The notes under the pieces: model-generated
What the model was told of the DNA's origin: nothing
Seen by the model: the letters and a program-made list of their open reading frames with translations, nothing else
The model's database searches: none
NCBI GenBank assembly: GCA_026122225.1
Contig: JANEZZ010003061.1
Location: forward strand, 6,627,501-6,691,500
DNA: 64,000 nucleotides
Direction: 5' to 3'
Origin: Heloderma charlesbogerti
Lineage: Eukaryota; Chordata; Lepidosauria; Squamata; Helodermatidae
Position numbers and translations under genes: made by a program
Part shown: piece after piece, positions 1 to 64,000 of the stretch
Position numbering within the stretch: position 1 is the stretch's first letter
Layout of the letters: each line of letters starts with the position of its first letter

Positions 1-333
1 GTTGTTTTTTTAACCGGGATGTGATAGGCTACGTAAGTCTTTACGTAGCCTATCATGTCTCTGTAAAAAAACAAAAAAAACACAAAATGACAAGACTGCA
101 AATGGCAGCGGCAGCAGCCAGTTGGAAGACCAGCCACTGCAGCCGCCGAAGCCGCCACTGCTGCCACCGGAGCCGCCGCTGCCCGGAACATCCGCCCCAG
201 GTAAGTCTCACCCCAGGGGGGATCTGCGGGGTGGCGGGGGGGTGGCAGGCCGTTCCACCACATATTTTGGGGGGCTGAATGCACTGGCATTCGGCCTCAC
301 CGAGATCCGTGGCGGAATTCTCTGACATCCCTA
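1..333 (+). mobile_element. Nested-palindrome hAT-like element, copy 1 (left side cut by window edge)
   Basis: Right part of the palindromic family found five times here. A hairpin of the GATAGGCTACGTAA type lies at 22-55, then a T/A-rich tract, an ATG followed by GC-rich alanine/proline-type codons (about 96-198), a splice-donor match CAG|GTAAGT with GT at 201, a subterminal hairpin around 276-296 (GAATGCACTGGCATTC), and the terminal CATCCCTA ending at 333. This is the type A arm, also seen at 24598-24870 (reverse) and 38935-39185. The target duplication cannot be tested because the left end is outside the window; the right 8 bp would be CTGCAAAG. hAT assignment rests on the other copies. 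Confidence 0.75.
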
Positions 334-608
334 CTGCAAAGCTGTGCAATAGATTCTAAAAGTCTGTGGATAGCCCATTTAAAATTTATCCCAGAATATG
401 TTGTGCTAGACATCCTAAACTGACTCCTCAAAGACCTGCCCTGGAAGTAACCCATTCAGACCAATATGCTGAATGTATATTCTACATGCCTTGGAACTGT
501 ATATGTATATGTACATGTGGAATGTATATTCCACATGTGTCAGTGACAATATCCTCATTTGTTTTAACGCAATAAGATTCTTTACCCATGACTGTGAATC
601 CTCTGTAA
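334..608. other. Unassigned sequence with a short hairpin
   Basis: No gene or recognised repeat. An 11-bp inverted repeat (ACATGTGGAAT/ATTCCACATGT) lies at 513-538 in a TATATG-rich context; it may be the centre of an old MITE. Confidence 0.3.
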
Positions 609-745
609 CAGCCTTCTCCAACCTGGTGTCCTCCCAGGTGATGATGGGAACAATGCCCATCATCACCAGCTACCATAATCACTGGGTACAATGTCTGGGG
701 ATTATAGGAGTTGTAGTCAAACACATCTGGGGGGCACCAGACAGG
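609..745. mobile_element. hAT-type MITE, CAGCCTTCCCCAACCTGG family
   Basis: Starts CAGCCTTCTCCAACCTGGTG, carries the family's internal inverted motif around GTTGTAGTC, and ends in a degenerate ATCTGGGGGGCACCAG. The family recurs at 30218, 33177, 35173 and 43888, where 8-bp target duplications are visible or nearly so. Confidence 0.6.
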
Positions 746-1724
746 CAAAAGTTCTGTCCACTGATGTCTTGCAAAAGCATTGGGGAAAGATGCTTTTCAT
801 CCAAGGTCAACGCAGACTGCTGGTGCTTTGCTGAGTCCATCACTGGTTTATTATTATCAGGAATCATATCTTCCCAACTGGGTATATAGTAAGACACAAT
901 TCTGAATTCTCAGAAAAAGAGATGAATTCTACTATTTCATTTCTGCAGCAATTCTCCTTCAAAGAGAATTATTTCTATCTGGAGACTCTCAGTTTGAAGC
1001 AGCACCATCCTTTTGAGCAGAGGCAGATGATTATGGTATCGCAGTGTACAGAAGTGCTGAGGATGCTGCATTATGTAGCAAGAATGGGGTTTTATTTTTG
1101 GAACTGCTTCAGAAACAGCTGCCAAATATGCTCCACAACACAGGGAAGGCAGAAGAGCTTAAAGATTTGCTCAGAAATAGATAAAACCCTTCGTCATGCA
1201 TCCAATGAGGTGGACTGTAGTCCATGAAAGCATCTGCCATGACAAATGAGTTAGCCTTTAACATGCTACAAGTGGGTTGGTGGGTTGTTGTTGTTTTTTT
1301 GCTACAACAAGTGAATGTGGCCACCCTCTGGATCTTGAACCTTAAAACATCTGCAGTATTTCCCATGCAAACCAGAGTCTAGGTGTTATGAACTATCTCA
1401 GAAATGTGTTGAATTCCAACACTCAGGTAGTTTGCATCTATTTGGAATCTGGATCTAATCTGAGTTAATGAAGCCTGCACATTTCTTGAGTTGGATCCAG
1501 ACTTGGTCATGCTTTAGTCCCACTGAAATCAGTGGGGCTGAAGTTAGTCATAACACATTTGCCCAGTTCTTTTGGTGGATTTTGTTCTCAGAGCAATGTT
1601 CAGGGAATTCATCTTGCTTATGGTGGCAAGTTACTAGATCCTTTCAAGTAGTTCCTCAAATGCTAAAGGAGAAGATTTAGCCTCCACATTACTTAAGGTC
1701 TGTTGAGGTAAAGTGCTCCCATAG
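746..1724. other. Non-coding stretch with two old repeat fragments
   Basis: No supported gene. At 1197-1275 there is a fragment containing GTCCATGAAAGC, also seen at 15488-15540 and 42180-42260 followed by CATAATAAAT, so it is the end of a dispersed ancient repeat of unknown class. At 1492-1560 a GTTGGATCCAGACTTGGTCA fragment matches repeats at 15544, 33474 and 34828. Short open frames here do not resemble known proteins. Confidence 0.45.
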
Positions 1725-2426
1725 ATGGTATTTAATTAATTAATTAATTAAATTTCTTAATCGCCTATCTGGCTGGTCACCCAGCCACTCTGGGCGATGT
1801 ACATCAATACAAACAGTTTTAAAACAATAAAGTCTTACATTAAAACATCATATTTCTAAAAAATACCTTAACCCACCCACTCCAAATACCTGCCTGAACA
1901 ACCACATTTTTAATGCATGGCAGAAGCTCATTAAAGAGGGGGCATGGTGGATTTTCCTAGAGAGGGAGTTCCACAGAGTGGGGGCCACCACAGAGAAGGC
2001 CCTCTCCCTCGTCCTCACCAGTCTAGCTGTCCTGGCTGATGGGATAGGGAGAAGGCCATCCAAGGCTGATCTTGTTAAGCGGCCTGTCTGGTGCTTCTGG
2101 AAGCACTCCTTGAGATAAGCTGGGCCAGAACCATATAAGGTTTTAAAGGTCAAAACCAACACCTTGAATTTGGCCTGGAAAACAACTGGTAACCAGTGCA
2201 ACTCCTTCAGCACCGGACTGATGTGATCATGCTGGCGGCTGCCTTTAATCAGGCGAGCTGCTGCATTCTGCACCAGCTGCAGCTTCCGAATCATCTTCAA
2301 GGGTAACCCCACGTAGAACGCACTACAGTAGTCTAGACAAGAGGAGACCAGGGCATGTACTACCAATGGGAGCAGATAGTCGGGAAGGAAGGGGCGCAGC
2401 CGCCGTATCAGATGGAATTGGTATGA
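1725..2426 (-). mobile_element. L2-clade LINE, 3' half (C-terminal RT region and 3' end)
   Basis: On the minus strand from 2366 down to 1848 an open frame of about 170 residues contains DYCSAFYVGLPLK, KLQLVQNAAARLI and LHWLPV, then APTLWNSL and KMWLFRQVF. This is the standard C-terminal tail of L2-type reverse transcriptase. Weaker similarity continues up to 2426, where a gypsy LTR is inserted. The 3' end at 1725-1847 is AT-rich with (TTAA)n. The N-terminal endonuclease part of an L2 in the same orientation lies at 4851-5450, so both may be one copy split by later events. Confidence 0.85.
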
Positions 2427-2952
2427 TGTCAGGGTGGAAACTGAGCCGATGGAACCCCAGAGCAGTTCTGATTCTGAGGAGGATCAGCAATCCGTGGGAG
2501 AGGAGCCAGCTCATCCCTCACAGGCACAGCAGCTGGCAGAGATTCCTCCTGCCAGCATTCCTGGGATAGATAGTGAGCAAGTGAGGGGGGGGGACTTGCT
2601 GGACGCTCGACACAGACACAAAGAGTGACGAGCGATGGAGGGCGCGGAAAGGAGGTGTAGCGCCTGCTTGGCGCGCAAGCAACGGCCGCCTCCTGTGGAC
2701 CCAAGGGAAAGAGGGAGGACCTCTCCCTAGCCCATAAGTTCAGGGTCTTCAAGCGACTCTCCTTCAGATGGGGATCAACTGCCTACTCAGCGCATAGGCC
2801 ACTCTGCTGTTCCTTGCTTAGTTGCTGGTGATTAGCATCTGAAAGAGTCATTAAGTTGTAAAAGGATTAAAGCCTTGAAAAGAAACCTTCCATCTGTGTC
2901 TTGAGTTGGCTATTAGAGTCTACTGAAAGAGGCCACCAGGGTGCTCCTGACA
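2427..2952 (+). repeat. 5' LTR of a Ty3/gypsy retrotransposon
   Basis: 526 bp running TGTCAGGG...CTGACA. Boundaries were set by comparison with the minus-strand solo LTR at 11815-12351, which matches over its length. It interrupts the L2 at 1725-2426. The duplicate partner of the target site is not visible because the 3' half of the element is gone. Confidence 0.85.
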
Positions 2953-3012
2953 GCTTGATCCCTGTTCCCCTTTTTTTTCTTCTTCTCTCTCTCTCTCTTC
3001 TCCTACTGCCGA
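2953..3012 (+). other. Leader between LTR and gag
   Basis: Sixty bases, strongly pyrimidine-rich, between the LTR end and the gag ATG. No obvious TGG-initiated primer binding site follows the LTR, so the priming tRNA cannot be named. Confidence 0.4.
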
Positions 3013-3871
3013 ATGGAGGATGCCAGGGACCCGGCAGTGCAAGCTCTGGTGCAAGAGAACCAGATTCTCCATGATCAAGTGGCTCAACTGACGACTGCCG
3101 TACAGAATCTACAAGCTGCAGTTCAACCCCCACCACCTCCGATTCCCCCCCCCCACTGCAAGTGCCCGGTGGCTTTGCCAGAGAAGTTTTCTGGGGCGAA
3201 AGGACTTTTTCAGATTTTCTGGGCCCAATCGGAGCTGTACGTGCACCTTCGACCTGAGGATTTCCTGATGGAACAGGTTCGTGTGGGCTTCATCATTAAC
3301 CTACTTTCAGGCATGGCAGCTAAATGGGCTTCCGCACTTCTCCCCCCTAATGACCCCCTGCTCGGGGATTATCAAGGTTTCACAACAGCGATGGCCAGAT
3401 TTTTCGGTGACCCCGTGTGCACACAGACGGCTTCTTGGGAGATTCGCTGCCTCAGGCAGGGCAAGGACTCAGTTTCCAGCTATGCAACAACTTTTCACTT
3501 GCTGATGCAGGATTTACAGTGGAATGATGCTGCGCTGGTGGCTGTTTTTGGACGGTTTGAATGACGAGATCTTGGACAAGTTGGCGCACACACCTAGCCC
3601 GCCTACTTTGGAGGATCTCATCCAGACCTGCCTCCAGATAGTCGGCTGGAGGGCCGCCGGCAGACCCGGCGGGATGCCGGGAGCCGAGATTTCCCTCCTC
3701 CCATTCCCCTGTTTCCTGCCACCTCCTCCACCACCTGCCCCTGCAGCGGGGGCGGAGGAGACCCTGATGCAGCTGGGAGCTACCCGAGCCCCACTGCCGC
3801 TGGAGGAACTAGAGTGGCGGCGCGCTGAGTTGTGGAAAACTGGGTCATTTCGCCCAAACCTGCTGTGCTAG
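3013..3871 (+). pseudogene. Ty3/gypsy Gag, frameshifted
   Basis: Structural Gag of an LTR retrotransposon, which would assemble particles in the cytoplasm. The first 180 codons (3013-3564) show a heptad-like start (VQALVQENQILHDQVAQL), a proline run, then PEKFSG, the capsid-type block LYVHLRPEDF and LLSGMAAKWA, and LRQGKDSVSSYAT. A single-base shift near 3540 moves the rest into another frame, where FLDGLNDEILDKLA and PPTLEDLIQTCLQI complete the capsid C-terminal region, ending in a proline-rich tail at about 3871. No zinc knuckle (CCHC) is visible. It cannot make a full protein as it stands. The Gag resembles gypsy elements common in fish and reptiles and the sources of domesticated mammalian RTL/PEG10-like genes; it is not one of those, being broken and LTR-linked. 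Confidence 0.85.
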
Positions 3872-3962
3872 ACCCGCAGCTCCTCTCCTCCCTCCCCCTC
3901 CTCTCCTTCCTCCCCCTCCTCCTCCTCACCCCCAGGCCTGACTAGGCTGCCCTCCAAGCCTG

Positions 3963-4210
3963 TTGGGGGTCTCCACTGTGGGGGTCAGTTCTTCAGCTGC
4001 AGTGATCCTCCCGGAGAAGAATGCAGCTTTTCGGGATGTTTTCGACAAGAACGAGGCCGACCAGCTCCCCCCCCCCCAGCACCCATTTGACTGTGCCATT
4101 AATCTCATTCTGGGTGCAACCATCCCTGCTGGACAACTGTATTCAATGTCGGAGCCGGAAGTTCGATCTCTGTGAGAGTTTTTGGACACAAACCTCAAAT
4201 GTGGCTTCAT
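3963..4210 (+). pseudogene. Ty3/gypsy Pol, start of reverse transcriptase only
   Basis: In frame from about 3963 the sequence reads through FRDVFDKNEADQLPP, HPFDCAINL, GQLYSMSEPE and, past an in-frame stop at 4173-4175, FLDTNLKCGFIRPS. This is the conserved segment just before the RT palm in gypsy Pol. The protease and zinc knuckle expected between Gag and RT are missing (about 3872-3962 is only a CT-rich stretch), so an internal deletion has occurred. The rest of RT, RNase H, integrase and the 3' LTR are lost at the junction with the palindromic element at 4211. Confidence 0.85.
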
Positions 4211-4850
4211 TCGCCCTTCCCAGGCCACAAAATAAAAAAAGTAAATTGTAAAAAAAAAAAAACGTGATAGGCTACGTAACGATTTACGTAGCCTATCGCA
4301 GCTAGATTTTCAAAGTCAGCCATGATAGGCTACGTATATCGTTATGTAGCCTATCACGGCTGACTTTGGGGGAAAAAATCGCAAATAGCGTTGCCCTTAT
4401 TTTCGCCATAGTCTACGTAAATCTTTACATAGACTACCCGTGCCCAAATAAGGAACGCAAATGGCGGTGCCCATGGGCGCCGCCATTTGCGTACGCGATT
4501 TTTTTCCCCCAAAGTCAGCCGTGATAGGCTATGTAACGATATACGTAGCCTATCACGGCTGACTTTGAAAATCTAGCCGTGATAGGCTACGTAAATCGTT
4601 ACGTAGCCTATCATGTTTTTTTTTTTTTTACAATTTACTTTTTTTATTTTGTGGCCTGGGAGACGGGGCGCTCCCCCTTGGCCTGAATTTCAGTGGCGAG
4701 GGATGGTGTGCCTCCCCCCCGCCCTGAATTTCGGCTGCAAGGGGCAGGGCGCCTCCCCCCCGCCAAGAATTTCGGGGGGAGAAACGGAGCGCCTCCCCCC
4801 CACCACGAAGCAAGCTGCGGGACCAGGTAAGGGACTTTCGTCCATCCTTA
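4211..4850. mobile_element. Nested-palindrome hAT-like element, copy 2 (left arm lost)
   Basis: GATAGGCTACGTAA-type hairpins lie at about 4263-4298, 4320-4360, 4520-4562 and 4580-4613, with an AGTCTACGTAAA hairpin near 4408-4437. The flanks form one larger inverted repeat: the A-rich left side from 4211 (CCCAGGCCAC) pairs with the T-rich right side to about 4662. The type B arm follows (4640-4830): three imperfect tandem units of about 42 bp containing CCTGAATTTC, then CAG|GTAAGG with GT at 4827, 24 bp from the terminal CATCCTTA at 4850. The normal left arm and its target duplication are absent, so the left border is probably a deletion junction. The right flank, GGATTGAA, lies in an L2 coding region. 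Confidence 0.75.
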
Positions 4851-5450
4851 GGATTGAACCATGGTGCAGTCCGAGCCCTATTCAGGGGGAGAGGGCATTT
4901 CGGAGCCACCCAATTGAATGCCCCAGTGATTGTGGCATTCCACCCACCCACCAGGGTCTCGACTGAGTGGCCGTTGGTGTGCCCCAGAGAATCCCCAAGC
5001 GTGTTCAGGAATCCATTTGGATCCATAAGATGCCTGGGGCGGACCATTTTAATGGGTCCTCCACCCCTGCAGAGAGGTTGTGGAACCAAGAAGTTCAATG
5101 TCACCAGATAGTGATCTGACCATGACAAGGGGGTGGTGGATATACCCCTGACTTTCAGATCACTCCCCGCTTCTCTAGAAACAAACACAAGGTCTTGTAC
5201 ATGACCAGCTACATGGGTGAGCCCAGTTGGAATAGGGTGCAGCTCCCAGGAAGCTATGGTCTCCATGAAGTCCCGAGGTGCTCCTGTGAGTCTGTGAAGT
5301 CTCCCAACACCAATAAGTTAGGGGACTGTACATGCACATTCCAGATCTCCTTTTTGCCTTTAAGATTGCAAATCGTGCTTTCATAGTTCCTCGATGAGTG
5401 ATACGAGATTTCCGTATCTGCTATGTCTTTGTATATGTGGTGGAACACCA
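4851..5450 (-). mobile_element. L2-clade LINE, endonuclease/linker region, decayed
   Basis: Minus-strand frames show NLLVLGDFTD (the endonuclease GDFN-type block), then GHVQDLVFVSR, PLSWSDHYLV, RPRHLMDPNGF and RARTAPWFN, the order expected from the end of the endonuclease into the linker of L2/CR1-group LINEs. At least one frameshift lies near 5260. Coding similarity stops exactly at the end of the palindromic element at 4850. Confidence 0.75.
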
Positions 5451-5764
5451 CTGCCTATTTAATTGCATGATATATGACAAACTAAGAGAGGAATATTTAC
5501 CTGGTTTGCTGCCACATGTCCAGAATGACCATTTGAAGATGAAATATCTTTGGAGTGATTTACTCAAATATCTTATTTGTAGGGTCATCAAATTTGCGGT
5601 GGTTGGCAGCAGAGCAATTGAGAAGAGCATCAGTGGAAACAGATGGAGTGGATTGTAAAATACCTCATTTGCTATGATAATTGCTGTCTAAACTCTCTTG
5701 TGGGAAGCATTGATTTCACTCTGGTTAGTTTTATTATGTCTTTTTATGTTGCTACCACTGCAAC
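5451..5764. other. Non-coding stretch, no recognised feature
   Basis: Short open frames on both strands without recognisable motifs. Nothing further can be supported. Confidence 0.4.
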
Positions 5765-6185
5765 AACCTATTTATTTATTTATTACATTTCTACACTGCC
5801 TAATAGCCAAAGCTTTCTGGGTAGGTTCACAATGACTAAAATCATAAAATACAGCAAAATCAACATGATATAAAAGTTTAGCAGTTTAAAACTACAGTAT
5901 AAAACCAAAATAAAAACCAGCAGCAGTACAAGAATTTAAAAAACAGTAATAGGTTTAGACTGAAAGACTAAAATGCCTGGGAGAATAAGAAGGTCTTCAC
6001 CTGGCGTCAAAAGGACCATAACGAAAGCATCAGGTGAGCCTCTCTGGGGAGGTAATTCCACACCTGGGGTGCCACAACAGAAAAGGCCCTCCCATTAGTA
6101 GCCACCTGCCTCAATTCATTTGGCAGGGGTGACTGGAGAAGGGCCTATGAAGACAATCTTAGGGTCTGGGCAGGTATTTGGTTAA
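5765..6185 (-). mobile_element. L2 LINE 3' end
   Basis: Begins on the plus strand with (ATTT)n, then the L2 3' motif about TACACTGCC...AAAGC...TTCACAA, an A-rich stretch, and a degenerate C-terminal RT reading on the minus strand (GGTGCCACA and AGAAAAGGCCCTCCC, the minus-strand AFS-APxLWN block). Similar copies lie at 34425 and 48850. Confidence 0.75.
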
Positions 6186-7034
6186 ACAATGAATCTAATT
6201 TGAATTATTACATGAAAATTTTGTTAGTTTTCACTGATGTAAATCAGAGAGGTCACCCTCCATTCTGCAAAGAAAAGAAAGAAAAACATGCATCCCCGCC
6301 TTTTAGTTACAACACCCTCATGAGTGATTATTATGGCTTGGCTGTGGGTTCCACTGAAGTCAGACAAAAAATGCATCAGTCACTCTGACCACTCTTCTAG
6401 GACAGGGCTGGAGAACCTTTTCTCACCATGAAGTCTGTATTCTCTCCTAGGTAACTTTCCCCCCTCCCACACACCAGTTATGGGTGGCAGCCACAGCCAA
6501 CCGTAATGTGGGGCCAAAGCCCAAAGTGGGGCCAAATGTGTGTGGATGTGACCCAGTCCATGGATGTGACCCATGGACTGGGTCACATCCACACACATCC
6601 ATCCACACACCTCCCCATTCAACCACGTTCATGCATACCGTTCATGATTCAGGTGCAGCTGCCAATTCCAGTGATGGGGGTGCTACAAGTCAAGACATCT
6701 CCCCCAAAGCCCCTCCTCTCTGTTCCACCCATGGAAGCTATCAGACAGGACAGCTAAATCAAACCTCCAAGTCGGACTCATCTGCCATGTGATGGCTAGC
6801 AAGCCCTCTTTCAGGGTGTAGCTGGTCTCCTGGGGCAAATGGAGGACCGACTCCCCACTCTTTTTGCTTGTTACCCTTTGTCTTTTGCCCTTTGTAACAG
6901 AGCAGGGAGTTTACCCTGCACAAGCTCAGAGAAGATTACTGCCAGCCCTGCAAGGTGGGACTCCGAATACTCAATACTAAAACACAGGCCATCCTGTCTG
7001 TGGTACACCCATGGTTGTGGGGTGTGCTATGAGG
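6186..7034. other. Unclassified repeat-like stretch with a perfect 25-bp hairpin
   Basis: Around 6408 the sequence resembles the start of the GGGGTGGGGAACC hAT family but diverges. A perfect inverted repeat has arms at 6539-6563 and 6571-6595 with a 7-base loop (ATGTGAC). Short open frames at 6484-6792 and 6839-7117 show no family motifs and are not called genes. Confidence 0.4.
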
Positions 7035-7275
7035 CCCTGATGCATATTTATTTATTTGATTTATTAGCCACCCATCTGGCTGGCTACCTGGCCACTCTAA
7101 GCGGTGTACAATACTAATAACAAATTTACATAATCAACTGAACAAAAAACAAAACAAAACAACATAACAAAACAAAACAAAACAAAACAAAACACTGCTC
7201 TAAAAAACCCTAACCCACCCCAAATGCCTGCCTGAATAGCCAGGTTTTTAAAGCCCTGCGGAAGCTCATCAAAGA
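7035..7275 (-). mobile_element. L2 LINE 3' end with (AAAAC)n
   Basis: Contains GCCACCCATCTGGCTGGCTA and the CCTGCCTGAATAGCCAGG segment that matches the LFRQxFGVG end of L2 RT on the minus strand. An AAAAC microsatellite at about 7143-7196 sits in the 3' end. Confidence 0.75.
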
Positions 7276-7794
7276 ATGGGTATCTCCATTGTGCGCGGAA
7301 GCATGCATGGTATTGCTAATCTTCTCATCCAGGAACCCTTGATCCATTCCCAAGGAGGAAGCCCAGAAGCCACTATGATAACCAACCGCTTTAAGCAAAG
7401 CAACCTGAAATAAACTGAACAGAGCCTCTCTTTTCAGGCTGTCCTGCGCCTCAGATTCCCCTCTCAACTCTCCATCCAGCAGGGACAGCCCGAGGCTGCT
7501 TGACTTGAAAGGCTCTTGGCTTCTGCCGTTTTAGACCAGGCAAATCACACCTTGAGGTGGGGGAAGCAGACCTGCCCAGTCTGCGTGCAAATAAACAGGC
7601 TGCTCCTTTGAAGATCAGATGTGCAGAAGACCGGTGGTGCCGGTAGGTGACTTTAGACTCTGGACTTAACGGTCTGCAGGAGGTGGGGGGGCGGGGGGGG
7701 GCTCTTTGCATTATTAATTAACTGAATTATTACTTCACGTATTTCAAAAACGTGGTGAGCTGCATTTGGCTCCACAGCTCATTTTGTACGGTGG
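7276..7794. other. Sequence upstream of the CpG island
   Basis: No repeat identified after the L2 end. It may hold distal promoter sequence for the CpG island to the right, but no specific site can be defended. Confidence 0.3.
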
Positions 7795-8052
7795 GTCCCC
7801 GGACGTCCCCAGAGTCCCGCTCTGGCGGCACCACTGCGCGGAGCGCCCTCCGACGTGCCTGCGCGACGCCCGCAGTTCAGCCCACGCCTGGGCTTGGCCG
7901 GCGCTCGCACCGGCCCACGCCGCAGGCACGAATCCAGCCCGCTAAGGGCCGCGCTTCCTCCCCGCGGCATGGGAACCCTGCGGCCCAGCCGGCAGCAGCC
8001 TGCCGCCCTTTCCCCTGCGCTCGCGTCCTGCGCCCTAAGAGGACGCTTAGGA

Positions 8053-8155
8053 CAGCCTGCCCCAACCTTGCCACCCCTCCAGCGGCGTCGGACTACAGCT
8101 CCCATCAGCCCCAGGGTGGCTGGCTGATGGGGGCTGTAGTCCGGCACATCTGCAG
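8053..8155. mobile_element. hAT-type MITE inside the CpG island
   Basis: Left part reads CAGCCTGCCCCAACCTTGCC, then the family's inverted core (GGACTACAGCTCCCATCAGC facing GCTGATGGGGGCTGTAGTCC) at about 8089-8142, with the right end degenerate. Same family as 33177-33312. Its presence between the upstream flank and exon 1 means the element lies in or near the promoter. Confidence 0.6.
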
Positions 8156-8698
8156 GGGGAAGATAAGACGCTGGTTTTCAATCCTGGCCTGGCCGGACCT
8201 TGCGAGAGCGAGAGCGCAGGATCGGGCCCAGCTGGCTCAAGGGGTCGCCGCACCTTCGCGGCAGCCCAGCCTGTCAGGACAATCCGCGCCATGTGCCCGG
8301 CCGGTCCCCCCGCCGCCCCCTTGCCTCAAGAGCACCTCCCCTCCTCCCCCGCCGGAACGGATAGCCCCTATTCGCCTTGCAGCCCGCCGGTCGGACCCCC
8401 CCCGCGTCCTTGCAGATCACCCCCTCCAGCGACAGCGCCCGTTCCTCCTCCCCCCGCACGCGCGCGCGCGCACACGCCGCCGGCCTCCGCAGCCGAGAGC
8501 CGCGGCCAGATCGGAGCCGGCGGGGCGGGGGTGGGCTTGGCAGCTGGTGCAGCGGCGGAGGCCCAAGCGCCGGCCGCAGTGGCCGCGGCAGTCGCGGCGT
8601 GTGCGCGAGCGGGCGGCGGGGCTACCGCCGCCCCCTCAGCCGGCCTATGGGCTTTGCCCGTCCGGCTGGGCGCGCGGAGCTGCCGACGGGGCTGCGGC

Positions 8699-8774
8699 AT
8701 GGCCAACCCCCGCGGCCTCGACAGGGCGCTGAAGATGCCTCTGCAGAGGAAGACGCGGATCCACTCGGCTGCGG
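8699..8774 (+). CDS. Candidate first coding exon of an unidentified host gene
   Basis: ATG at 8699 in a strong start context (G at -3, G at +4). It encodes 25 residues beginning MANPRGLDRALK with MPLQRKTRIHSAA after an internal in-frame ATG at codon 13, and ends with one base of the next codon before G|GTAAGG (GT at 8775). The donor is near consensus and phase 1. The peptide is basic (RKTR) and not a signal peptide. The frame is also open upstream, so the start is chosen on context and not on a stop. It sits in a CpG island, as first exons usually do. The next exon would lie to the right across a repeat-filled intron. I do not recognise the protein; the alternative is a GC-rich chance frame. 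Confidence 0.5.
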
Positions 8775-9536
8775 GTAAGGCTCTGCCCGGGGACGGGACG
8801 GGCTCGCCGCAAGAGGAGCGGCGCCGGGCTGCCCACGCCGCCGCCGCGCCGCCCCACTCTCCTTCGCCTCTTGCTTTCCGCCAAGGCTGACGCGGGGAAG
8901 CTCTCTCACACGCTCCCGCGTCCGTATCGGAAACGGGACGCCGCTCCCGTGCTGCGCTTCAGTGGCGACATGACGCCACTTCTCCCTCCCCGCCTCCTCG
9001 CGTTCGGCCAGCTCGTGCCAATGCGTTATATTTGGGGGGGGGGGGAGGTTATGATCTGCTTTGTTGCGGTACGTGCGGAAAGGAAGGATTGATGGCGGTT
9101 GGGGGGCGGCGGCGGCGGCGGGGGAGGCACTTGCCAGTCTCTCCGAATCGATCGGTTTCCAGTTTCGCTTTTAGTGCTCTCGGATGAGAAAGACGCACAG
9201 AGGATTTTGCTCGTGGTTGGGCCTGATGCTGAATTGCTCGCTGGAACTGAGCAGGAGATTTTAGCTGTAGAGCCTGTGTGCGCGTGTGTGTGTGACACAC
9301 ACACACACACACACACACACAATGTGCGTGCAGGTTCTAACGCAGCCCTGAATGCAAAACTAGTACACTCGCAAGAGGGGATTTCCCCCTGCAGAGGAGG
9401 GACTCTCCAGAAGACCCGCAGCAGGGCTCAGAAAGGGTCAACCGCCCCTTGCTGCGATCTCAATAATTATAAGCCCCCTCCCCCGCCCAACAACCTGCAA
9501 GTTAAATGCAAGGATGCAATTAATGTCAGGTCTAAT
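8775..9536. other. Probable start of intron 1; includes simple repeats
   Basis: GC-rich to about 9130, including a G/GGC run at 9095-9125, then declining. A GT/AC dinucleotide tract with an inversion (GTGTGTG to ACACAC) lies at about 9281-9320. Open frames across these tracts are artefacts of low complexity. Confidence 0.45.
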
Positions 9537-9756
9537 CAGTGGAGGCTGGTGGCTCTGATTTCGGTGTGGCAGTGGATCCATTCTGGGTTTCAGATAGAAC
9601 CAGCTAGAACTCTAAAGGAGCTATCTAAGGCACTGAATCTAGGCAGGGCATATAGTTCAGCACCTTGGATAGCTCCTTTAGAGTTCTGGCTGGTTCTGAC
9701 TGAAACCCAGAATGGATTGATGACCCCACCAAAATTGTAGCCACCAGCCTCCACTG
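9537..9756. mobile_element. hAT-type MITE, CAGTGGAGGCTGGTGGCT family, complete
   Basis: 220 bp with long terminal inverted repeats: CAGTGGAGGCTGGTGGCT at the left and its complement at the right, pairing inward for about 80 bp through GAACTCTAAAGGAGCTATC. Flanks are GGTCTAAT and GGTCTAGC, an 8-bp target duplication with 6 matches, as expected of an old hAT insertion. Relatives lie at 31649 and 54746. Confidence 0.85.
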
Positions 9757-9825
9757 GGTCTAGCTTGACCCATAGATGCACCTATAGATTCATGAACAGC
9801 AGCACCAGGACAGGGACAATTCAGT

Positions 9826-9827
<2 letters not shown>

Positions 9828-9858
<31 letters not shown>
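9828..9858. repeat. (GT)n microsatellite
   Basis: Uninterrupted GT dinucleotides for about 30 bases. Confidence 0.95.
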
Positions 9859-9859
<1 letters not shown>

Positions 9860-9942
9860 ACACAGCACCTTTCCTCGCCACCTGAATTGAGAGTATGTGG
9901 GATGCACGTCACAGTAAACATGCAAAGGAGCAGGCTGCACAT

Positions 9943-10125
9943 CAATTTATTTATTTATTTATTTCACTTGTATCCCACCTTTCTTCCATCATGGAACTCA
10001 AGGTGGCTATATGTGGTTCCCAGGTAGTATCCCCTCCAAGCACTGACCAGACCCAGACCTGCTTAGCTTCAGCAAGGTGGCTGCCTCATGTGTCTTCAGA
10101 CCATGTCTTTGGACCAGTTAGCTGT
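9943..10125 (-). mobile_element. 5S rRNA-derived SINE
   Basis: Read on the minus strand, the head contains GAAGCTAAGCAGGTCTGG, then TGGTCAGTGCTTGGA and CTACCTGGGAAC, which align in order with the internal promoter half of vertebrate 5S rRNA (GAAGCTAAGCAGGGTCGG, TGGTTAGTACTTGGA, CGCCTGGGAATACC). The tail reads CCACCTTGAGTTCC and ends in (AAAT)n, so this is a retroposed SINE and not a functional 5S gene. Substitutions within the control region suggest it is old. Confidence 0.75.
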
Positions 10126-10481
10126 TAGGGTTCCATAGGCTTATTTGCCACTGTCCCTCTCCCCCAAATGTAGCGCCCTTACATTCATTGACTTCCAAAC
10201 TGTGTGTTTCCTGCATGTGCATCTGTGTTTGCAACAGGGAACATTGTTATTCATGGTGTGGAAATGGACTTGAATTGAGGTGTGATCTGTAATTGACCTG
10301 TTTTAGTAGGAAGGAAGAAGAAACTTCACAGTCATGGTTTCAGAGGAGAGGTTCTCTTATGGATTGGTAACCAGTTAAAGAAAACAACAGAAAACAGAGA
10401 GTAGGGATTAAGTTAATGGCCAGTTCTCGCATTGGAGGAATGTTTAGTCCTCACTCTCTTGCCCACCTCCAGTCACTCTCA

Positions 10482-10577
10482 GGGCACAATCCTATGCATG
10501 TTTAGACAGAAAAAAGTCCTACAATGCCCAGCATTCCCCAGCCATTTTTCTGTCTAAACATGCATAGGATTGTGCCC
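10482..10577. mobile_element. Harbinger-type MITE, GGGCACAATCC family
   Basis: 96 bp, ends GGGCACAATCCTATGCATG and its exact complement, pairing inward through GTTTAGACAGAAAAA. Flanking triplets are TCA and TTA, consistent with the TWA duplication of PIF/Harbinger elements, with one change. Relatives at 11045, 28050, 32640, 51780 and 56797. Confidence 0.75.
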
Positions 10578-10854
10578 TTATTGACTTAATAAGTCCAGCT
10601 TTTGAGGGAAGGAAGCTTGCTGGGGCTAACATTAATACCAGGTGATGGCTTGGCACATCCAACTCACCTTGAAGGTCTGGTACTCACACCCCGCGGCCAG
10701 GAATAGGTGTTTGAGAGGCGACATTCTCACATCAGAGGCAGAAAACCCAGATGGTTCCCTTCCTACTAATTAACCTAGGGAACAATCCATTGGGAAGTTT
10801 TCCTGCATGAGGCTGGTTGAGACGAATGTTAGTTAGTGGGAGTGGGCCATTTAA

Positions 10855-11035
10855 GGATGGGCCATAGCTCAGTGGTAGAGCACCTGCTTTGCATTCTGAA
10901 GGTCCCAGGTTCAGTACCTGGCATCTCCAGGTAGGTCTGGAAAAACTCCAGCCTGAAACCCTGGAGATCTGTTGCCAGTCAGGGTCAACAATACTTGGCT
11001 AGATGGACTCAGTAGAAGGCCGCTTCCTAGGTTTT
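10855..11035 (+). mobile_element. tRNA-derived SINE
   Basis: Pol III promoter boxes are intact in form: A box TAGCTCAGTGG at 10865-10875 and B box GGTTCAGTACC at 10908-10918. The body carries CCAGCCTGAAACCCTGGAGA and a 3' part CTTGGCTAGATGGACTCAGT. The tRNA-like head lacks a cloverleaf beyond the boxes, so it is not a tRNA gene. A second, rearranged copy is at 29664-29832 (minus). Confidence 0.85.
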
Positions 11036-11044
11036 AAACACTAA

Positions 11045-11148
11045 GGGTGCAATCCTATGCATGTTTAGACAGAAAAAAGTCCTACAACACCCAGCATGCC
11101 TGGGGCTTGCTGGGTGTTGTAGGACTTTTTTCTGTCTAAACATGCAAA
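11045..11148. mobile_element. Harbinger-type MITE, second copy
   Basis: Begins GGGTGCAATCCTATGCATG; arms pair through GACAGAAAAAAGTCCTACAA to a short loop. The right terminus is degraded after ACATGCAAAGG, so the TSD cannot be confirmed. Confidence 0.7.
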
Positions 11149-11814
11149 GGCGTATGTCTGGGTCACCCTGCCTGTACTTCACTCCCCTGCTCTCCACAGC
11201 ATTCAAAGTATGCCATCAGAAATGGCTGCTTCAGCTTGCCTCATCATGGTAGGACTATCTTTACTCAGTATTCCCGCAGTTTAAGAAATGAGGCTTTAAA
11301 TCTGAGGACACACCAACTCACGGGACCTTCGGATTGAGAATCTTTGGAAAACATGAAGAGAAATACATTTTATGAGGTGTTTCATGAATAAACCACATGA
11401 ATAAATAATTGAGAAGACGTGAGCTTCCTAGGAGGGGTGTTGCTACCCTCTAGAGATGGCAAAAGGCAAGGCAGTGAATCAGTCTGGGTTTCTTTAATTC
11501 ATTCGGGAGAGTTTTCTCGTAGAATATAGTGCTATGTTTCAGGGAAGAACTAATGTGCCTGTTAATGTGCTCACTAGAATCACATCTGCAATGTCATTGG
11601 AAAGACAACAGCATATGAGCTAATCTTTCTGCACTGAAACTTAACCGTTGCACTGGGTCAGTACAGATATTGTTGAATGTCTCTATTGGGAGTGGCTGAA
11701 ATTTCCCCCCTGCCTCTAGTCCTGTAATTTGACTGTATCCACATGAGACATATGTGGCGCTAGATAGATAATTCTAATTATGGCTGAGTTGTTTTTTCAT
11801 TTTTACCTGCAACT
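11149..11814. other. Unassigned non-coding stretch
   Basis: No repeat family or coding frame recognised; moderate AT content. May be unique intronic sequence. Confidence 0.4.
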
Positions 11815-12351
11815 TGTCTGGAGCGCCCTAGCAGCCTCTTTCAGTACACTCCAATAGCCAACTCAAGACACAGACGAAAGGATTCTTTTCAAGGCTTTAA
11901 TCCTTTTACAACTTAATGACTCTTTCAGATGCTAATCACCAGAGACTAAGCAATGAACAGCAGAGTAGCCTATGCGCCGGGTAAGCAGTTGGTCCCCGTT
12001 TGAAGGAGAATCACTTGAAGACCCTGAACTTATGGGCTAGGGAGAGATCCTTCCTCTTTCCCTTGGGTCCACAGGACGCAGCCATTGCTTGCATGCCAAA
12101 CGGGCGCTATGCCTCCTTTCTGCACCCTCCATCACTCGTCGCTCCCTGCGTCTGCGTTGAGCGTCTAGCAAGCCCCCTCCTGCACTTGCTCATTGCCAGG
12201 GTCACTATCTATCTCAGGAATGCTGGCAGGAGGAATCTCTGCCAGCTGCTGTGCCTGTGAGGGATGAGCTAGCTCCTCCCCCATGGATTGCTGATCCTCC
12301 TCAGAATCAGAACTGCTCTGGGGTTCTATTGGCTCAGTTTCCACCCTGATA
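11815..12351 (-). repeat. Solo LTR of the same gypsy family
   Basis: Minus-strand copy of the LTR at 2427-2952, about 537 bp, with ends TGTCTGG (plus-strand left) and CCACCCTGATA (right). Flanked on both sides by CAACT (11810-11814 and 12352-12356), a perfect 5-bp target duplication. No internal gypsy sequence is present, so it is a solo LTR formed by LTR-LTR recombination. Open frames inside are not genes. Confidence 0.9.
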
Positions 12352-14245
12352 CAACTCTTCGAAGAAGCTCTTAGGCACTTGGTTAACTGCACATGGGATT
12401 AATGCATGGACAGGGAACATGTGCCTTCTAGATGTTGGTGGACTACAGCTCCCTTCATCCCTCACCATTGGTTATCCTGGTTAGGGCTAATGGGAGTTGC
12501 AGCCACCACCCACCACCAGATTAATGCAACAAGCTGCTTTGTAACTGAAAGCTCATCCATGGTCCATGTCAACCAGTATTGTTAACTCTGACTGGCAGTG
12601 GCAAAGGTGTTTTGCAGCCTACTTGGTCACTGCTCCTTACCTAGACCCGTGGGGAGTGCCCACAGCCATCACTGTCTTGAAGGGAGTCGCCATTTTCTAT
12701 TAAAATGGCGACTCTTCTTCTTCTGGTAAATGTTGCATAGCTTGTGGCTGTAAAGAGGCCATCTACACAACATTAGAGGTGTAAATGGCCCAGTGACATC
12801 ATAGCCACCAGCCTCTACTGTTGTGGAATCCTAAGATCCACCAAGAAGAGCCAGATGCAAAAGACATACACTTAGAAGTCCAGAACAGGGTGCCTCTGAG
12901 CCAAGGATGTCAGAGGAATCTGGTTTGGGGGGTGGAGCTGGATGATCTTTTGTTGGATCGGCCCCCCAGACTCCATTACATCTTCCACCAGCTGGCCTAA
13001 CTCAGTGTGAGTTGGGCCAGCTGGCAGAATTTCCGTAAATTCTTATAATTAATTTTTTAAATTTAAATTTAAAAAATAAATAAATGTTTTTTCCCAATGT
13101 TTTATGCTCTTTTAAAATGCATAAAAACATTTGCAGAAATTATGGCTTTAAATTGTGTAAATTCGCCACTGGATTTTGCACAAATAATGCAAATTTCCAC
13201 AATTTGCAGCTGCAATTTGTGCAAATCTATATTTGCGCAAATTACGGCTGAGACAAAAAAAATGCATTGAAAGTCCCCAGAACTCAAGGGAACCGCGTGG
13301 CTTGGCTTGCAAAGGTGAGCCAAGTCGGGCATGCTGTGGAAGTCTGAAGAGCCCCCAAAGGGCCGGATTTCCCAGCGATGGATATCCATACTCTGAGCAC
13401 ATTCTCAGCCTGGAATTGGTTTTCAGTACCAGAACTGACCTGAGCTCATAGACCTTTTGCACAAAAATCCACCCCTAATTACCCCAAGCTTTCTTCATCT
13501 CAGCAGCCCAATTTAGGTGGAGCAAGGGAATCATTTGTTGTTACTACAATTGGTAGTCAGAAACTCTTGCAGCTCTACTGCAAATCACCAAGAGATCTAC
13601 CAGTAAATTTTATATAATTTTATGTATACTATCCTGGGATCCCTTATGAATGACAGCTTATACATTTAAAAATTAAAATGAAAACCAAATAAAATATAAA
13701 TAATATAGCAAATGAAATGCAGTATCTGCATGACCAGAAGTTTTGAATGCTGCTGATATAACAACTCTTTAATTAGTTGCAAATATATGTGTTACATTAG
13801 TATGCATGCTTATTTGGGAAATGGATGAATCAGAAAGTTGGAAACTGGATTTAAATCACTGATCTAAATTAGCCTTTTTTCTCTGTGATTTAAAAACAGT
13901 GGCCTTGATTTAAATCATACCACCCAGCTGCTTCTCATGACCTTTTCAGCACATCGCAGGCATGGGAACACTTCTGTTGAATTCCAGTAGCCTCAGGACC
14001 AAATGCATGATATTTGTCATGTAGTTTGGTGTTGACCTGGTTTGCAGGGAACACTTCATCTTGGGTTAATTAACCCATGAATTAGTGGGGGTGAGCAGGG
14101 GTGAGTGAATATGCTGCCTCTGGCGCAGTCCTCACTTCTGCTTTCAGTTAACAACCTACTATTGCCCTGTTCATAGGTTGTTAGCGTGATGTCCAAGCCC
14201 AGACACTCTGGGTTGTTTAGGGGTTAAATAACCCAGGTAACATTT
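12352..14245. other. Mixed old repeats and non-coding sequence
   Basis: 12415-12515 is a degraded hAT MITE core (GTGGACTACAGCTCCC facing GGGAGTTGCAGCC). 12640-12785 matches one side of the hAT element at 55400-55965 (ACCCGTGGGGAGTGCC, then GGCCATCTACACAA). 12797-12826 is an end fragment of the CAGTGGAGGCTGG MITE. 13020-13260 is AT-rich with short inverted repeats of TTTAAATTTAAA type. 14030-14230 has inverted AACCC/GGGTT motifs. No gene is supported. Confidence 0.5.
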
Positions 14246-14935
14246 GTTTGTTTGTTTGTTTGTTTGTTTATAATATTTCTTGGCCGCCTGGCTTACAGCA
14301 ATAAAATACATAAAAACAGTTAAAATATTAAAAGTGATAAAAACATAAAATAACAATAAAAGCCAACAATAAAACCAGCAACAATGTTAACAGCAGTAAC
14401 AGCAACAACAGCAGTCATATCAAGAGAAGGCCAAGGTAAAATAATACATTTTCAAGGCCTTCTTAAAGGCCTGCAATGACGGAGCATGGCAGACCTCCAA
14501 AGGTATGGGGCCACTGCAGAGAAGGCACTCTCATGTGTGATCACCAACCTGACAGCTCTCATGAGTGGGCAAATGAGAAGGGCTTCTCTTTCTGATCTTA
14601 GAGTGTGGGCAGGCTGATATGGGTGAAGGCAGTCCTTCAAGTAACTTGGTCCTAAACCATTTTAAGGCTTTAAAGGTCAAAACCAGCACTTTGAATTGGG
14701 CTCGAAAACAAGCCGGTAACCAGTGAAGCTGATGAAGTATAAGTGTTATGTGACTGAATCGCCTCGCCCCCACCAATACTCGGGCAGCCGCATTCTGCAC
14801 AAGCTGGAGTGTCTGAACTCCATTATTCAAAGGCATCCTCACGTATAGCACATTACAGCAGTCCAGCCTGGATGTGACTAGTGCGTGGATAACTGAGGCA
14901 AGGTCTGTCCTCTCCAGATAGGGCCACAGTTTATT
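14246..14935 (-). mobile_element. L2 LINE 3' end and C-terminal RT
   Basis: Starts with (TTTG)n at 14244-14270; minus-strand frames contain QTLQLVQNAAARVLVGARR, LHWLPACFRAQFKVLVLTFKAL and a degenerate SAFSAVAPYLW. Frameshifts split the reading. L2 clade. Confidence 0.85.
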
Positions 14936-15543
14936 ATCACTTTATGATAATAAAGATACTTTTACATGAGAAAAAGCAACAAAAACAAACCACTTCAGTT
15001 AGAGAATAGGTTCAAATGATTCAAAATGTAATTAAATGTATCTGGATTAACCCTAATTATATAGACAATTCATAAGTAGATAGTTTTTAGGAACCTCAGT
15101 TCAATTATCTGTTGTTGATAAATGTCTTGATTTCCAATACTGCATGCTTTGCATAAATCGTGCAAATGCAGAATTAATATTGTGAAGAAATATTGTAAGA
15201 TATGAGTGCTGGAATTTAGAAGTTTGGTCTTTGGTTCTGAGGTAAGGATTCACTTTCTCAGTTTCTCTTTTGCTAATTCAGCAAAAGTCAGACAGAAGGA
15301 CAAAGATGTTGTTTTTTAAATCACACTATATATGTTTGTGTTCACCAGTGCATGTCTGTACGACTGTTTTTTGGATGGCTACTGGTAATAAGGTAATGAT
15401 CACTGTACTTCCTGCTTCTCATTCTCTACTCCCTGCCCCCCGCCCCCATGGTGCATGTATATATACTTGTAACTCAACATAACAACATGCATCTGATGAA
15501 GTAGACTGGAGTCCATGGAAACCTATGCCATAATAAATTTGTT
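14936..15543. other. Non-coding stretch with a repeat end fragment
   Basis: Only 15488-15540 is assigned: a TGATGAAGTAGACTGGAGTC...CATAATAAAT fragment shared with 1197 and 42180. The remainder shows no recognised feature. Confidence 0.4.
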
Positions 15544-15757
15544 AGGGTTGGATCCAGATATATGCTGGATCAACTACACTGACAGAAGTGGAATTCCTGT
15601 CTGCTCTCTCTCACAGCTGCCTCTCTAGCCCCCTGAAAATGCTACACAGAGAGTCAGGAGATCTCAGTGCATGGGGATCCACTGAAATTAGGTGGATCTT
15701 CTACTTGCAGATGGTCCCTTCCTATTGTGGAAGGTAGATCCTGGATCCAACCCCATG
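15544..15757. mobile_element. DNA-transposon-like element with GGGTTGGATCC ends
   Basis: Left end GGGTTGGATCCAGATATATG, right end GATCCTGGATCCAACCCC, forming about 18 bp of imperfect terminal inverted repeat over 214 bp. The left flank is TTA, suggesting a Harbinger-type insertion, but the right triplet does not match, so the class is uncertain. Confidence 0.55.
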
Positions 15758-17039
15758 TCGTTAAGCTGCCACAGACTCTTTGTTGTTTTTCTTGCACCAG
15801 ATTCACATGGCTATCCCTCTGGAAATTGCCACATCACACAGTAGAACTTTTCAGATTTTACATCAAATGCATAGAGGAATGTGGGTGCCATCTCCACTCC
15901 CAACACCGATGCCATGTGTGGAGAGATCCATTGAGTGTACAATTCTTATTGCACTATTGGCAACCCTGATTTTCCAGGGTTCCTGATCATGCAAAAAGTA
16001 CCCTACATGCACACAAAAGTATGTGCACAGGATCTATGCACACATTATATTGAACATGTGGAGGTCAGAAACAGGGCCAGCATGAATTATTCCCCCTCCT
16101 CCATGCATTTGATGTAATGGCTGAAAGGTGCTGGCAATATCAGTACCTGGAATATAAAATATGATGGAATATAGAATGTCATGTCAAAATTTGTAGTCAA
16201 ATGTTAAAACACCAACCTGCAGTGAAATTCACATTGTGAAAAGTCCCAAAAAAGAAGCTGAATGTGGCAAGCGGATTGCCTTTTTGGAAAACCGATTTAT
16301 AACTATTTTACAGTTATGAACGTACAGTGCATAGAAATAATTCACAAGGCAGCCCATAGAAGAACATTGTGCAGAGACATCATTCTAACTTTGAAAATAT
16401 GCATGCGTGAGATTTCATTTCTGTAGCTCACAGAAATTGCAGTATTAAAGTAGATGGAGAAGAGCTTCAATTGTATGTCATATTTTACTTTGTAAAAATG
16501 AAAGGACTTAAAATTCTGGACAGAGAGATGGAGGCATGATGATATGCAGTAAAGATGAGGCTTCCCTTTCAAGCTGCAAACGTTCATGACAGTAGCCAAG
16601 CTATCTGCTGGGAAATCTCCTCACTGTCCCTCTTCTCAATAAGGGTGCTTCCAGACAGAAGGGACCTAGCGCTACCTATCAGAAGGCATTGTATAGCTAT
16701 TCCATCTTTTCTTTCTGAATGGCTTTTCTGCTGTAAGAAAAAAGTGGAAGAAACAGTGGGGAAACATGGAAGGATTACAAGTGGATGACATCTTGTTTGG
16801 ACCTCCTATAAAACTCTGTGAATGAGGCAGGGCGATTGCACATTAACAGTCTTGTTTGGAAGCACCTTGGATCAAGGAAAGGGGATGTCATGGGAACTCT
16901 TGGCTGGTGTGTGTTGTCCATATCACTGCTTCTGTCTGACTACAAACATGTTCTTCTGTTCAATGCTCTGAATGGTGCACTGATGACACCATTGATACTC
17001 ATATACTCATATGCATTAAAATAATGATTTTGAATGTAC
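15758..17039. other. Mostly unassigned; one dispersed repeat at 16640-16850
   Basis: 16660-16790 shares CTATTCCATCTTTTCTTTCT and a facing AGAAAAAAG(T/A)GGAAGAA with 41640-41770, an inverted-repeat element of unknown class. The rest shows no gene or known repeat. Confidence 0.45.
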
Positions 17040-17165
17040 ATATTTTCTCTAATCCACTGCCGTAGTGGTACATTTTGAAGTGCAGGAGCTCGTCATGGCA
17101 GTGTGTATGCACACAGAGACACCAAAGAGCAGCAGTCCATTGCATGACTGCAGTCCTATGCATAC
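17040..17165 (+). repeat. Unclassified dispersed repeat, 5' fragment
   Basis: Contains GTAGTGGTACATTTTGAAGTGCAG and a following CATGGCAGTGTG...CACAGAGACACC, shared with fuller copies at 35455-35830 (plus) and 42835-43185 (minus). Confidence 0.6.
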
Positions 17166-17699
17166 TGACCAGGCAGTAAACTCCAGTGATCTCAGTAGTG
17201 ATTCTGACTGCATAGTGCTTCAACTTGTAAAATACATTGAGCTTAAACAAAAGTTCTTCAGCTGGCTGAAATGCAGCCTTTAGCTTTCAGTTAGAAATGC
17301 AAGCAATCTTGCAAAGAAATGTTACCATTTAAACTGTTAGAGTGAAGTAGGAGCTCTGTCAAAGAAAAGGAAAGTATCCAGCCTCTACGAAATTGTTTCG
17401 TTATTCCCTGACTTCCTGTATGCTAATCTGTCACAAACAACAGTAAAATCTGAATGCCTCATTATTATCTCATTCATTTCCCAAAGCAAAGGAGAGTCCA
17501 TCAGTTACCCATATCATCTTGCATATGACATAACTGCTTCTGCTCTGAAAAAAGTCCCAGCGCTTCGCTTCCCTATATTTCTGCTCTGTTACAACACTGG
17601 GCTGGGGCTCAAAATACAAAAAATACCAGCATATTTTAGCTTAAAGCTAGATAAAAGTCCACAATCTCCTCCCGGATATTTGATGGGACAACAGCTTCC

Positions 17700-18020
17700 T
17701 TTCAGCCATGACCTCCAGCTCCTTGCTCATGCCCTTTGTTTAATTGTGGCATCTACTTTCTGGAAACCCCTGCCTCAGAAGATCTGCATGGACCTTTCTC
17801 TGGTGGCATTCACTGTTTCCTTAAAACCTCTTTGTTTAGGCAGAAGTTTGGTCTTCATTTTGCTGGTTATCTTTGCTGAATTTTATAGTTTTGCTTGCTG
17901 TTTTATCTACTGTTCCATTGTTAGCTTTATTAATTTGCTGTTCTTGTGGCTTTTGCATTCTTGTCTATATTCACAGCCTTGAGTAGTTCAGTTTTTGAAC
18001 TAGGCAGGTGGGATATAAAT
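17700..18020 (+). mobile_element. L2 LINE 3' end, plus strand
   Basis: Plus-strand frame shows FWKPLPQKICMDLSLVAF and SLKPLCLGRSLV, a decayed form of the LWNxLPxEIRxAPSLxxFRRxLKTWLFRQ block, then a 3' end with GGCAGGTGGGATATAAAT. One of few plus-oriented L2 copies here. Confidence 0.7.
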
Positions 18021-18310
18021 ATTGTTCTTAAATCCATCAGTTTCAAACCAAGGCAAGCCCAACAATAGAGGTGAACTACCAACTCCCTGGCTTGCCAAAA
18101 TCCTGAGGGTCTTTGCCTTTGCTATGGAAATATCTTGGGCACAAAACATTGCCTGTACTCTTAGAAGAGGCACGCAGAAGCCATTTAGGAGCTTGTGAGC
18201 TGGATAATATTCCTTGCATTCCAGGGGACATGACTGAGAGCCTTTTGATCTGCCCAGGGCATAGACACCTTTTTTCTTCTAAAAGGAGGAAATAAAGAAA
18301 TGATAGATAT

Positions 18311-18312
18311 TG

Positions 18313-18351
<39 letters not shown>
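18311..18351. repeat. (TG)n microsatellite
   Basis: About twenty uninterrupted TG units. Confidence 0.95.
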
Positions 18352-18353
<2 letters not shown>

Positions 18354-18369
18354 TTGTATCCTGGTCAAC

Positions 18370-19125
18370 ACTACATCATATAATTATAGAGTTGGAAGGT
18401 CAACTATTCCAACCCCCTGCTCTTTGCAGGATCTACAGTACAACTACAATAGTCTTCCCTAACCTGGTGGCCTCCAGATGTGTTAGATTACATCTCTCAG
18501 TACCCCTCAGTCAGCATGGATTTTTAGGATGTTTCTTCTAATAGCTGAAATTAACTTCCTTGCCATTTCCATCTATTGGCTGGGTTCACATAACATGAAA
18601 TCCCAGAGTATGGGTTGAGTATCGTTGTTGTTGAATTGTGGGTTGTTATGTTGTATGAAACCAGCTGCACCAGCAAACCATGGTTTGTTAACTATGAACA
18701 ACCCACGAAGAAACCTATGGTTTGTTGTTGGGTAGTGAACTTGGGTTGTGGGTTATTTGTGGTTAACAAACAATGGTTAGTTAGCATGGCTGGGTTCACA
18801 CAATGCAACAACCTATAAGTTCACAACAACTCACAATTCAATGACAACCCATACTCAACCTGTACTCTGTTGTGTGAACCAGGTCAACATTTCTAGTCCT
18901 GCCCTCTGGAGCAACAGATAATAGGTTAGCCCCATCTTCTTAATGATAATCTTTGAAGACTGCTATCATGTCTCTCCTTAATCTCTTCTCCAGCCTAAAC
19001 ATCCCCAACTCTTTCAACCATTCCTCATAGGACTTGGTTTCTAGGCCTTTGAACATCCCAGTCAACTCCTCTGGACATACTCCAAGTTGTCCTTCTTAAA
19101 ATATGGTGCCCTAATAATGAATATA
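18370..19125 (-). mobile_element. CR1 LINE 3' end, split by a palindromic element
   Basis: Plus-strand start ATAATTATAGAGTTGGAAGG...CCAACCCCCTGC is the CR1 3' UTR in reverse; from 18885 the sequence resumes with the CCAGCCTAAACATCCCC...TTTCAACCATTCCTCATAGG block of the RT C-terminus (minus). About 18578-18892 between them is a separate insertion. Confidence 0.75.
18578..18892. mobile_element. MITE-like element with TGGGTTCACA ends and internal AACCATGG inversions
   Basis: Left GGCTGGGTTCACATAAC faces right GTTGTGTGAACCAGGTC. The interior repeats GGGTTGT and AACAACCCA in opposite orientations and CAAACCATGGTTTG. It interrupts a CR1 fragment. Related inverted motifs occur at 21800-22110, 33474-33835 and 60115-60365. 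Confidence 0.6.
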
Positions 19126-20059
19126 TGGTTGTTATGCTAATAATCATATATTCAATGGTTTAAATATATTTAACATAATATATTTCTGTATTAAGCTATA
19201 CCCAGGGGAGTAAAGAACAAAGAAACCATGGGCCAACCATCTCTCAAACCATTCTAAACTTGGCTTAGCAGTTGCATAGGAAAAAGCCAAATCCTGTATC
19301 CTTTAGAGCCACAAATTCAAATGGCCATAATAAGAGACCCTAAATAGATTTAGATTTAAATTATTCTCTAAGAAGTGTTCATGTCCTTTCTCTTGAAGCC
19401 ACAAGACAGCAAAGCCATACATTCTTTCCTTCCTGGTTCTTTTAAGTTCACTAAAAATAAGCCACTGTCAATATCACACTAGGTGGTTGGTTATAAAGTG
19501 CTTTTTTTCTTCTTCTCAAAAACATCACTTGAGGCTTGCAAAAATGTAGAGGTCAAATGTTAGCACCATTAATATTGATTAAAATAAAGGACTGCTGTTG
19601 CAGTCCTTTGTGATCTCAGCCCAATGGATGTCAGAATATTGTTGTACCAAAGCAGTAATTACAGTATCTCTTTTTGAAATTTGCAAGATTGAACTATAAG
19701 CATTAGATACGATGGTGCCGAACTGTTGTCCTTATGGGGAATATTTGCTATCTGGTATTCCGAGCAGGACTAGCCTTCTAACTTTGTGGGCTTGTGTGTG
19801 CAATGGAAAACTTGCATCTACTGGTGAAAGATGCTCCATGCTACAGAAGACAATTGGACCTCCAGGGACAAAGCTGGATTTAGGAGCATTCTTTGGCATC
19901 TTCCCCCCGCAAGTGCTCTAAACCTTGGGTGCAGAACCTCATACCTGGGTGCAAAATCTGGTGCTCCTCCTGGCTCTACTGACTTTCCCCCAACCACTGA
20001 TCATTTTGTGGTTTCCCGGATTTTGTGTAGTCCCCCCCGGCCCCCCTGCACCAGTCCCC
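19126..20059. other. Unassigned non-coding stretch
   Basis: AT-rich until about 19700, then average composition. No coding frame or repeat family recognised. Confidence 0.4.
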
Positions 20060-20240
20060 ATCCACTAAGGCTTAGTTGCTGGCAGAAACAGCTTTAAGCT
20101 AAAATATGCTGATATTTTTTGTTTTGTTTTTTGCCCCACCCCTTTTTGCCATGACTGGAATGTGGCCCTTGAGAGCTTCTCTAAAATGGAATTTGGCCCT
20201 TGGGTGGAAGGGGTTCTGCACCCCTTGCTCCAAACACATT
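20060..20240 (-). mobile_element. hAT-type element, CAGGGGTGGGGAACC family, fragment
   Basis: Reverse complement carries GGGCCAAATTCC, GGCCACATTCCAGT and AAAGGGGTGGGGC, then the CATATTTTAGCTTAAAGC segment, in the order seen in the complete copy at 44809-45470. Confidence 0.7.
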
Positions 20241-21320
20241 GGGTTGTCTTTTTTCAAGTGCTCATCTACAGGAGCCATTTACTCTGGGGCTGCTGTGATT
20301 CAGGTCCTTAGAGACACATGATGTAGTTGCCACTTTGTGGCCATGGTTTTCATCCTGAACATGTGGATTTTGCTTCAATTTTTTTTTGTTTTGTTTACTG
20401 AGGGGTTGCTGTGGTTGCCGACCTGTCTATCCCTTCCCTGAACTGACTTCGTATTTTGTGATAGGTGTGTGGTGGGTGTGCTTAGTAATTGCGGCATCGC
20501 TGTGTGACACCCTTTCACTATTGTAGTCATCCCCTCCTCCTCATTCCTTTTCAGCTGCGCAGTTACAGCAGCGCGAAGAAGCGTGCTCATTTCCAACTAC
20601 ACCTTTGCAGCTTCGTGTCTTTGCAATGGCTGCTTTGGAGTCAGTGGCCAAGGTCCGGGGGGGTTCATGGAAACACCTTGACATACTGGACCTACTAGAC
20701 ATGTTGCAGGAGCAGAAGTCCAGGACCAGCTTCGCTTCAACCGCAGAACCAGTGATTCCTATGAGCTCATATCTCAGGAAATGAGGAAAAGGGGGAACAA
20801 CCGCAGTGCTGTGGGATGTCAGACAAAAGGCTAAACTCAGAGGAATCCATTTTGGAATGATGCATAGGCACATACCTCTCACCTGGGCATACCCCTTCAC
20901 ATGTGTGAACCATCGTGCGAGTGTGGGGCTGGAGAACCGCTGGTGTGATTGCGTACAAACAGTTGGCATGGTAATGAAGGAGCAACCTACCCACGTTTTA
21001 CCGAATGAGAAATGGACAGACACAAAAGAACCCCCTAACATGCAAAAGAGCCACTAAAAACTGAAGCATTGCAGCTGCTTCCTCATGTTACTGCACAGTT
21101 GTGGATTTGTTAAAAAGTTTAAAAAATATGTAGCAGTGCAACTGGAGACTGCCACAGTTTGCTCCGCGTTCACAGCCGCGTGTTATGGTATAGCGGATTT
21201 TTCTCTTGGAGAAGCGCGCAGTAAGTCGCACCGTATACCACAGCAGAAGATAATTCGCAGCCGCGCTACTGTGCAGGTACAGTGAAATGAAGGTGCTGTG
21301 TAGATGGCCCCCAAGTCTTG
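20241..21320. other. Possible decayed DNA transposon with a short ORF
   Basis: CpG content is higher than in the flanks. From 20626 a plus frame starts MAALESVAKVRGGSWKHLDILDLLDM and runs about 52 codons to a stop; the W-plus-LLD pattern loosely recalls Myb/SANT-like proteins of Harbinger elements but is too short to assign. A 166-codon minus frame at 20541-21041 overlaps it and has no recognisable motif. The right side ends in GTGTAGATGGCCCCCAAG, like the hAT fragments at 12755 and 55665. Host exon is an alternative but no consistent splice sites were found. Confidence 0.25.
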
Positions 21321-21799
21321 ATCTGTCGTGTAGCGGTCACTCCACACAGTAATTGATGTGCCAGCTGAGGAAAAAAAAATCATTGCCCAGCTTCAAAACA
21401 GAAATAATCACTGGTGGGATAATATTATCCCCCCCCAGATGCATAAATTGGGGGAAGACATGTGGATTCCACTTTGCTCCCCTATTAGCTTTGCAGTAAA
21501 ATCACTATCTGAAAAGCCCCTGCTGCTGATTCAGAGAAAATTAACCACACTTTAGTTCCATTTAAATCAACAGGGCAAATTGATCAACAGGACAAGTTAG
21601 TCATGACTACCACATATCCCATTTATTTCAGTGGGGCTTGTGTAATTACTTTTCTTTGGATCAGGGCTATAGAATTATTTTTGAAATGCCAGTGAATACT
21701 ATCACTGCAGAAACAGATTCTTAAAACATTTGCATTTTCATATGTTTGCTTAACTGGTTACAAATGTGTTGAATTTATGAGTGATGAAGAATTAAAAAC

Positions 21800-22110
21800 A
21801 TCTACAGTAGAAATGGTTCAGACGCAACACTAAACCATGGTTTGCAAAGCATGGTTTGCCATAATGTCTGACCCAGTACTAGCCAACAAACCATGGTTGA
21901 TGAGTGTCTGCCAAACCAAGATCTGAAACTATAGTTTGAAGCTGGTTTCTGAACCACTGTTTAGACAAACAGTAGTTTGGTTACATCTGAACTGACAAGC
22001 CATGGTTGGGACAAGGCTCTGTCCTCAGACTCTACTGCTTGGGAGAGCATCTGGGGAAAAGGGAAGCCACACAAACCATGGTTTGTCCGTACATCTGAAG
22101 TCATAAAGCC
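21800..22110. repeat. Repeat with multiple AAACCATGGTTTG palindromes
   Basis: The 12-bp palindrome AAACCATGGTTT or close variants recur at about 21833, 21850, 21889 and 22076. This is the inverted-motif family also seen at 18578-18892. Ends not defined. Confidence 0.5.
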
Positions 22111-22483
22111 TCTCCCACATGATTATACTGAGTGTGTAGACTGGCTCCTAAGAAGTTATCTGTGGATAAGCCAACACAACATATTATTGCACTGTATGGA
22201 ATATGTCTTACAAATACTTTGGCACTTGCCCCCAAAACAATCTAAAACATCTTGGGAAAGTTTCTAAGAATGTGTTTGAGCCAGAATGCAAAATGAGTTA
22301 CAATCTGGACATATGTTGGTAAATTCACAAGACTGACTGAAGACACAATGCTATTATTATTGAGAGAGTCAACTCATGGTTGTACAAATTGGTATCCTCT
22401 TCTTTTGCCATGTGAAGGTGTTTTTGCTAACATTCTACAGATAATGTTAACAAGCTTATGGTAGATTAGAAACCAGGATTCAT

Positions 22484-22531
<48 letters not shown>
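22484..22531. repeat. (CTAT)n microsatellite
   Basis: Twelve or so tandem CTAT units, directly at the 3' end of a minus-strand L2. Confidence 0.95.
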
Positions 22532-22532
<1 letters not shown>

Positions 22533-22830
22533 TATTAGTAGTAATACTTATATACTGCCTAATATAATAGAATCTCTAAGCGGTTCACATATAAATATTA
22601 AAAATCACATTGAAATACACAATTAAAAATAATTTCAACTGCAGTAATGATACAAAACAATGCAAAGAACAGTAAGATGGAGCGGCAGATGATTAATTGC
22701 AATTAATTACAAGCCAGAGAAAGCCTGGGTGACCAAGTGCGTTTTCAGGAGACGGTTGACACATACCACAGTGCTCACTGTCTATAAAAAATAACTCCAT
22801 ATTGACCACAAGACTTAACGGAGGGACAGA
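22532..22830 (-). mobile_element. L2 LINE 3' end
   Basis: ATACTGCCTAATA...CTAAGCGGTTCACA followed by an A-rich stretch, as in the L2 copies at 5765 and 48850. Coding part is badly decayed. Confidence 0.65.
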
Positions 22831-22981
22831 AGCACTGCGGTAGTGATAACAAATGAATTATTTAAAAAACAGATTTCTTACAGGGGGACAATTCCAAATA
22901 CTCAGTCTGCCATCCAGATGCTAAATGTTGATGGGCAACTTCAAAGCCCCTGCTGTTTTCCCTCCTTATGGTTCTTTGACT

Positions 22982-23224
22982 TTATTTTATTTATTTATTA
23001 CCTTTATATCCCGCCTTTTTTCCTCCTTAAGGAACCTGAGGTGACGTACGTAGTCCTCCTCCTCTCCATTTTATCCTCACAACAACAACCCTGTGAGGGC
23101 TTGGGCTGAGAGTCTGTAACTGGCCCAAAGTCACCCAGTGAGCTTCCATGGCTGAGTGGGGACTAGAACCCGGATCTCCCAACTCCCAGTCCAGCATTCT
23201 AGCCACTACACCACACTGGCTCTC
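22982..23224 (-). mobile_element. tRNA-derived SINE, second family
   Basis: Minus-strand head has A box TGGTGTAGTGGCTAGA (plus 23199-23214) and B box GGTTCTAGTCC (23160-23170). The body includes GACTTTGGGCCAGTTACAGA and GTTGTTGTGAGGATAAAAT, and the 3' end TATAAAGGTAATAAATAA. Different from the SINE at 10855. Confidence 0.8.
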
Positions 23225-23579
23225 ACTTTAAACCAGGCTTGGACTGGACAGACCATTAAATAGAGGACTGGCCTCTGTAAAGCTGGACACCAGGCCACTC
23301 TACTCTGCAGCATGAAAAGGTCAGCATTTAAAAGCAGGTGGTTTACAATTTGAAGATGCTGAAAAGGTCTCCGGACGTCAGTGGCACAGCATCAAAATTA
23401 GCAGCTTTCTTCACTAGCCTCAGTTATGAATTGGATTTGCTTGCCCTTTTGGTCAGTATATATTAGCTTTTCTACTGTGTCTGCTTGCATTTGCTCCATA
23501 ACTTGGCCTTTTCCCTGCTGAGCCTTTGGGAGGGATTGCGAGTGGTCTTATTAAAAGCTTTCTATTGATAGTTCTCTTC
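23225..23579. other. Non-coding stretch before the BovB
   Basis: No feature recognised. Confidence 0.4.
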
Positions 23580-23756
23580 AGCAAAGGAGATCGTTACCTT
23601 GTTGTGATGCTGGAGCTTGAGCACCTCAATGACGTCATGTGCTAAACCGTGAAGGGACACCCAAGACGGGAAGGTCATGGCAGAGAGGTCAGACTAAATA
23701 TGATCCCTGGGGAAGGAAACGGCAACCCACCCCAGTATTCTTGCCATGAAAACTAA

Positions 23757-24597
23757 ATGGATCAGTACAACCAGAGATATGTTGGTATACCATCGGAAGA
23801 TGGAACTCCCAGGTCGGAAGATGGTCAAAATGCTACTGGGGAGGAACAGAGGATAAGTTCAACTAGCCCTAGATGTGATGACGCAGCTAGCTCAAAGCCA
23901 AAAGGACGGCTAGCAGCCAATGGTGCTGGTGGTGAACGACGAATCCGATGTTCTAAAGATCAACACACCATAGGAACCTGGAATGTAAGATCTATGAGCC
24001 AGGGCAAATTGAATGTGGTTATTGGGGAGATGTCAAGATTAAATATAGACATTTTGGGTGTCAGTGAACTGAAATGGACTGGAATGGGCCACTTCACATC
24101 AGATGGCCACCAGATCTACTACTGTGGACAAGAGGACCACAGAAGAAATAGAGTAGCCTTCATAATTAATAATCAAGTATCTAAAGCAGTGCTTGGATAC
24201 AATCCAAAAAATGACAGAATGATCTCAATTTGAATTCAGGTAAGCCATTTAACATCACAGTGATCCAAATATACGCCCCAACCACAGATGCTGAAAAGGC
24301 AGAAGTATATCAGTTCTATGAGGATCTGCAGCACCTACTGGATAGTACGCCAAAAAAAGATGTTATTTTCATTATAGGAGACTGGAATGCTAAGGTGGGT
24401 AGTCAAACGACACCTGGAATTACAGGCAAGCATGGTCTGGGAGAACAAAATGAAGCAGGACATAGGCTGATAGAATTTTGCCAAGACAACTCACTGTGCA
24501 TAACAAACACTCTCTTCCAACAACCTAAGAGACGACTTTATACATGGACTTCACCAGACCGTCGACACCGAAATCAGATTGACTACATCCTTTGTAA
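23757..24597 (+). pseudogene. BovB endonuclease domain, broken
   Basis: Apurinic-type endonuclease that nicks target DNA for target-primed reverse transcription. Motifs in order: GTWNVRSMSQGKL, DILGVSELKWTGMG, then, after a CGA-to-TGA type stop and a one-base loss near 24220-24240, FNITVIQIYAPT, FIIGDWNAKVGS and RNQIDYILC. These are the expected metal-binding and catalytic blocks, present but split between two frames. Coding resumes at 25585 on the far side of the nested element, in the same frame, because element plus duplicated target total 987 bases. Confidence 0.9.
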
Positions 24598-25576
24598 TAG
24601 GGTGTCAGAGAATTTCTCCATGAATCTTTGGGAGGCCGAATGCCAACACATTCGGCCCCCCGAAATTGGTGGGGAAATTCTCCTCCGGGCCCCCCCCCCC
24701 AGGATGGGACTTACCGTGGCCGAATGTCCCTCTCGGCGGTGGGTCCTGGCGGCGGTTCGGCGGTGTTTCGTCGGGGGCAGGGGCGGCAGCTGGTCTCCCG
24801 ACCGGCTGCCGCCGCCGCCGCCATTGCAAAAAAAGAAAGTAAAGTAAAGTAAAAAAAACCAAACACACACCTGTGATAGGCTACGTAACGATTTACGTAG
24901 CCTATCACGGCTAGATTTCCAAAGTCAGCCGTGATAGGCTACGTAAATCGTCACGTAGCCTATCGCGGGTGACTTTGAAAAAAAAAAAAGCGCGTATGCA
25001 AATGGCGGCGGCCCATGGGCGCCGCCACTTGCATTCCTTATTTTGGCACGTCTAGTCTACGTAAACATTTACGTAGACTACGGCGAAAATAAGGGAACGC
25101 TATTTGCGTTGCCCTTATTTTCGCTGTAGTCTACGTAAATCTTTACGTAGACTAGATGTGTCAAAATAAGGAACGCAAATGGCGGTCCCCATGGGAGCCG
25201 CCATTTGCGTACGTGCTTTTTTTTTTTTTTTCAAAGTCACCCATGATAGGCTACGTGACGATTTACATAGCCTATCATGGCTGACTTTGGAAATCTAGCC
25301 GAGATAGGCTACGTAAATAGTTATGTAGCCTATCATGGGTGTGTGGGGTTTGTTTTTGTTTTTTACTTTTTTTCGCGGCCGGGTAGACAGGGCGCTTCTA
25401 CCCGGCCTGAATTTCGCTGGCGAGGGATGGGGCGCCTCCCCCCCGGCCTGAATTTCGGCCGGGCGAGGCGGGGCGCCTCCCCCCCCTCGCCTGAACTTCG
25501 GGGGGAGATCCGAAGCACCTCCCCCCCACCGCGAAGCAAGCTTCGAGAACAGGTAAGGGACTTTCGTCCATCCCTA
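24598..25576. mobile_element. Nested-palindrome hAT-like element, copy 3 (most complete)
   Basis: 979 bp inside the BovB. Ends TAGGGTG and CATCCCTA. Flanks CTTTGTAA (24590-24597) and CTTTGTAG (25577-25584) match 7 of 8; related BovB copies support CTTTGTAG as the original, so the left one has mutated. Layout: type A arm in reverse (donor at about 24709-24716, GT on the minus strand at 24714-24713), T-rich tract, hairpins at about 24871-24908 and 24929-24966, a palindrome around GGCCCATGGGC (24995-25040), AGTCTACGTAAA hairpins at about 25057-25083 and 25127-25155, the mirror palindrome near 25165-25215, hairpins at about 25241-25280 and 25300-25336, T-rich tract, type B arm with three ~42-bp repeats (about 25395-25520) and CAG|GTAAGG with GT at 25553. 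No transposase, so it is non-autonomous. Confidence 0.9.
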
Positions 25577-27760
25577 CTTTGTAGCCAAAGGTGGCGGACA
25601 TCTATGCAGTTGGTAAAAACAAGACCTGGAGCTGATTGTAGTTCAGATCATGAACTTCTTATTGTACAATTTAGAATCAGACTAAAGAGAATAGGGAAGA
25701 CCCACAGATCAGTTAGATATGAGCTCACTAATATTCCTCATGAATATGCAGTGGAAGTGAAGAATAGATGTAAGGGACTAGATTTAGTAGATAGGGTCCC
25801 GGAAGAACTATGGACAGAAGTTCGCAACATTGTTCAGGAGGCAGCAACAAAAAACGTCCCAAAGAAAAAAACCAAGAAGGCAAGATGGCTGTCTGCTGAG
25901 ACACTGGAAGCAGCCCAAGAAAGAAGGAAAGCAAAAGGCAACCGTGATAGGGGGAGATATGCCCAATTAAATGCAAAATTCCAGAGGTTAGCCAGAAGAG
26001 ATAAGGAATTATTTTTAAACAAGCAATGCACAGAAGTGGAAGAAGATAATAGAATAGGAAGGACAAGAGACCTCTTCCAGAAAATTAGAAACATCGGAGG
26101 TAAATTCCAGGCAAAAATGGGTATGATCAAAAACAAAGATGGCAAGGACCTAACAGAAGCAGAAGAGATCAAGAAAAGGTGGCAAGAATATACGGAAGAT
26201 CTGTATAGGAAGGATAATAATATCGGGGATAGATGTGACCGTGTGGTCAGTGAGCTAGAGCCAGACATCCTGAAGAGTGAGGTGGAATGGGCCTTAAGAA
26301 GCATTGCTAATAACAAGGCAGCAGGAGATGATGGTATCCCAGCTGAACTGTTTAAAATCTTGCAAGATGATGCTGTCAAGGTGATGCATGCCATATGCCA
26401 GCAAATTTGGAAAACACAAGCATGGCCAACAGATTGGAAAAAATCAACTTATATCCCCATACCAAAAAAGGGAAGCACCAAAGAATGTTCAAACTATCCA
26501 ACAGTGGCACTTATTTCACATGCCAGTAAGGTAATGCTCAAGATCTTGCAAGGTAGACTCCAGCAATTCATGGAACGAGAATTGCCAGATGTACAAGCTG
26601 GGTTTAGAAAAGGCAGAGGAACTAGAGAACAAATTGCCAATATCCGCTGGATAATGGAGAAAGCCAGGGAGTTTCAGAAAAACATCTATTTCTGTTTTAT
26701 TGACTATTCTAAAGCCTTTGACTGTGTGGATCATAACAAATTGTGGCAAGTTCTTGGTGGTATGGGGATACCAAGTCATCTTGTATACCTCCTGAGGAAT
26801 CTGTATAACGACCAAGTAGCAACAGTAAGAAAAGACCACGGATCAATGGACTGGTTTAAGATTGGGAAAGGAGTATGGCAGGGTTGTATACTCTCACCCT
26901 ACCTATTCAGCCTGTACGCAGAACACATCATGCGACATGCTGGGCTTGATGAAGCCAAGGCTGGAGTTAAAATCACTGGAAGAAACATTAACAATCTCCG
27001 ATATGCAGATGATACCACTTTGATGGCTGAAAGCGAGGAGGAGTTGAGGAACCTCATGACGAAGGTGAAAGAAGAAAGTGCAAAAGCTGGGTTGCAGTTA
27101 AACCTAAAATAACCCAAGACTTTGGCAACCAGCTTGATTGATAACTGGCAAATAGAGGGAGAAAACATGGAGGCAGTGACAGACTTTGTCTTTCTAGGTG
27201 CAAAGATTACTGCAGCCGCTGACTGCAGCCAGGAAATCAGAAGACGTTTACTTCTTGGGAGGACAGCAATGACAAATCTTGAGAAAATAGTGAAGAGCAG
27301 AGACATCACACTGACAACAAAGGTCTGCATAGTTAAAGCAATGGTATTTCCCATAGTAACCTATGGCTGCGAGAGCTGGACCGTAAGGAAGGCTGAGCGA
27401 AGGAAGACAGATGCTTTTGAACTGCGGTGCTGGAGAGAAATTCTGAGAGTGCCTTGGACTGCAAGAAGATCAAACCAGTCCATACTCCAGGAAATAAAGC
27501 CAGACTGCTCACTTGAGGGAAGGATATTAAAGGCAAAACTGAAGTACTTTGGCCACATAATGAGAAGACAGGATACCCTGGAGAAGATGCTGATGCTAGG
27601 GAAAGTGGAAGGCAAAAGGAAGAGGGGCCGGCCAAGGGCAAGATGGATGGATGATATTCTGGAGGTGACGGACTCGACCTTGGGGGAGCTGGGTGTGGCG
27701 ACGGCTGACAGGAAGCTCTGGTGTGGGCTGGTCCATGAAGTGATGAAGAGTCGGAAGTGA
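25577..27760 (+). pseudogene. BovB reverse transcriptase, one internal stop
   Basis: RT of an RTE-clade LINE. From 25585 the frame carries the linker (RPGADCSSDHELLI, KKTKKARWLS), then RT blocks: NKAAGDDGIPAEL, WKKSTYIPIPKKG, LPDVQAGFRKGRGTREQIANIRW, FIDYSKAFDCVDH, GVWQGCILSPYLFSLYAE and the catalytic YADD at 27002-27013. A stop at 27110-27112 (a lysine codon in relatives) interrupts the C-terminal part, which continues in the same frame to 27760 with YGCESWTVRKAE, RCWREILRVPWTARRSNQSIL and YFGHIMRR. The stretch at 25277-25584 that is open upstream belongs to the nested element and is not BovB. Confidence 0.92.
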
Positions 27761-27775
27761 CTGAATAAACAACAA

Positions 27776-28829
27776 ATTAATAGTTCTTAACCTTTCCCAC
27801 ACACATTTCTGTTCTTATAGAGAAGTGTGTGTATGCGTGTGGAGGGTAGAAACTGGGTTTGTGGATTTCTTCCGACAGTTTCAGGGCCTTTTGCACAATG
27901 TTTCCACATGATGGTTTGGGGTTGTTGTGACACATGTGTAAATCGTAGACCAGAGGGTGCGAGTTCTTAAAAGACATGTAATCTATTCAGTAGATCTGGT
28001 TCCAGGTTTTGGAGGGTCCTTGGGCTGGCTGGGAAATGCTGGGAATTGTAGGATGTTATCTGTCTAAACATGCATAGGATCACATCCTAAACTGAGCAAG
28101 GGACAATGGAGGAAGGGGCACAGAGATGCAGCTACCTGCCTTCCACTCGTTCTCTGTCGTCTTTTCCTTCCTTCCCTCCCGCCTGGCCTTTCCTGCCCTC
28201 AATCAGTGCTGTCTTGAAGTCCCTGGGGCTACAATGGCCACTTCCAGCCAGCAGTTCCCATTCTTCCTCCCCCATTCTGTGGCTATTGAGCATGTTCATT
28301 CCCCATGAAGCTATTTTGGGGGTCCTTCTCCCCTTAAGAGATTTTTCCCTGATCATTTTTCATATTTCTGCAAACCTTGGGATTCTCCCAAGTCATCCAA
28401 AGCCTCTTGATGCCTTTCTGTGCCCAAATCCTCTTCCAGCTGCCACCTGGGACTGGAGAGCAGAAGGGAGCACACTCCGGCTTCTGCTATCAGCCAGAGC
28501 ATCTAGGGGCATTAGGAGGCTGCAGCCCCTGCTTCCCATGAATAACATCAAGCCAAGGTGGGAGGACAAACCTGGCAGGAAGCTCCTTCCCCCTGCCTGC
28601 CAACACTCAGCTCCAACTGACTGGAGCTGGTACTGGGACTGGAGACGGAAGGGGAAAGCATGCGCTGGCCCCATCAATTGCCCTAAGGAAGAACAGCCTC
28701 ATTCAAGCAAGAACAGCAGCAAGGGAAGATCAACCTGGCCTGAAGTGCATTTCATTGCCTAATGCTAGCTCACCACCTTGTTCTGGCCTTGAAAAACTGG
28801 TCTCCTTATTCCCTCCACTTCCTTTCCCT
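27776..28829. other. Non-coding stretch with a Harbinger MITE end
   Basis: 28030-28092 carries GCTGGGAATTGTAGG...CTGTCTAAACATGCATAGGAT, the right side of the GGGCACAATCC MITE. Open frames on both strands at 28106-28762 are long but show no family motifs and mirror each other, as expected in serine/proline/leucine-rich low-information sequence. No gene is called. Confidence 0.4.
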
Positions 28830-28965
28830 TGTGCATCTCATCTTTTTAGTTTGTAAGCCTGATGGCAGGGCCTCTCTTTCTCTTTTTGATTGATGTGAGC
28901 CACTTTGGGAGACAATAATTGTCTGAAAAGCAGGATAAAAATACAGATGATGATGATGATAAAAA
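28830..28965 (+). mobile_element. LINE 3' end with (GAT)n
   Basis: GTAAGCCTGATGGCAGGGCC...GTGAGCCACTTTGGGAG...AAAGCAGGATAAAAATA, a typical L2-group 3' UTR, ending in GAT repeats. Confidence 0.6.
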
Positions 28966-29089
28966 ATATTCCTGAACTGTTAACACTCTAGCTTTCTTTG
29001 AGGACAAGATGTCAGGATCCTCTGAGCAGCCCAGGACAGTAACATCATGCCAGATATTGTATCTTATCCCTCCCTATCCCAGGAACACG

Positions 29090-29832
29090 GGACTCGGCCT
29101 TATACAGAGTGAGACGCAGGCCTGACCCACGGTATCTTCCTGCCTTCTGCTGCTCTTGCTCCCCCCCAGCACATTCCCAGCCTCCACTACCCATGCTCCT
29201 TCGTTTGCTCCTGCCTGCCCGGCCAGCCTGCCGGCTGGTCTCTCCCTCATTTGCATGGCCAGCCAGCTCAGCAGGTTGCTTGCTCCTGCCAGCCTGGCCA
29301 CTGCTCCCGCCTTGTGCCCCAGCTTCACGAGAGTTCCGGCAAACTCCCGAGAGGTCGGCCAGGGCCAGTCTCTCAGGATAGCTTTGAGGAGCCCCATGGG
29401 CAACTGGGGCACAAGGCAGGAGCAAGTGGCCAGCTGGCTGCCTAAGCAAGTGAGGGAGCAGCTGGCCAACTGGGTCAGGCGGGCAGGCAGTGGTGGCGGC
29501 TTCAGCCGCAGCTGCAGCCACAGCCACGGCCTGCCCACCCACAACAGGAGGAAGGGGCGGGGCCCCTGGCAGGGGTGGGTGGAGAGAGCTGTGCAATTTG
29601 CCACTCTTTCCTGCTCCACTGCCTGATGTGGGCAGATGATCCTGCGTAATGGTGGGGCTGGCCCTGGTCAGACCATTGATCTATCTAGCCCAGTATTGTC
29701 TGGGCTAGATAGATCAATGGTGGTGGCTCTCCAGGGTTTCAGGCAGATGTTTTTCCAGCCCTATCTGCAGATGCTGGGGATCATGCATTTTGCATGGAAA
29801 GCACATGCTGTACCACTGAGCTAACGCCCTGA
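29090..29832 (-). mobile_element. tRNA-derived SINE (family 1), interrupted by a GC-rich insert
   Basis: 29095-29125 (CCTTATACAGAGTGAGAC) matches the SINE 3' end in reverse and 29664-29832 matches the rest (GTCAGACCATT, CTCTCCAGGGTTTCAGGCAG, GTACCACTGAGCTAACGCCC). About 29126-29660 between them is GC-rich with facing inverted segments (CCTTGTGCCCCAG at about 29310 and CTGGGGCACAAGG at about 29404), so it may be a separate foldback element. Its ends were not defined. The long frames on both strands there are not called genes. Confidence 0.55.
29673..29720. repeat. Perfect 21-bp hairpin within the SINE
   Basis: CCATTGATCTATCTAGCCCAG (29673-29693) faces its exact complement at 29700-29720 across TATTGT. 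In the intact SINE this position should hold GCTGCCAGTCAGTG-type sequence, so an inverted copy has replaced it. Confidence 0.9.
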
Positions 29833-29844
29833 ACTCCTTGCCAT

Positions 29845-30100
29845 GATGATGATAATGATGATATTTATTTATACCCCACCTTTTTCCCAGTACTGGGACA
29901 CAAGGCAGCTTACAAACATTAAAACATATACAATTAAAACATAAGAAAATATACAAAAGTTAAAATATAAATTAAACAATATAATTAAAATTATATTAAA
30001 ACATTAAAACAGCATTTTAAAACAACATAAAAAGCCCGAAGAAGAGGAATCCAAAGTTGAAGTCCAGCCATCTCTTGCAACCATCTTATACTAGTAGATA
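29845..30100 (-). mobile_element. LINE 3' end, A/T-rich
   Basis: GATATTTATTTATACCCCACC...CAAGGCAGCTTACAAACATTAAAA followed by an A-rich tract, the reverse of an L2-type 3' end. Coding part is not recognisable. Confidence 0.6.
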
Positions 30101-30217
30101 AGCCAAGGAAGTTTAAATACTTGTCCTGGCTAACTACTTCAGAGGTCTCTTCCAGCCACGAAGGAGACAGTTTTTGCTTCTCTGGTGGGCATAATCTGTT
30201 AGAGAATTGTTCTACAA

Positions 30218-30334
30218 CAGTCTTCCCCAACTTGGTGTCCCCCAGATATTTTGGATGACATCTGACCATATCGGCTGGGGCTGATGCAAGCTGAAGTCCA
30301 AAACATTTGAAGGGCACCGAGTTGGGGAAGGCTG
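30218..30334. mobile_element. hAT-type MITE, CAGCCTTCCCCAACC family
   Basis: Ends CAGTCTTCCCCAACTTGGTG and CACCGAGTTGGGGAAGGCTG. Flanks TTCTACAA and TTCTATAA match 7 of 8, a convincing hAT target duplication. Confidence 0.85.
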
Positions 30335-30370
30335 TTCTATAAAGTCAGGTCCTCCACACTTCTTCTAGAG

Positions 30371-30506
30371 CAGGGATGGACAGCATCTGGCGCTCCAGAT
30401 GTTTTAGCCTGCAACTTGCATCAGCTCTACACAGCATCACCAATGGTGAGGGATCATACGAGTTGTAGGCCAAGACATCTGGAAGACTGCAAGTTGCCCA
30501 CCCCTG
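30371..30506. mobile_element. hAT-type MITE, CAGGGATGG ends
   Basis: Ends CAGGGATGG and CCACCCCTG; flanks TTCTAGAG and TTTTAGAG match 7 of 8. The interior contains CTCCAGATGTTTTAG facing CAAGACATCTGGAAG. Confidence 0.85.
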
Positions 30507-31648
30507 TTTTAGAGACTATACATTCTAGCATGGTTTCTCTTCTTTCATTGTATATGGTTTGATGTTTTTGTGTACATGAAACTCCATTCTTGTGAAGGTT
30601 AAAAAGTGAAGAACATAGGTTAAGAAATTAACTGCAGCACTATCTTAAGAAACATGGGGAGGGTTTAGCCATGAGTTGATTCCCTGGCTGAGTTACATGC
30701 CCCCAGAACTGCATTACTTGGAAAGACAAGAATTGGATTAGCTGGAGAGACAAGAAAAGGTGATTAATGAACAGGATATTAATGAACAGGATATTTTTTC
30801 TCCCCGTTCCTAGGCAGCAGTATCACATTTTCTTTAAAAGTGACCTCAAATTTTAAGGTGCCAATCCTAGACATGGCTGGAAGAATAATTTAAGTACCCC
30901 AACGTGACAGCACTTGGCAATATCCCAGACTGTTATTGAAAACAGAAACCCAACTGGGGAAAAGAAAACTGATCGAAAGGTAAATATATACATTAAAAGA
31001 TTGTGCTTATCTACCCTTTAAATGGAAAATGACTGAGCACAGAGGAAGATACAAATGGATGAAAGTGTTTTAAAAAGCCAATTAAAAGATCAAGGACCAA
31101 GTTCTGAATGTGAGAGATAATTATAGGTAGCAAAAGAGGGATTGAAATAGAATAGATAGCAGGTATATCCTGTCCTTAGGAACAAAGCAATTACTGCTAA
31201 ATTGCTGGAAGAGAGGGCAAAAGGCAATGCAAGTGTGAAAAAGAAAAGAAAGTGTAGGAAGGGGAAAAAAGAGAGAAGAAAAAGAGAGCATGGACCTAAC
31301 TAACGAAGACTTAAACACCTTAGATACAGAAAGGTTGCTTTGCTGGTTATGAAATGGGAAACATGGGATAAAGATTATATTTTTGTTCAGCTGAGTGTAA
31401 AAGGCCAAAAGAACATGTAATATGCCTAAACTACTCTGTGAGATTGTTGTAAGGATGTGTTAATCCAAAAATGGCACCTGGAGGAAGGAATGGAATCCAA
31501 GGTGGTAGGTAGGTAGGTAGATACAGAGGCATGTCCTTGCAATATGTGCAACTTTTTAAATTAAAGCAGTTTGAAAATCATGGCTGTACTGCATGATCAG
31601 AAGAAACTGGGTGGAGGGGAATAGATCAGGGTTACTTGAGAGGGTCTC
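30507..31648. other. Unassigned stretch with a purine-rich tract
   Basis: No gene or repeat family recognised. A purine-rich run on the plus strand covers about 31230-31290, and a short (GGTA)n lies at 31503-31519. Confidence 0.45.
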
Positions 31649-31745
31649 TCTCCAGTGGTGATCGGTGGCTCCGATGTCGGTGGGGCAGTAAATCCACTCA
31701 GGTTTACAGTCAGAACAAGTCAGAACACTTATGGAGCTATCCAAC
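31649..31745 (+). mobile_element. CAGTGGAGGCTGG MITE, left half
   Basis: CAGTGGTGATCGGTGGCTCC...GGGGCAGTAAATCCACTC...GGAGCTATCC matches one arm of 9537-9756; the other arm is missing. Confidence 0.65.
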
Positions 31746-32108
31746 ATGCAAAGCAGCTCCCAGCTACTTCCAATGTCAGATTGCAGCTCCTGCTTTAATC
31801 TGCTCAAAAGGATCCCAGCAACACTCACTTCTCCCCTTTCCCTTCTCCAGCTTCACACCTCTTTTCTCTTTCCCCCCAGTTAAGCTGCCATTCTCCTCCC
31901 TGCCCCACTGCAACTTTCCATTCTCCTTAGCAAGGGTTGCCTGGAGCTATGCGCCCTCTCCTGAGCCTTCAGCCCATGCAGGTGAAGCTTCCTGCATCTG
32001 CCACAAAAGCAATTCTTGTGAAGTTGCTGTTAAGTCTCCAGTGCTGTCTCAGTTCAAGGAAACTAACCCCAGTTTTGTATGTTTATGGACGAAGTGGTGG
32101 TTCTAACT

Positions 32109-32505
32109 CAGGGGTGGGGAACCTCTTCAGCCCGTGGGCCAAATTCCATTTTGAAGACCCTCTAGGGGCCGCATTCCAGTGGTAGGTGGGACTGAAGGCA
32201 AATGGGGTGGGGTCAAAATCAAAGTAAAAAAAGAAACAGCTGCACCAATTGAATTGCCAACCTGTTTTGACACTTGGTCTTTAGCAAGGGGAAAACTCTT
32301 GGAGATCCTTTTGGAGGATTCCCTCTCCCTTGCTTCTTCCAAAGAAGACTGAAGATCTATGGTGGGGCCAAAATCCCAGCATATTTTAGTTTCAAGCTTT
32401 TATTGCCAGTATCTAAGCTTTACGAGAGGCATTGCAACCTTTCAGAAGGGGGAACCCAGGCGGGCTGGATTGAGCCCCCAGGCCTGAGGTTCTTCCCCAC
32501 AGACA
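32109..32505 (+). mobile_element. hAT-type element, CAGGGGTGGGGAACC family
   Basis: Left end CAGGGGTGGGGAACCTC; internal GGGCCAAATTCCATTTTG and GGGCCGCATTCCAGTGG; right part GCCCCCAGGCCTGAGGTTC. The extreme right end is changed, so no target duplication could be confirmed. Confidence 0.75.
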
Positions 32506-32629
32506 CATAGGCACTTCCGGTTTTTAGGTGTCCAATTTTTTTTGTAAGAGTGCTGTGCTGCTATGCACTCCCCAGCTCTGTAGACTAGAAGCACAGCCAC
32601 TCTTAGAAATGGGGCTGTCCATATGTACT

Positions 32630-32712
32630 GCAATGTGCATCCATGCTGTCTGGGGATTGTGGGGAGTTGTAGCACTTTTCTCCTTTCTAAACAAGCATAG
32701 GAGTGTGCCCTT
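32630..32712. mobile_element. Harbinger-type MITE, right half
   Basis: GGAGTTGTAGCAC...CTAAACAAGCATAGGAGTGTGCCC followed by TTA. Confidence 0.6.
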
Positions 32713-33176
32713 AGAGCCCTTCAATAGAATTGATTAACCAAACAGCCTCTTCCTGCAGAAAGCAGTACATATCAGTGTGTGTGTGTGCGCGCGCATGTGC
32801 GCCACATGCTGAAGTATTCATTTTACCTACACCCAATTTCCCCTGGGCACTTACAAGGTCATGGATTTGGTTTCTAAATAAAGACAGAGAAGGAGCCTGC
32901 CAGCCTGTGGAGATCGTAAAGCTTATTTTGTCACATTTCCCCCCGCCCCCCGCATCCCCCAGCAAATGGTACTTTAGACTCCTACAGAAATTCACATTTG
33001 ACAGCAGCAAGGTTAATAACAGAGAGAGGAAATAGTGTTAACACGCTGAGGTAGAGAAGGGAGGGGAGGTTTTGACCTGGTGGCATCAGAAATGAAGGGT
33101 AGGAATGAATACACATGAAATGAAGGGTAGGAATTAATACACATCGCCTTCAAAACATTTTATAAAGTGTGTAGAG

Positions 33177-33312
33177 CAGCCCTCCTCAACCTGGTGCTCT
33201 CCAGATGTTTTGGACTTCAGCTCCCAACAGACCCAGCCACCATAGCCAATGGTCAGGAATGCTGGAAGTTGTAGTCCAAAATATCTGGAGGCCACCAGGT
33301 TGGGGCAGGCTG
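33177..33312. mobile_element. hAT-type MITE, complete
   Basis: Ends CAGCCCTCCTCAACCTGGTG and CACCAGGTTGGGGCAGGCTG; flanks GTGTAGAG and GTATAGAT match 6 of 8. Arms pair over most of the 136 bp. Confidence 0.85.
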
Positions 33313-33473
33313 GTATAGATTATTATAGCAACTAAAACTTTTTACAAGATAGTGCTTTCTTAAATATAACTGCTATTCTGTTGTTGGATTTTCCCTCCAT
33401 TGAAACAGAAATGCTGAACTCTGACAGTTTGCACACTCTCATCAGTGTTTGAGCCCTGCAAAAAATATTGGGT

Positions 33474-33835
33474 TGGATCTAGATTTAGTCACTGGCCTAG
33501 CTTGGACCTCATGACAACCCAGGGTTTGTTTAAAAAACAACAACCTGGTTGTGAGCGAACAAGTATGCTGCTGCATGTTTTCCAGCTGGTTCTACTACAT
33601 GCTCCATCCCTAGGTTCCAACTCTGGCTTGTCTGTCCCCTGATAAGCCAGAGTTCATGGTTGGCACACAATTCTAAACAACCCTGGGATGGACCACCCCT
33701 GGGTTGTTTAGCCCCTCCTGCTTGCAGCGGGACCAGTCAGGCAATGTGCAACAGCACGCTGCCACATTCATGACAACTCAAGGTTTAAAAAACCACAGGG
33801 TTGTCATAACATCCAAACTGGGCCAAACTCAGGGC
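33474..33835. mobile_element. Unclassified element with GGGTTGTTTAG inversions
   Basis: GGGTTGGATCTAGATTTAGTC start, then CAACCCAGGGTTTG, AACAACCCTGGGATGG facing CCACCCCTGGGTTGTTTAGCC, and CAGGGTTGTCATAACATCC. The right half is shared with 60115-60365 (GTTTAGCC...CAGCACGCTG). Borders are approximate. Confidence 0.5.
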
Positions 33836-33911
33836 CGGCTCTACCATTAGGCAGAGTGAGGCAGTCACCTCAGCCAGCTAATTTTAGTTCTCATGAAAGG
33901 GTAGCAGATTT

Positions 33912-34400
33912 AGGGTGCAATCCTATCGGGATGCCCATCAGCCTCTGACCTCGGAGGGTGATGGGAATTCTATGCAGAGTGGGGGCAGCACAGAGGCGAT
34001 TTTCACCTCCGCGTTCCCCCCACTCTGCATTTTTGCTAGATGGGTGTGTTTGCCCATCTAGCTAGGGCTCTGCGGAGGGGGAGGGACAGAGGCTGGGGAA
34101 GGGTGGGGATATCCCTGTTTCCCCAGTCTCCCCCCTGCCCACAGAATTGCCCCCTTTCCCTTCCCTCCAAGGCTGCCTTTGCAAACTGGGAGAGCCAGCT
34201 GGCACGGTTCTCTCCACACCAGCTGCGAGGGGAAGCGGGCAGGAGCTCGAACTACTGGGTCCGAGGTCAGGGTGGTGTCTCTGACCTCAGATCCAGGAAT
34301 CCGAAGTATCCTGTGACCCCCAGTCTTTGGGTGCTATGCACCTTGACTGGAGGTGTGTGTGTGTGTGGGGGGGGGGGAAGGTGCCATTTGCAGTTCTGCC
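33912..34400. mobile_element. Possible Harbinger-type element, left end only, with a (GT)nGn run
   Basis: Starts TTAGGGTGCAATCCTATCGGG, like the GGGNGCAATCC ends elsewhere. The interior is GC-rich with facing CAGAGTGGGGGC and CCCCCCACTCTGC. A GT tract followed by a G run lies at 34350-34379. The right end was not found. Confidence 0.45.
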
Positions 34401-34424
34401 TCAAGCAGCAGAATTTCATTTCAT

Positions 34425-34830
34425 TTCATTTATTATATTTCTATACCACCCCATAGCTGAAGCCTTCTGGGTGGTTCACAAAAATTATAAACCATTAAAA
34501 TACATTATGTAAAATATTAAACCATTCGTGTAATAACATAGAACAAATAACACACACAGCAACAGCATATATCTAAAACAAAAATAATCAGCCAGAGACA
34601 ATCAAGAGAGTCATTATACACTGCCAAATGCCTGAGAGAAGAGGGCAGTTTTAGCCTGTCACCAAAAAGATGACAACATTGGCACCAGGTGGGCCACATC
34701 AGGGAGATTATTCCATAAATGAGGAGCCACCACTGAGAAGGCCCTCTCACTTGTTGCCGCCTTCCGAGCCTCCTTGGGAGGAGGCTCCTGGAGGAGGGCC
34801 TTAGATGCAGAGTGTAGTGTCTTGGGCTGG
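34425..34830 (-). mobile_element. L2 LINE 3' end
   Basis: (ATTTC)n, TATTTCTATACCACCCCATAG...AGCCTTCTGGGTGGTTCACA, A-rich stretch, and a decayed RT end with TTATTCCATAAATGAGG and GAGAAGGCCCTCTC, the minus-strand RAFS-APxLWN region. Confidence 0.8.
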
Positions 34831-34920
34831 GCCTAGTCATACATAGAGTAGACCCATTGAAATCAATGGGACTTAAGTTAGTCATGACTAAGTCAGTATG
34901 ACCACTTCTGGATCCAAGCA
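34831..34920. mobile_element. Short palindromic element with CCATTGAAATCAATGGG core
   Basis: Contains a perfect palindromic core at about 34856-34871 within GGCCTAGTCATAC...GTCATGACTAAG...GGATCCAAG. Shared motifs occur at 1492 and 21545-21660. Confidence 0.5.
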
Positions 34921-35172
34921 GTCATCTTTACCTGCAATGGATAAGCAGGCAACTTTACATGACAGCATTTGAATGTTGGGAATGTAGGGGTGAATGGACC
35001 TTTGCAGAGTTAGCATATGGCGGAAACACTTGCTCTCCTGCTGATCCGTGCACATGAAGCTCGCAGTGCAATCTATGTTTATTGTGCTGCTGGAAAGCTG
35101 CTGATTGTGGGATGAAATATGAATTTTGCCCTGTGAGCTCGACGTACGAGGAAGCACTTGTGGGCTCTGTGT

Positions 35173-35329
35173 CAGCCTTCCCCAACCTAGATGTGCTGGA
35201 CTACAATTGTACAAATGTAGTCCAGCACTTCAGATGTGCTGGACTACAATTCCCAGCATCCTCCAGCCAACATGGGAGTTGGGAATTGTAGTGTAACACA
35301 TCTGGAGTGCACCAGGTTGGGGAAGGCTG
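35173..35329. mobile_element. hAT-type MITE with an internal duplication
   Basis: Ends CAGCCTTCCCCAACCTAGAT and CACCAGGTTGGGGAAGGCTG; flanks CTCTGTGT and CTCTGCAT match 6 of 8. The motif GATGTGCTGGACTACAATT occurs twice (about 35190 and 35232) with an inverted copy between, so the left arm has been locally rearranged. Confidence 0.8.
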
Positions 35330-35454
35330 CTCTGCATGTATCTTTTCTACTGGCATTTTCAACATGCCAAGATGGTTTTGCCCGTTTGCCACAAATACTG
35401 TTTGGTGCCTGTGAAAGTTGATTAGCAGACATGGTGGGAAGCCTCAGCAATCTG

Positions 35455-35830
35455 TGGTATAGGGGTAAATTTTGAAGTGCAGGCACTCATCATGACAGTC
35501 TTCACAGCCACACCCCGAAGGTGAGCCCCAAAATGCAAGCAGATGCATTGATCTATATCAGCCAACCAGTTCTAGCAGTTTTCATTTCTACCAGGAGCAG
35601 ATCTTTTGTGAAGGTAATGGGTCTTAATTGCCCACTGGAGACCAAGCCACCCCCAAAATACTTTACATTACAACAAGGAACAATATCTTGTTGCTGGGAA
35701 AATCCATTTTCCCCCTAGCTACTGTGAGGATTGCAGCTAAGCTCAGAGAGAGCAAAGAATTCTGAGGGGGGCGGGCAGATGATGTTGCAGTCCCTGCTAA
35801 TCAAAAAGTGCCATCACTGTATCTCTGTGA
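35455..35830 (+). repeat. Unclassified dispersed repeat, long copy
   Basis: Matches the reverse complement of 42835-43185 in order: TTTTGAAGTGCAGGCA, CATCATGACAG, GCAGTTTTCATTTC, AGCAGATCTTTTGT, TAATGGGTCT, TTGCTGGGAAAAT, TAGCTACTGTGAG, GATTGCAGCTAAGCTCAGAG and CTAATCAAAAAGTGC. No ORF, and class unknown. Confidence 0.75.
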
Positions 35831-36963
35831 GTTCTAGTTGCATTATACCACTGTCAGCCATCTATCGCAAAATGCAGCATTTCAGATACTTCCACATGGT
35901 CAAATCCTAGCCCCAGACTATCCTAAAAAGTGCTTGGCTAGGGACCAATTGGTTTTTTAGAGCTAGGTTTTAGCTGCAAGGTGCGATGTTGATATGGACA
36001 TGATGATGACCTGGCCTTTCTTTTACTAATCCACCTGGTTTTTCCAGCACCTTGACTATTCCAAACATGATGGTAACATGCAAAAAAGAGTCCATTTGGT
36101 TATCTCAACAGGTGACCTCCTTAGTGGTACACTTGTAACATTGTTTACTGTTGTCAGCTCATTTGTTTGCAGGGCGATGAATATGTCTGATAATGTCAGT
36201 TTCTGGTTACGGCTTTGTTTAGCAGGTCTAAATAATGAACCACCAGAGTCTGCAGACCTCTCAGGTGCTACTACTGAGGCATATGTGAAAACTCAGGGCA
36301 GAATCATGAGTCTGCCATTCTCGGAAAAGATTTCCATTGGGAATTTCACTAAGATACTGAAGGTGATTCAATGCTGAGGCTAGGTAGCAGGTAATTATTT
36401 CGATGAAGCCTTAGGAGACATTTTCCCCCTTACTGATCCTCCTTCACAATGATGTAAGTGTCAAAGGAGAACAGCTTTGCTTTGGCGATGGTGGAGATAA
36501 ACTTGTTGCAAGGAAGAAGTCTTGTTCACATCTTTAAAAATGATTTTTAAAATGTTCAATTTAGTGCAGAAGAGGGGAATACTCACTGTAAAAAAAAAAG
36601 GATTAAAAAATTAAGTGTTCTTGAAAGGGCAAGACATAGTTACAAGGAGTATCATGCCTCCTCCTATTCAATTAAGCAAGCCAATTAAGTCAATTAAGCA
36701 AGCCAAGAGAGAGGCCGAGTTCTTACTAGCAAACAAGGATTTTCCAGAGATAAGTCAGGGGGGTAGCCCAAGGTCAAGGACATGGGATAGCAGGCAAGTA
36801 GAATCAGAATCCAAAGGCAGCATCAGGCAGAAGTCCAAGGTCAATAATTAAGAGGTCCAAACACGAGTTAAGGTCAGCATACACGAAGCTGGACCTAAGG
36901 ACTACTGTTGTTTTCAGTAAAGTCCAGACAGAAAATGCAGGCTTATGTTCCCAGGACCTCCTG
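35831..36963. other. Unassigned stretch
   Basis: No gene or repeat family recognised. It ends at the target duplication of a BovB fragment (CCAGGACCTCCTG at 36951-36963). Confidence 0.4.
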
Positions 36964-37422
36964 TTGTTGTTGTTCAGTCGTTCAGTCATGTCCGACTCTT
37001 CGGTACCCCATGGACCATAGCACGCCAGGCCTTCCTGTCCTGTGCTCTCTCCCAGAGCGTGCTCAAGTTCATATTCATTGCATCCGTGATGCTATCTAGC
37101 CATCTCATCCTCTGCCGTCCCCTTCTCCTTTTGCCTTCAGTCTTTCCCAGCATCAGGGTCTTTTCCAGGGAGTTTTCTCTTTGCATTAGGTGGCCAAAAT
37201 ATTGGAGCTTCAGCTTCATTATCTGTCCTTCCAATGAGCAGTCAGGGTTGATTTCCTTTAGGATGGACTGATTTGACCTCCTTGCAGTCCAGGGGACTCG
37301 TAAGAGTCTTCTCCAGCACCACAGTTCGAAAGCATCAATTCTTCGGCGCTCAGCCTTCCTTATAGTCCAGCTCTCACAGCCATACATTACTACTGGGAAA
37401 ACCATAGCTTTGATTAGACGGA
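36964..37422 (-). mobile_element. BovB LINE, 5'-truncated 3' end with target duplication
   Basis: Starts on the plus strand with (TTG)n and GTTCAGTCGTTCAGTC, the BovB tail in reverse. The minus frame covers the last ~140 codons of ORF (YGCESWTIRKAERR to DRKAWRAMVHGV). Flanks CCAGGACCTCCTG at 36951-36963 and 37423-37435 are identical, a 13-bp duplication, so the truncation point is original to the insertion. Confidence 0.92.
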
Positions 37423-38394
37423 CCAGGACCTCCTGAGCCCTACCCATATATTACAGCCCTTGCATCCTTGCTTCTTCCTTGGAGTTGGGTACTTTGTCTT
37501 AAAGGAGCTTTAATTATCTGCCTCTTAAGGCAATGGTGCTGTCTGGGACTGGGTGGACACTCAGCCTCTGCAGCAGAACTCCCTTCTTCTAGCAGGGGCA
37601 GACCTGTGGTCTTTTCTAGTGCTGTGCTGAATCCTGCCCCCTATATTTAGAAAGTTTTTTCTCTTTCTGTGAAAGGCATTGTTTTTTTCTGCTTCTTTTG
37701 CAGGGAGGGGGAATATTTTGGAGAATTTTCTCCTTGAGGAAAGGGACAGGGTTTCCGCTTACCTTTTTGTGGTGTAGGCGATTCTTGAGGGGTGTTCTGT
37801 TTTTAATTTTTTTTAAGAACACCCTCTGAGCTTGGAGGCGCCCAGGACTCTTCTCCAGTGGAGAGTTCTTCCTGAATGCCTATTGGAGAGGGTGAGGTCA
37901 TATGGTCTCCTGGGAGTTCAGAAAGAACTGCTGGGCTAAAGAAGAGTCCTGGGCTCCTGCAAGTGCAGAGGGTGTTTAAAAAAGAAGAAAGAAAAATGCT
38001 CAAGAATTGCCTACACTTAAAATGGTATGTAGAAACCATGTCCCCCGCCCCAAGGAGAAAAATTTCACCTCTCCCAGCCTCTTTCACCAGAGTTTCCATT
38101 TTGTCCTCATGAAATGCGGAAAATGGAAGAATAAAAAATTTCAGCACAGCACTAGTCATCTCCCCTGAGGGCCCAGGCTTCCCCATGTCTCCTGAGAGAG
38201 ATGGCTCTATGGCTCCATCTGTCTCAGGGAGTCCTAGCTCCTCAGAAGAGGAGGAGAACCCCTCCAGTGGGGGCATGACAGCAGCATGTGAAATCAGGAC
38301 TCCTGCACAAACACCTGCTCTGTTTTTAACTCCCCCTCCCTAAGCTAAAGGAAGCACTAGAGGAAATACCAAGAGGGAACACTAATTCCTTGAA
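37423..38394. other. Unassigned stretch with low-complexity ORFs
   Basis: Open frames on both strands at 37800-38276 overlap each other. An imperfect inverted repeat pairs CCAGGACTCTTCTCCAGTGG-like sequence near 37849 with GAAGAGTCCTGGGCTCC near 37940, so this may be a foldback element. No gene is called. Confidence 0.35.
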
Positions 38395-39455
38395 AAACTG
38401 CCAATATCATACTGCCCCTGTACAAATCTATGGTGCGACCACACTTGGAATACTGTGTACAGTTCTGGTCACCACACCTAAAAAAGGATATTGTAGAGCT
38501 GGAAAAAGGGTAGAAAAGGGCAACTGAAATGGTCAAGGGGCTGGAGCATCTCCCCTATGAGTAGGGATGTACGAAAGTCACTTACCTTTTCGCAGCTTGG
38601 CTTCACGGTGGGGGGGAGGCGCTTTGCGTTCCCCCCCGAAGTTCAGGTGAAGGGGGGGAGGCTTCCCGCCTCGCCCGGCCGAAATTCAGGCTGGGGGGAG
38701 GCTTTCCGCCTCGCCCGGCCGAAATACAGGCCCGGGGAGAAGCGCCCCGTCTCCAGGAATTTGTCTAACCCCCTTTTAAAGCCATCCAAATTGGTGGCCA
38801 TAATTTAACTATGTCATAAGAACATAAAAACCCATGGGCCGCCGCCATTTGCGTACACGCTTCCCCCCCCCCAAAGTCACCCGTGATAGGCTACGTGACG
38901 TTACGTAGCCTATCACGGGTGTTTTGTTTTGTTTTTACTTTATTTTTATTTTTTTTTGCAATGGCGGTGGTGGCAGCCGGTCGGGAGACCGGCCGCGGCC
39001 GCCGCCCCCGCTTGCAACGAAACGCCGCTGAACCGCCGCCGGGACCCACCGCCGGGAGGGACATTCGCCAAAGGTAAGGGGGAGGGCGGGGGGGTGGCGG
39101 AGAATTTCACCACCGATTTCAGGGGGCCGAATGCATTGGCACTCAGCCCCCCGAAGATTCGGGGAGAAATTCTCTGCCATCTCTACCTATGAGGGAAGGT
39201 TACAACAGCTGGGATTGTTTAGCTTGGACAAAAGGAGGGTAAGAGGAGACATGATATAGATCTACAAAATTATGGATGGTGTGGGGAATGTGGAGGGGGA
39301 CATGGGTGGGAGGGTGCTGTTGTGCTCATGCCCTGCTTGTGGGTTCCTGGCTGACAGCTGGTTGGCCACTGTGTGGAACAGAATGCTGGACTAGATGGAC
39401 CCTTAGTCTGATCCAGCATGGCTCTTTCTGTGTTCCTATGACTTGTGGAAGACTC
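38395..39455 (+). mobile_element. CR1-like LINE 3' end, split by a palindromic element
   Basis: 38395-38561 and 39186-39455 form one plus-strand LINE: AAGGGCAACTGAAATGGTCA, GGGGCTGGAGCATCTC, then after the insertion GGGAAGGTTACAACAGCTGG, GGTAAGAGGAGACATGAT, a deletion, and the 3' UTR GGTGGGAGGGTGCTGTTGTG...CTGGACTAGATGGACC. The coding part is the RT C-terminus (ATKMIKxLExLPxEER, LGLFSLEKRR in related minus copies). Confidence 0.85.
38562..39185. mobile_element. Nested-palindrome hAT-like element, copy 4, perfect 8-bp TSD
   Basis: Ends TAGGGATG and CATCTCTA, flanked on both sides by CCTATGAG (38554-38561 and 39186-39193), an exact 8-bp duplication in the host LINE. Reverse orientation to copy 3: type B arm first (donor in reverse, AC at 38584-38585, 24 bp from the end; three repeat units), then type A arm with AAG|GTAAGG (GT at 39074). 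Most of the palindromic core is gone: 38755-38830 is a piece of LINE 3' end in reverse, followed by CCCATGGGCCGCCGCCATTTGC and one GATAGGCTACGTGA hairpin at about 38882-38920. Confidence 0.92.
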
Positions 39456-39504
39456 CATAATAACACAGGAATAGCCTTGCTAGATCAGGCAAAGTTCCAG
39501 GGGC

Positions 39505-39680
39505 ATCGATCCTTTTTCAGCCCAGGGGCTGAATTCCAAGTTGGGAAGGGTCTCAGGGGCCACATTACAGCAGTGGGTGAGGCCAAAGGCATGGGGTGGT
39601 GCCAAGGACAGAGGAAGCAAAGTGGGCAGGGCCAAGTGTGATGCTTTCTCATTTGGACATTTTCTCGCCAAGCATAGAAA
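39505..39680 (+). mobile_element. hAT-type element, CAGGGGTGGGGAACC family, fragment
   Basis: CAGCCCAGGGGCTGAATTCC, GGGGCCACATTACAGCAGTGG and CATGGGGTGGTGCCAAGG match the left third of 44809-45470. Confidence 0.65.
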
Positions 39681-39984
39681 ACACAGCTCAATCCCAAGCA
39701 AGCCTTTTCCAAAGTCAGCCCGAGTGCGTGATTCATATTTAGCAGAACAGTAGTAACTTGGACCCTACGAGCATGCCTCAGTGCAGTCTGCCAAAGGATT
39801 AAGCTTCCAATATACTCATTATCTCTGATGTTGGGCATTTGACTCCAGATCCATCTATTGTCCTGCCCCTTAAGTATAATCAACCAACGTTTCTGTTAAT
39901 TAAAAGTGTACAATCAAGACAGTCATAACCATGGTTCACAGCACTGTGTTATGCTGCTAAGCTTTACCATAAGGACTAAAGAAC
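39681..39984. other. Unassigned stretch
   Basis: Nothing recognised between two transposon fragments. Confidence 0.35.
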
Positions 39985-40590
39985 TTAAGAAGAGCCCTGC
40001 TGGATCAGACCAGGGGTCCATCCTGTCCAGCATTCTGTTCACACAGTGGCCAACCAGCTGCCTGTGGATAACCCACAAGAAAGACATGAATGCAACAGCA
40101 TCCTCCCACCCATGTTCCCCAGCAACTGGTGCACATAGGCGTACTGCCTCTGATACTGGAGGTAGCACATAGCCACCATTACTAGTAACCATTCATAGCC
40201 TTATCCTCCGTGAATTTGTCTAATCATTGCCTGCTCTGCAATGATTAGACAAATGTAGAGGTTGCACTCCCTCTACATTTTGTGTGAAGAAATACTTCCT
40301 TTTATCTGTCCTGAATCTCCCACCAATCAGCTTCATGGGATGACCCCATTGGGTTCTAGTATTATCAGAGAGGGAGAAAAATGTCTCCTTACTCACTTTC
40401 TCCACACCATGCATAATTTTATACACCTCTATCATGTCTCCCCTTACTCACTTTTTTTTAAGCCAAACAGTCCCACACATTGTAGCCTTTCCTTATAGGG
40501 GAGTTGCTCCAGCCCCTTGATCATTTTGATTACCCCTTTTGGCACCCTTTCCAACACTACAATATTATTTTTACTGCTAGAAATTTCACT
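39985..40590 (-). mobile_element. CR1-like LINE 3' end
   Basis: In reverse: 3' UTR (CAACCAGCTGCCTGTGGATA, ACCCATGTTCCCCAGCAAC) then RT C-terminal frames (MKLIGGRFRTDKRKYFFTQ, EVYKIMHGVEKV). Truncated near 40590. Confidence 0.85.
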
Positions 40591-40815
40591 GCAGGAACTG
40601 CACCTCTATAATTTCAAAATATAAACTAATTGCTTTTGAAAGGTAATGAATTAGTCAATTCAAAGGTTACTTTCTTTGCTTTGATTTTAAGAACACTGAA
40701 AAGGCCCAGGCAACATAAATCTTTGCATCTGATCCAGAATATTGCCTGAGGGAGGAACCATCTCCAGAGAATACAGCTCAGCATCTAAGCACAATTGTTT
40801 TTCCTTTCCATCTGT

Positions 40816-41475
40816 TAAGAACATAAGAAGAGCCCTGCTATTGGACCATGGGTCCATCTAGTCCAGCATTCTGTTCACACAGTGGCCAACCAGCTGTCAA
40901 CCAGGAACCCACAAGCAGGACATGAGCTCAACAGCACCCTCCCACCCATGTTCCCCAGCAACTGGTGTACATAGGCTCACTGTCTCTGGTACTGGAGGTA
41001 GCACATAGCCATCAAAACTAGTAGCCACTGATAGCCTTTTCCTCCAGGAGTTTTCCATCCCCCTTTTAAAGCCATCCAAACTGGTGGCCATCACTACATC
41101 TTGAAGTGAATTCCATAGTTTATGCACTGTGTGAAGAAGGACTTCCTTTTATCTGTCCTGAATCTTCCACCAATCAGCTTCACAAGATGACCATGAATTC
41201 TAGTATTTTGAGAGAGGGAGAGAAATGTCTCCCTCTCTACATCCTCCACACCATGCATAATTTTGTACACCTCTGTCATGTCTTCCCGTACCCTCCTTTT
41301 TTCCAGGCTAAACAAGCCCAGTGGTTGTAACCTTCTCTCTTTGGGGAGATGCTCCAGCTTCTTGATCATTTTAGTTGCCCTTTCCTGCACTTTTTCCAGC
41401 TTGTCAGCAAAAGCTTGTTTGTTGAGCTTGTCAACAAAAAAGCTAAGATTAGCATCAAATGAAAACAATGAAAAT
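40816..41475 (-). mobile_element. CR1-like LINE 3' end, longest coding piece of its family here
   Basis: In reverse, 3' UTR from 40816; the minus frame from 41468 to 41094 has DKLEKVQERATKMIKKLEHLPKE, PLGLFSLEKRRVREDMTEVYKI, HLVKLIGGRFRTDKRKSFFTQ. This order is the end of CR1-group reverse transcriptase. 40591-40815 just before it is unassigned. Confidence 0.85.
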
Positions 41476-41639
41476 GAAACTTATGATCCAGGCACCTGCC
41501 AATGATGAGCTAGCAGTCTTAACATACTGCAAAACCTTTTCACAGAATGCTTTGTGCAGCTGTTGGAAGCTGAGTGAAATGTAGACTATGAACGGAGATA
41601 CAGTGGACAAGCTTCAGAGATGCAATTGGCTCAAGAAGA

Positions 41640-41775
41640 AGGCATTGTGGAGCTATTCCATCTTTTCTTTCTTAACAGACTTTCTGTGGTAAGAAAAAAG
41701 ATGGAAGAAATGGTGGGAAAACACAGGAGGGTTATGAGTGGAAGACAATGTCATGTGGAACTAAGGATGTTGGAG
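41640..41775. repeat. Inverted-repeat element shared with 16660
   Basis: CTATTCCATCTTTTCTTTCT faces AGAAAAAAGATGGAAGAA across about 30 bp. A second copy is at 16660-16790. Class unknown. 41776-42174 after it is unassigned. Confidence 0.55.
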
Positions 41776-42271
41776 AAATCCCAATGGATTCAAATGAGTT
41801 TGGATTTCTATGAATCCAACTTCTGGATTCCACAGTGGACCAGCTTTTTCCAAGTTGTGTGAATTCTGTGGATTTGCAGGCCAGTTGTTGTTGTTTTTTA
41901 ACTGTTTGGGGGAATTGCACAAAGTGGAACATCCCTAAAAAAAATCCAATTCTGTCAAAGAACAGACAATGGAACAACAGATGCCTGACAATTCATGAAT
42001 CACAGATAGAATGGCTTCAACATCCCTATGTGGAAACTCCCCCCTGCCCCCCCGCCATCAAAATCTGTGAATGTGGCAGTGCGATGGTGTGATAGCACCT
42101 TAGGGCCCTGACCTCACCATTTACAATTCCCCCCTCCCAACCATGTCTACTATATGTATACCTGAAGCTCTTGATAACACTTCATGCATCTGATCAAGTG
42201 GATCATAGTCCATGAAAGCTTATGCCATAATAAATTGTTAGTCTTTAAGGCGCCGCAAGACTCCATGTTAT

Positions 42272-42800
42272 TTTTTTATTTGTTTGTGATATTTGTTAGT
42301 CACCCAGTAGCCCGAGTTCTCTGGGTGACATACACTTGCACCATTTAAAACAATTAAAACATAGAATCCATAACATGCATTCACAATATACCCTAAACAG
42401 TAAAATACAGAAGCCGAAACAGGAACAGAGAAAAATTAATTGATCACAGAGAGCTAAAATAACCTACAAGTGCTGAATGCATTCCAGCTGCCATAAAAGC
42501 AGAGACCCAAATGTTTAGCCTGGGGAAACAGAAAAGTCTTTGGAAAGACATTAGTGAAGCTGAGATTCTCTGCGGAGAGCTTTCCATAGCCCAGAGGCTA
42601 CCACCAGACCTATCCTCTCCTTTGTTGCTACCCTTCAAACTTCAGCTTGAGGGGACACTCAGAGATAACTTGAGGGTTTGGGCAGGTGCATATGGGAAGG
42701 TCCTAAGCCATGCAGGACTTTGTAAGTCAAAACCAGCACGTTGAATTGGGTCTGGAAGTGGATTGAGAGCTAATGAAGATGAAACTAGTGGTGTAGGGGA
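42272..42800 (-). mobile_element. L2 LINE 3' end
   Basis: (TTATTTG) start, TTAGTCACCCAGTAGCCCGAG...GGGTGACATACA, A-rich stretch, then a decayed coding end with GCAGGACTTTGTAAGTCAAAACCAGCAC, the minus-strand FKVLVLTxKAL region. Preceded at 42180-42260 by the CATAATAAAT repeat end. Confidence 0.8.
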
Positions 42801-42834
42801 GCCAGGGCTCTCAGGGTCGCAGTACCAGCACTTT

Positions 42835-43185
42835 TTTGATTAGAAGGGATGCTGACATCGTCTGCCACCCTCCTCAGATGTCCCCTGTTCCCTCTGAGCT
42901 TAGCTGCAATTCTCACAGTAGCTATGAGGAAATATATTTTCCCAGCAACCATCTATTGTTCCCGCTAATCATACAAAGTATTTTAAAGTAGCTTGCTCTT
43001 GAATGGGCAATTCAGACCCATTAGCTTTACAAAAGACCTGCTCTTGGTGGAAATGAAAACTGCTTGGATTACTTTGTAGATATGGATCAACACAGTGGCC
43101 TGCAATTTTTGGAGTCTCTGTGGGGGCTGTCATGATGAATGCCTGCACTTCAAAATGTACCACTACACTGCTGGACAAACAGCAC
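42835..43185 (-). repeat. Unclassified dispersed repeat, long copy in reverse
   Basis: Reverse complement of the family at 35455-35830, conserved across its length (see that entry for shared blocks). Confidence 0.75.
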
Positions 43186-44808
43186 TGACGGAGCATGTTT
43201 GTAATGCCCGATCCCACTTGACACCTTTGCAGCCATTTTCTGGACCAATTGAAGTTACCAACTGAACTTTCCAAGCTGTGATCACCTGTTGTCTGAAGTG
43301 ATGCAGCCCAAGACATTTACCATGTGAACTGCTGTTTGTGAGGAGACTGGGCCTTAAAAATGGCAGATAACTGAGATCATATACGAAAGTTAATATTTTG
43401 CAGCTGTCATATTTCACCTCTGGCCAGGTAATGAATCTCCCTTAGGTTGGCATTTCTCTGCACCCCCAAAAAGATGTATATTCCCATCCAAAGTAATAAC
43501 AATTCAATCTTAGAGTAAGGGTGTACTTATGTTCTATAATTGCTGAGGAGAAAAACAAGATTCCTACTGCCAAGGTTAAATCCAAGCATAGACTTTATGG
43601 CATCAGGTACATTTGACTGACTCTGAATGACTGCATTTTTCATTACTTCTGTCTGGACAGTTGCTTTGTTTAGTGTTTTTATTACCATAGAACTGCCTCC
43701 TCCAAAATGTTGGTTATCTGGAACTCCGTCACCCAGTTAATGCAACAATTTTTGAGGCGCAAGATTCACCAAAATATGACTCCTCCACCCCCACATTCAC
43801 AAAGGAAAATGCTCTTGTGAAAGCACAACTGTGTGGTAAGATCCTAAGTCATCACCACCTGGAAAAATGCTTGCTGTCTAGGTCAGCTTTCCCCAACCTG
43901 GTGCCCTCCAGATGTTTTGGACTACAACTTCCAGCATTCCTGACCTTTGGCTATGCTGGCTAGGGTTGATGGGAGCTGAGGTCCAAAACATCTTACATCA
44001 AATCATAATTTGATTTAGGAAGTTGTTGATCCCAGAGAAAATCTGAGGGCCAAAGTAGATGTGGATGTAAACATGTCAGTTATTTTAATTTTAATTAATA
44101 GCAGTAGAAGGATTTTTATTGCGTGTGAGGTTTTACCTTTTCCTCCCTGTCAGGTTCCACATTGTCATACAAGCTATATACATTCCTCCTCTTCTACACA
44201 GCTCTTAAAAAGTGCAGGACCCTGTCCTTTTTTGCATCTGGCTGCCCCTCCCCCACACACCAAGTTTCCATCCTTTGCTTTTATTGATCTTGTTGAAAGT
44301 AAACAACTCTGCAATATCCTCACATACCTTCACTGAGCACCATCTTCTTTGAGAGAAATATGTGTGGAACAAGCAGGTTTGGTTCAGCATTCCTGAATAA
44401 TCTTTGAGAAATACTAACATAGTTTGCCTTTAAGTATAGCCATAGTCCCACAATTTTTGTTCTACCTGGCAGCGGATGCTCCTTGATCAAGATTGTCACA
44501 TAGTTGATTGGCCCTACTTAATGGCTCCACATGCTTTCCAAAACCACTGAATGCTTTTTCCAAGGTAAAACGATTTCTCAAATTACAGCATTAGCCCAGA
44601 GGAACCTGCAAGTTTTGCAGGAAGATATTGACCAATTTTTGTTATAACTCAAAGTACCTAAAGGAACAGCATTTAATTGTTTCTTATTTCCATTTATATT
44701 CTTGTTTTACAGTGATGTGACAATTAAATTAAATGCAAACTATTTATTTATTTTGCTGCTTTGAATGAGATATTGACCAATTGTTGTAATAATGCAAAGT
44801 ACCTAGAG
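43186..44808. other. Mostly unassigned; one hAT MITE at 43888-43995
   Basis: 43888-43995 reads CAGCTTTCCCCAACCTGGTGCC...TGGACTACAACTTCCAGCAT...GGGAGCTGAGGTCCAAAACATC; its right end is lost. The remainder shows no gene or known family. Confidence 0.5.
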
Positions 44809-45470
44809 CAAGGGTGGGGAACCCTTTTCAGCCTGAGGGCCAAATTCCATTTAGGAGAAGCTCTCGGGGGCCGCATTCCAGTGTTGGTGGGCCTGAAGGT
44901 GAAAGGGGTGGGGGCAGCAATTAAAAAAAGTACATCAGAGGAAGGCCAGGATCTCTTCTCAATCATCCCAGAGTGAAGGTCACGGAATAATGGGCTCAAG
45001 TTACAGGAAGCCAGATTCTGGCTGAACATCAGGAAAAACTTCCTGACTGTTAGAGTAATATGACAGTAGAACCAATTATGTGGGGAGGTGGTGGGCTCTC
45101 CTACACTGAAGGCATTCAAGATGAAGCTGGACAGCCATCTGTCAGGGATGCTTTGACTTAGATTCTTGCATTGAGTAGGGGGTTGGATTCGATGGTCTTA
45201 TAGGCCCCTTCCAACCCTACTATTCTATGAAACTATATATATTTAAAAGTACCAACATATTTTAGCTTAGTCTTCTTACTGCCAGTAACAAAGCCTTAGG
45301 AGAGGCATTCCAACCTTTTAGAATGGGGGGAAAGTGCACAAAAAGCTAGGAAACCAACAAACAACTGCTGGTTGGGGGAAAGGGGGTATGGTGGGGGAAG
45401 GGGGGTGTCACCACCTGGGGAACCTTGGAGGTCTGGATTTGGCCCCCAGACCTGAGGTTACCCACCCCTG
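44809..45470 (+). mobile_element. hAT-type element, CAGGGGTGGGGAACC family, complete, with nested CR1
   Basis: Ends CAAGGGTGGGGAACCC and GGTTACCCACCCCTG. Flanks ACCTAGAG at 44801-44808 and 45471-45478 are identical, a perfect 8-bp duplication. About 44940-45240 is a nested CR1 piece. Without it the element is about 360 bp. No ORF. Confidence 0.92.
44940..45240 (+). mobile_element. CR1 LINE 3' end nested in a hAT element
   Basis: GGCTGAACATCAGGAAAAACTTCCTGAC, GCCATCTGTCAGGGATGCTTT and an end of CCTACTATTCTATGA, the CR1 3' UTR with its ATTCTATGA terminus. It must be younger than the hAT element it interrupts. Confidence 0.85.
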
Positions 45471-45723
45471 ACCTAGAGGAACAGCACTGAATTCATTTTT
45501 TCATCCCTAGAACGTTGGAACCTTTCCACAGATGATATTAGGGAGGCTCCAACATTGTTATCTTTTTGAAAAGGCTGTAAAGCTTTCTTATTTAATCAAA
45601 TGCAAGTAAGGATTTAATTTTCTGAGGCCTCTCAGAAAATGCTTTTATTTACACTGTTACTGTGATTAATTGTTTAGTTGTTTTAGAATGATAGAATTTT
45701 AGAGTTGGAAGAGGCCTTAGAGG

Positions 45724-46232
45724 TAGGCTGACCATATTTCGTTGAGACAAAAACGGGATATTGGGATGACAAAAACAGGACGGGGTTATGTAATATTCCA
45801 CTGTAATAAAAAAATAGCTAACAGCCTGTTGAACCGAAATATGAGTCTGAAAAGTCTGAATCAAACTGAATGTAGGGCAGAAAGAATCTCTATGGGCGGA
45901 ATGATGTAGAAATAACAGTCAGACTCACCCTCCTGGCTCCCACATGCTGAATGGGGCTTAGCGACCGCCTCTTGAATTCCCCGCCACTGCAGACAAACAA
46001 GGGGGCAGCATCTGATCGGCACCAGCTCAAGAAGCTTGGCCCTGGCTGGCTGAAGTACATGGAACTTCCTCTTTTGTCACACTAGTAGTTTTACTGCACG
46101 CATTGATTAGCATAGAGCCTTATGATAAACACGTTTGGGACAAAATTGACATTTATATTAAATGACGGGATGGTCAGGAAATATGAAAAAAACGGTACTG
46201 TCCCGTTTAAAACGGTATGTATGGTCAGCCTA
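45724..46232. mobile_element. hAT-type element, TAGGCTGACCATA family, perfect TSD
   Basis: 509 bp, ends TAGGCTGACCATA and TATGGTCAGCCTA, flanked by CTTAGAGG at 45716-45723 and 46233-46240, identical. Interior has AAAAACGGGATA near the left and TCCCGTTTAAAACGG near the right. No transposase. Confidence 0.93.
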
Positions 46233-46345
46233 CTTAGAGGTCATCTAGGCTAACACCCTGTGCAATGCAGGGCCTGCAATGCAAGATGCAGCTACAACAT
46301 CCTTGACAGATGGCTGACCAGCCTCTGCTTAAAAAACCTCCAAGG

Positions 46346-46891
46346 TAGGGATGGTGGAGAATTCCGCCACGGATTTCAGTGAGGCCGAATGCACTGGCAT
46401 TCAGCCCCTCGAAATCCGTGGCGGAACGTAAGAATTTACGTAGCCTATCACGGCTAACCCCCTCCCCCGCCAAAACCCAGCTTACGCAAATGGCGGCGGC
46501 TACGGCGGCCGTCATTTGCGTTCCCTATTTTTCGCCGTTCTAGCCTATGTAAATATTTACATAGGCTAGAATGGTGAAAAATAAAGGAACGCAAATAGTG
46601 CCCACTACTAAATATTTACGTAAGATAAATCGGTGAAAAATAGGGTTTTGGGGGGGGGTTAGCTATGATAGGCTACGTAAATTCTTACATAGCCTATCAC
46701 AGCTGCCTGGTTGGATGCAAATGGCGGCTGGAAATTCGGCTGCGGACGGCCCTGGCCGGCTGCTCTGTGGCCTGGCCACGGAGCGGAGCTGGCCATCAAG
46801 GATTCCGGGGGGGAGGACTGGATTGCCTCCCCCCCATCCCCCCCACCGCAAAAGATTTCACGGAAAGGTAAGTGGGTTTCATACATCCCTT
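46346..46891. mobile_element. Nested-palindrome hAT-like element, copy 5 (divergent subfamily)
   Basis: Left end TAGGGATGGTGG, right end CATCCCTT; flanks CTCCAAGG and TGCCAGGG match only 5 of 8, so the insertion is old. The left arm is a short type A remnant without donor. The core has palindromes around CGGCGGCTACGGCGGCCG, a TAGCCTATGTAAAT hairpin (about 46541-46570) and a GATAGGCTACGTAAA hairpin (about 46666-46702). The right arm is a third type (C): GC-rich with CCTGGCCACGGAGCGG, ending AAG|GTAAGT with GT at 46868, again 24 bp from the end. Confidence 0.8.
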
Positions 46892-46943
46892 TGCCAGGGA
46901 AGGGGAGTCCATAATGTCCCAAGGCAGCCTGTCCCACTGCTGG

Positions 46944-47590
46944 GAAAAGGGCAACTGAAATGGTCAAGGGGCTGGAGCATCTCCCCTATGAGGGATGGTT
47001 ACAACAGCTGGGATCATTTAGCTTGGGGAATAGGTGAGTAAGGGGAGACATGACAGAGGTGTCTAAATGGTGTGGAGAATGTGGAGAGGGATACATTTTT
47101 CTCCATCCCTCACAATACTAGAACCCGGGGTCATCCCATGAAGTTGATTGGTGGGAGATTCAGGGCAGATAAAAGGAAGGACTTCTTCACACGCGCATAG
47201 TTAAACTGTGGAATTCGCTACCACAGGATGCAGTGATGGCCACCCACTTGGATGGCTTTAAAAGGGGGTTGGAAAATTCCTGGAGGAAAAGGCTATCAAT
47301 GGCTACTAGTCTTGATGGCTATGTGCTACCTCCAGTACCAGAGGCAGTGAGCCTATGTACACCAGTTGCTGAGGAACATGGGTGGGAGGGTGCTGTTGTG
47401 CTCATGCCCTGCTTGTGGGTTCCAACAGAATGCTGGACTAGATGGACCCTTAGTCTGATTCAGCATGGTTCCTCCTGTGTTTTTATGTTCTTATGACATA
47501 GTTAAATTATGGCCACCAATTTGGATGGCTTTAAAAGGGGATTAGACAAATTCCTGGAGGAGAAGGCTATCAATGGCTACTAGTCCTGAA
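46944..47590 (+). mobile_element. CR1-like LINE 3' end plus an attached second fragment
   Basis: Plus-strand copy from AAAAGGGCAACTGAAATGG through RT C-terminus (RFRADKRKDFF-type reading) to the 3' end TTTTTATGTTCTTATGAC at about 47496. A second piece (ATAGTTAAATTATGGCCACC) follows directly to 47590. The same tail-to-body junction occurs in reverse at 38755-38830. Confidence 0.85.
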
Positions 47591-48604
47591 CTCTTTCTTA
47601 AGTGCACATGATGCTCATAGGCTTACATTTTATTCCTTGAGATTGTAAAAAGTTGATTCATAAGTATAGACACAGAGTTAGGAGTAGAGCTATTTTATGA
47701 GCTGTTGGTGCCTGAGTGCTGGAAAGGAGACCTGACCTCCTGGTTTTGAGATCCCAAGCAACATTTAGGATGGCGTGGTTGACAACGTTTCTTACATAAG
47801 TGGGGCAAAGAAAGGCCCCAAGAGTGACATTGAAAGGACCAGCTGATATATATTATTTGGCTTCTGGGTGCTCCCGTGTAAAAGACAAGTAATGTTCTTT
47901 GGAATTCACTTATAACTGTTGGGATATCTCATGCATTATGCAGTAGTAATGTTAAGAGAACAAACAAATGCATTGCATTATGTTAACATCTTCATTGGAT
48001 ATTCTCAATAACTGAATGATGCAAAAAACAATGCAGTGGTGAACTGAGCCTTATTGGGTGCTAGAGCTATGTTTGAGGAAGACTCTGCATGGTGGTGGTA
48101 TTTGTAACTGTACTGTTTCATTGCAGAGAAGGGGAGGCCCTTGGCCCCATGAATTTTGCTGACACCACTTAAAATGAGTGCTCTTGCCCTTTAAAGGAGT
48201 TACTATATTTCTGTCAGTGGCCATTGTGAAAAGTGACAATAACGGTGCTGGAAAGGGGTGATCCTAGGGGAGATCAGTAGCAGGGTACCAGATGTGAGAG
48301 ATCGTCTGATGAAAACAGGCAGGGGTAGCGCATGGATATAAATCTCAGAACCCCATTGAGGGTGGATTCAGGAGATGAAATCCAAGCTGGCCCAGTTTGA
48401 GAATTCAAGCTGCATGCACATAGCTCCATCTTTGAGGTTGTTGAAGCCATGCTTGATGCTGATATTGCATTCCAAATGGTTCAGGTCCTCTCAGGCCACC
48501 CAGAAAATGGAAATTTGGCACATACTTAGTCCAAGATGCTCTGATTACTAGGAACATTTGAAAGGGAGACATTTGAAAGTCTCCTCTTAAGAATGCAGGC
48601 AAAA
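47591..48604. other. Unassigned stretch
   Basis: No gene or repeat family recognised. A 65-codon minus frame at 48405-48602 has no motif support. Confidence 0.4.
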
Positions 48605-49930
48605 GGCATATCCCTAAACAGCTGAAGGTTCTTCTAAATGGAAGAGTATTTCCAAATAGTAAAAACCAGCGTATTACACCTGTGCTGAAGGAACTGCAGT
48701 GGCTGCTTATTTCCTACTGGGCCAGATTGTCTGAGAGACTCCATCTCCCCTTCAACCCTTGAGGTCACCTGGTGAGGCCCTTATGAGGGTGCACTACTTA
48801 CTTCTGCTGTCTGCTCTGTAGTACTCTGGAACAGGGCATTTACTGTATTATTTATACATTACATTTTTATACCACCCAACAGCTGAAGCTGTCTGGGTGG
48901 TTCACAACAATTACAATGATAAAATACCAGATGATAAAATGCAGATGATAAAATACAATATAAAAGTTTGAAAGTTTTAAGCTGCAATATAAAAACAGAA
49001 ATAACTAACGGAAGCTAGCCATAGTGCAAAAATTTAAAATGCAATGCCAGATAAAAACAAACTAAAATGCCTGGGAGAATAAAAAGATCTTAACCTGGTG
49101 CTGAAACGAGCACAATGTAGGTGCCAGGCAAACCTCTCTGGGAAGGTCATTCCACAGCTGGGGTGCCACAGCAGAAAAGACCCTAGTAGCCACCCGCCTC
49201 ACTTCCTTTGGCAGGGGCTCCCGGAGAAGGACTGCTGAAGCTGATCTTGGGGTCCAGAGGAGACAATCCTTCAGGTAGCCTGGCCCCAAGCCATTTAGGG
49301 CTTTTAATATTAGTATCAGCACTTTGAATCGAGCCTGGAAGTAGACTGGCAGCGAATGCAAGTGAAAGAGTACTGGCATAATATGGTCACTTCAGCCAGT
49401 CCCCGTTAATAGTCTTGCTGCCCTATTTTGGACCAGCTGAAGTTTCTGGAACATTTTTGAAGGCAGCCCCACATATAACACATTGCAGTAATCCAGAGGA
49501 GAGGCTATCAGAGCATGGATAAATGTAGCTAGGCTACCTCTGTCCAGAGAAGGACGTAGTTGGTATACCAGCCTAAGCTGATAAAAAGTGCTCCGTGCCA
49601 CTGAGTTCACCTGTGCCTCGAGTGACAGTTTTGGATCCAAGAGCACTCCCACACTACGAACCTGATCCTTTAGGGGGAGTGCAGCCCCTTCCAGAACTTG
49701 TTGAACATCACTCAGCCAGGCAGATGAACCACCCACTAACAGTACTTCCCGCTTGTCAGGATTGAGTCTCCATTTACTGGCCCTCCTCCAGTCCATTGGC
49801 ACCCATTATACGGAATAATCTTCCACCTGAGATTAGACATGCACCTAGGTGGATTTTTAGGTGGATGAAGACCCATCTGTTTATGCCTTCCATCATATGT
49901 AGATATGATATATTCTATGTATTGGTCTTT
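48605..49930 (+). mobile_element. L2 LINE, plus strand, split by a minus-strand L2
   Basis: 48680-48720 reads ITPVLKELQWLL and 49815-49925 reads NNLPPEIRHAPRW and MKTHLFM, successive parts of the L2 RT C-terminus in the plus orientation. The interval 48850-49804 between them is a minus-strand L2. Confidence 0.6.
48850..49804 (-). mobile_element. L2 LINE 3' end, longest L2 coding piece here
   Basis: Minus frames from 49802 to 49062: WRASKWRLNPDKREVLLVGG, KDQVRSVGVLLDPKLSLEAQV, HALIASPLDYCNVLYVGLPSKM and KLQLVQNRAARLLTGTG, then, after a frame change near 49390, LHSLPVYFQARFKVLILILKALNGLGPGYL and VAPQLWNDLPREV. This is the region after the RT palm in L2 elements, followed by an A-rich 3' end. 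Confidence 0.88.
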
Positions 49931-49939
49931 ATTTTTATG

Positions 49940-50435
49940 TTTCTATAGAATCATTGAATTGGAAGGGGCCATTTAGGCCATCTAGTACATTCCCCTGCCC
50001 AGCTCAGGAATCCAGTTTAACACATTCCTGACAGATGGCTGTCCAGTTTCTGCTTGAATATCTCCATCAATGGAGAGCCCACCACCTTCCAAGGCAGTTG
50101 GTTCCATTGTCTGAATACTCTGACAGGAAGTTTTTTCTGATGTCCTACCAAAATCTGCCTTCCTGTAACTTAAGTCCATTATTTTATGTCCTACAGTCTT
50201 GGATGATAGAGAACAGGTTGCCTCTTCTATGTGACAACCCTTTAGGTACTTGAAGAGTGCTATCATATCCCCTGCCTCCCGTTTTCTCAAGGCTAAACAT
50301 ACTGTTCCTTCAACTTTTCCTCATAAGACTTCATTTCTAGTCCCCTGTTCATTTTTGTTGCCCAATTTATCTGAATCCTTAAGTGTGGTGCCCAGCATTG
50401 GACACAGTATTCAAGGTGAACTGTGAACAGTACTT
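49940..50435 (-). mobile_element. CR1 LINE 3' end
   Basis: Reverse of CR1: TATAGAATCATTGAATTGGAAGG tail, ACAGATGGCTGTCCAGTTTC, CTGACAGGAAGTTTTTTCTGA, then RT-end readings (KREAGDMIALFKYLKG on the minus strand). Confidence 0.85.
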
Positions 50436-50486
50436 GAACTATGATCTGTGTACACTGGTGTCAAATCTTTAGATGTAAGCGGTTTA

Positions 50487-50920
50487 TGTTGTTGTTCAAT
50501 CGTTCAGTCGTGTCCTTCATGACCCCATGGACCATAGCACGCCAGGCCTTCCTGTCCTGCGCTCTCTCCCGGAGCGTGCTCAAGTTCATATTCATTGCAT
50601 CGGTGATGCTATCTAGCCATCTCATCCTCTGCCGTCCCCTTCTCCTTTTGCCTTCAGTCTTTCCCAGCATCAGGGTCTTTTCCAGGGAGTTTTCTCTTCG
50701 CATTAGGTGGCCAAAATATTTGAGCTTCAGCTTCAGTATCTGTCCTTCCAATGAGCACTCAGGGTTGATTTCCCTTAGGATTGACTGATCTGACCTCCTT
50801 GCAGTCCAGGGGACTCGTAAGAGTCTTCTCCAGCACCACAGTTCGAAAGCATCAATTCTTCGGTGCTCAGCCTTCCTTATAGTCCAGTTCTCACAGCCAT
50901 ACATTACTACTGGGAAAAAG
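50487..50920 (-). mobile_element. BovB LINE, 5'-truncated 3' end
   Basis: Minus frame of the last ~140 codons (MYGCENWTIRKAEHRR to DRKAWRAMVHGV). Flanks AAGCGGTTTAT and AAGTGATTTAT match 9 of 11, a plausible aged target duplication. Truncated at nearly the same ORF position as 36964-37422. Confidence 0.9.
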
Positions 50921-51312
50921 TGATTTATAAGTACTCCTAAATATTTATTTCCAGGCCACCTAGAGAGTCCAACCCACACTGATTCCTAGAAAAGTCCCCA
51001 AATGGGACATATTTACACCTGAGAAAACATGTGGCATTCTATTTACCTCAGAACAGGTGACACAAAGCAAGCCAAGCCTAATACGTGACAGAAGTTCAGG
51101 GTGTGGGAAAATCTGTTGCCTCTTCAGCATGAGACTTGGAAGAGGGGACAGTTCTAGAAGCAGCCAGAAACATGGATTTATGCTTACAGAATGTGAGCTT
51201 CATGTGTGGGTGTGCCCGCGTGCATGCGCGCACATACAAACCCATCTCCATCTGTAAATCAAACACAGAACAGCTGGAAACATCCATTCTGCAGCTTACC
51301 ACAGGGATCATT

Positions 51313-51444
51313 TTAATCAGCCTCGAGCTCCTCTAATGCTGTGGCAATCTGTGGAGGACCACCATGGATTTCACCATCCTGCTGTGCAAAAAGCAGGGCA
51401 AACACTATGGCTCTGATATTTCCACTGCTGGAGGAGATTCGCAT
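51313..51444 (-). CDS. Candidate terminal exon, unidentified gene
   Basis: Minus strand: acceptor-like ...CATTTACCTACAG, then an open frame ATG CGA ATC... ending GAT TAA at 51313-51318. The peptide (43 residues) includes SSSSGNIRAIVFALLF, a DGEIHGGPPQ turn and ATALEELEAD. The other two minus frames are closed, composition is protein-like, and no repeat matches it. There is no donor before the stop, so if real it is a last exon. It would be antisense to the gene begun at 8699. The plus strand also has an open frame here (about 42 codons to CTGTAG|GTAAAT), so chance cannot be excluded. No homologue recognised. Confidence 0.22.
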   Translation of the reverse strand: MRISSSSGNIRAIVFALLFAQQDGEIHGGPPQIATALEELEAD

Positions 51445-51779
51445 CTGTAGGTAAATGTGCCTTCAGTGGTTGCTTTTTCTTGTGCTTTTTAAAAGCTGTG
51501 CATAAATGTTGAAGCTACAAGTGCTGTGCTTTGGAGAAGAAGGTCAGCGTGTGTGCAGAAAAATCTTTAATCTTGCATTTAGAAGACATGGGTTGTGGGT
51601 CTCAAAGCTGTGCCAAGAACAGGTGCTAGAGTTTTAGGTTCAAGGCATGGAGAAAGGAATTATGCCTACATTTGTGGACAAAAATATATCAGGTGCTTGG
51701 ACGATGGGATTAATTATATATCAGTGCAACCAGTAGATCTGCACCTGAAATCCTTTTTTATAAATAAATTGGAAGTTTA

Positions 51780-52199
51780 GGGAGCAATCCTATGGCCGCT
51801 AATTAGCGGCAAGCCAGCCATAGGATATCTGGTTTTCTGGGAACCTGCACTCCGAGGTCACTTCCTGGAGAACTGACCTTCCCCCCCTTCCGCACTGCCT
51901 CACAGGCAGCACGGAACAGCCCCACTCTCCGAAGAGGAGTGCGGAGCGGCCAAAACGGGGCGTTCCCGGGCGGGGAAGGCAGAAATGCCGGTACTACACA
52001 TCCTATGTGTCATCCAGCAGCATCCTTCCCCAATCCACCCTCCCACGGCCAAACAGCCGAAATCGGCTGCCTAGCCACAAATGCAGGGCAGCTAAAGTGC
52101 AGAGGGGACGATCCCCTCCGCGCTTCTCCTGCCTTGCATCGGATAGGCGGTTGCCTCCGAGTTTGGAGGCGGCCACCTATCCCCATAAGGATTGTGCCC
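51780..52199. mobile_element. Harbinger-type element, 420 bp, TTA duplication
   Basis: Ends GGGAGCAATCCTATGG and CCATAAGGATTGTGCCC; flanked by TTA at 51777-51779 and 52200-52202. GC-rich interior without a transposase. Same end family as 10482. Confidence 0.85.
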
Positions 52200-52317
52200 T
52201 TAGATAATTGAAAACCATCTGCTACATATATAAATAGCCAGACATAGGGGGCATTCCTTGGAAAATTATGTATTCTTAGAGTAATTTCTAAACAGTGGAA
52301 AAAGTTAAATCGTATCA

Positions 52318-52850
52318 GGGGGGCTGCATTCCAGTGGTGGGAAGGGCCAAAGATAGAAGGGGGAAGGGCCAAAGGTAGAAGGGGGAAGGGCCAAAGGTAG
52401 AAGGGGAAAGGGCCAAAGGTAGAAGGGGGAAGGGCCAAAGGTAGAAAGGGGAAGGGCCAAAGGTAGAAGGGGGAAGGGCCAAAGGTAGAAGGGGGAAGGG
52501 CCAAAGGTAGAAGGGGGAAGGGCCAAAGGTAGAAAGGGGAAGGGCCAAAGGTAGAAAGGGGAAGGGCCAAAGGTAGAAGGGGGAAGGGCCAAAGGTAGAA
52601 AGGGGAAGGGCCAAAGGTAGAAAGGGGAAGGGCCAAAGGTAGAAGGGGGAAGGGCCAAAGGTAGAAGGGGGAAGGGCCAAAGGTAGAAGGGGGAAGGGCC
52701 AAAGGTAGAAGAGGGGGAATACAAAAAAGCACGCCAGCATATTGTAGCTTAAAGCTCTTCCTGCCAGTATCCAGGCCTTAGGAGAGGCATCTCCACCTTT
52801 GAGGGAGGGGGCCATCTGGGGAGCCCTGGGCCTGAGGTTCCCCACCCCTG
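52318..52850 (+). mobile_element. hAT-type element (CAGGGGTGGGGAACC family) expanded by a minisatellite
   Basis: Left part GGGGCTGCATTCCAGTGGTGGG and right part CCAGCATATTGTAGCTTAAAGC, CTGCCAGTATCC, CTTAGGAGAGGCAT and GGGCCTGAGGTTCCCCACCCCTG match 44809-45470. The usual GGCCAAAGGCAAAAGG segment has become a tandem array (next entry). The left end is truncated. Confidence 0.8.
52340..52712. repeat. 22-bp minisatellite, about 17 units
   Basis: Unit GGGCCAAAGGTAGAAGGGG plus 3 bases (22 in all), with single-base variants (AAAGGG versus GGGGGA). Because 22 is not a multiple of 3, every minus frame stays open and reads a rotated LPLALPPSTFGPSPFYLWPF motif; the apparent 139-240 residue proteins are artefacts. 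Confidence 0.95.
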
Positions 52851-54745
52851 TGGCACGCAGTCCTCATCTCTGTGACCCTCAGCCCGTGACGTTTCCCCAC
52901 TTGCCGAACGAAAGACGGAAAGGAGCATACATAGGGCTGGCATCAAATGTGCTCCAACTATTGGGTAAGATGGCAGAATTTTTTTTTGGAGGGGCCCCCA
53001 TAGGCTTCACAGGCTCCTGTGCAATGCACCCTGTACAGGTGCCCACTTACACTTCTGTCATTGATTATACAAGTGTTGTAGTGGGCCTACATGTGGAGTG
53101 AGGGGGTCTCTACCTTAAGCAACCCCCCCCCCACACACATATTTACTTCTGTTTTAGGTTTCTTTGAGGGATTATGATGGGCTCCTTTACATGGTAGACT
53201 TGTGGTTTGAATTGAGGGAGCACCTCCCTCCCTCCCTTTCATGTGTGCAAAGAAGTGGGTGGGGGGAGTCTTATTTCAGTCGCTGAACTAGTGCTGTACT
53301 GTTTCCTTGCAGCCCCCAGGAAAGCTATGCCTTCCTTCTGAGCAAACGTAAGATTATGCTGTAAGTTTGCAATCCTAGGCACACTTACTTGGGAGTAAGC
53401 ACCATTGAATGCAATGGGATTTAGTTCTGAGTAGACATAAGATTGCACTGTAAGTCAGCAACCCTTGGCAAACGTACTTGGGAGTAAGCCCCATTGAACT
53501 CAGTGGGGTGCTCTGAGTCAACAGAGGACATTGATTCTGAGCTTGGTGGGGTAGGGGAATCATATCTGTCTCCCTTCACTGCAGGGGGGCATTTTACCCT
53601 CTTCTCCCTCTGATCAGCCAGCAATCAAAAACTGTGCTCATTTACATGGCAGGCACATGGTGTGAATCAAGAAAAGTCCTTCCATTCATAGCATAGAGCT
53701 ATGAAAAGTTCATAGCACTACACCAGCATTACACACTGCCGATATGGCACCATTAACATTTATTACTAGCTTATCTCCAGTCTTTTTGAAAGCAGAATAA
53801 AGGAGGAAATGTGTGGGAAACATCCTGGAGATTGATGACGTCATGTAAAGGACCTGCAAACTGCCGTGAGTGACCAAACATGAGCATGCAATAAATCGCT
53901 TGTTTAGAGACACCCTAAAAGTGGTGCTGATTAAGAGCCCAATATCGGATGCTTCCGTATCTTGAGGAACTTATAACGAAATGGGGTATAGACTTTACAG
54001 GGTCACATCAGCCTATCATGCTGTGTAAAACTCCTTGTTTATGCTCTATAACAGGCCTGAGCAAATTGTGAGTCATAGCTGACAAGCTATGCCTGGTAAC
54101 ATCTGCTTGAGACTGTGACAACAAGCACCAGGCAGGCTGATGGGCTGCATTCAGTTTGCTGGCCCACATTCTGTGCAGCCCTGTTCTATAACCTGGACCA
54201 CATCATCAGAATTCAGCTGGAATCCTTTACTTACAAAGCATGGAGAATTACGGAATCCATCTGGCCTTCTTTTAATTAGTTTTCCACATGGCAGTCTAAG
54301 CACATATGATCTGGTTTTGCCAGTAAAATGGACATTGTAAAATGTGGTGGAAGTGGGTTTGGGAGACATACGCTGCATGCATTTTCAGGACAGAGAATGT
54401 GTACTGAAACCACTTCCACCACTGTTAGAATGTCTGTCTTCACTCTAAAGTAATAACTCAGCGTCAGCAGATTATCTGTGCATTGTGAGTGAGGCATTTG
54501 TCTTTGGAAGGAGGTTTGATCATCATTCCCTCTTAACAGTGAACTCAAGCACTGAGTGCCAGTGGCTATGTAACGAAAATGAGAGCAGCTATCAGTGCCC
54601 AGGGTTTGCTGAAGTACCCCCCACCTTAAAAAAGTTTTTTTAAAAAAACCCAAGGGGGCAAAACTCCCCCCAAATAGTGCAGTGAGGACTGAGCATGCTC
54701 AGTAGCTACAAGGCATGTGTGGCTGGAACCCTGAACAGGACTACT
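52851..54745. other. Mixed: short palindromic repeats and unassigned sequence
   Basis: 53360-53540 holds two neighbouring copies of a repeat with CTTGGGAGTAAGC(A/C)CCATTGAA and GAGTAGACATAAGATTGCAC. 53810-53910 shares AAAGGACCTGCAAACTGCCG with 59540-59600 in reverse. The stretch 54000-54660 shows no repeat and no convincing exon. Confidence 0.5.
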
Positions 54746-54888
54746 GGCTCCGATGTCAGTGGGATGGTGAATCCACCCTGGGTTTCTGTCAGAACCCTGG
54801 ATAACTCCTTTAGAGTTTTGACTGGTTCTGACTGATATCCGGAGCAGATTCTCTGCCCCACTGACATTGGAGCCACCAGCCTCTACTG
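54746..54888. mobile_element. CAGTGGAGGCTGG-family hAT MITE
   Basis: Right end GGAGCCACCAGCCTCTACTG intact; the left end begins at GGCTCCGATG, about ten bases short. Flanks GACTACT (54739-54745) and GACTACTC (54889-54896) agree, so the truncation is terminal. Confidence 0.8.
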
Positions 54889-55399
54889 GACTACTCTGTC
54901 CTTTTATGAGCTGAGGATACACTGCTGCATTGTTGCAGGTCCCACTTGTTCCTTCTAACAGTCGACTCAGGTGGTTGGGTGCTGGTGAGTTTGGAAGAGA
55001 ACCATGGCTTCTATATACTTGGAGGATGGCCAGTTACAAAACAACAGCAACAACAACCCCTACATAAATGTGTAAATCAAAAGAAAATGCCATTAACTTC
55101 TACCCCATACTGCCTAACAGGGGCCTGTGAGCTTACAGAATGTTGATGGCAGTTAATCCTATAAACAGTGGGGTGGCTGCATCTAAAAGCAGCTTTCCCC
55201 ACCTGGAAAATGGAAACAAGCCCCCCCCCCCCGAAGATGGAGAGCAAAGGAAAACAGGGAATGGACCTGCTCAGCCCCCTGATAGTTTATAGTAATGATC
55301 CTGGAAAGGAGGGGGAAAGCATTTGGGGGCTGCCTTTCCCCTCTCCAGAACTGCCACTCTCCTCCAGATAGCTATGCAGGTCTGGGGTTGGGAGTCCTC
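54889..55399. other. Unassigned stretch
   Basis: Nothing recognised apart from a C run at 55221-55232. Confidence 0.35.
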
Positions 55400-55965
55400 T
55401 AGGGTTGTGCCAGGAACCCTGACCCACTTCAGGGGCTGATTTGGAGCTTCTGAATCGGCCTTGGCCCGATCTGGAGCCGGGCCAACCCGCTTCAGCCTCC
55501 AGATCTGAAGTGAGATCCTGACAGCTGAAGCACCCCCTCCCTGCCCAGGTGTGCGAGCCCCCTGCCCCTCCTGCCCCAGACCCGTGGGGAGAGCCCGCAG
55601 CCATGCCATCTCGGAAGGCGTAGCTATTGTGGTGACTCTTTGTCTTCCGATAATTCAATATTGTGTAGATGGCTCCTTTACAGCCGCAATCTACACAATG
55701 TTTAATTACCGGAAGAAGTGTCACAAAATGGAGACTCCCTCCAAGATGGCGATGGCTGCAGGCACTCCCCACGGGTCTGGGTAAGGAGCAAGGGGCTTGC
55801 ACGGCTGGGTGGGCGGCTGTCCGGATTGGGCTGAAATGGCCCAAAGCACTTCTGGTCAATCCCAGGCCATTTTGGGCTGACCTTGACCCACTCTGGACTA
55901 GGCTGCTTTGGTCTGAATCACCCTGATCCACTTCGGGATCTGGACTGAAGTGGTGCACAGCCCTA
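55400..55965. mobile_element. hAT-type palindromic element, TAGGGTTGTGC ends
   Basis: 566 bp, ends TAGGGTTGTGC and GCACAGCCCTA; flanks GAGTCCTC and GAGTCTTC match 7 of 8. The centre is a palindrome (TGTGTAGATGGC facing GCAATCTACACA near 55657-55700), with CCAGACCCGTGGGGAG facing CTCCCCACGGGTCTGG further out. Right-hand CGGGTCTGG|GTAAGG again resembles a splice donor. The long frames on both strands are products of the palindrome. Confidence 0.85.
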
Positions 55966-57124
55966 GAGTCTTCTAATCATACCTAGTACAGTAAGGGAAG
56001 CGCTGGTAGTGAAGAGGGGAAAAAATTGTATTTTCTCACTTTCCCTCTCCTGAAACTCATTCTGACCTAAGAGATGTGAACAGCAGTACAAGGCTCCTGT
56101 TCTGGGCTGTCTGGAAACATGAGTTGGACCACCCCCCTTAGGGAGTGGGGATTCGTTTTGTTGTAGGTCTCACTTGTCTCCTATTTCCCTTTTCCTTGTC
56201 CTGATGCTTAGGGAAAAGCATGGAGTGAACTCTAATAAGCTGTTTGAATTTCCTGCAGATCCCTCAAGAGAAAACAGCCTAGAAACTGTTTTTGTGTGGA
56301 GTTCATTGGAGAACTCTGCAAGGCTGTTGATCAGTTGAAAAAGAAGTGGTGCTTTACTAACGCTCAGAGATTATTTCTTCTCATGTTCACAGGCTGAGCT
56401 CTGGCAGTCAAAACAATTTTTGGCCAGTGTGCCAGCAAAGCCTGGCTCAAATTAAAAGCAAGGGAGGAGAGAGGAGATTTCACCTTGGAAAGATTTGCAC
56501 AGCTTTTTTTTTTTTAAGTGCCAGCTCAAACAATTTTTGTTTTGTCTTTAGTCAAGGGGCTGCTATCCAACACATAGTAAATCCTACTGAAATCACTGTG
56601 ACTTAATTCTTAGTAGACACGCACAGGATTGTGCTGGACAAATGTGAAGGAGAATAATCAATGGAAGGTTCCTGTGTCACTGTGGCCATGGTTGTTGGGT
56701 TTTTTTTTAATCTCTCCCCCCCCCCCCCCGCTTCTGTTTACATCATGTACATCTCTTATTCTTTGGCTGAGTGATGCATATGTAACTCTTCTAGGGCACA
56801 ATCCTGTGCATGTATAGACAGAAAAAGGCATGGCTGTCTGAGGCATGCTGGGAGTTGTAGGCCTTTTTTTTCTGTCTACACAGGCATAATTATTTTTTAA
56901 TTTTAATTATTTAATTACTAATGATTAAAGATCACTTATTTTAATCTTTGTGTCCTTTTGATCCTCTCCGTTTCATCCTTTTCTTCTTTGGCTGTTCTAA
57001 TGAGGACATGCTGTTCTGTGTGTGATTTCAGTAGATCCACGGAGAGTGAAATTATGAAGGATTCATTTTTCTCCATAAGTATGCAAATCAAAATTGTACT
57101 GCTGGCTCTGGTAGGACATCGCAT
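55966..57124. other. MITE fragments and unassigned sequence
   Basis: 56797-56890 is a Harbinger-type MITE (GGGCACAATCCTGTGCATG ... CTGTCTACACAGGCAT). 56555-56640 has a GTAAATCC...TTAGTAGACACGCACAGGATTG repeat like 53360. A minus frame at 56936-57124 (ending HTEQHVLIRTAKEEKDETERI) looks protein-like but has no splice-site or homology support. Confidence 0.4.
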
Positions 57125-57564
57125 TATGCATCGAACAGTATTCTTCTTCAGCTGCTGTTGGGATTGCTAATTTCCAAGAATCTGCTTCCTATTAAAATCT
57201 TTAATTTTCCTCATTCACATTAGCACAGCTTCACACTTTACACAGCGAACACAATTGTGGCTTGTATATCAGTTTTATACCAGTGTTTTCTGCAGAAAAC
57301 CAATCAAGTATGGAAGTAATACTTGCATGTACACATATTTTTAAATACCCAATGATTCAGATGGGAAACCTGATTGGGTCAGGTTTCCCAGATGCATACA
57401 CACATGTGTTTAATCAGTTGGTGAAGCTTTTCATAGCATGGTGATAAACATTATTATCTATTCAAGTCTGCACATCAAGCTGCAGTTAATGCCACAACTA
57501 CAGGGGTTGGTTTAAAAGTTGGCACCCTTATGGATTACTTTCATTCTTGACCTGTTTGCTGCAG

Positions 57565-57675
57565 AAAACATGGAGGTATCGCTGTTTCCCTCTTCCCACA
57601 AAGCAGTTGTAACATGGAGCGTTGTATTCGGTCAAGAGTTCCCAGAGGCACTTGCATATTTGTGTAAAGATACAG
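57565..57675 (+). CDS. Weak candidate internal exon
   Basis: Acceptor-like CCTGTTTGCTGCAG, then 111 bases, then ACAG|GTTTGT. Entered in phase 1, which fits the donor at 8774, the frame is open and reads MEVSLFPSSHKAVVTW and FGQEFPEALAYL. The frame is also open beyond both splice sites, so openness is weak evidence. No homologue recognised. Treat as a candidate only. Confidence 0.15.
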
Positions 57676-57751
57676 GTTTGTTGTTTAGGCTATATGAATT
57701 TGCTGTAGACTTTGGGGGCACAACTTGACATGACACAGGAGATCTCAATGG

Positions 57752-57978
57752 CACCTGGTGACTCCATTTCTGGAGGGGCTGTTTCCATTCACGGTTTTAG
57801 TTGCCAACAGCCAAAACTCTAATTGTGCTATCCAGGGTGCTGGAAGGTGATATCCAAGGTGCTGAACCCCACCCCCAAAATGGCTTCAGCTCCTTGGATA
57901 GCACCGTTAGAGTTTTGGCTGGTGGAAACTAAAACTGTGAATGGAAACACAGCCCCTCTGGAACTGGAGTCACCAACT
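57752..57978. mobile_element. Palindromic MITE related to the CAGTGGAGGCTGG family
   Basis: TGGTGACTCCATTTCTGGAG faces CTGGAACTGGAGTCACCA, and inward CCAAAACTCTAA faces TTAGAGTTTTGG. The CTTGGATAGC and TTAGAGTTTTGGCTGG blocks match 9537-9756. Target duplication not resolved. Confidence 0.75.
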
Positions 57979-58116
57979 GCCAGTGAGAGATCTGTACTTA
58001 ACATCAGCATATGTGTATCTATATGGGTGTGTGCAGGTGTGTGTGTATATGTATGTATGTGTATGCATACATGTGTGCACGTACACACACACACACACAC
58101 ATATACTGTATGTGTA

Positions 58117-58118
<2 letters not shown>

Positions 58119-58160
<42 letters not shown>
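58119..58160. repeat. (CTAT)n microsatellite, preceded by (CA)n
   Basis: About ten CTAT units, with a CA run at 58083-58100 just upstream. Confidence 0.95.
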
Positions 58161-58309
58161 GAGAGAGATGGATGGATTGAGAGCAGCTACAGGAGGGGTG
58201 TGAATCAGATTGGGATTGCAGTTCTAGGAGAAGGAGGGTTCAACCCTTTTATCCTGTTTTCCTGAAGAGGAAAACTTACAGGTATTGTACAAGTTTTCTC
58301 CCACAGGGA

Positions 58310-58790
58310 AACATCATGGTCCAGGATTGGGAGCCTCAGAGACTAAAGCCTCCAGCAACAGTGACTCCAAGGAGATGCCAGAGCCAGTCCCTGGTCCTTC
58401 TGAACTGGCACCCACTGCCTCAGATCTCATGTTATCCATGTGACCACCAGGAGGTGCCACTGCCCCCTACTCTGAGGAGTGGACCTCAGCTGCCTCTAGA
58501 GAACAGGGAGACGCTGAGGAGCAGTCCCCAGCCAGCTCCTCATCCCTCCAACCTTCACTCCACAGGAGAAGCCAGTGCCTACAGGAAGTGGTTGCTGGCC
58601 CTTTAAGAGACAAATACAGCACCTGAGGGGTGGAGCTTCCAGAAGGGCTCTCCTGGCCTGACTATAAATCCCTGTCAGTTCCTCTCTGCCAGTGTGGGAG
58701 TAACTTGTTTGTAGTATGTCTACAGTATTGCTGTCCAGTGTCCTGAAATTAAACTAAGTTCCAGATGTGATTCAGCTGCCTGCCCCACAC
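58310..58790 (+). repeat. Possible LTR of another retroelement
   Basis: Features of an LTR promoter region in order: GC-rich U3-like body, GGCCCTTTAAGAGAC, TATA-like CTGACTATAAATCC at about 58660-58673, then a likely R/U5 with ATTAAACTAAG near 58748. Style resembles the gypsy LTR at 2427. Ends and target duplication were not found, so this is tentative. Confidence 0.35.
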
Positions 58791-59244
58791 TGTGCCTCCT
58801 TACTTGAGCAGTTGCCCAGAGCAGACGATGGAAGCCCCGATGGAGCAGGGCAGCAGACAGCTGCTTCTGGGGGAATTTTGACCAGGGAAGTGGTATGGGT
58901 GGAAAGGGTTTTCCCTCAGAGGATCACAGTCACAATCTCATTCTCCATCCCCACACCTCACAATCACCATTGACGGGCAATATATACAATAAAATAAATA
59001 AATCATAATTTTTAAAAACCTGCAGGAGATCCTAATAATAGATCTCCCTTGGCATTCTGGTTTCCATTCTTACCTTTGTTCTTTCTTTGTACATTTTTTT
59101 TTAATAATTGCAACCCTTCATGAGAAATCATTCTTTGATCTTTGATGAAACATTATATTTTGGGTCCCTGTCCTGAATGTACTTATGGCATGATCCTCTG
59201 GTTATTTGCTCAGAAGTAAATCTCAGTGAGTTCAGTGGGACTTC
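58791..59244. other. Unassigned stretch
   Basis: Possible continuation of the LTR element (GATGGAAGCCCCGATGGAGC) but no Gag motifs follow. Confidence 0.3.
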
Positions 59245-59960
59245 TAAGAATCCATGAAGAGCCATGATGGATCACACCAAGGGTCCATCTATCATACAGT
59301 TCACACAATAGCCAACTAGCTGCCTGCGGGAAACCCAGAAGTAGGACATGAATCCTATAGCACCCTCCCACCCATGTTCCCCAGCAACTGGTGTACGTAG
59401 GCATTCTGTCTCTGTTAGTGGAAGTAGCATATTGCCATCAGGACTAGTAGCCATAGGTAGCCATGAATTTGTCTAATCCCCCTTTAAGGCCATCTAAATT
59501 AGTGACCGTTACTACAGGCTTTTCTACACAAGGCTTTTCTTGTGTGCTCATGATTGCTCACTCACGGCAGTTTGCAGGTCCTTTAAACAATGTCGTCATC
59601 TCCTACTCTTTGCAACCATTATCACTTTTTTTTCATAATGAGGAGAGTCTGGTATTTTCCTCATATCCCACCATAGAAGCAGTGTGTAAAAGTACAATTC
59701 CACTATTCCACAGTGCCACCTAGTGGTTGTGTAATGAAACATAAAGAAGGGCAGAGAGAGAGAGAAGAATTCCAGAAAAAGGCACGTGTAAAGGAGTTGA
59801 GCTTAAGCCTGCAAAGAATCCGGAAGCAGAAGTCCTGGTAAGGGTGCAACATAAAAGCCTCATGCAGAAATGCTCTACATCTCATGGTAGTGCATTCCAT
59901 AATTTAACTATGCACTGTATGAAGAAGTACGTCCTGTTATCTACACGTAAGAATAAACCA
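59245..59960 (-). mobile_element. CR1-like LINE 3' end, interrupted
   Basis: Reverse 3' UTR at 59255-59516 (ACCCATGTTCCCCAGCAACTGG, AGGCCATCTAAATTAGTGAC), then a foreign stretch of about 360 bp, then the RT end at 59878-59950 (CATTCCATAATTTAACTATGCACTG; minus FFIQCIVKLWNALP). The insert begins and ends near CTAC and shares AAAGGACC/CAGTTTGCAGG with 53810-53910; class unknown. Confidence 0.75.
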
Positions 59961-60114
59961 TTATAGCAATAGTCAGGGAATGTTTTTGCTTTGTCCCCTG
60001 TCCATTCATGTGGTAACTTCAAAGTCATTGGGCTTGTTTGCAAGTGATGAAAAGCAAGCATACTAGTGCACTCTGCTTGCTCTCTCTCACTTGGCTCTTC
60101 CAGCCAGCAGATGT

Positions 60115-60365
60115 GGCTAAACAAACGAGGGACCCTTTGTCCATGGCTGTTTAGCGTTATGCCTGAACTGGGATCTCTGGCTTGTTGCTGTCCTAACAGG
60201 CTAAAGATCCCAGTTCGGACACAATGCTAAACAAATCACGGACAGAGGATTCCTGGTTTGTTTAGCCACTCCCACTGGCAGAAGGAGCTAAGTGGGAGCA
60301 GTCAAGCAGTATGCATCAGCACGCTTGCTTGTTCAGGCACTAAAAAAAAATCCGCTTTATCGTTA
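60115..60365. mobile_element. Unclassified element with GGTTTGTTTAGCC motifs
   Basis: TGAACTGGGATCTCTGG faces AAAGATCCCAGTTCGG, and CAGCACGCTTG and GTTTGTTTAGCC match 33474-33835. Borders approximate. Confidence 0.5.
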
Positions 60366-61164
60366 GGTGTGACCTGGGCCAACTACCCAAACCCTCTTTC
60401 CCATAATGGTGCTCCATGCAGAAGCAACAGTACCTCAACCCTCTTGCCAGCTGGGTCATCTGGAATACGTACAGCATATGTATACCACTCCCAGTCCACT
60501 GGAAAGTGCAGAACTGGCATGAAATAAACAAGCACACATCAAGGACTCCTTTGATTTTCTACAAGGACTTTAAACATTTTCTATAATATGGAATGTCAGT
60601 GACTGGAAGAGCTTTTTGCAGTGTTTATTTGCAGTTGTTAATGTCTGATCTGGCCCAAAGGCTTTTGGGATCATGAAGTCAATGTAGAAACTTGATTTTT
60701 CTAAAAAAAAAAAATGTACCTCACCTATAAAGTTGTTTGGTGCCCGTTAGCCATTTGGTCAATTCCTATCTTATATGGTAGTTCTGAAGGTAAATGAGTT
60801 GCGAGCTATCAGGTAAGCTGAACTGCTGGAAATGATGATCATAATTATACTGAATTAGGGTTGCTAATTCCCCCCACCCCATTATAGTAGGCCTCTGGTG
60901 CCATCAATAGCACATGAGATGTAAGTATTCAACAGATGTAGTGTTTCTCTTTACTGTATCATTGTTATGGAAAATAGCACCTGCTGAATTTCCTCCATCA
61001 TGCAACTGTTAAAAGTATAGGAAACCTGCTGGAAGAAAAATAATGGACAAGATCTAGCCAAAGTGAACCGTACTGGAGTCCTGTTGATCTGATCTCATGA
61101 TTAACTCTCCCTTTGCAACCAATAGGACTCCAAAGACTTTAACTTTGAATAGGTCATTCCCTAC
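60366..61164. other. Unassigned stretch
   Basis: No gene or repeat recognised. Confidence 0.4.
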
Positions 61165-61560
61165 TTATTTATTTGATTTAAAATGTATATCGCTCCTTAA
61201 TGTTCTCAAAGTGGCAACAATAAAATAGCAAAAAGAGAAATGCTAAATCTAACTATAAAGCAATCTAATTGAGCACTAAAATCCAAGACAAGTTAATAAA
61301 ACAATTAGCCAGTTCTCTGGCTAAAAGCACAGCTGTACATCAGAAGTTAAGTTCCAGCAAGGCAAATCCTAAAGCAAAACTTCTAGAACAAAACCATTCT
61401 CTAAAGGTGAACAAGGAACTGGATAGACAGGCCTCTTTGGACAGGGAATTCTATAACGGGTGCCACCACCAAAAAGGCCGTAGACCCTACAGCTACCCAT
61501 AAAAGGGTCAAAGGGCCTCTCTGGAAGATCATGGTGCATAAGGAGGCATAAATAGGAACC
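61165..61560 (-). mobile_element. L2 LINE 3' end
   Basis: (TTTATTTGATTT) start, TATATCGCTCCTTAATG, A-rich stretch and a decayed coding end (TCTATAACGGGTGCCACCACC, minus-strand VAPxLWN region). Confidence 0.65.
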
Positions 61561-62689
61561 ACCAACTCTAAATGCTTATAGTACTGAGTTTATCCTTGTT
61601 GCATATGGTATGAATCCTTTCCCATAATATGGTAATTTAGTAGTGCCTCTTTGATCTGTTTTTAAGACAGTATAATTGCTTTAGAAAACCTTTAAATATA
61701 GTAGTGCCAAAGGCATCTGGCCGGATTAACACAAGATATTCTGCGCATTTGATGCATGTGACCACTTATCAATACCCCTCCTCTCAAATTAATCCCCATC
61801 ATCAGATTAGCCTGTGCCTCAAACAGAGGACAAAAGTGAACATGGCACATCAGTCAAAAAGGGACCTTTAGGCAAGGAATAATCTGGATGATTCAAACAA
61901 GTAATCATTGAGCATGCCACGTGTGACTGCAGGGGCCTTCCTTTCTCCACAAGCTAAGTGGCCTAGCAATTTAAAAAAAATCTTCTCAGTTCCAAATATA
62001 ATAAACTCATTAAATAGTTCAGCCGCTACCTTGCATATTTCCTTTATTTTATAAATGTGTACATCTAAATGCAAGTGAATTAAAAAGTCAATTGCAAATG
62101 TTTATCCTTCCTGCTTTTTCCTATTACTGTGCTCTTTTGTTGTTATGGCATAACACTTCCCTTCCTGATATCTAAATACATTTTTGTCTTGCTTCCTGCT
62201 AAAGATCCACTTTATTGCTTCTGCCTACTGAAATCTTTAAGTGGTGGTTGTGGCTTCTGTGGGCCAGGAATGATTACAGGCTCATTTTGCAGTGAAACAC
62301 TGCAAATTCAGCAGCTATCAATCAAATGAAAGTGACAGCTGTCTCATTTACCTTCTCCTAGATTCCTTCCCCCGCCCTGTCCCCTTTGAAGTTAAATGTT
62401 TTGAAGGGCATAGCTTTTGCATTCATGAACTGATGTTAGGGTTGCCAAATGAGTAGAAATTAACCATCCTGGCATGCTCATGGGCCTTTAGCAAGTGCTT
62501 AATGGGCAGGTGATAATGTTTATGTTGTGAAAAGTTTAACTGGCTAATGTCTGCACATCAAGCCACTTTCAAGGCACAAAGCTATAGAGTCCAGCTGAAC
62601 AGTGGCAACGCTATTCCTTTGGGATTTGGAGAGTTATTAGTCTCACTAAAAGCTAAACTTTCCCACTAGTATGATTATTTAGAATGCAT
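61561..62689. other. Unassigned, possibly unique intronic sequence
   Basis: No repeat family or coding frame recognised; AT-leaning and CpG-poor. Confidence 0.4.
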
Positions 62690-62890
62690 TTAAAATGTTT
62701 ATTAATTGCTTTTCTCTCCACCGTAGCCATCAGAGTTATGTGCAATTACATAAAATCCAATAAAATCTGAACAGAATAAAACAAAGAACTTTTTTCTTTT
62801 CTTTTTTAAAGGCCAAAACAATTTTACAAGCCAAAGGCCTGGAGAAACAGTACAGTTTTCACTGCCTGTCTAAAACATGATAGGGATGGA
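62690..62890 (-). mobile_element. L2-like LINE 3' end, short
   Basis: TTATTAATTGCTTTTCTCTCCACC...A-rich...GAAACAGTACAGTTTTCACTGCC, the reverse of the degenerate L2 end (KxVFTxxL). Confidence 0.5.
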
Positions 62891-62929
62891 GCCAATGTGA
62901 CCTCCTTTGAGATAAAGTTTACAGTTGGG

Positions 62930-64000
62930 GTTGTTGTTGTTGTTGTTGTTCAGTCGTTCAGTCGTGTCCGACTCTTCGTGACCCCATGGACCATAGCACG
63001 CCAGGCCTTCCTGTCCTGCGCTCTCTCCCGGAGTGTGCTCAAGTTCATATTCATTGCATTCGTGATGCTATCTAGCCATCTCATCCTCTGCCGTCCTCTT
63101 CTCCTTTTGCCTTCAGTCTTTCCCAGCATCAGGGTCTTTTCCAGGGAGTTTTCTCTTCGCATTACGTGGCCAAAATATTGGAGCTTCAGCTTCATTATCT
63201 GTCCTTCCAATGAGCACTCAGGGTTGATTTCCTTTAGGATTGACTGATTTGACCTCCTTGCAGTCCAGGGGACTCGTAAGAGTCTTCTCCAGCACCACAG
63301 TTCGAAAGCATCAATTCTTCGGCGCTCAGCCTTCCTTATAGTCCAGCTCTCACAGCCATACATTACTACTGGGAAAACCATAGCTTTGATTAGACGGACC
63401 TTTGTCGGCAAGGTGATGTCTCTGCTTCTTACTATGCTGTCTAGGTTGGCCATAGCTTTCCTCCCAAGGAGCAAGCGTCTTTTAATTTCATGGCTACAGT
63501 CACCGTCTGCGGTGATCTTGGAGCCCAAGAAAGTAAAATCTGTCACTGCTTCCATTTCTTCCCCTTCTATATGCCAGGAAGTGATGGGGCCAGATGCCAT
63601 GATCTTCGTTTTTTTAATGTTGAGTTTCAAACCAGCTTTTGCACTCTCCTCTTTCACCTTCAACAAGAGGCTCTTTAGATCCTCTTCGCTTTCTGCCATT
63701 AGGGTGGTATTGTCTGCATATCTGTGGTTGTTGATAATTCTCCCAGCAATCTTAATTCCGACCTCTGATTCATCCAACCCGGCATTTCTCATGATGTACT
63801 CTGCATATAAGTTAAATAAGCAGGGTGACAATATGCAGCCTTGTCGTACTCCTTTCCCAATTTTGAACCAATCGGTTGTTCCATGTCTGGTTCTTACTGT
63901 TGCTTCTTGACCCTCGTACAGGTTTCTCAGGAGACAGGTAAGGTGGTCTGGTACTCCCATCACTTTAAGAATTTGCCACAGTTTGTTGTGATCCACACAA
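62930..64000 (-). mobile_element. BovB LINE, youngest copy, continues past the window edge
   Basis: (TTG)n tail at 62930-62950, then a minus ORF open without a stop from 63996 to 62950 (348 codons, more outside the window). RT blocks include GKGVRQGCILSPCLFNLYAEYIM, then YADN at about 63709-63720 where active enzymes have YADD, LGSKITADGDCSHEI, YGCESWTIRKAERRR and the tail MVHGVTKSRTRLND. The aspartate-to-asparagine change would be expected to kill catalysis, so the open frame reflects youth and not activity. The long plus frames here are antisense shadows. Confidence 0.93.

Follow-up and report, generated by a model that had tools for sequence, protein, structure and literature searches.

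The maize elements Ds and Ds1 of the hAT-type Ac/Ds system carry splice sites at their termini. In the published account (PMC5432752), Ds1 is described as possessing three donors and two acceptors, all located less than 35 bp from the termini, and Ds is said to be biased to giving donors; RT-PCR evidence is cited there. The element family that is the subject of this report, one copy of which lies at the centre of our analysis of a 64-kb stretch of DNA (the 'window'), is similar in that it is likewise a hAT element flanked by an 8-bp duplication and bearing splice donors near its ends; hence, in view of the maize elements, donors at hAT ends are no new idea. The family differs from Ds and Ds1 in several respects, however: its host is an animal, its copy number is very high, each arm has a single outward donor, the two lying on opposite strands, the core is palindromic, good acceptors are missing, and in one class of its ends (B/C, see below) the donor is conserved between lineages.

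Two further comparisons are instructive. With hAT MITEs in general, for example Mar in Drosophila (PMC3517528), the family shares that it is short, non-autonomous and without coding capacity, whereas its donor-bearing, CpG-rich and asymmetric arms and its 540-bp hairpin set it apart from such elements. The antisense splice sites of mouse L1 (PMC2176070) are likewise conserved splice sites of a transposable element, and those of L1 trigger exonization; L1 is, however, a retrotransposon, and it has such sites on the sense as well as the antisense strand, while we describe a DNA transposon with a single outward donor at each end. What is new is the vertebrate-type setting, the scale, the outward pairing on opposite strands and the palindromic core, together with the conservation of the B/C donor between lineages with a degeneracy like that of splice sites. 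The family is undescribed among the literature matches listed, although it may still be named in repeat libraries; the matches listed for the letters of its terminal inverted repeats (TIRs) and core are unrelated by title, and a search for papers combining every aspect of outward donor splice sites at hAT ends gave none.

A hAT-type element of high copy number

The focal copy (copy 3 in Table 1), with ends TAGGG...CCCTA, is one complete mobile-element copy, and the two sides of its 8-bp target duplication are identical at 7 of 8 positions. Among 39 fetched copies, scored with offsets of up to 6 nt permitted, 23 have a perfect 8-bp duplication; the best duplication contains a single mismatch in 9 copies, two mismatches in 5 and three in the remaining 2. 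Paired ends with 8-bp duplications are also present in the other stretches that were sampled, and locus L071 is occupied by an element flanked on both sides by TACATTAC, with the related locus L072 representing the empty site. The fetched copies and the paired ends possess short TIRs, TAGGGATG, which we take to be of hAT type and to resemble the Ac/Ds TIR TAGGGATGAAA, the superfamily being assigned from the length of the duplication and from the ends. These features indicate that the element is a non-autonomous hAT-type DNA transposon of high copy number; short (at most 979 bp in the window), non-coding and numerous, it has the properties of a MITE. The open frame that runs out of the right arm of copy 3 carries a reverse transcriptase domain (RVT_1), and this copy thus appears to have inserted within a retroelement. 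The element is without a match in Rfam at gathering score, and exact searches of a viral collection with the core motif or the B end, and of a prokaryote collection with the core motif, returned none.

A search of the genome (2.30 Gb, 3,246 contigs) with the element yielded 10,847 first-look candidates, 40 of which were scored, and all of these are long copies with 86-100% identity. Exact matches to the B/C terminus CTTTCGTNCATCCCTA number 50,416 genome-wide, compared with 11 for a reversed-pattern control. Of the window, 4.9% belongs to the family; in 20 other 10-kb stretches, 200 kb in all, its share is 10.5%, a figure that is no estimate for the genome since these stretches were drawn from four contigs already represented among the collected loci. 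Copies are strongly clumped: L065, L066 and L067 (contig C817), L054 and L050 are rich in them, L065 and L067 are more than half covered, with a maximum of 52% of a 10-kb stretch, and 10 of the 20 sampled stretches have zero copies.

Architecture of core and arms

The preliminary description had counted five copies in the window and had placed seven donors in them; the count is borne out, and each of the seven GT coordinates is exact (Table 1). Two kinds of arm flank a core that folds into a single long nested hairpin. In called pairs, type A is found at one end and type B or C at the other, an arrangement that was itself a filter when element pairs were called, and that is also seen in separate maps of copies. 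Reading outward, arm A usually comprises a T-run, AATGGCGGC, a GC-rich block, ACATTCG or a similar motif, the donor, a spacer, a terminal palindrome and the TIR, and we take AATGGCGGC to be a YY1-like motif. The B/C arm, likewise read outward, consists of a GC-rich block with a conserved C-run, CCTCCCCCCCACC, followed by the donor, a short spacer and the TIR. Two finer points made earlier also hold: the repeats of about 42 bp in type B are recovered as self-matches of about 41-42 bp, and the donor lies exactly 24 nt from the terminus in all three B arms and in the one C arm of the window. The corresponding distance from GT to terminus in the three A arms of the window is 114-135 nt.

Table 1. 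Positions of the element copies and their parts within the window (a slash precedes the GT of each donor match; TSD, target-site duplication).
Feature	Position	Strand	Remark
Copy 1	1..333	+	cut by window start; arm A, donor GT at 201
Copy 2	4212..4850	+	truncated on the left; arm B with donor GT at 4827
Copy 3, left TSD	24590..24597	.	CTTTGTAA; pairs with 25577-25584
Copy 3 (focal)	24598..25576	.	hAT-type non-autonomous element, 979 bp
Copy 3, arm A distal part	24598..24713	-	TIR and terminal palindrome, outside donor
Copy 3, arm A splice-donor match	24709..24717	-	ACG/GTAAGT, outward (leftward); reverse GT at 24714
Copy 3, arm A exon-like GC-rich block	24715..24835	-	begins with AATGGCGGC
Copy 3, nested palindromic core	24836..25376	.	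TACGTA hairpins and GCAAATGGCGG motifs; z-score -34.6
Copy 3, arm B exon-like block	25377..25552	+	~42-bp repeats
Copy 3, arm B splice-donor match	25550..25558	+	CAG/GTAAGG, outward (rightward); GT at 25553, 24 nt from terminus
Copy 3, right TSD	25577..25584	.	CTTTGTAG
Copy 4	38562..39185	-	left arm B, right arm A; flanked by 8-bp TSD CCTATGAG
Copy 4, arm B donor	38585	-	reverse GT
Copy 4, arm A donor	39074	+	GT
Copy 5	46346..46891	+	right arm C, donor GT at 46868; arm A is terminal palindrome only

The outer ~80-95 bp of arm A form a palindrome ending in the TIR (24603-24698, 39084-39179 and 46348-46426), as though an older terminus had later gained a small palindromic element on its outer side, and the sequence inside this palindrome, AGGTAAGTCCCATCCC, resembles a B-type end. 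Copy 5 has a reduced arm A without a donor. Copy 4 contains an 84-bp piece (38751-38834) which is 98% complementary to a repeat at 47476-47559, and this foreign repeat replaces or interrupts the T-tract of the left B arm. Elsewhere in the window, a donorless weak relative of the A-type or second-family terminus (see below) begins at 41762, and a tandem array with a 22-bp unit occupies 52251-52803 (18 overlapping copies in the repeat listing). Other repeats of the window have a squamate look.

Strength, orientation and position of the donors

Scored with a position matrix, all seven donors of the window are among the best 0.02-0.30% of the 6,432 GTs that its two strands contain. When arms were collected by nhmmer from the 20 other 10-kb stretches and the window, an outward donor scoring at least 9 was present in 30 of 31 B/C ends and in 23 of 25 A arms, and an inward donor of that score in none of either; shuffled B/C ends reached the donor threshold in 1.1% of cases. 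The arm models were built from donor-bearing arms, and both logo and counts were anchored on the best GT, so that the 30/31 and 23/25 are somewhat biased towards donors. A search with terminus patterns alone, which is free of that bias, yields outward donors in 28 of 32 matches of type B/C and in 26 of 38 of type A, and inward donors in 0 of 32 and 1 of 38, respectively. Some of the 12 donorless A-type matches are chance matches or other elements, yet true A ends devoid of a donor do exist (copy 5 and L058_3349). Elements with TAGGG/CAGGG ends that were called afresh by their duplications (n = 11) carry at least one outward donor in 10 cases and an inward donor in one, the inward site being ATG/GTGAGG within L066:3621-4184. 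In a further set, comprising the flanks of seven earlier loci together with L068-L072, donors are found in 8 of 9 B/C and 7 of 14 A matches, one additional A match scoring 8.6; among the forms encountered there are CAG/GTGAGT, CAG/GTAGGT and GAG/GTAAGT.

The overall logo of the donors, MAG/GTAAGT, is that of a textbook 5' splice site. For the 31 B/C ends, anchored on the best GT, the exon side reads C (18) or A (13) at position -3, A (31) at -2 and G (30) or A (1) at -1, and the intron side GT (31), A (31) at +3, A (29) or G (2) at +4, G (30) or A (1) at +5 and T (21) or G (10) at +6; exon positions -13 to -6 mostly reach about 0.5 bit. Position -4 is also nearly exclusively A or C in these ends, and the restriction of bases at -3 is therefore not unique. 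Genome-wide, exact AGGTAAG is present at the fixed distance in 38,439 of the 50,416 B/C termini (76%), and 37,540 of these 38,439 have C or A at -3. Our own estimate of the fraction expected to be intact is ~78%, for seven bases decaying by ~3.5% each from a uniform starting sequence, where ~3.5% is the mean non-CpG decay measured in a young subfamily of 40 copies.

The distance between donor and terminus is 22-25 nt in B/C ends and 97-152 nt in A arms. Since it is exactly 24 nt in 26 of the 31 B/C ends, some of the conservation might be owed to the transposon end itself, and one may then ask whether AGGTAAG serves the hAT transposase or a DNA-binding protein of the host as a recognition site, its likeness to a donor being incidental. 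The consensus does contain one strong copy per end in matching orientation, the motif in A arms is nearly as conserved (GGTAAG, 0.947) as the terminal blocks (ATTCTC, 0.987; CATCCC, 0.967), and the donor-bearing element of maize belongs to the hAT superfamily too. The position of the motif floats, however, not only within the ranges given above but up to 174 nt in L067_8526, and it lies well inside the end in the second family described below. In very diverged A arms CAG/GTAGGT occurs at 131 and 145 nt and CAA/GTAAGT at 174 nt, in differing sequence context. Moreover, the variants observed (GTAAGT, GTAAGG, GTAAGC, GTAGGT and GTGAGT) fit the degeneracy of 5' splice sites, and both donorless A ends named above lie in elements with imperfect 8-bp duplications. 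On balance, we consider a protein recognition site to be a rather unlikely explanation.

Donor conservation against flanking sequence

The preliminary description had proposed that donors no better conserved than the bases around them would speak against portable exons, and the outcome depends on the level of comparison. Within the young 40-copy subfamily this is indeed what is found, with the two donors at the 33rd and 65th percentile of 393 windows, like other non-CpG sites; this suggests that fixed copies decay freely and that any selection would act on source copies. Between lineages, the B/C ends behave in the opposite manner. When the donor columns are left out of tree building, AGGTAAG requires 0.29 steps per column on the resulting tree of 18 B/C arms, versus 1.83 for all columns and 1.49 for non-CpG columns. 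Values this low are seen in 8 of 122 windows, the donor included, and the remaining seven are all located within one C-run. Six changes at -3 and five at +6 are observed on this tree, and in the set of 31 B/C ends only C/A and T/G occur at these positions. In subfamily variants L032, L034, L037, L040 and L046 the exon side of arm A has changed and GGTAAG is kept, and in L037, L040 and L046 the flanks in arm B have changed too, again with GGTAAG kept. The A arms take a middle position: their donor, with 1.43 steps per column, changes less than the bases next to it and less than the average of all columns (2.43), but lies hardly below the average non-CpG column (1.51), and values as low are reached by 24 of 202 windows.

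The conservation might then reflect shared ancestry only, the source lineages being too few and too young, with no selection involved. Such an account would agree with the neutral donor decay in the young subfamily, with an A-arm donor that is no slower than the average non-CpG column, and with the presence, at 80% identity, of only four exon clusters among the 31 B/C ends and four among the 25 A arms. It is difficult to reconcile with columns -14 to -4 of the B/C ends having undergone about four changes each on the very tree that yields the low donor value, and with a second family that is donor-bearing as well, although built around another core. We regard common descent by itself as improbable.

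A second donor-bearing family and possible autonomous partners

This second family is represented by L066:4581-4891 and by a copy near L067:6018-6314, which have other cores (ATAGACTTATA), a similar layout, an AAATGGC motif and outward donors, one donor of the L067 copy being decayed as judged by eye. A search of the genome gave 2,748 candidates, 40 of which were scored. Four additional copies, chosen from matches spanning the donor region, all have donors, namely CAG/GTAAGC (two copies), CAG/GTAAGT and CAG/GTGAGT. These are located well inside the end, and the two copies that reach the terminus have GTACATCCCTA there again; the donor is thus not tied to a fixed distance from the GTACATCCCTA terminus.

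The genome is rich in matches to hAT transposase domains (871 candidates, of which 150 were scored). The motif CATCCCTA downstream of hAT transposase genes was considered as a matching terminus and was rejected, since homology continues past CATCCCTA, which is hence internal and only end-like. A hAT transposase-like open frame at L072:640-3276 is preceded by an acceptor-like TTTACAG, and seven other loci likewise contain 879-aa hAT transposase-like frames.

Acceptors, coding capacity and promoter features

The preliminary description had further assigned to all seven arms a common order of T-tract, AG, exon-like block and donor. The donors are in place in every one of them, but the order of T-tract and AG does not hold: the A arm of copy 1 is preceded by an A-rich stretch, and the right arm of copy 5 has no T-tract. 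In the wider set, window included, a T-run is missing from 8 of 25 A arms (by eye) and from 11 of 31 B/C ends (by a script calling six or more T within 300 nt), and the best acceptor-like AG of each window arm ranks only in the top 7-43% of all AGs. A full cassette of acceptor, exon and donor, acting as a gene trap in both directions, would draw on the strong donors, which are found in both arm types and are conserved relative to flanks in the B/C ends, and on the T-runs upstream of many arms; with AGs this weak and T-tracts that are not conserved, an upstream functional acceptor is not apparent from the letters, and the cassette that had been envisaged is left without support and appears very improbable.

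Of 21 A arms, 18 keep an ATG frame open, and 15 of the 21 share a common phase. A coding first exon was nevertheless rejected, as the remaining frames, too, are for the most part open and codon periodicity is absent, the variability at the three codon positions of the A exon being about equal (0.238, 0.204 and 0.224; 15 arms). Taken together, the weak acceptors, the T-tracts that are not kept and an ATG frame without codon signal would leave a donor-only reading.

The ratio of observed to expected CpG is 0.71-1.10 in the five copies versus 0.31 for the window, and by script 21 of 25 A arms possess the YY1-like motif, which lies 60-113 nt upstream of their donor; of the three B arms in the window, two lack it within 300 nt of the end. 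The motif in A arms and the CpG richness would favour a promoter, and a bidirectional promoter with two first exons, the second option of the preliminary description, is compatible with these features. Retrocopies joined at the donor were absent from the loci examined, where we read the five listed cases with matches near a junction as alignment artefacts or as a changed donor.

Proposed mechanism and implications

Based on the evidence collected, we suggest that the element is a donor-only hAT-type MITE, rather than an acceptor-exon-donor trap, whose arms may serve as outward non-coding first exons or as U1 landing sites, a reading to which we assign a probability of somewhat less than one half (about 0.47). 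Transcription would start in or beside the CpG-rich arms, in arm A at AATGGCGGC, and would proceed outward on both sides; U1 would recognise a short non-coding exon at MAG/GTAAGT, and this exon would be spliced to acceptors in the flanking host sequence. Alternatively, binding of U1 might boost outward transcription and keep the locus open. In either case, donor-bearing elements would be expected to leave more offspring. It is tempting to go further and to speculate that a 5' splice site has been adopted into the life cycle of a transposon, the element being a portable two-way first-exon module with U1 sites that were selected in source lineages for recruitment of U1, for transcription and openness of the locus in the germline, and for outward splicing. 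This more far-reaching proposal is possible, yet we hold it to be somewhat doubtful.

Should the donors be functional, the family would constitute a very large reservoir of alternative first exons and U1 landing sites, with at least 38,439 exact AGGTAAG sites pointing outward from one end type alone. Because the copies differ in donor, spacing and core, they would also provide a natural test of U1-dependent control of transcription, and it would become testable whether DNA transposons can be selected for splicing signals that are self-serving and not accidental. Finally, if adoption into the life cycle of the element should prove true, the genome would harbour tens of thousands of ready-made outward donors on both strands.
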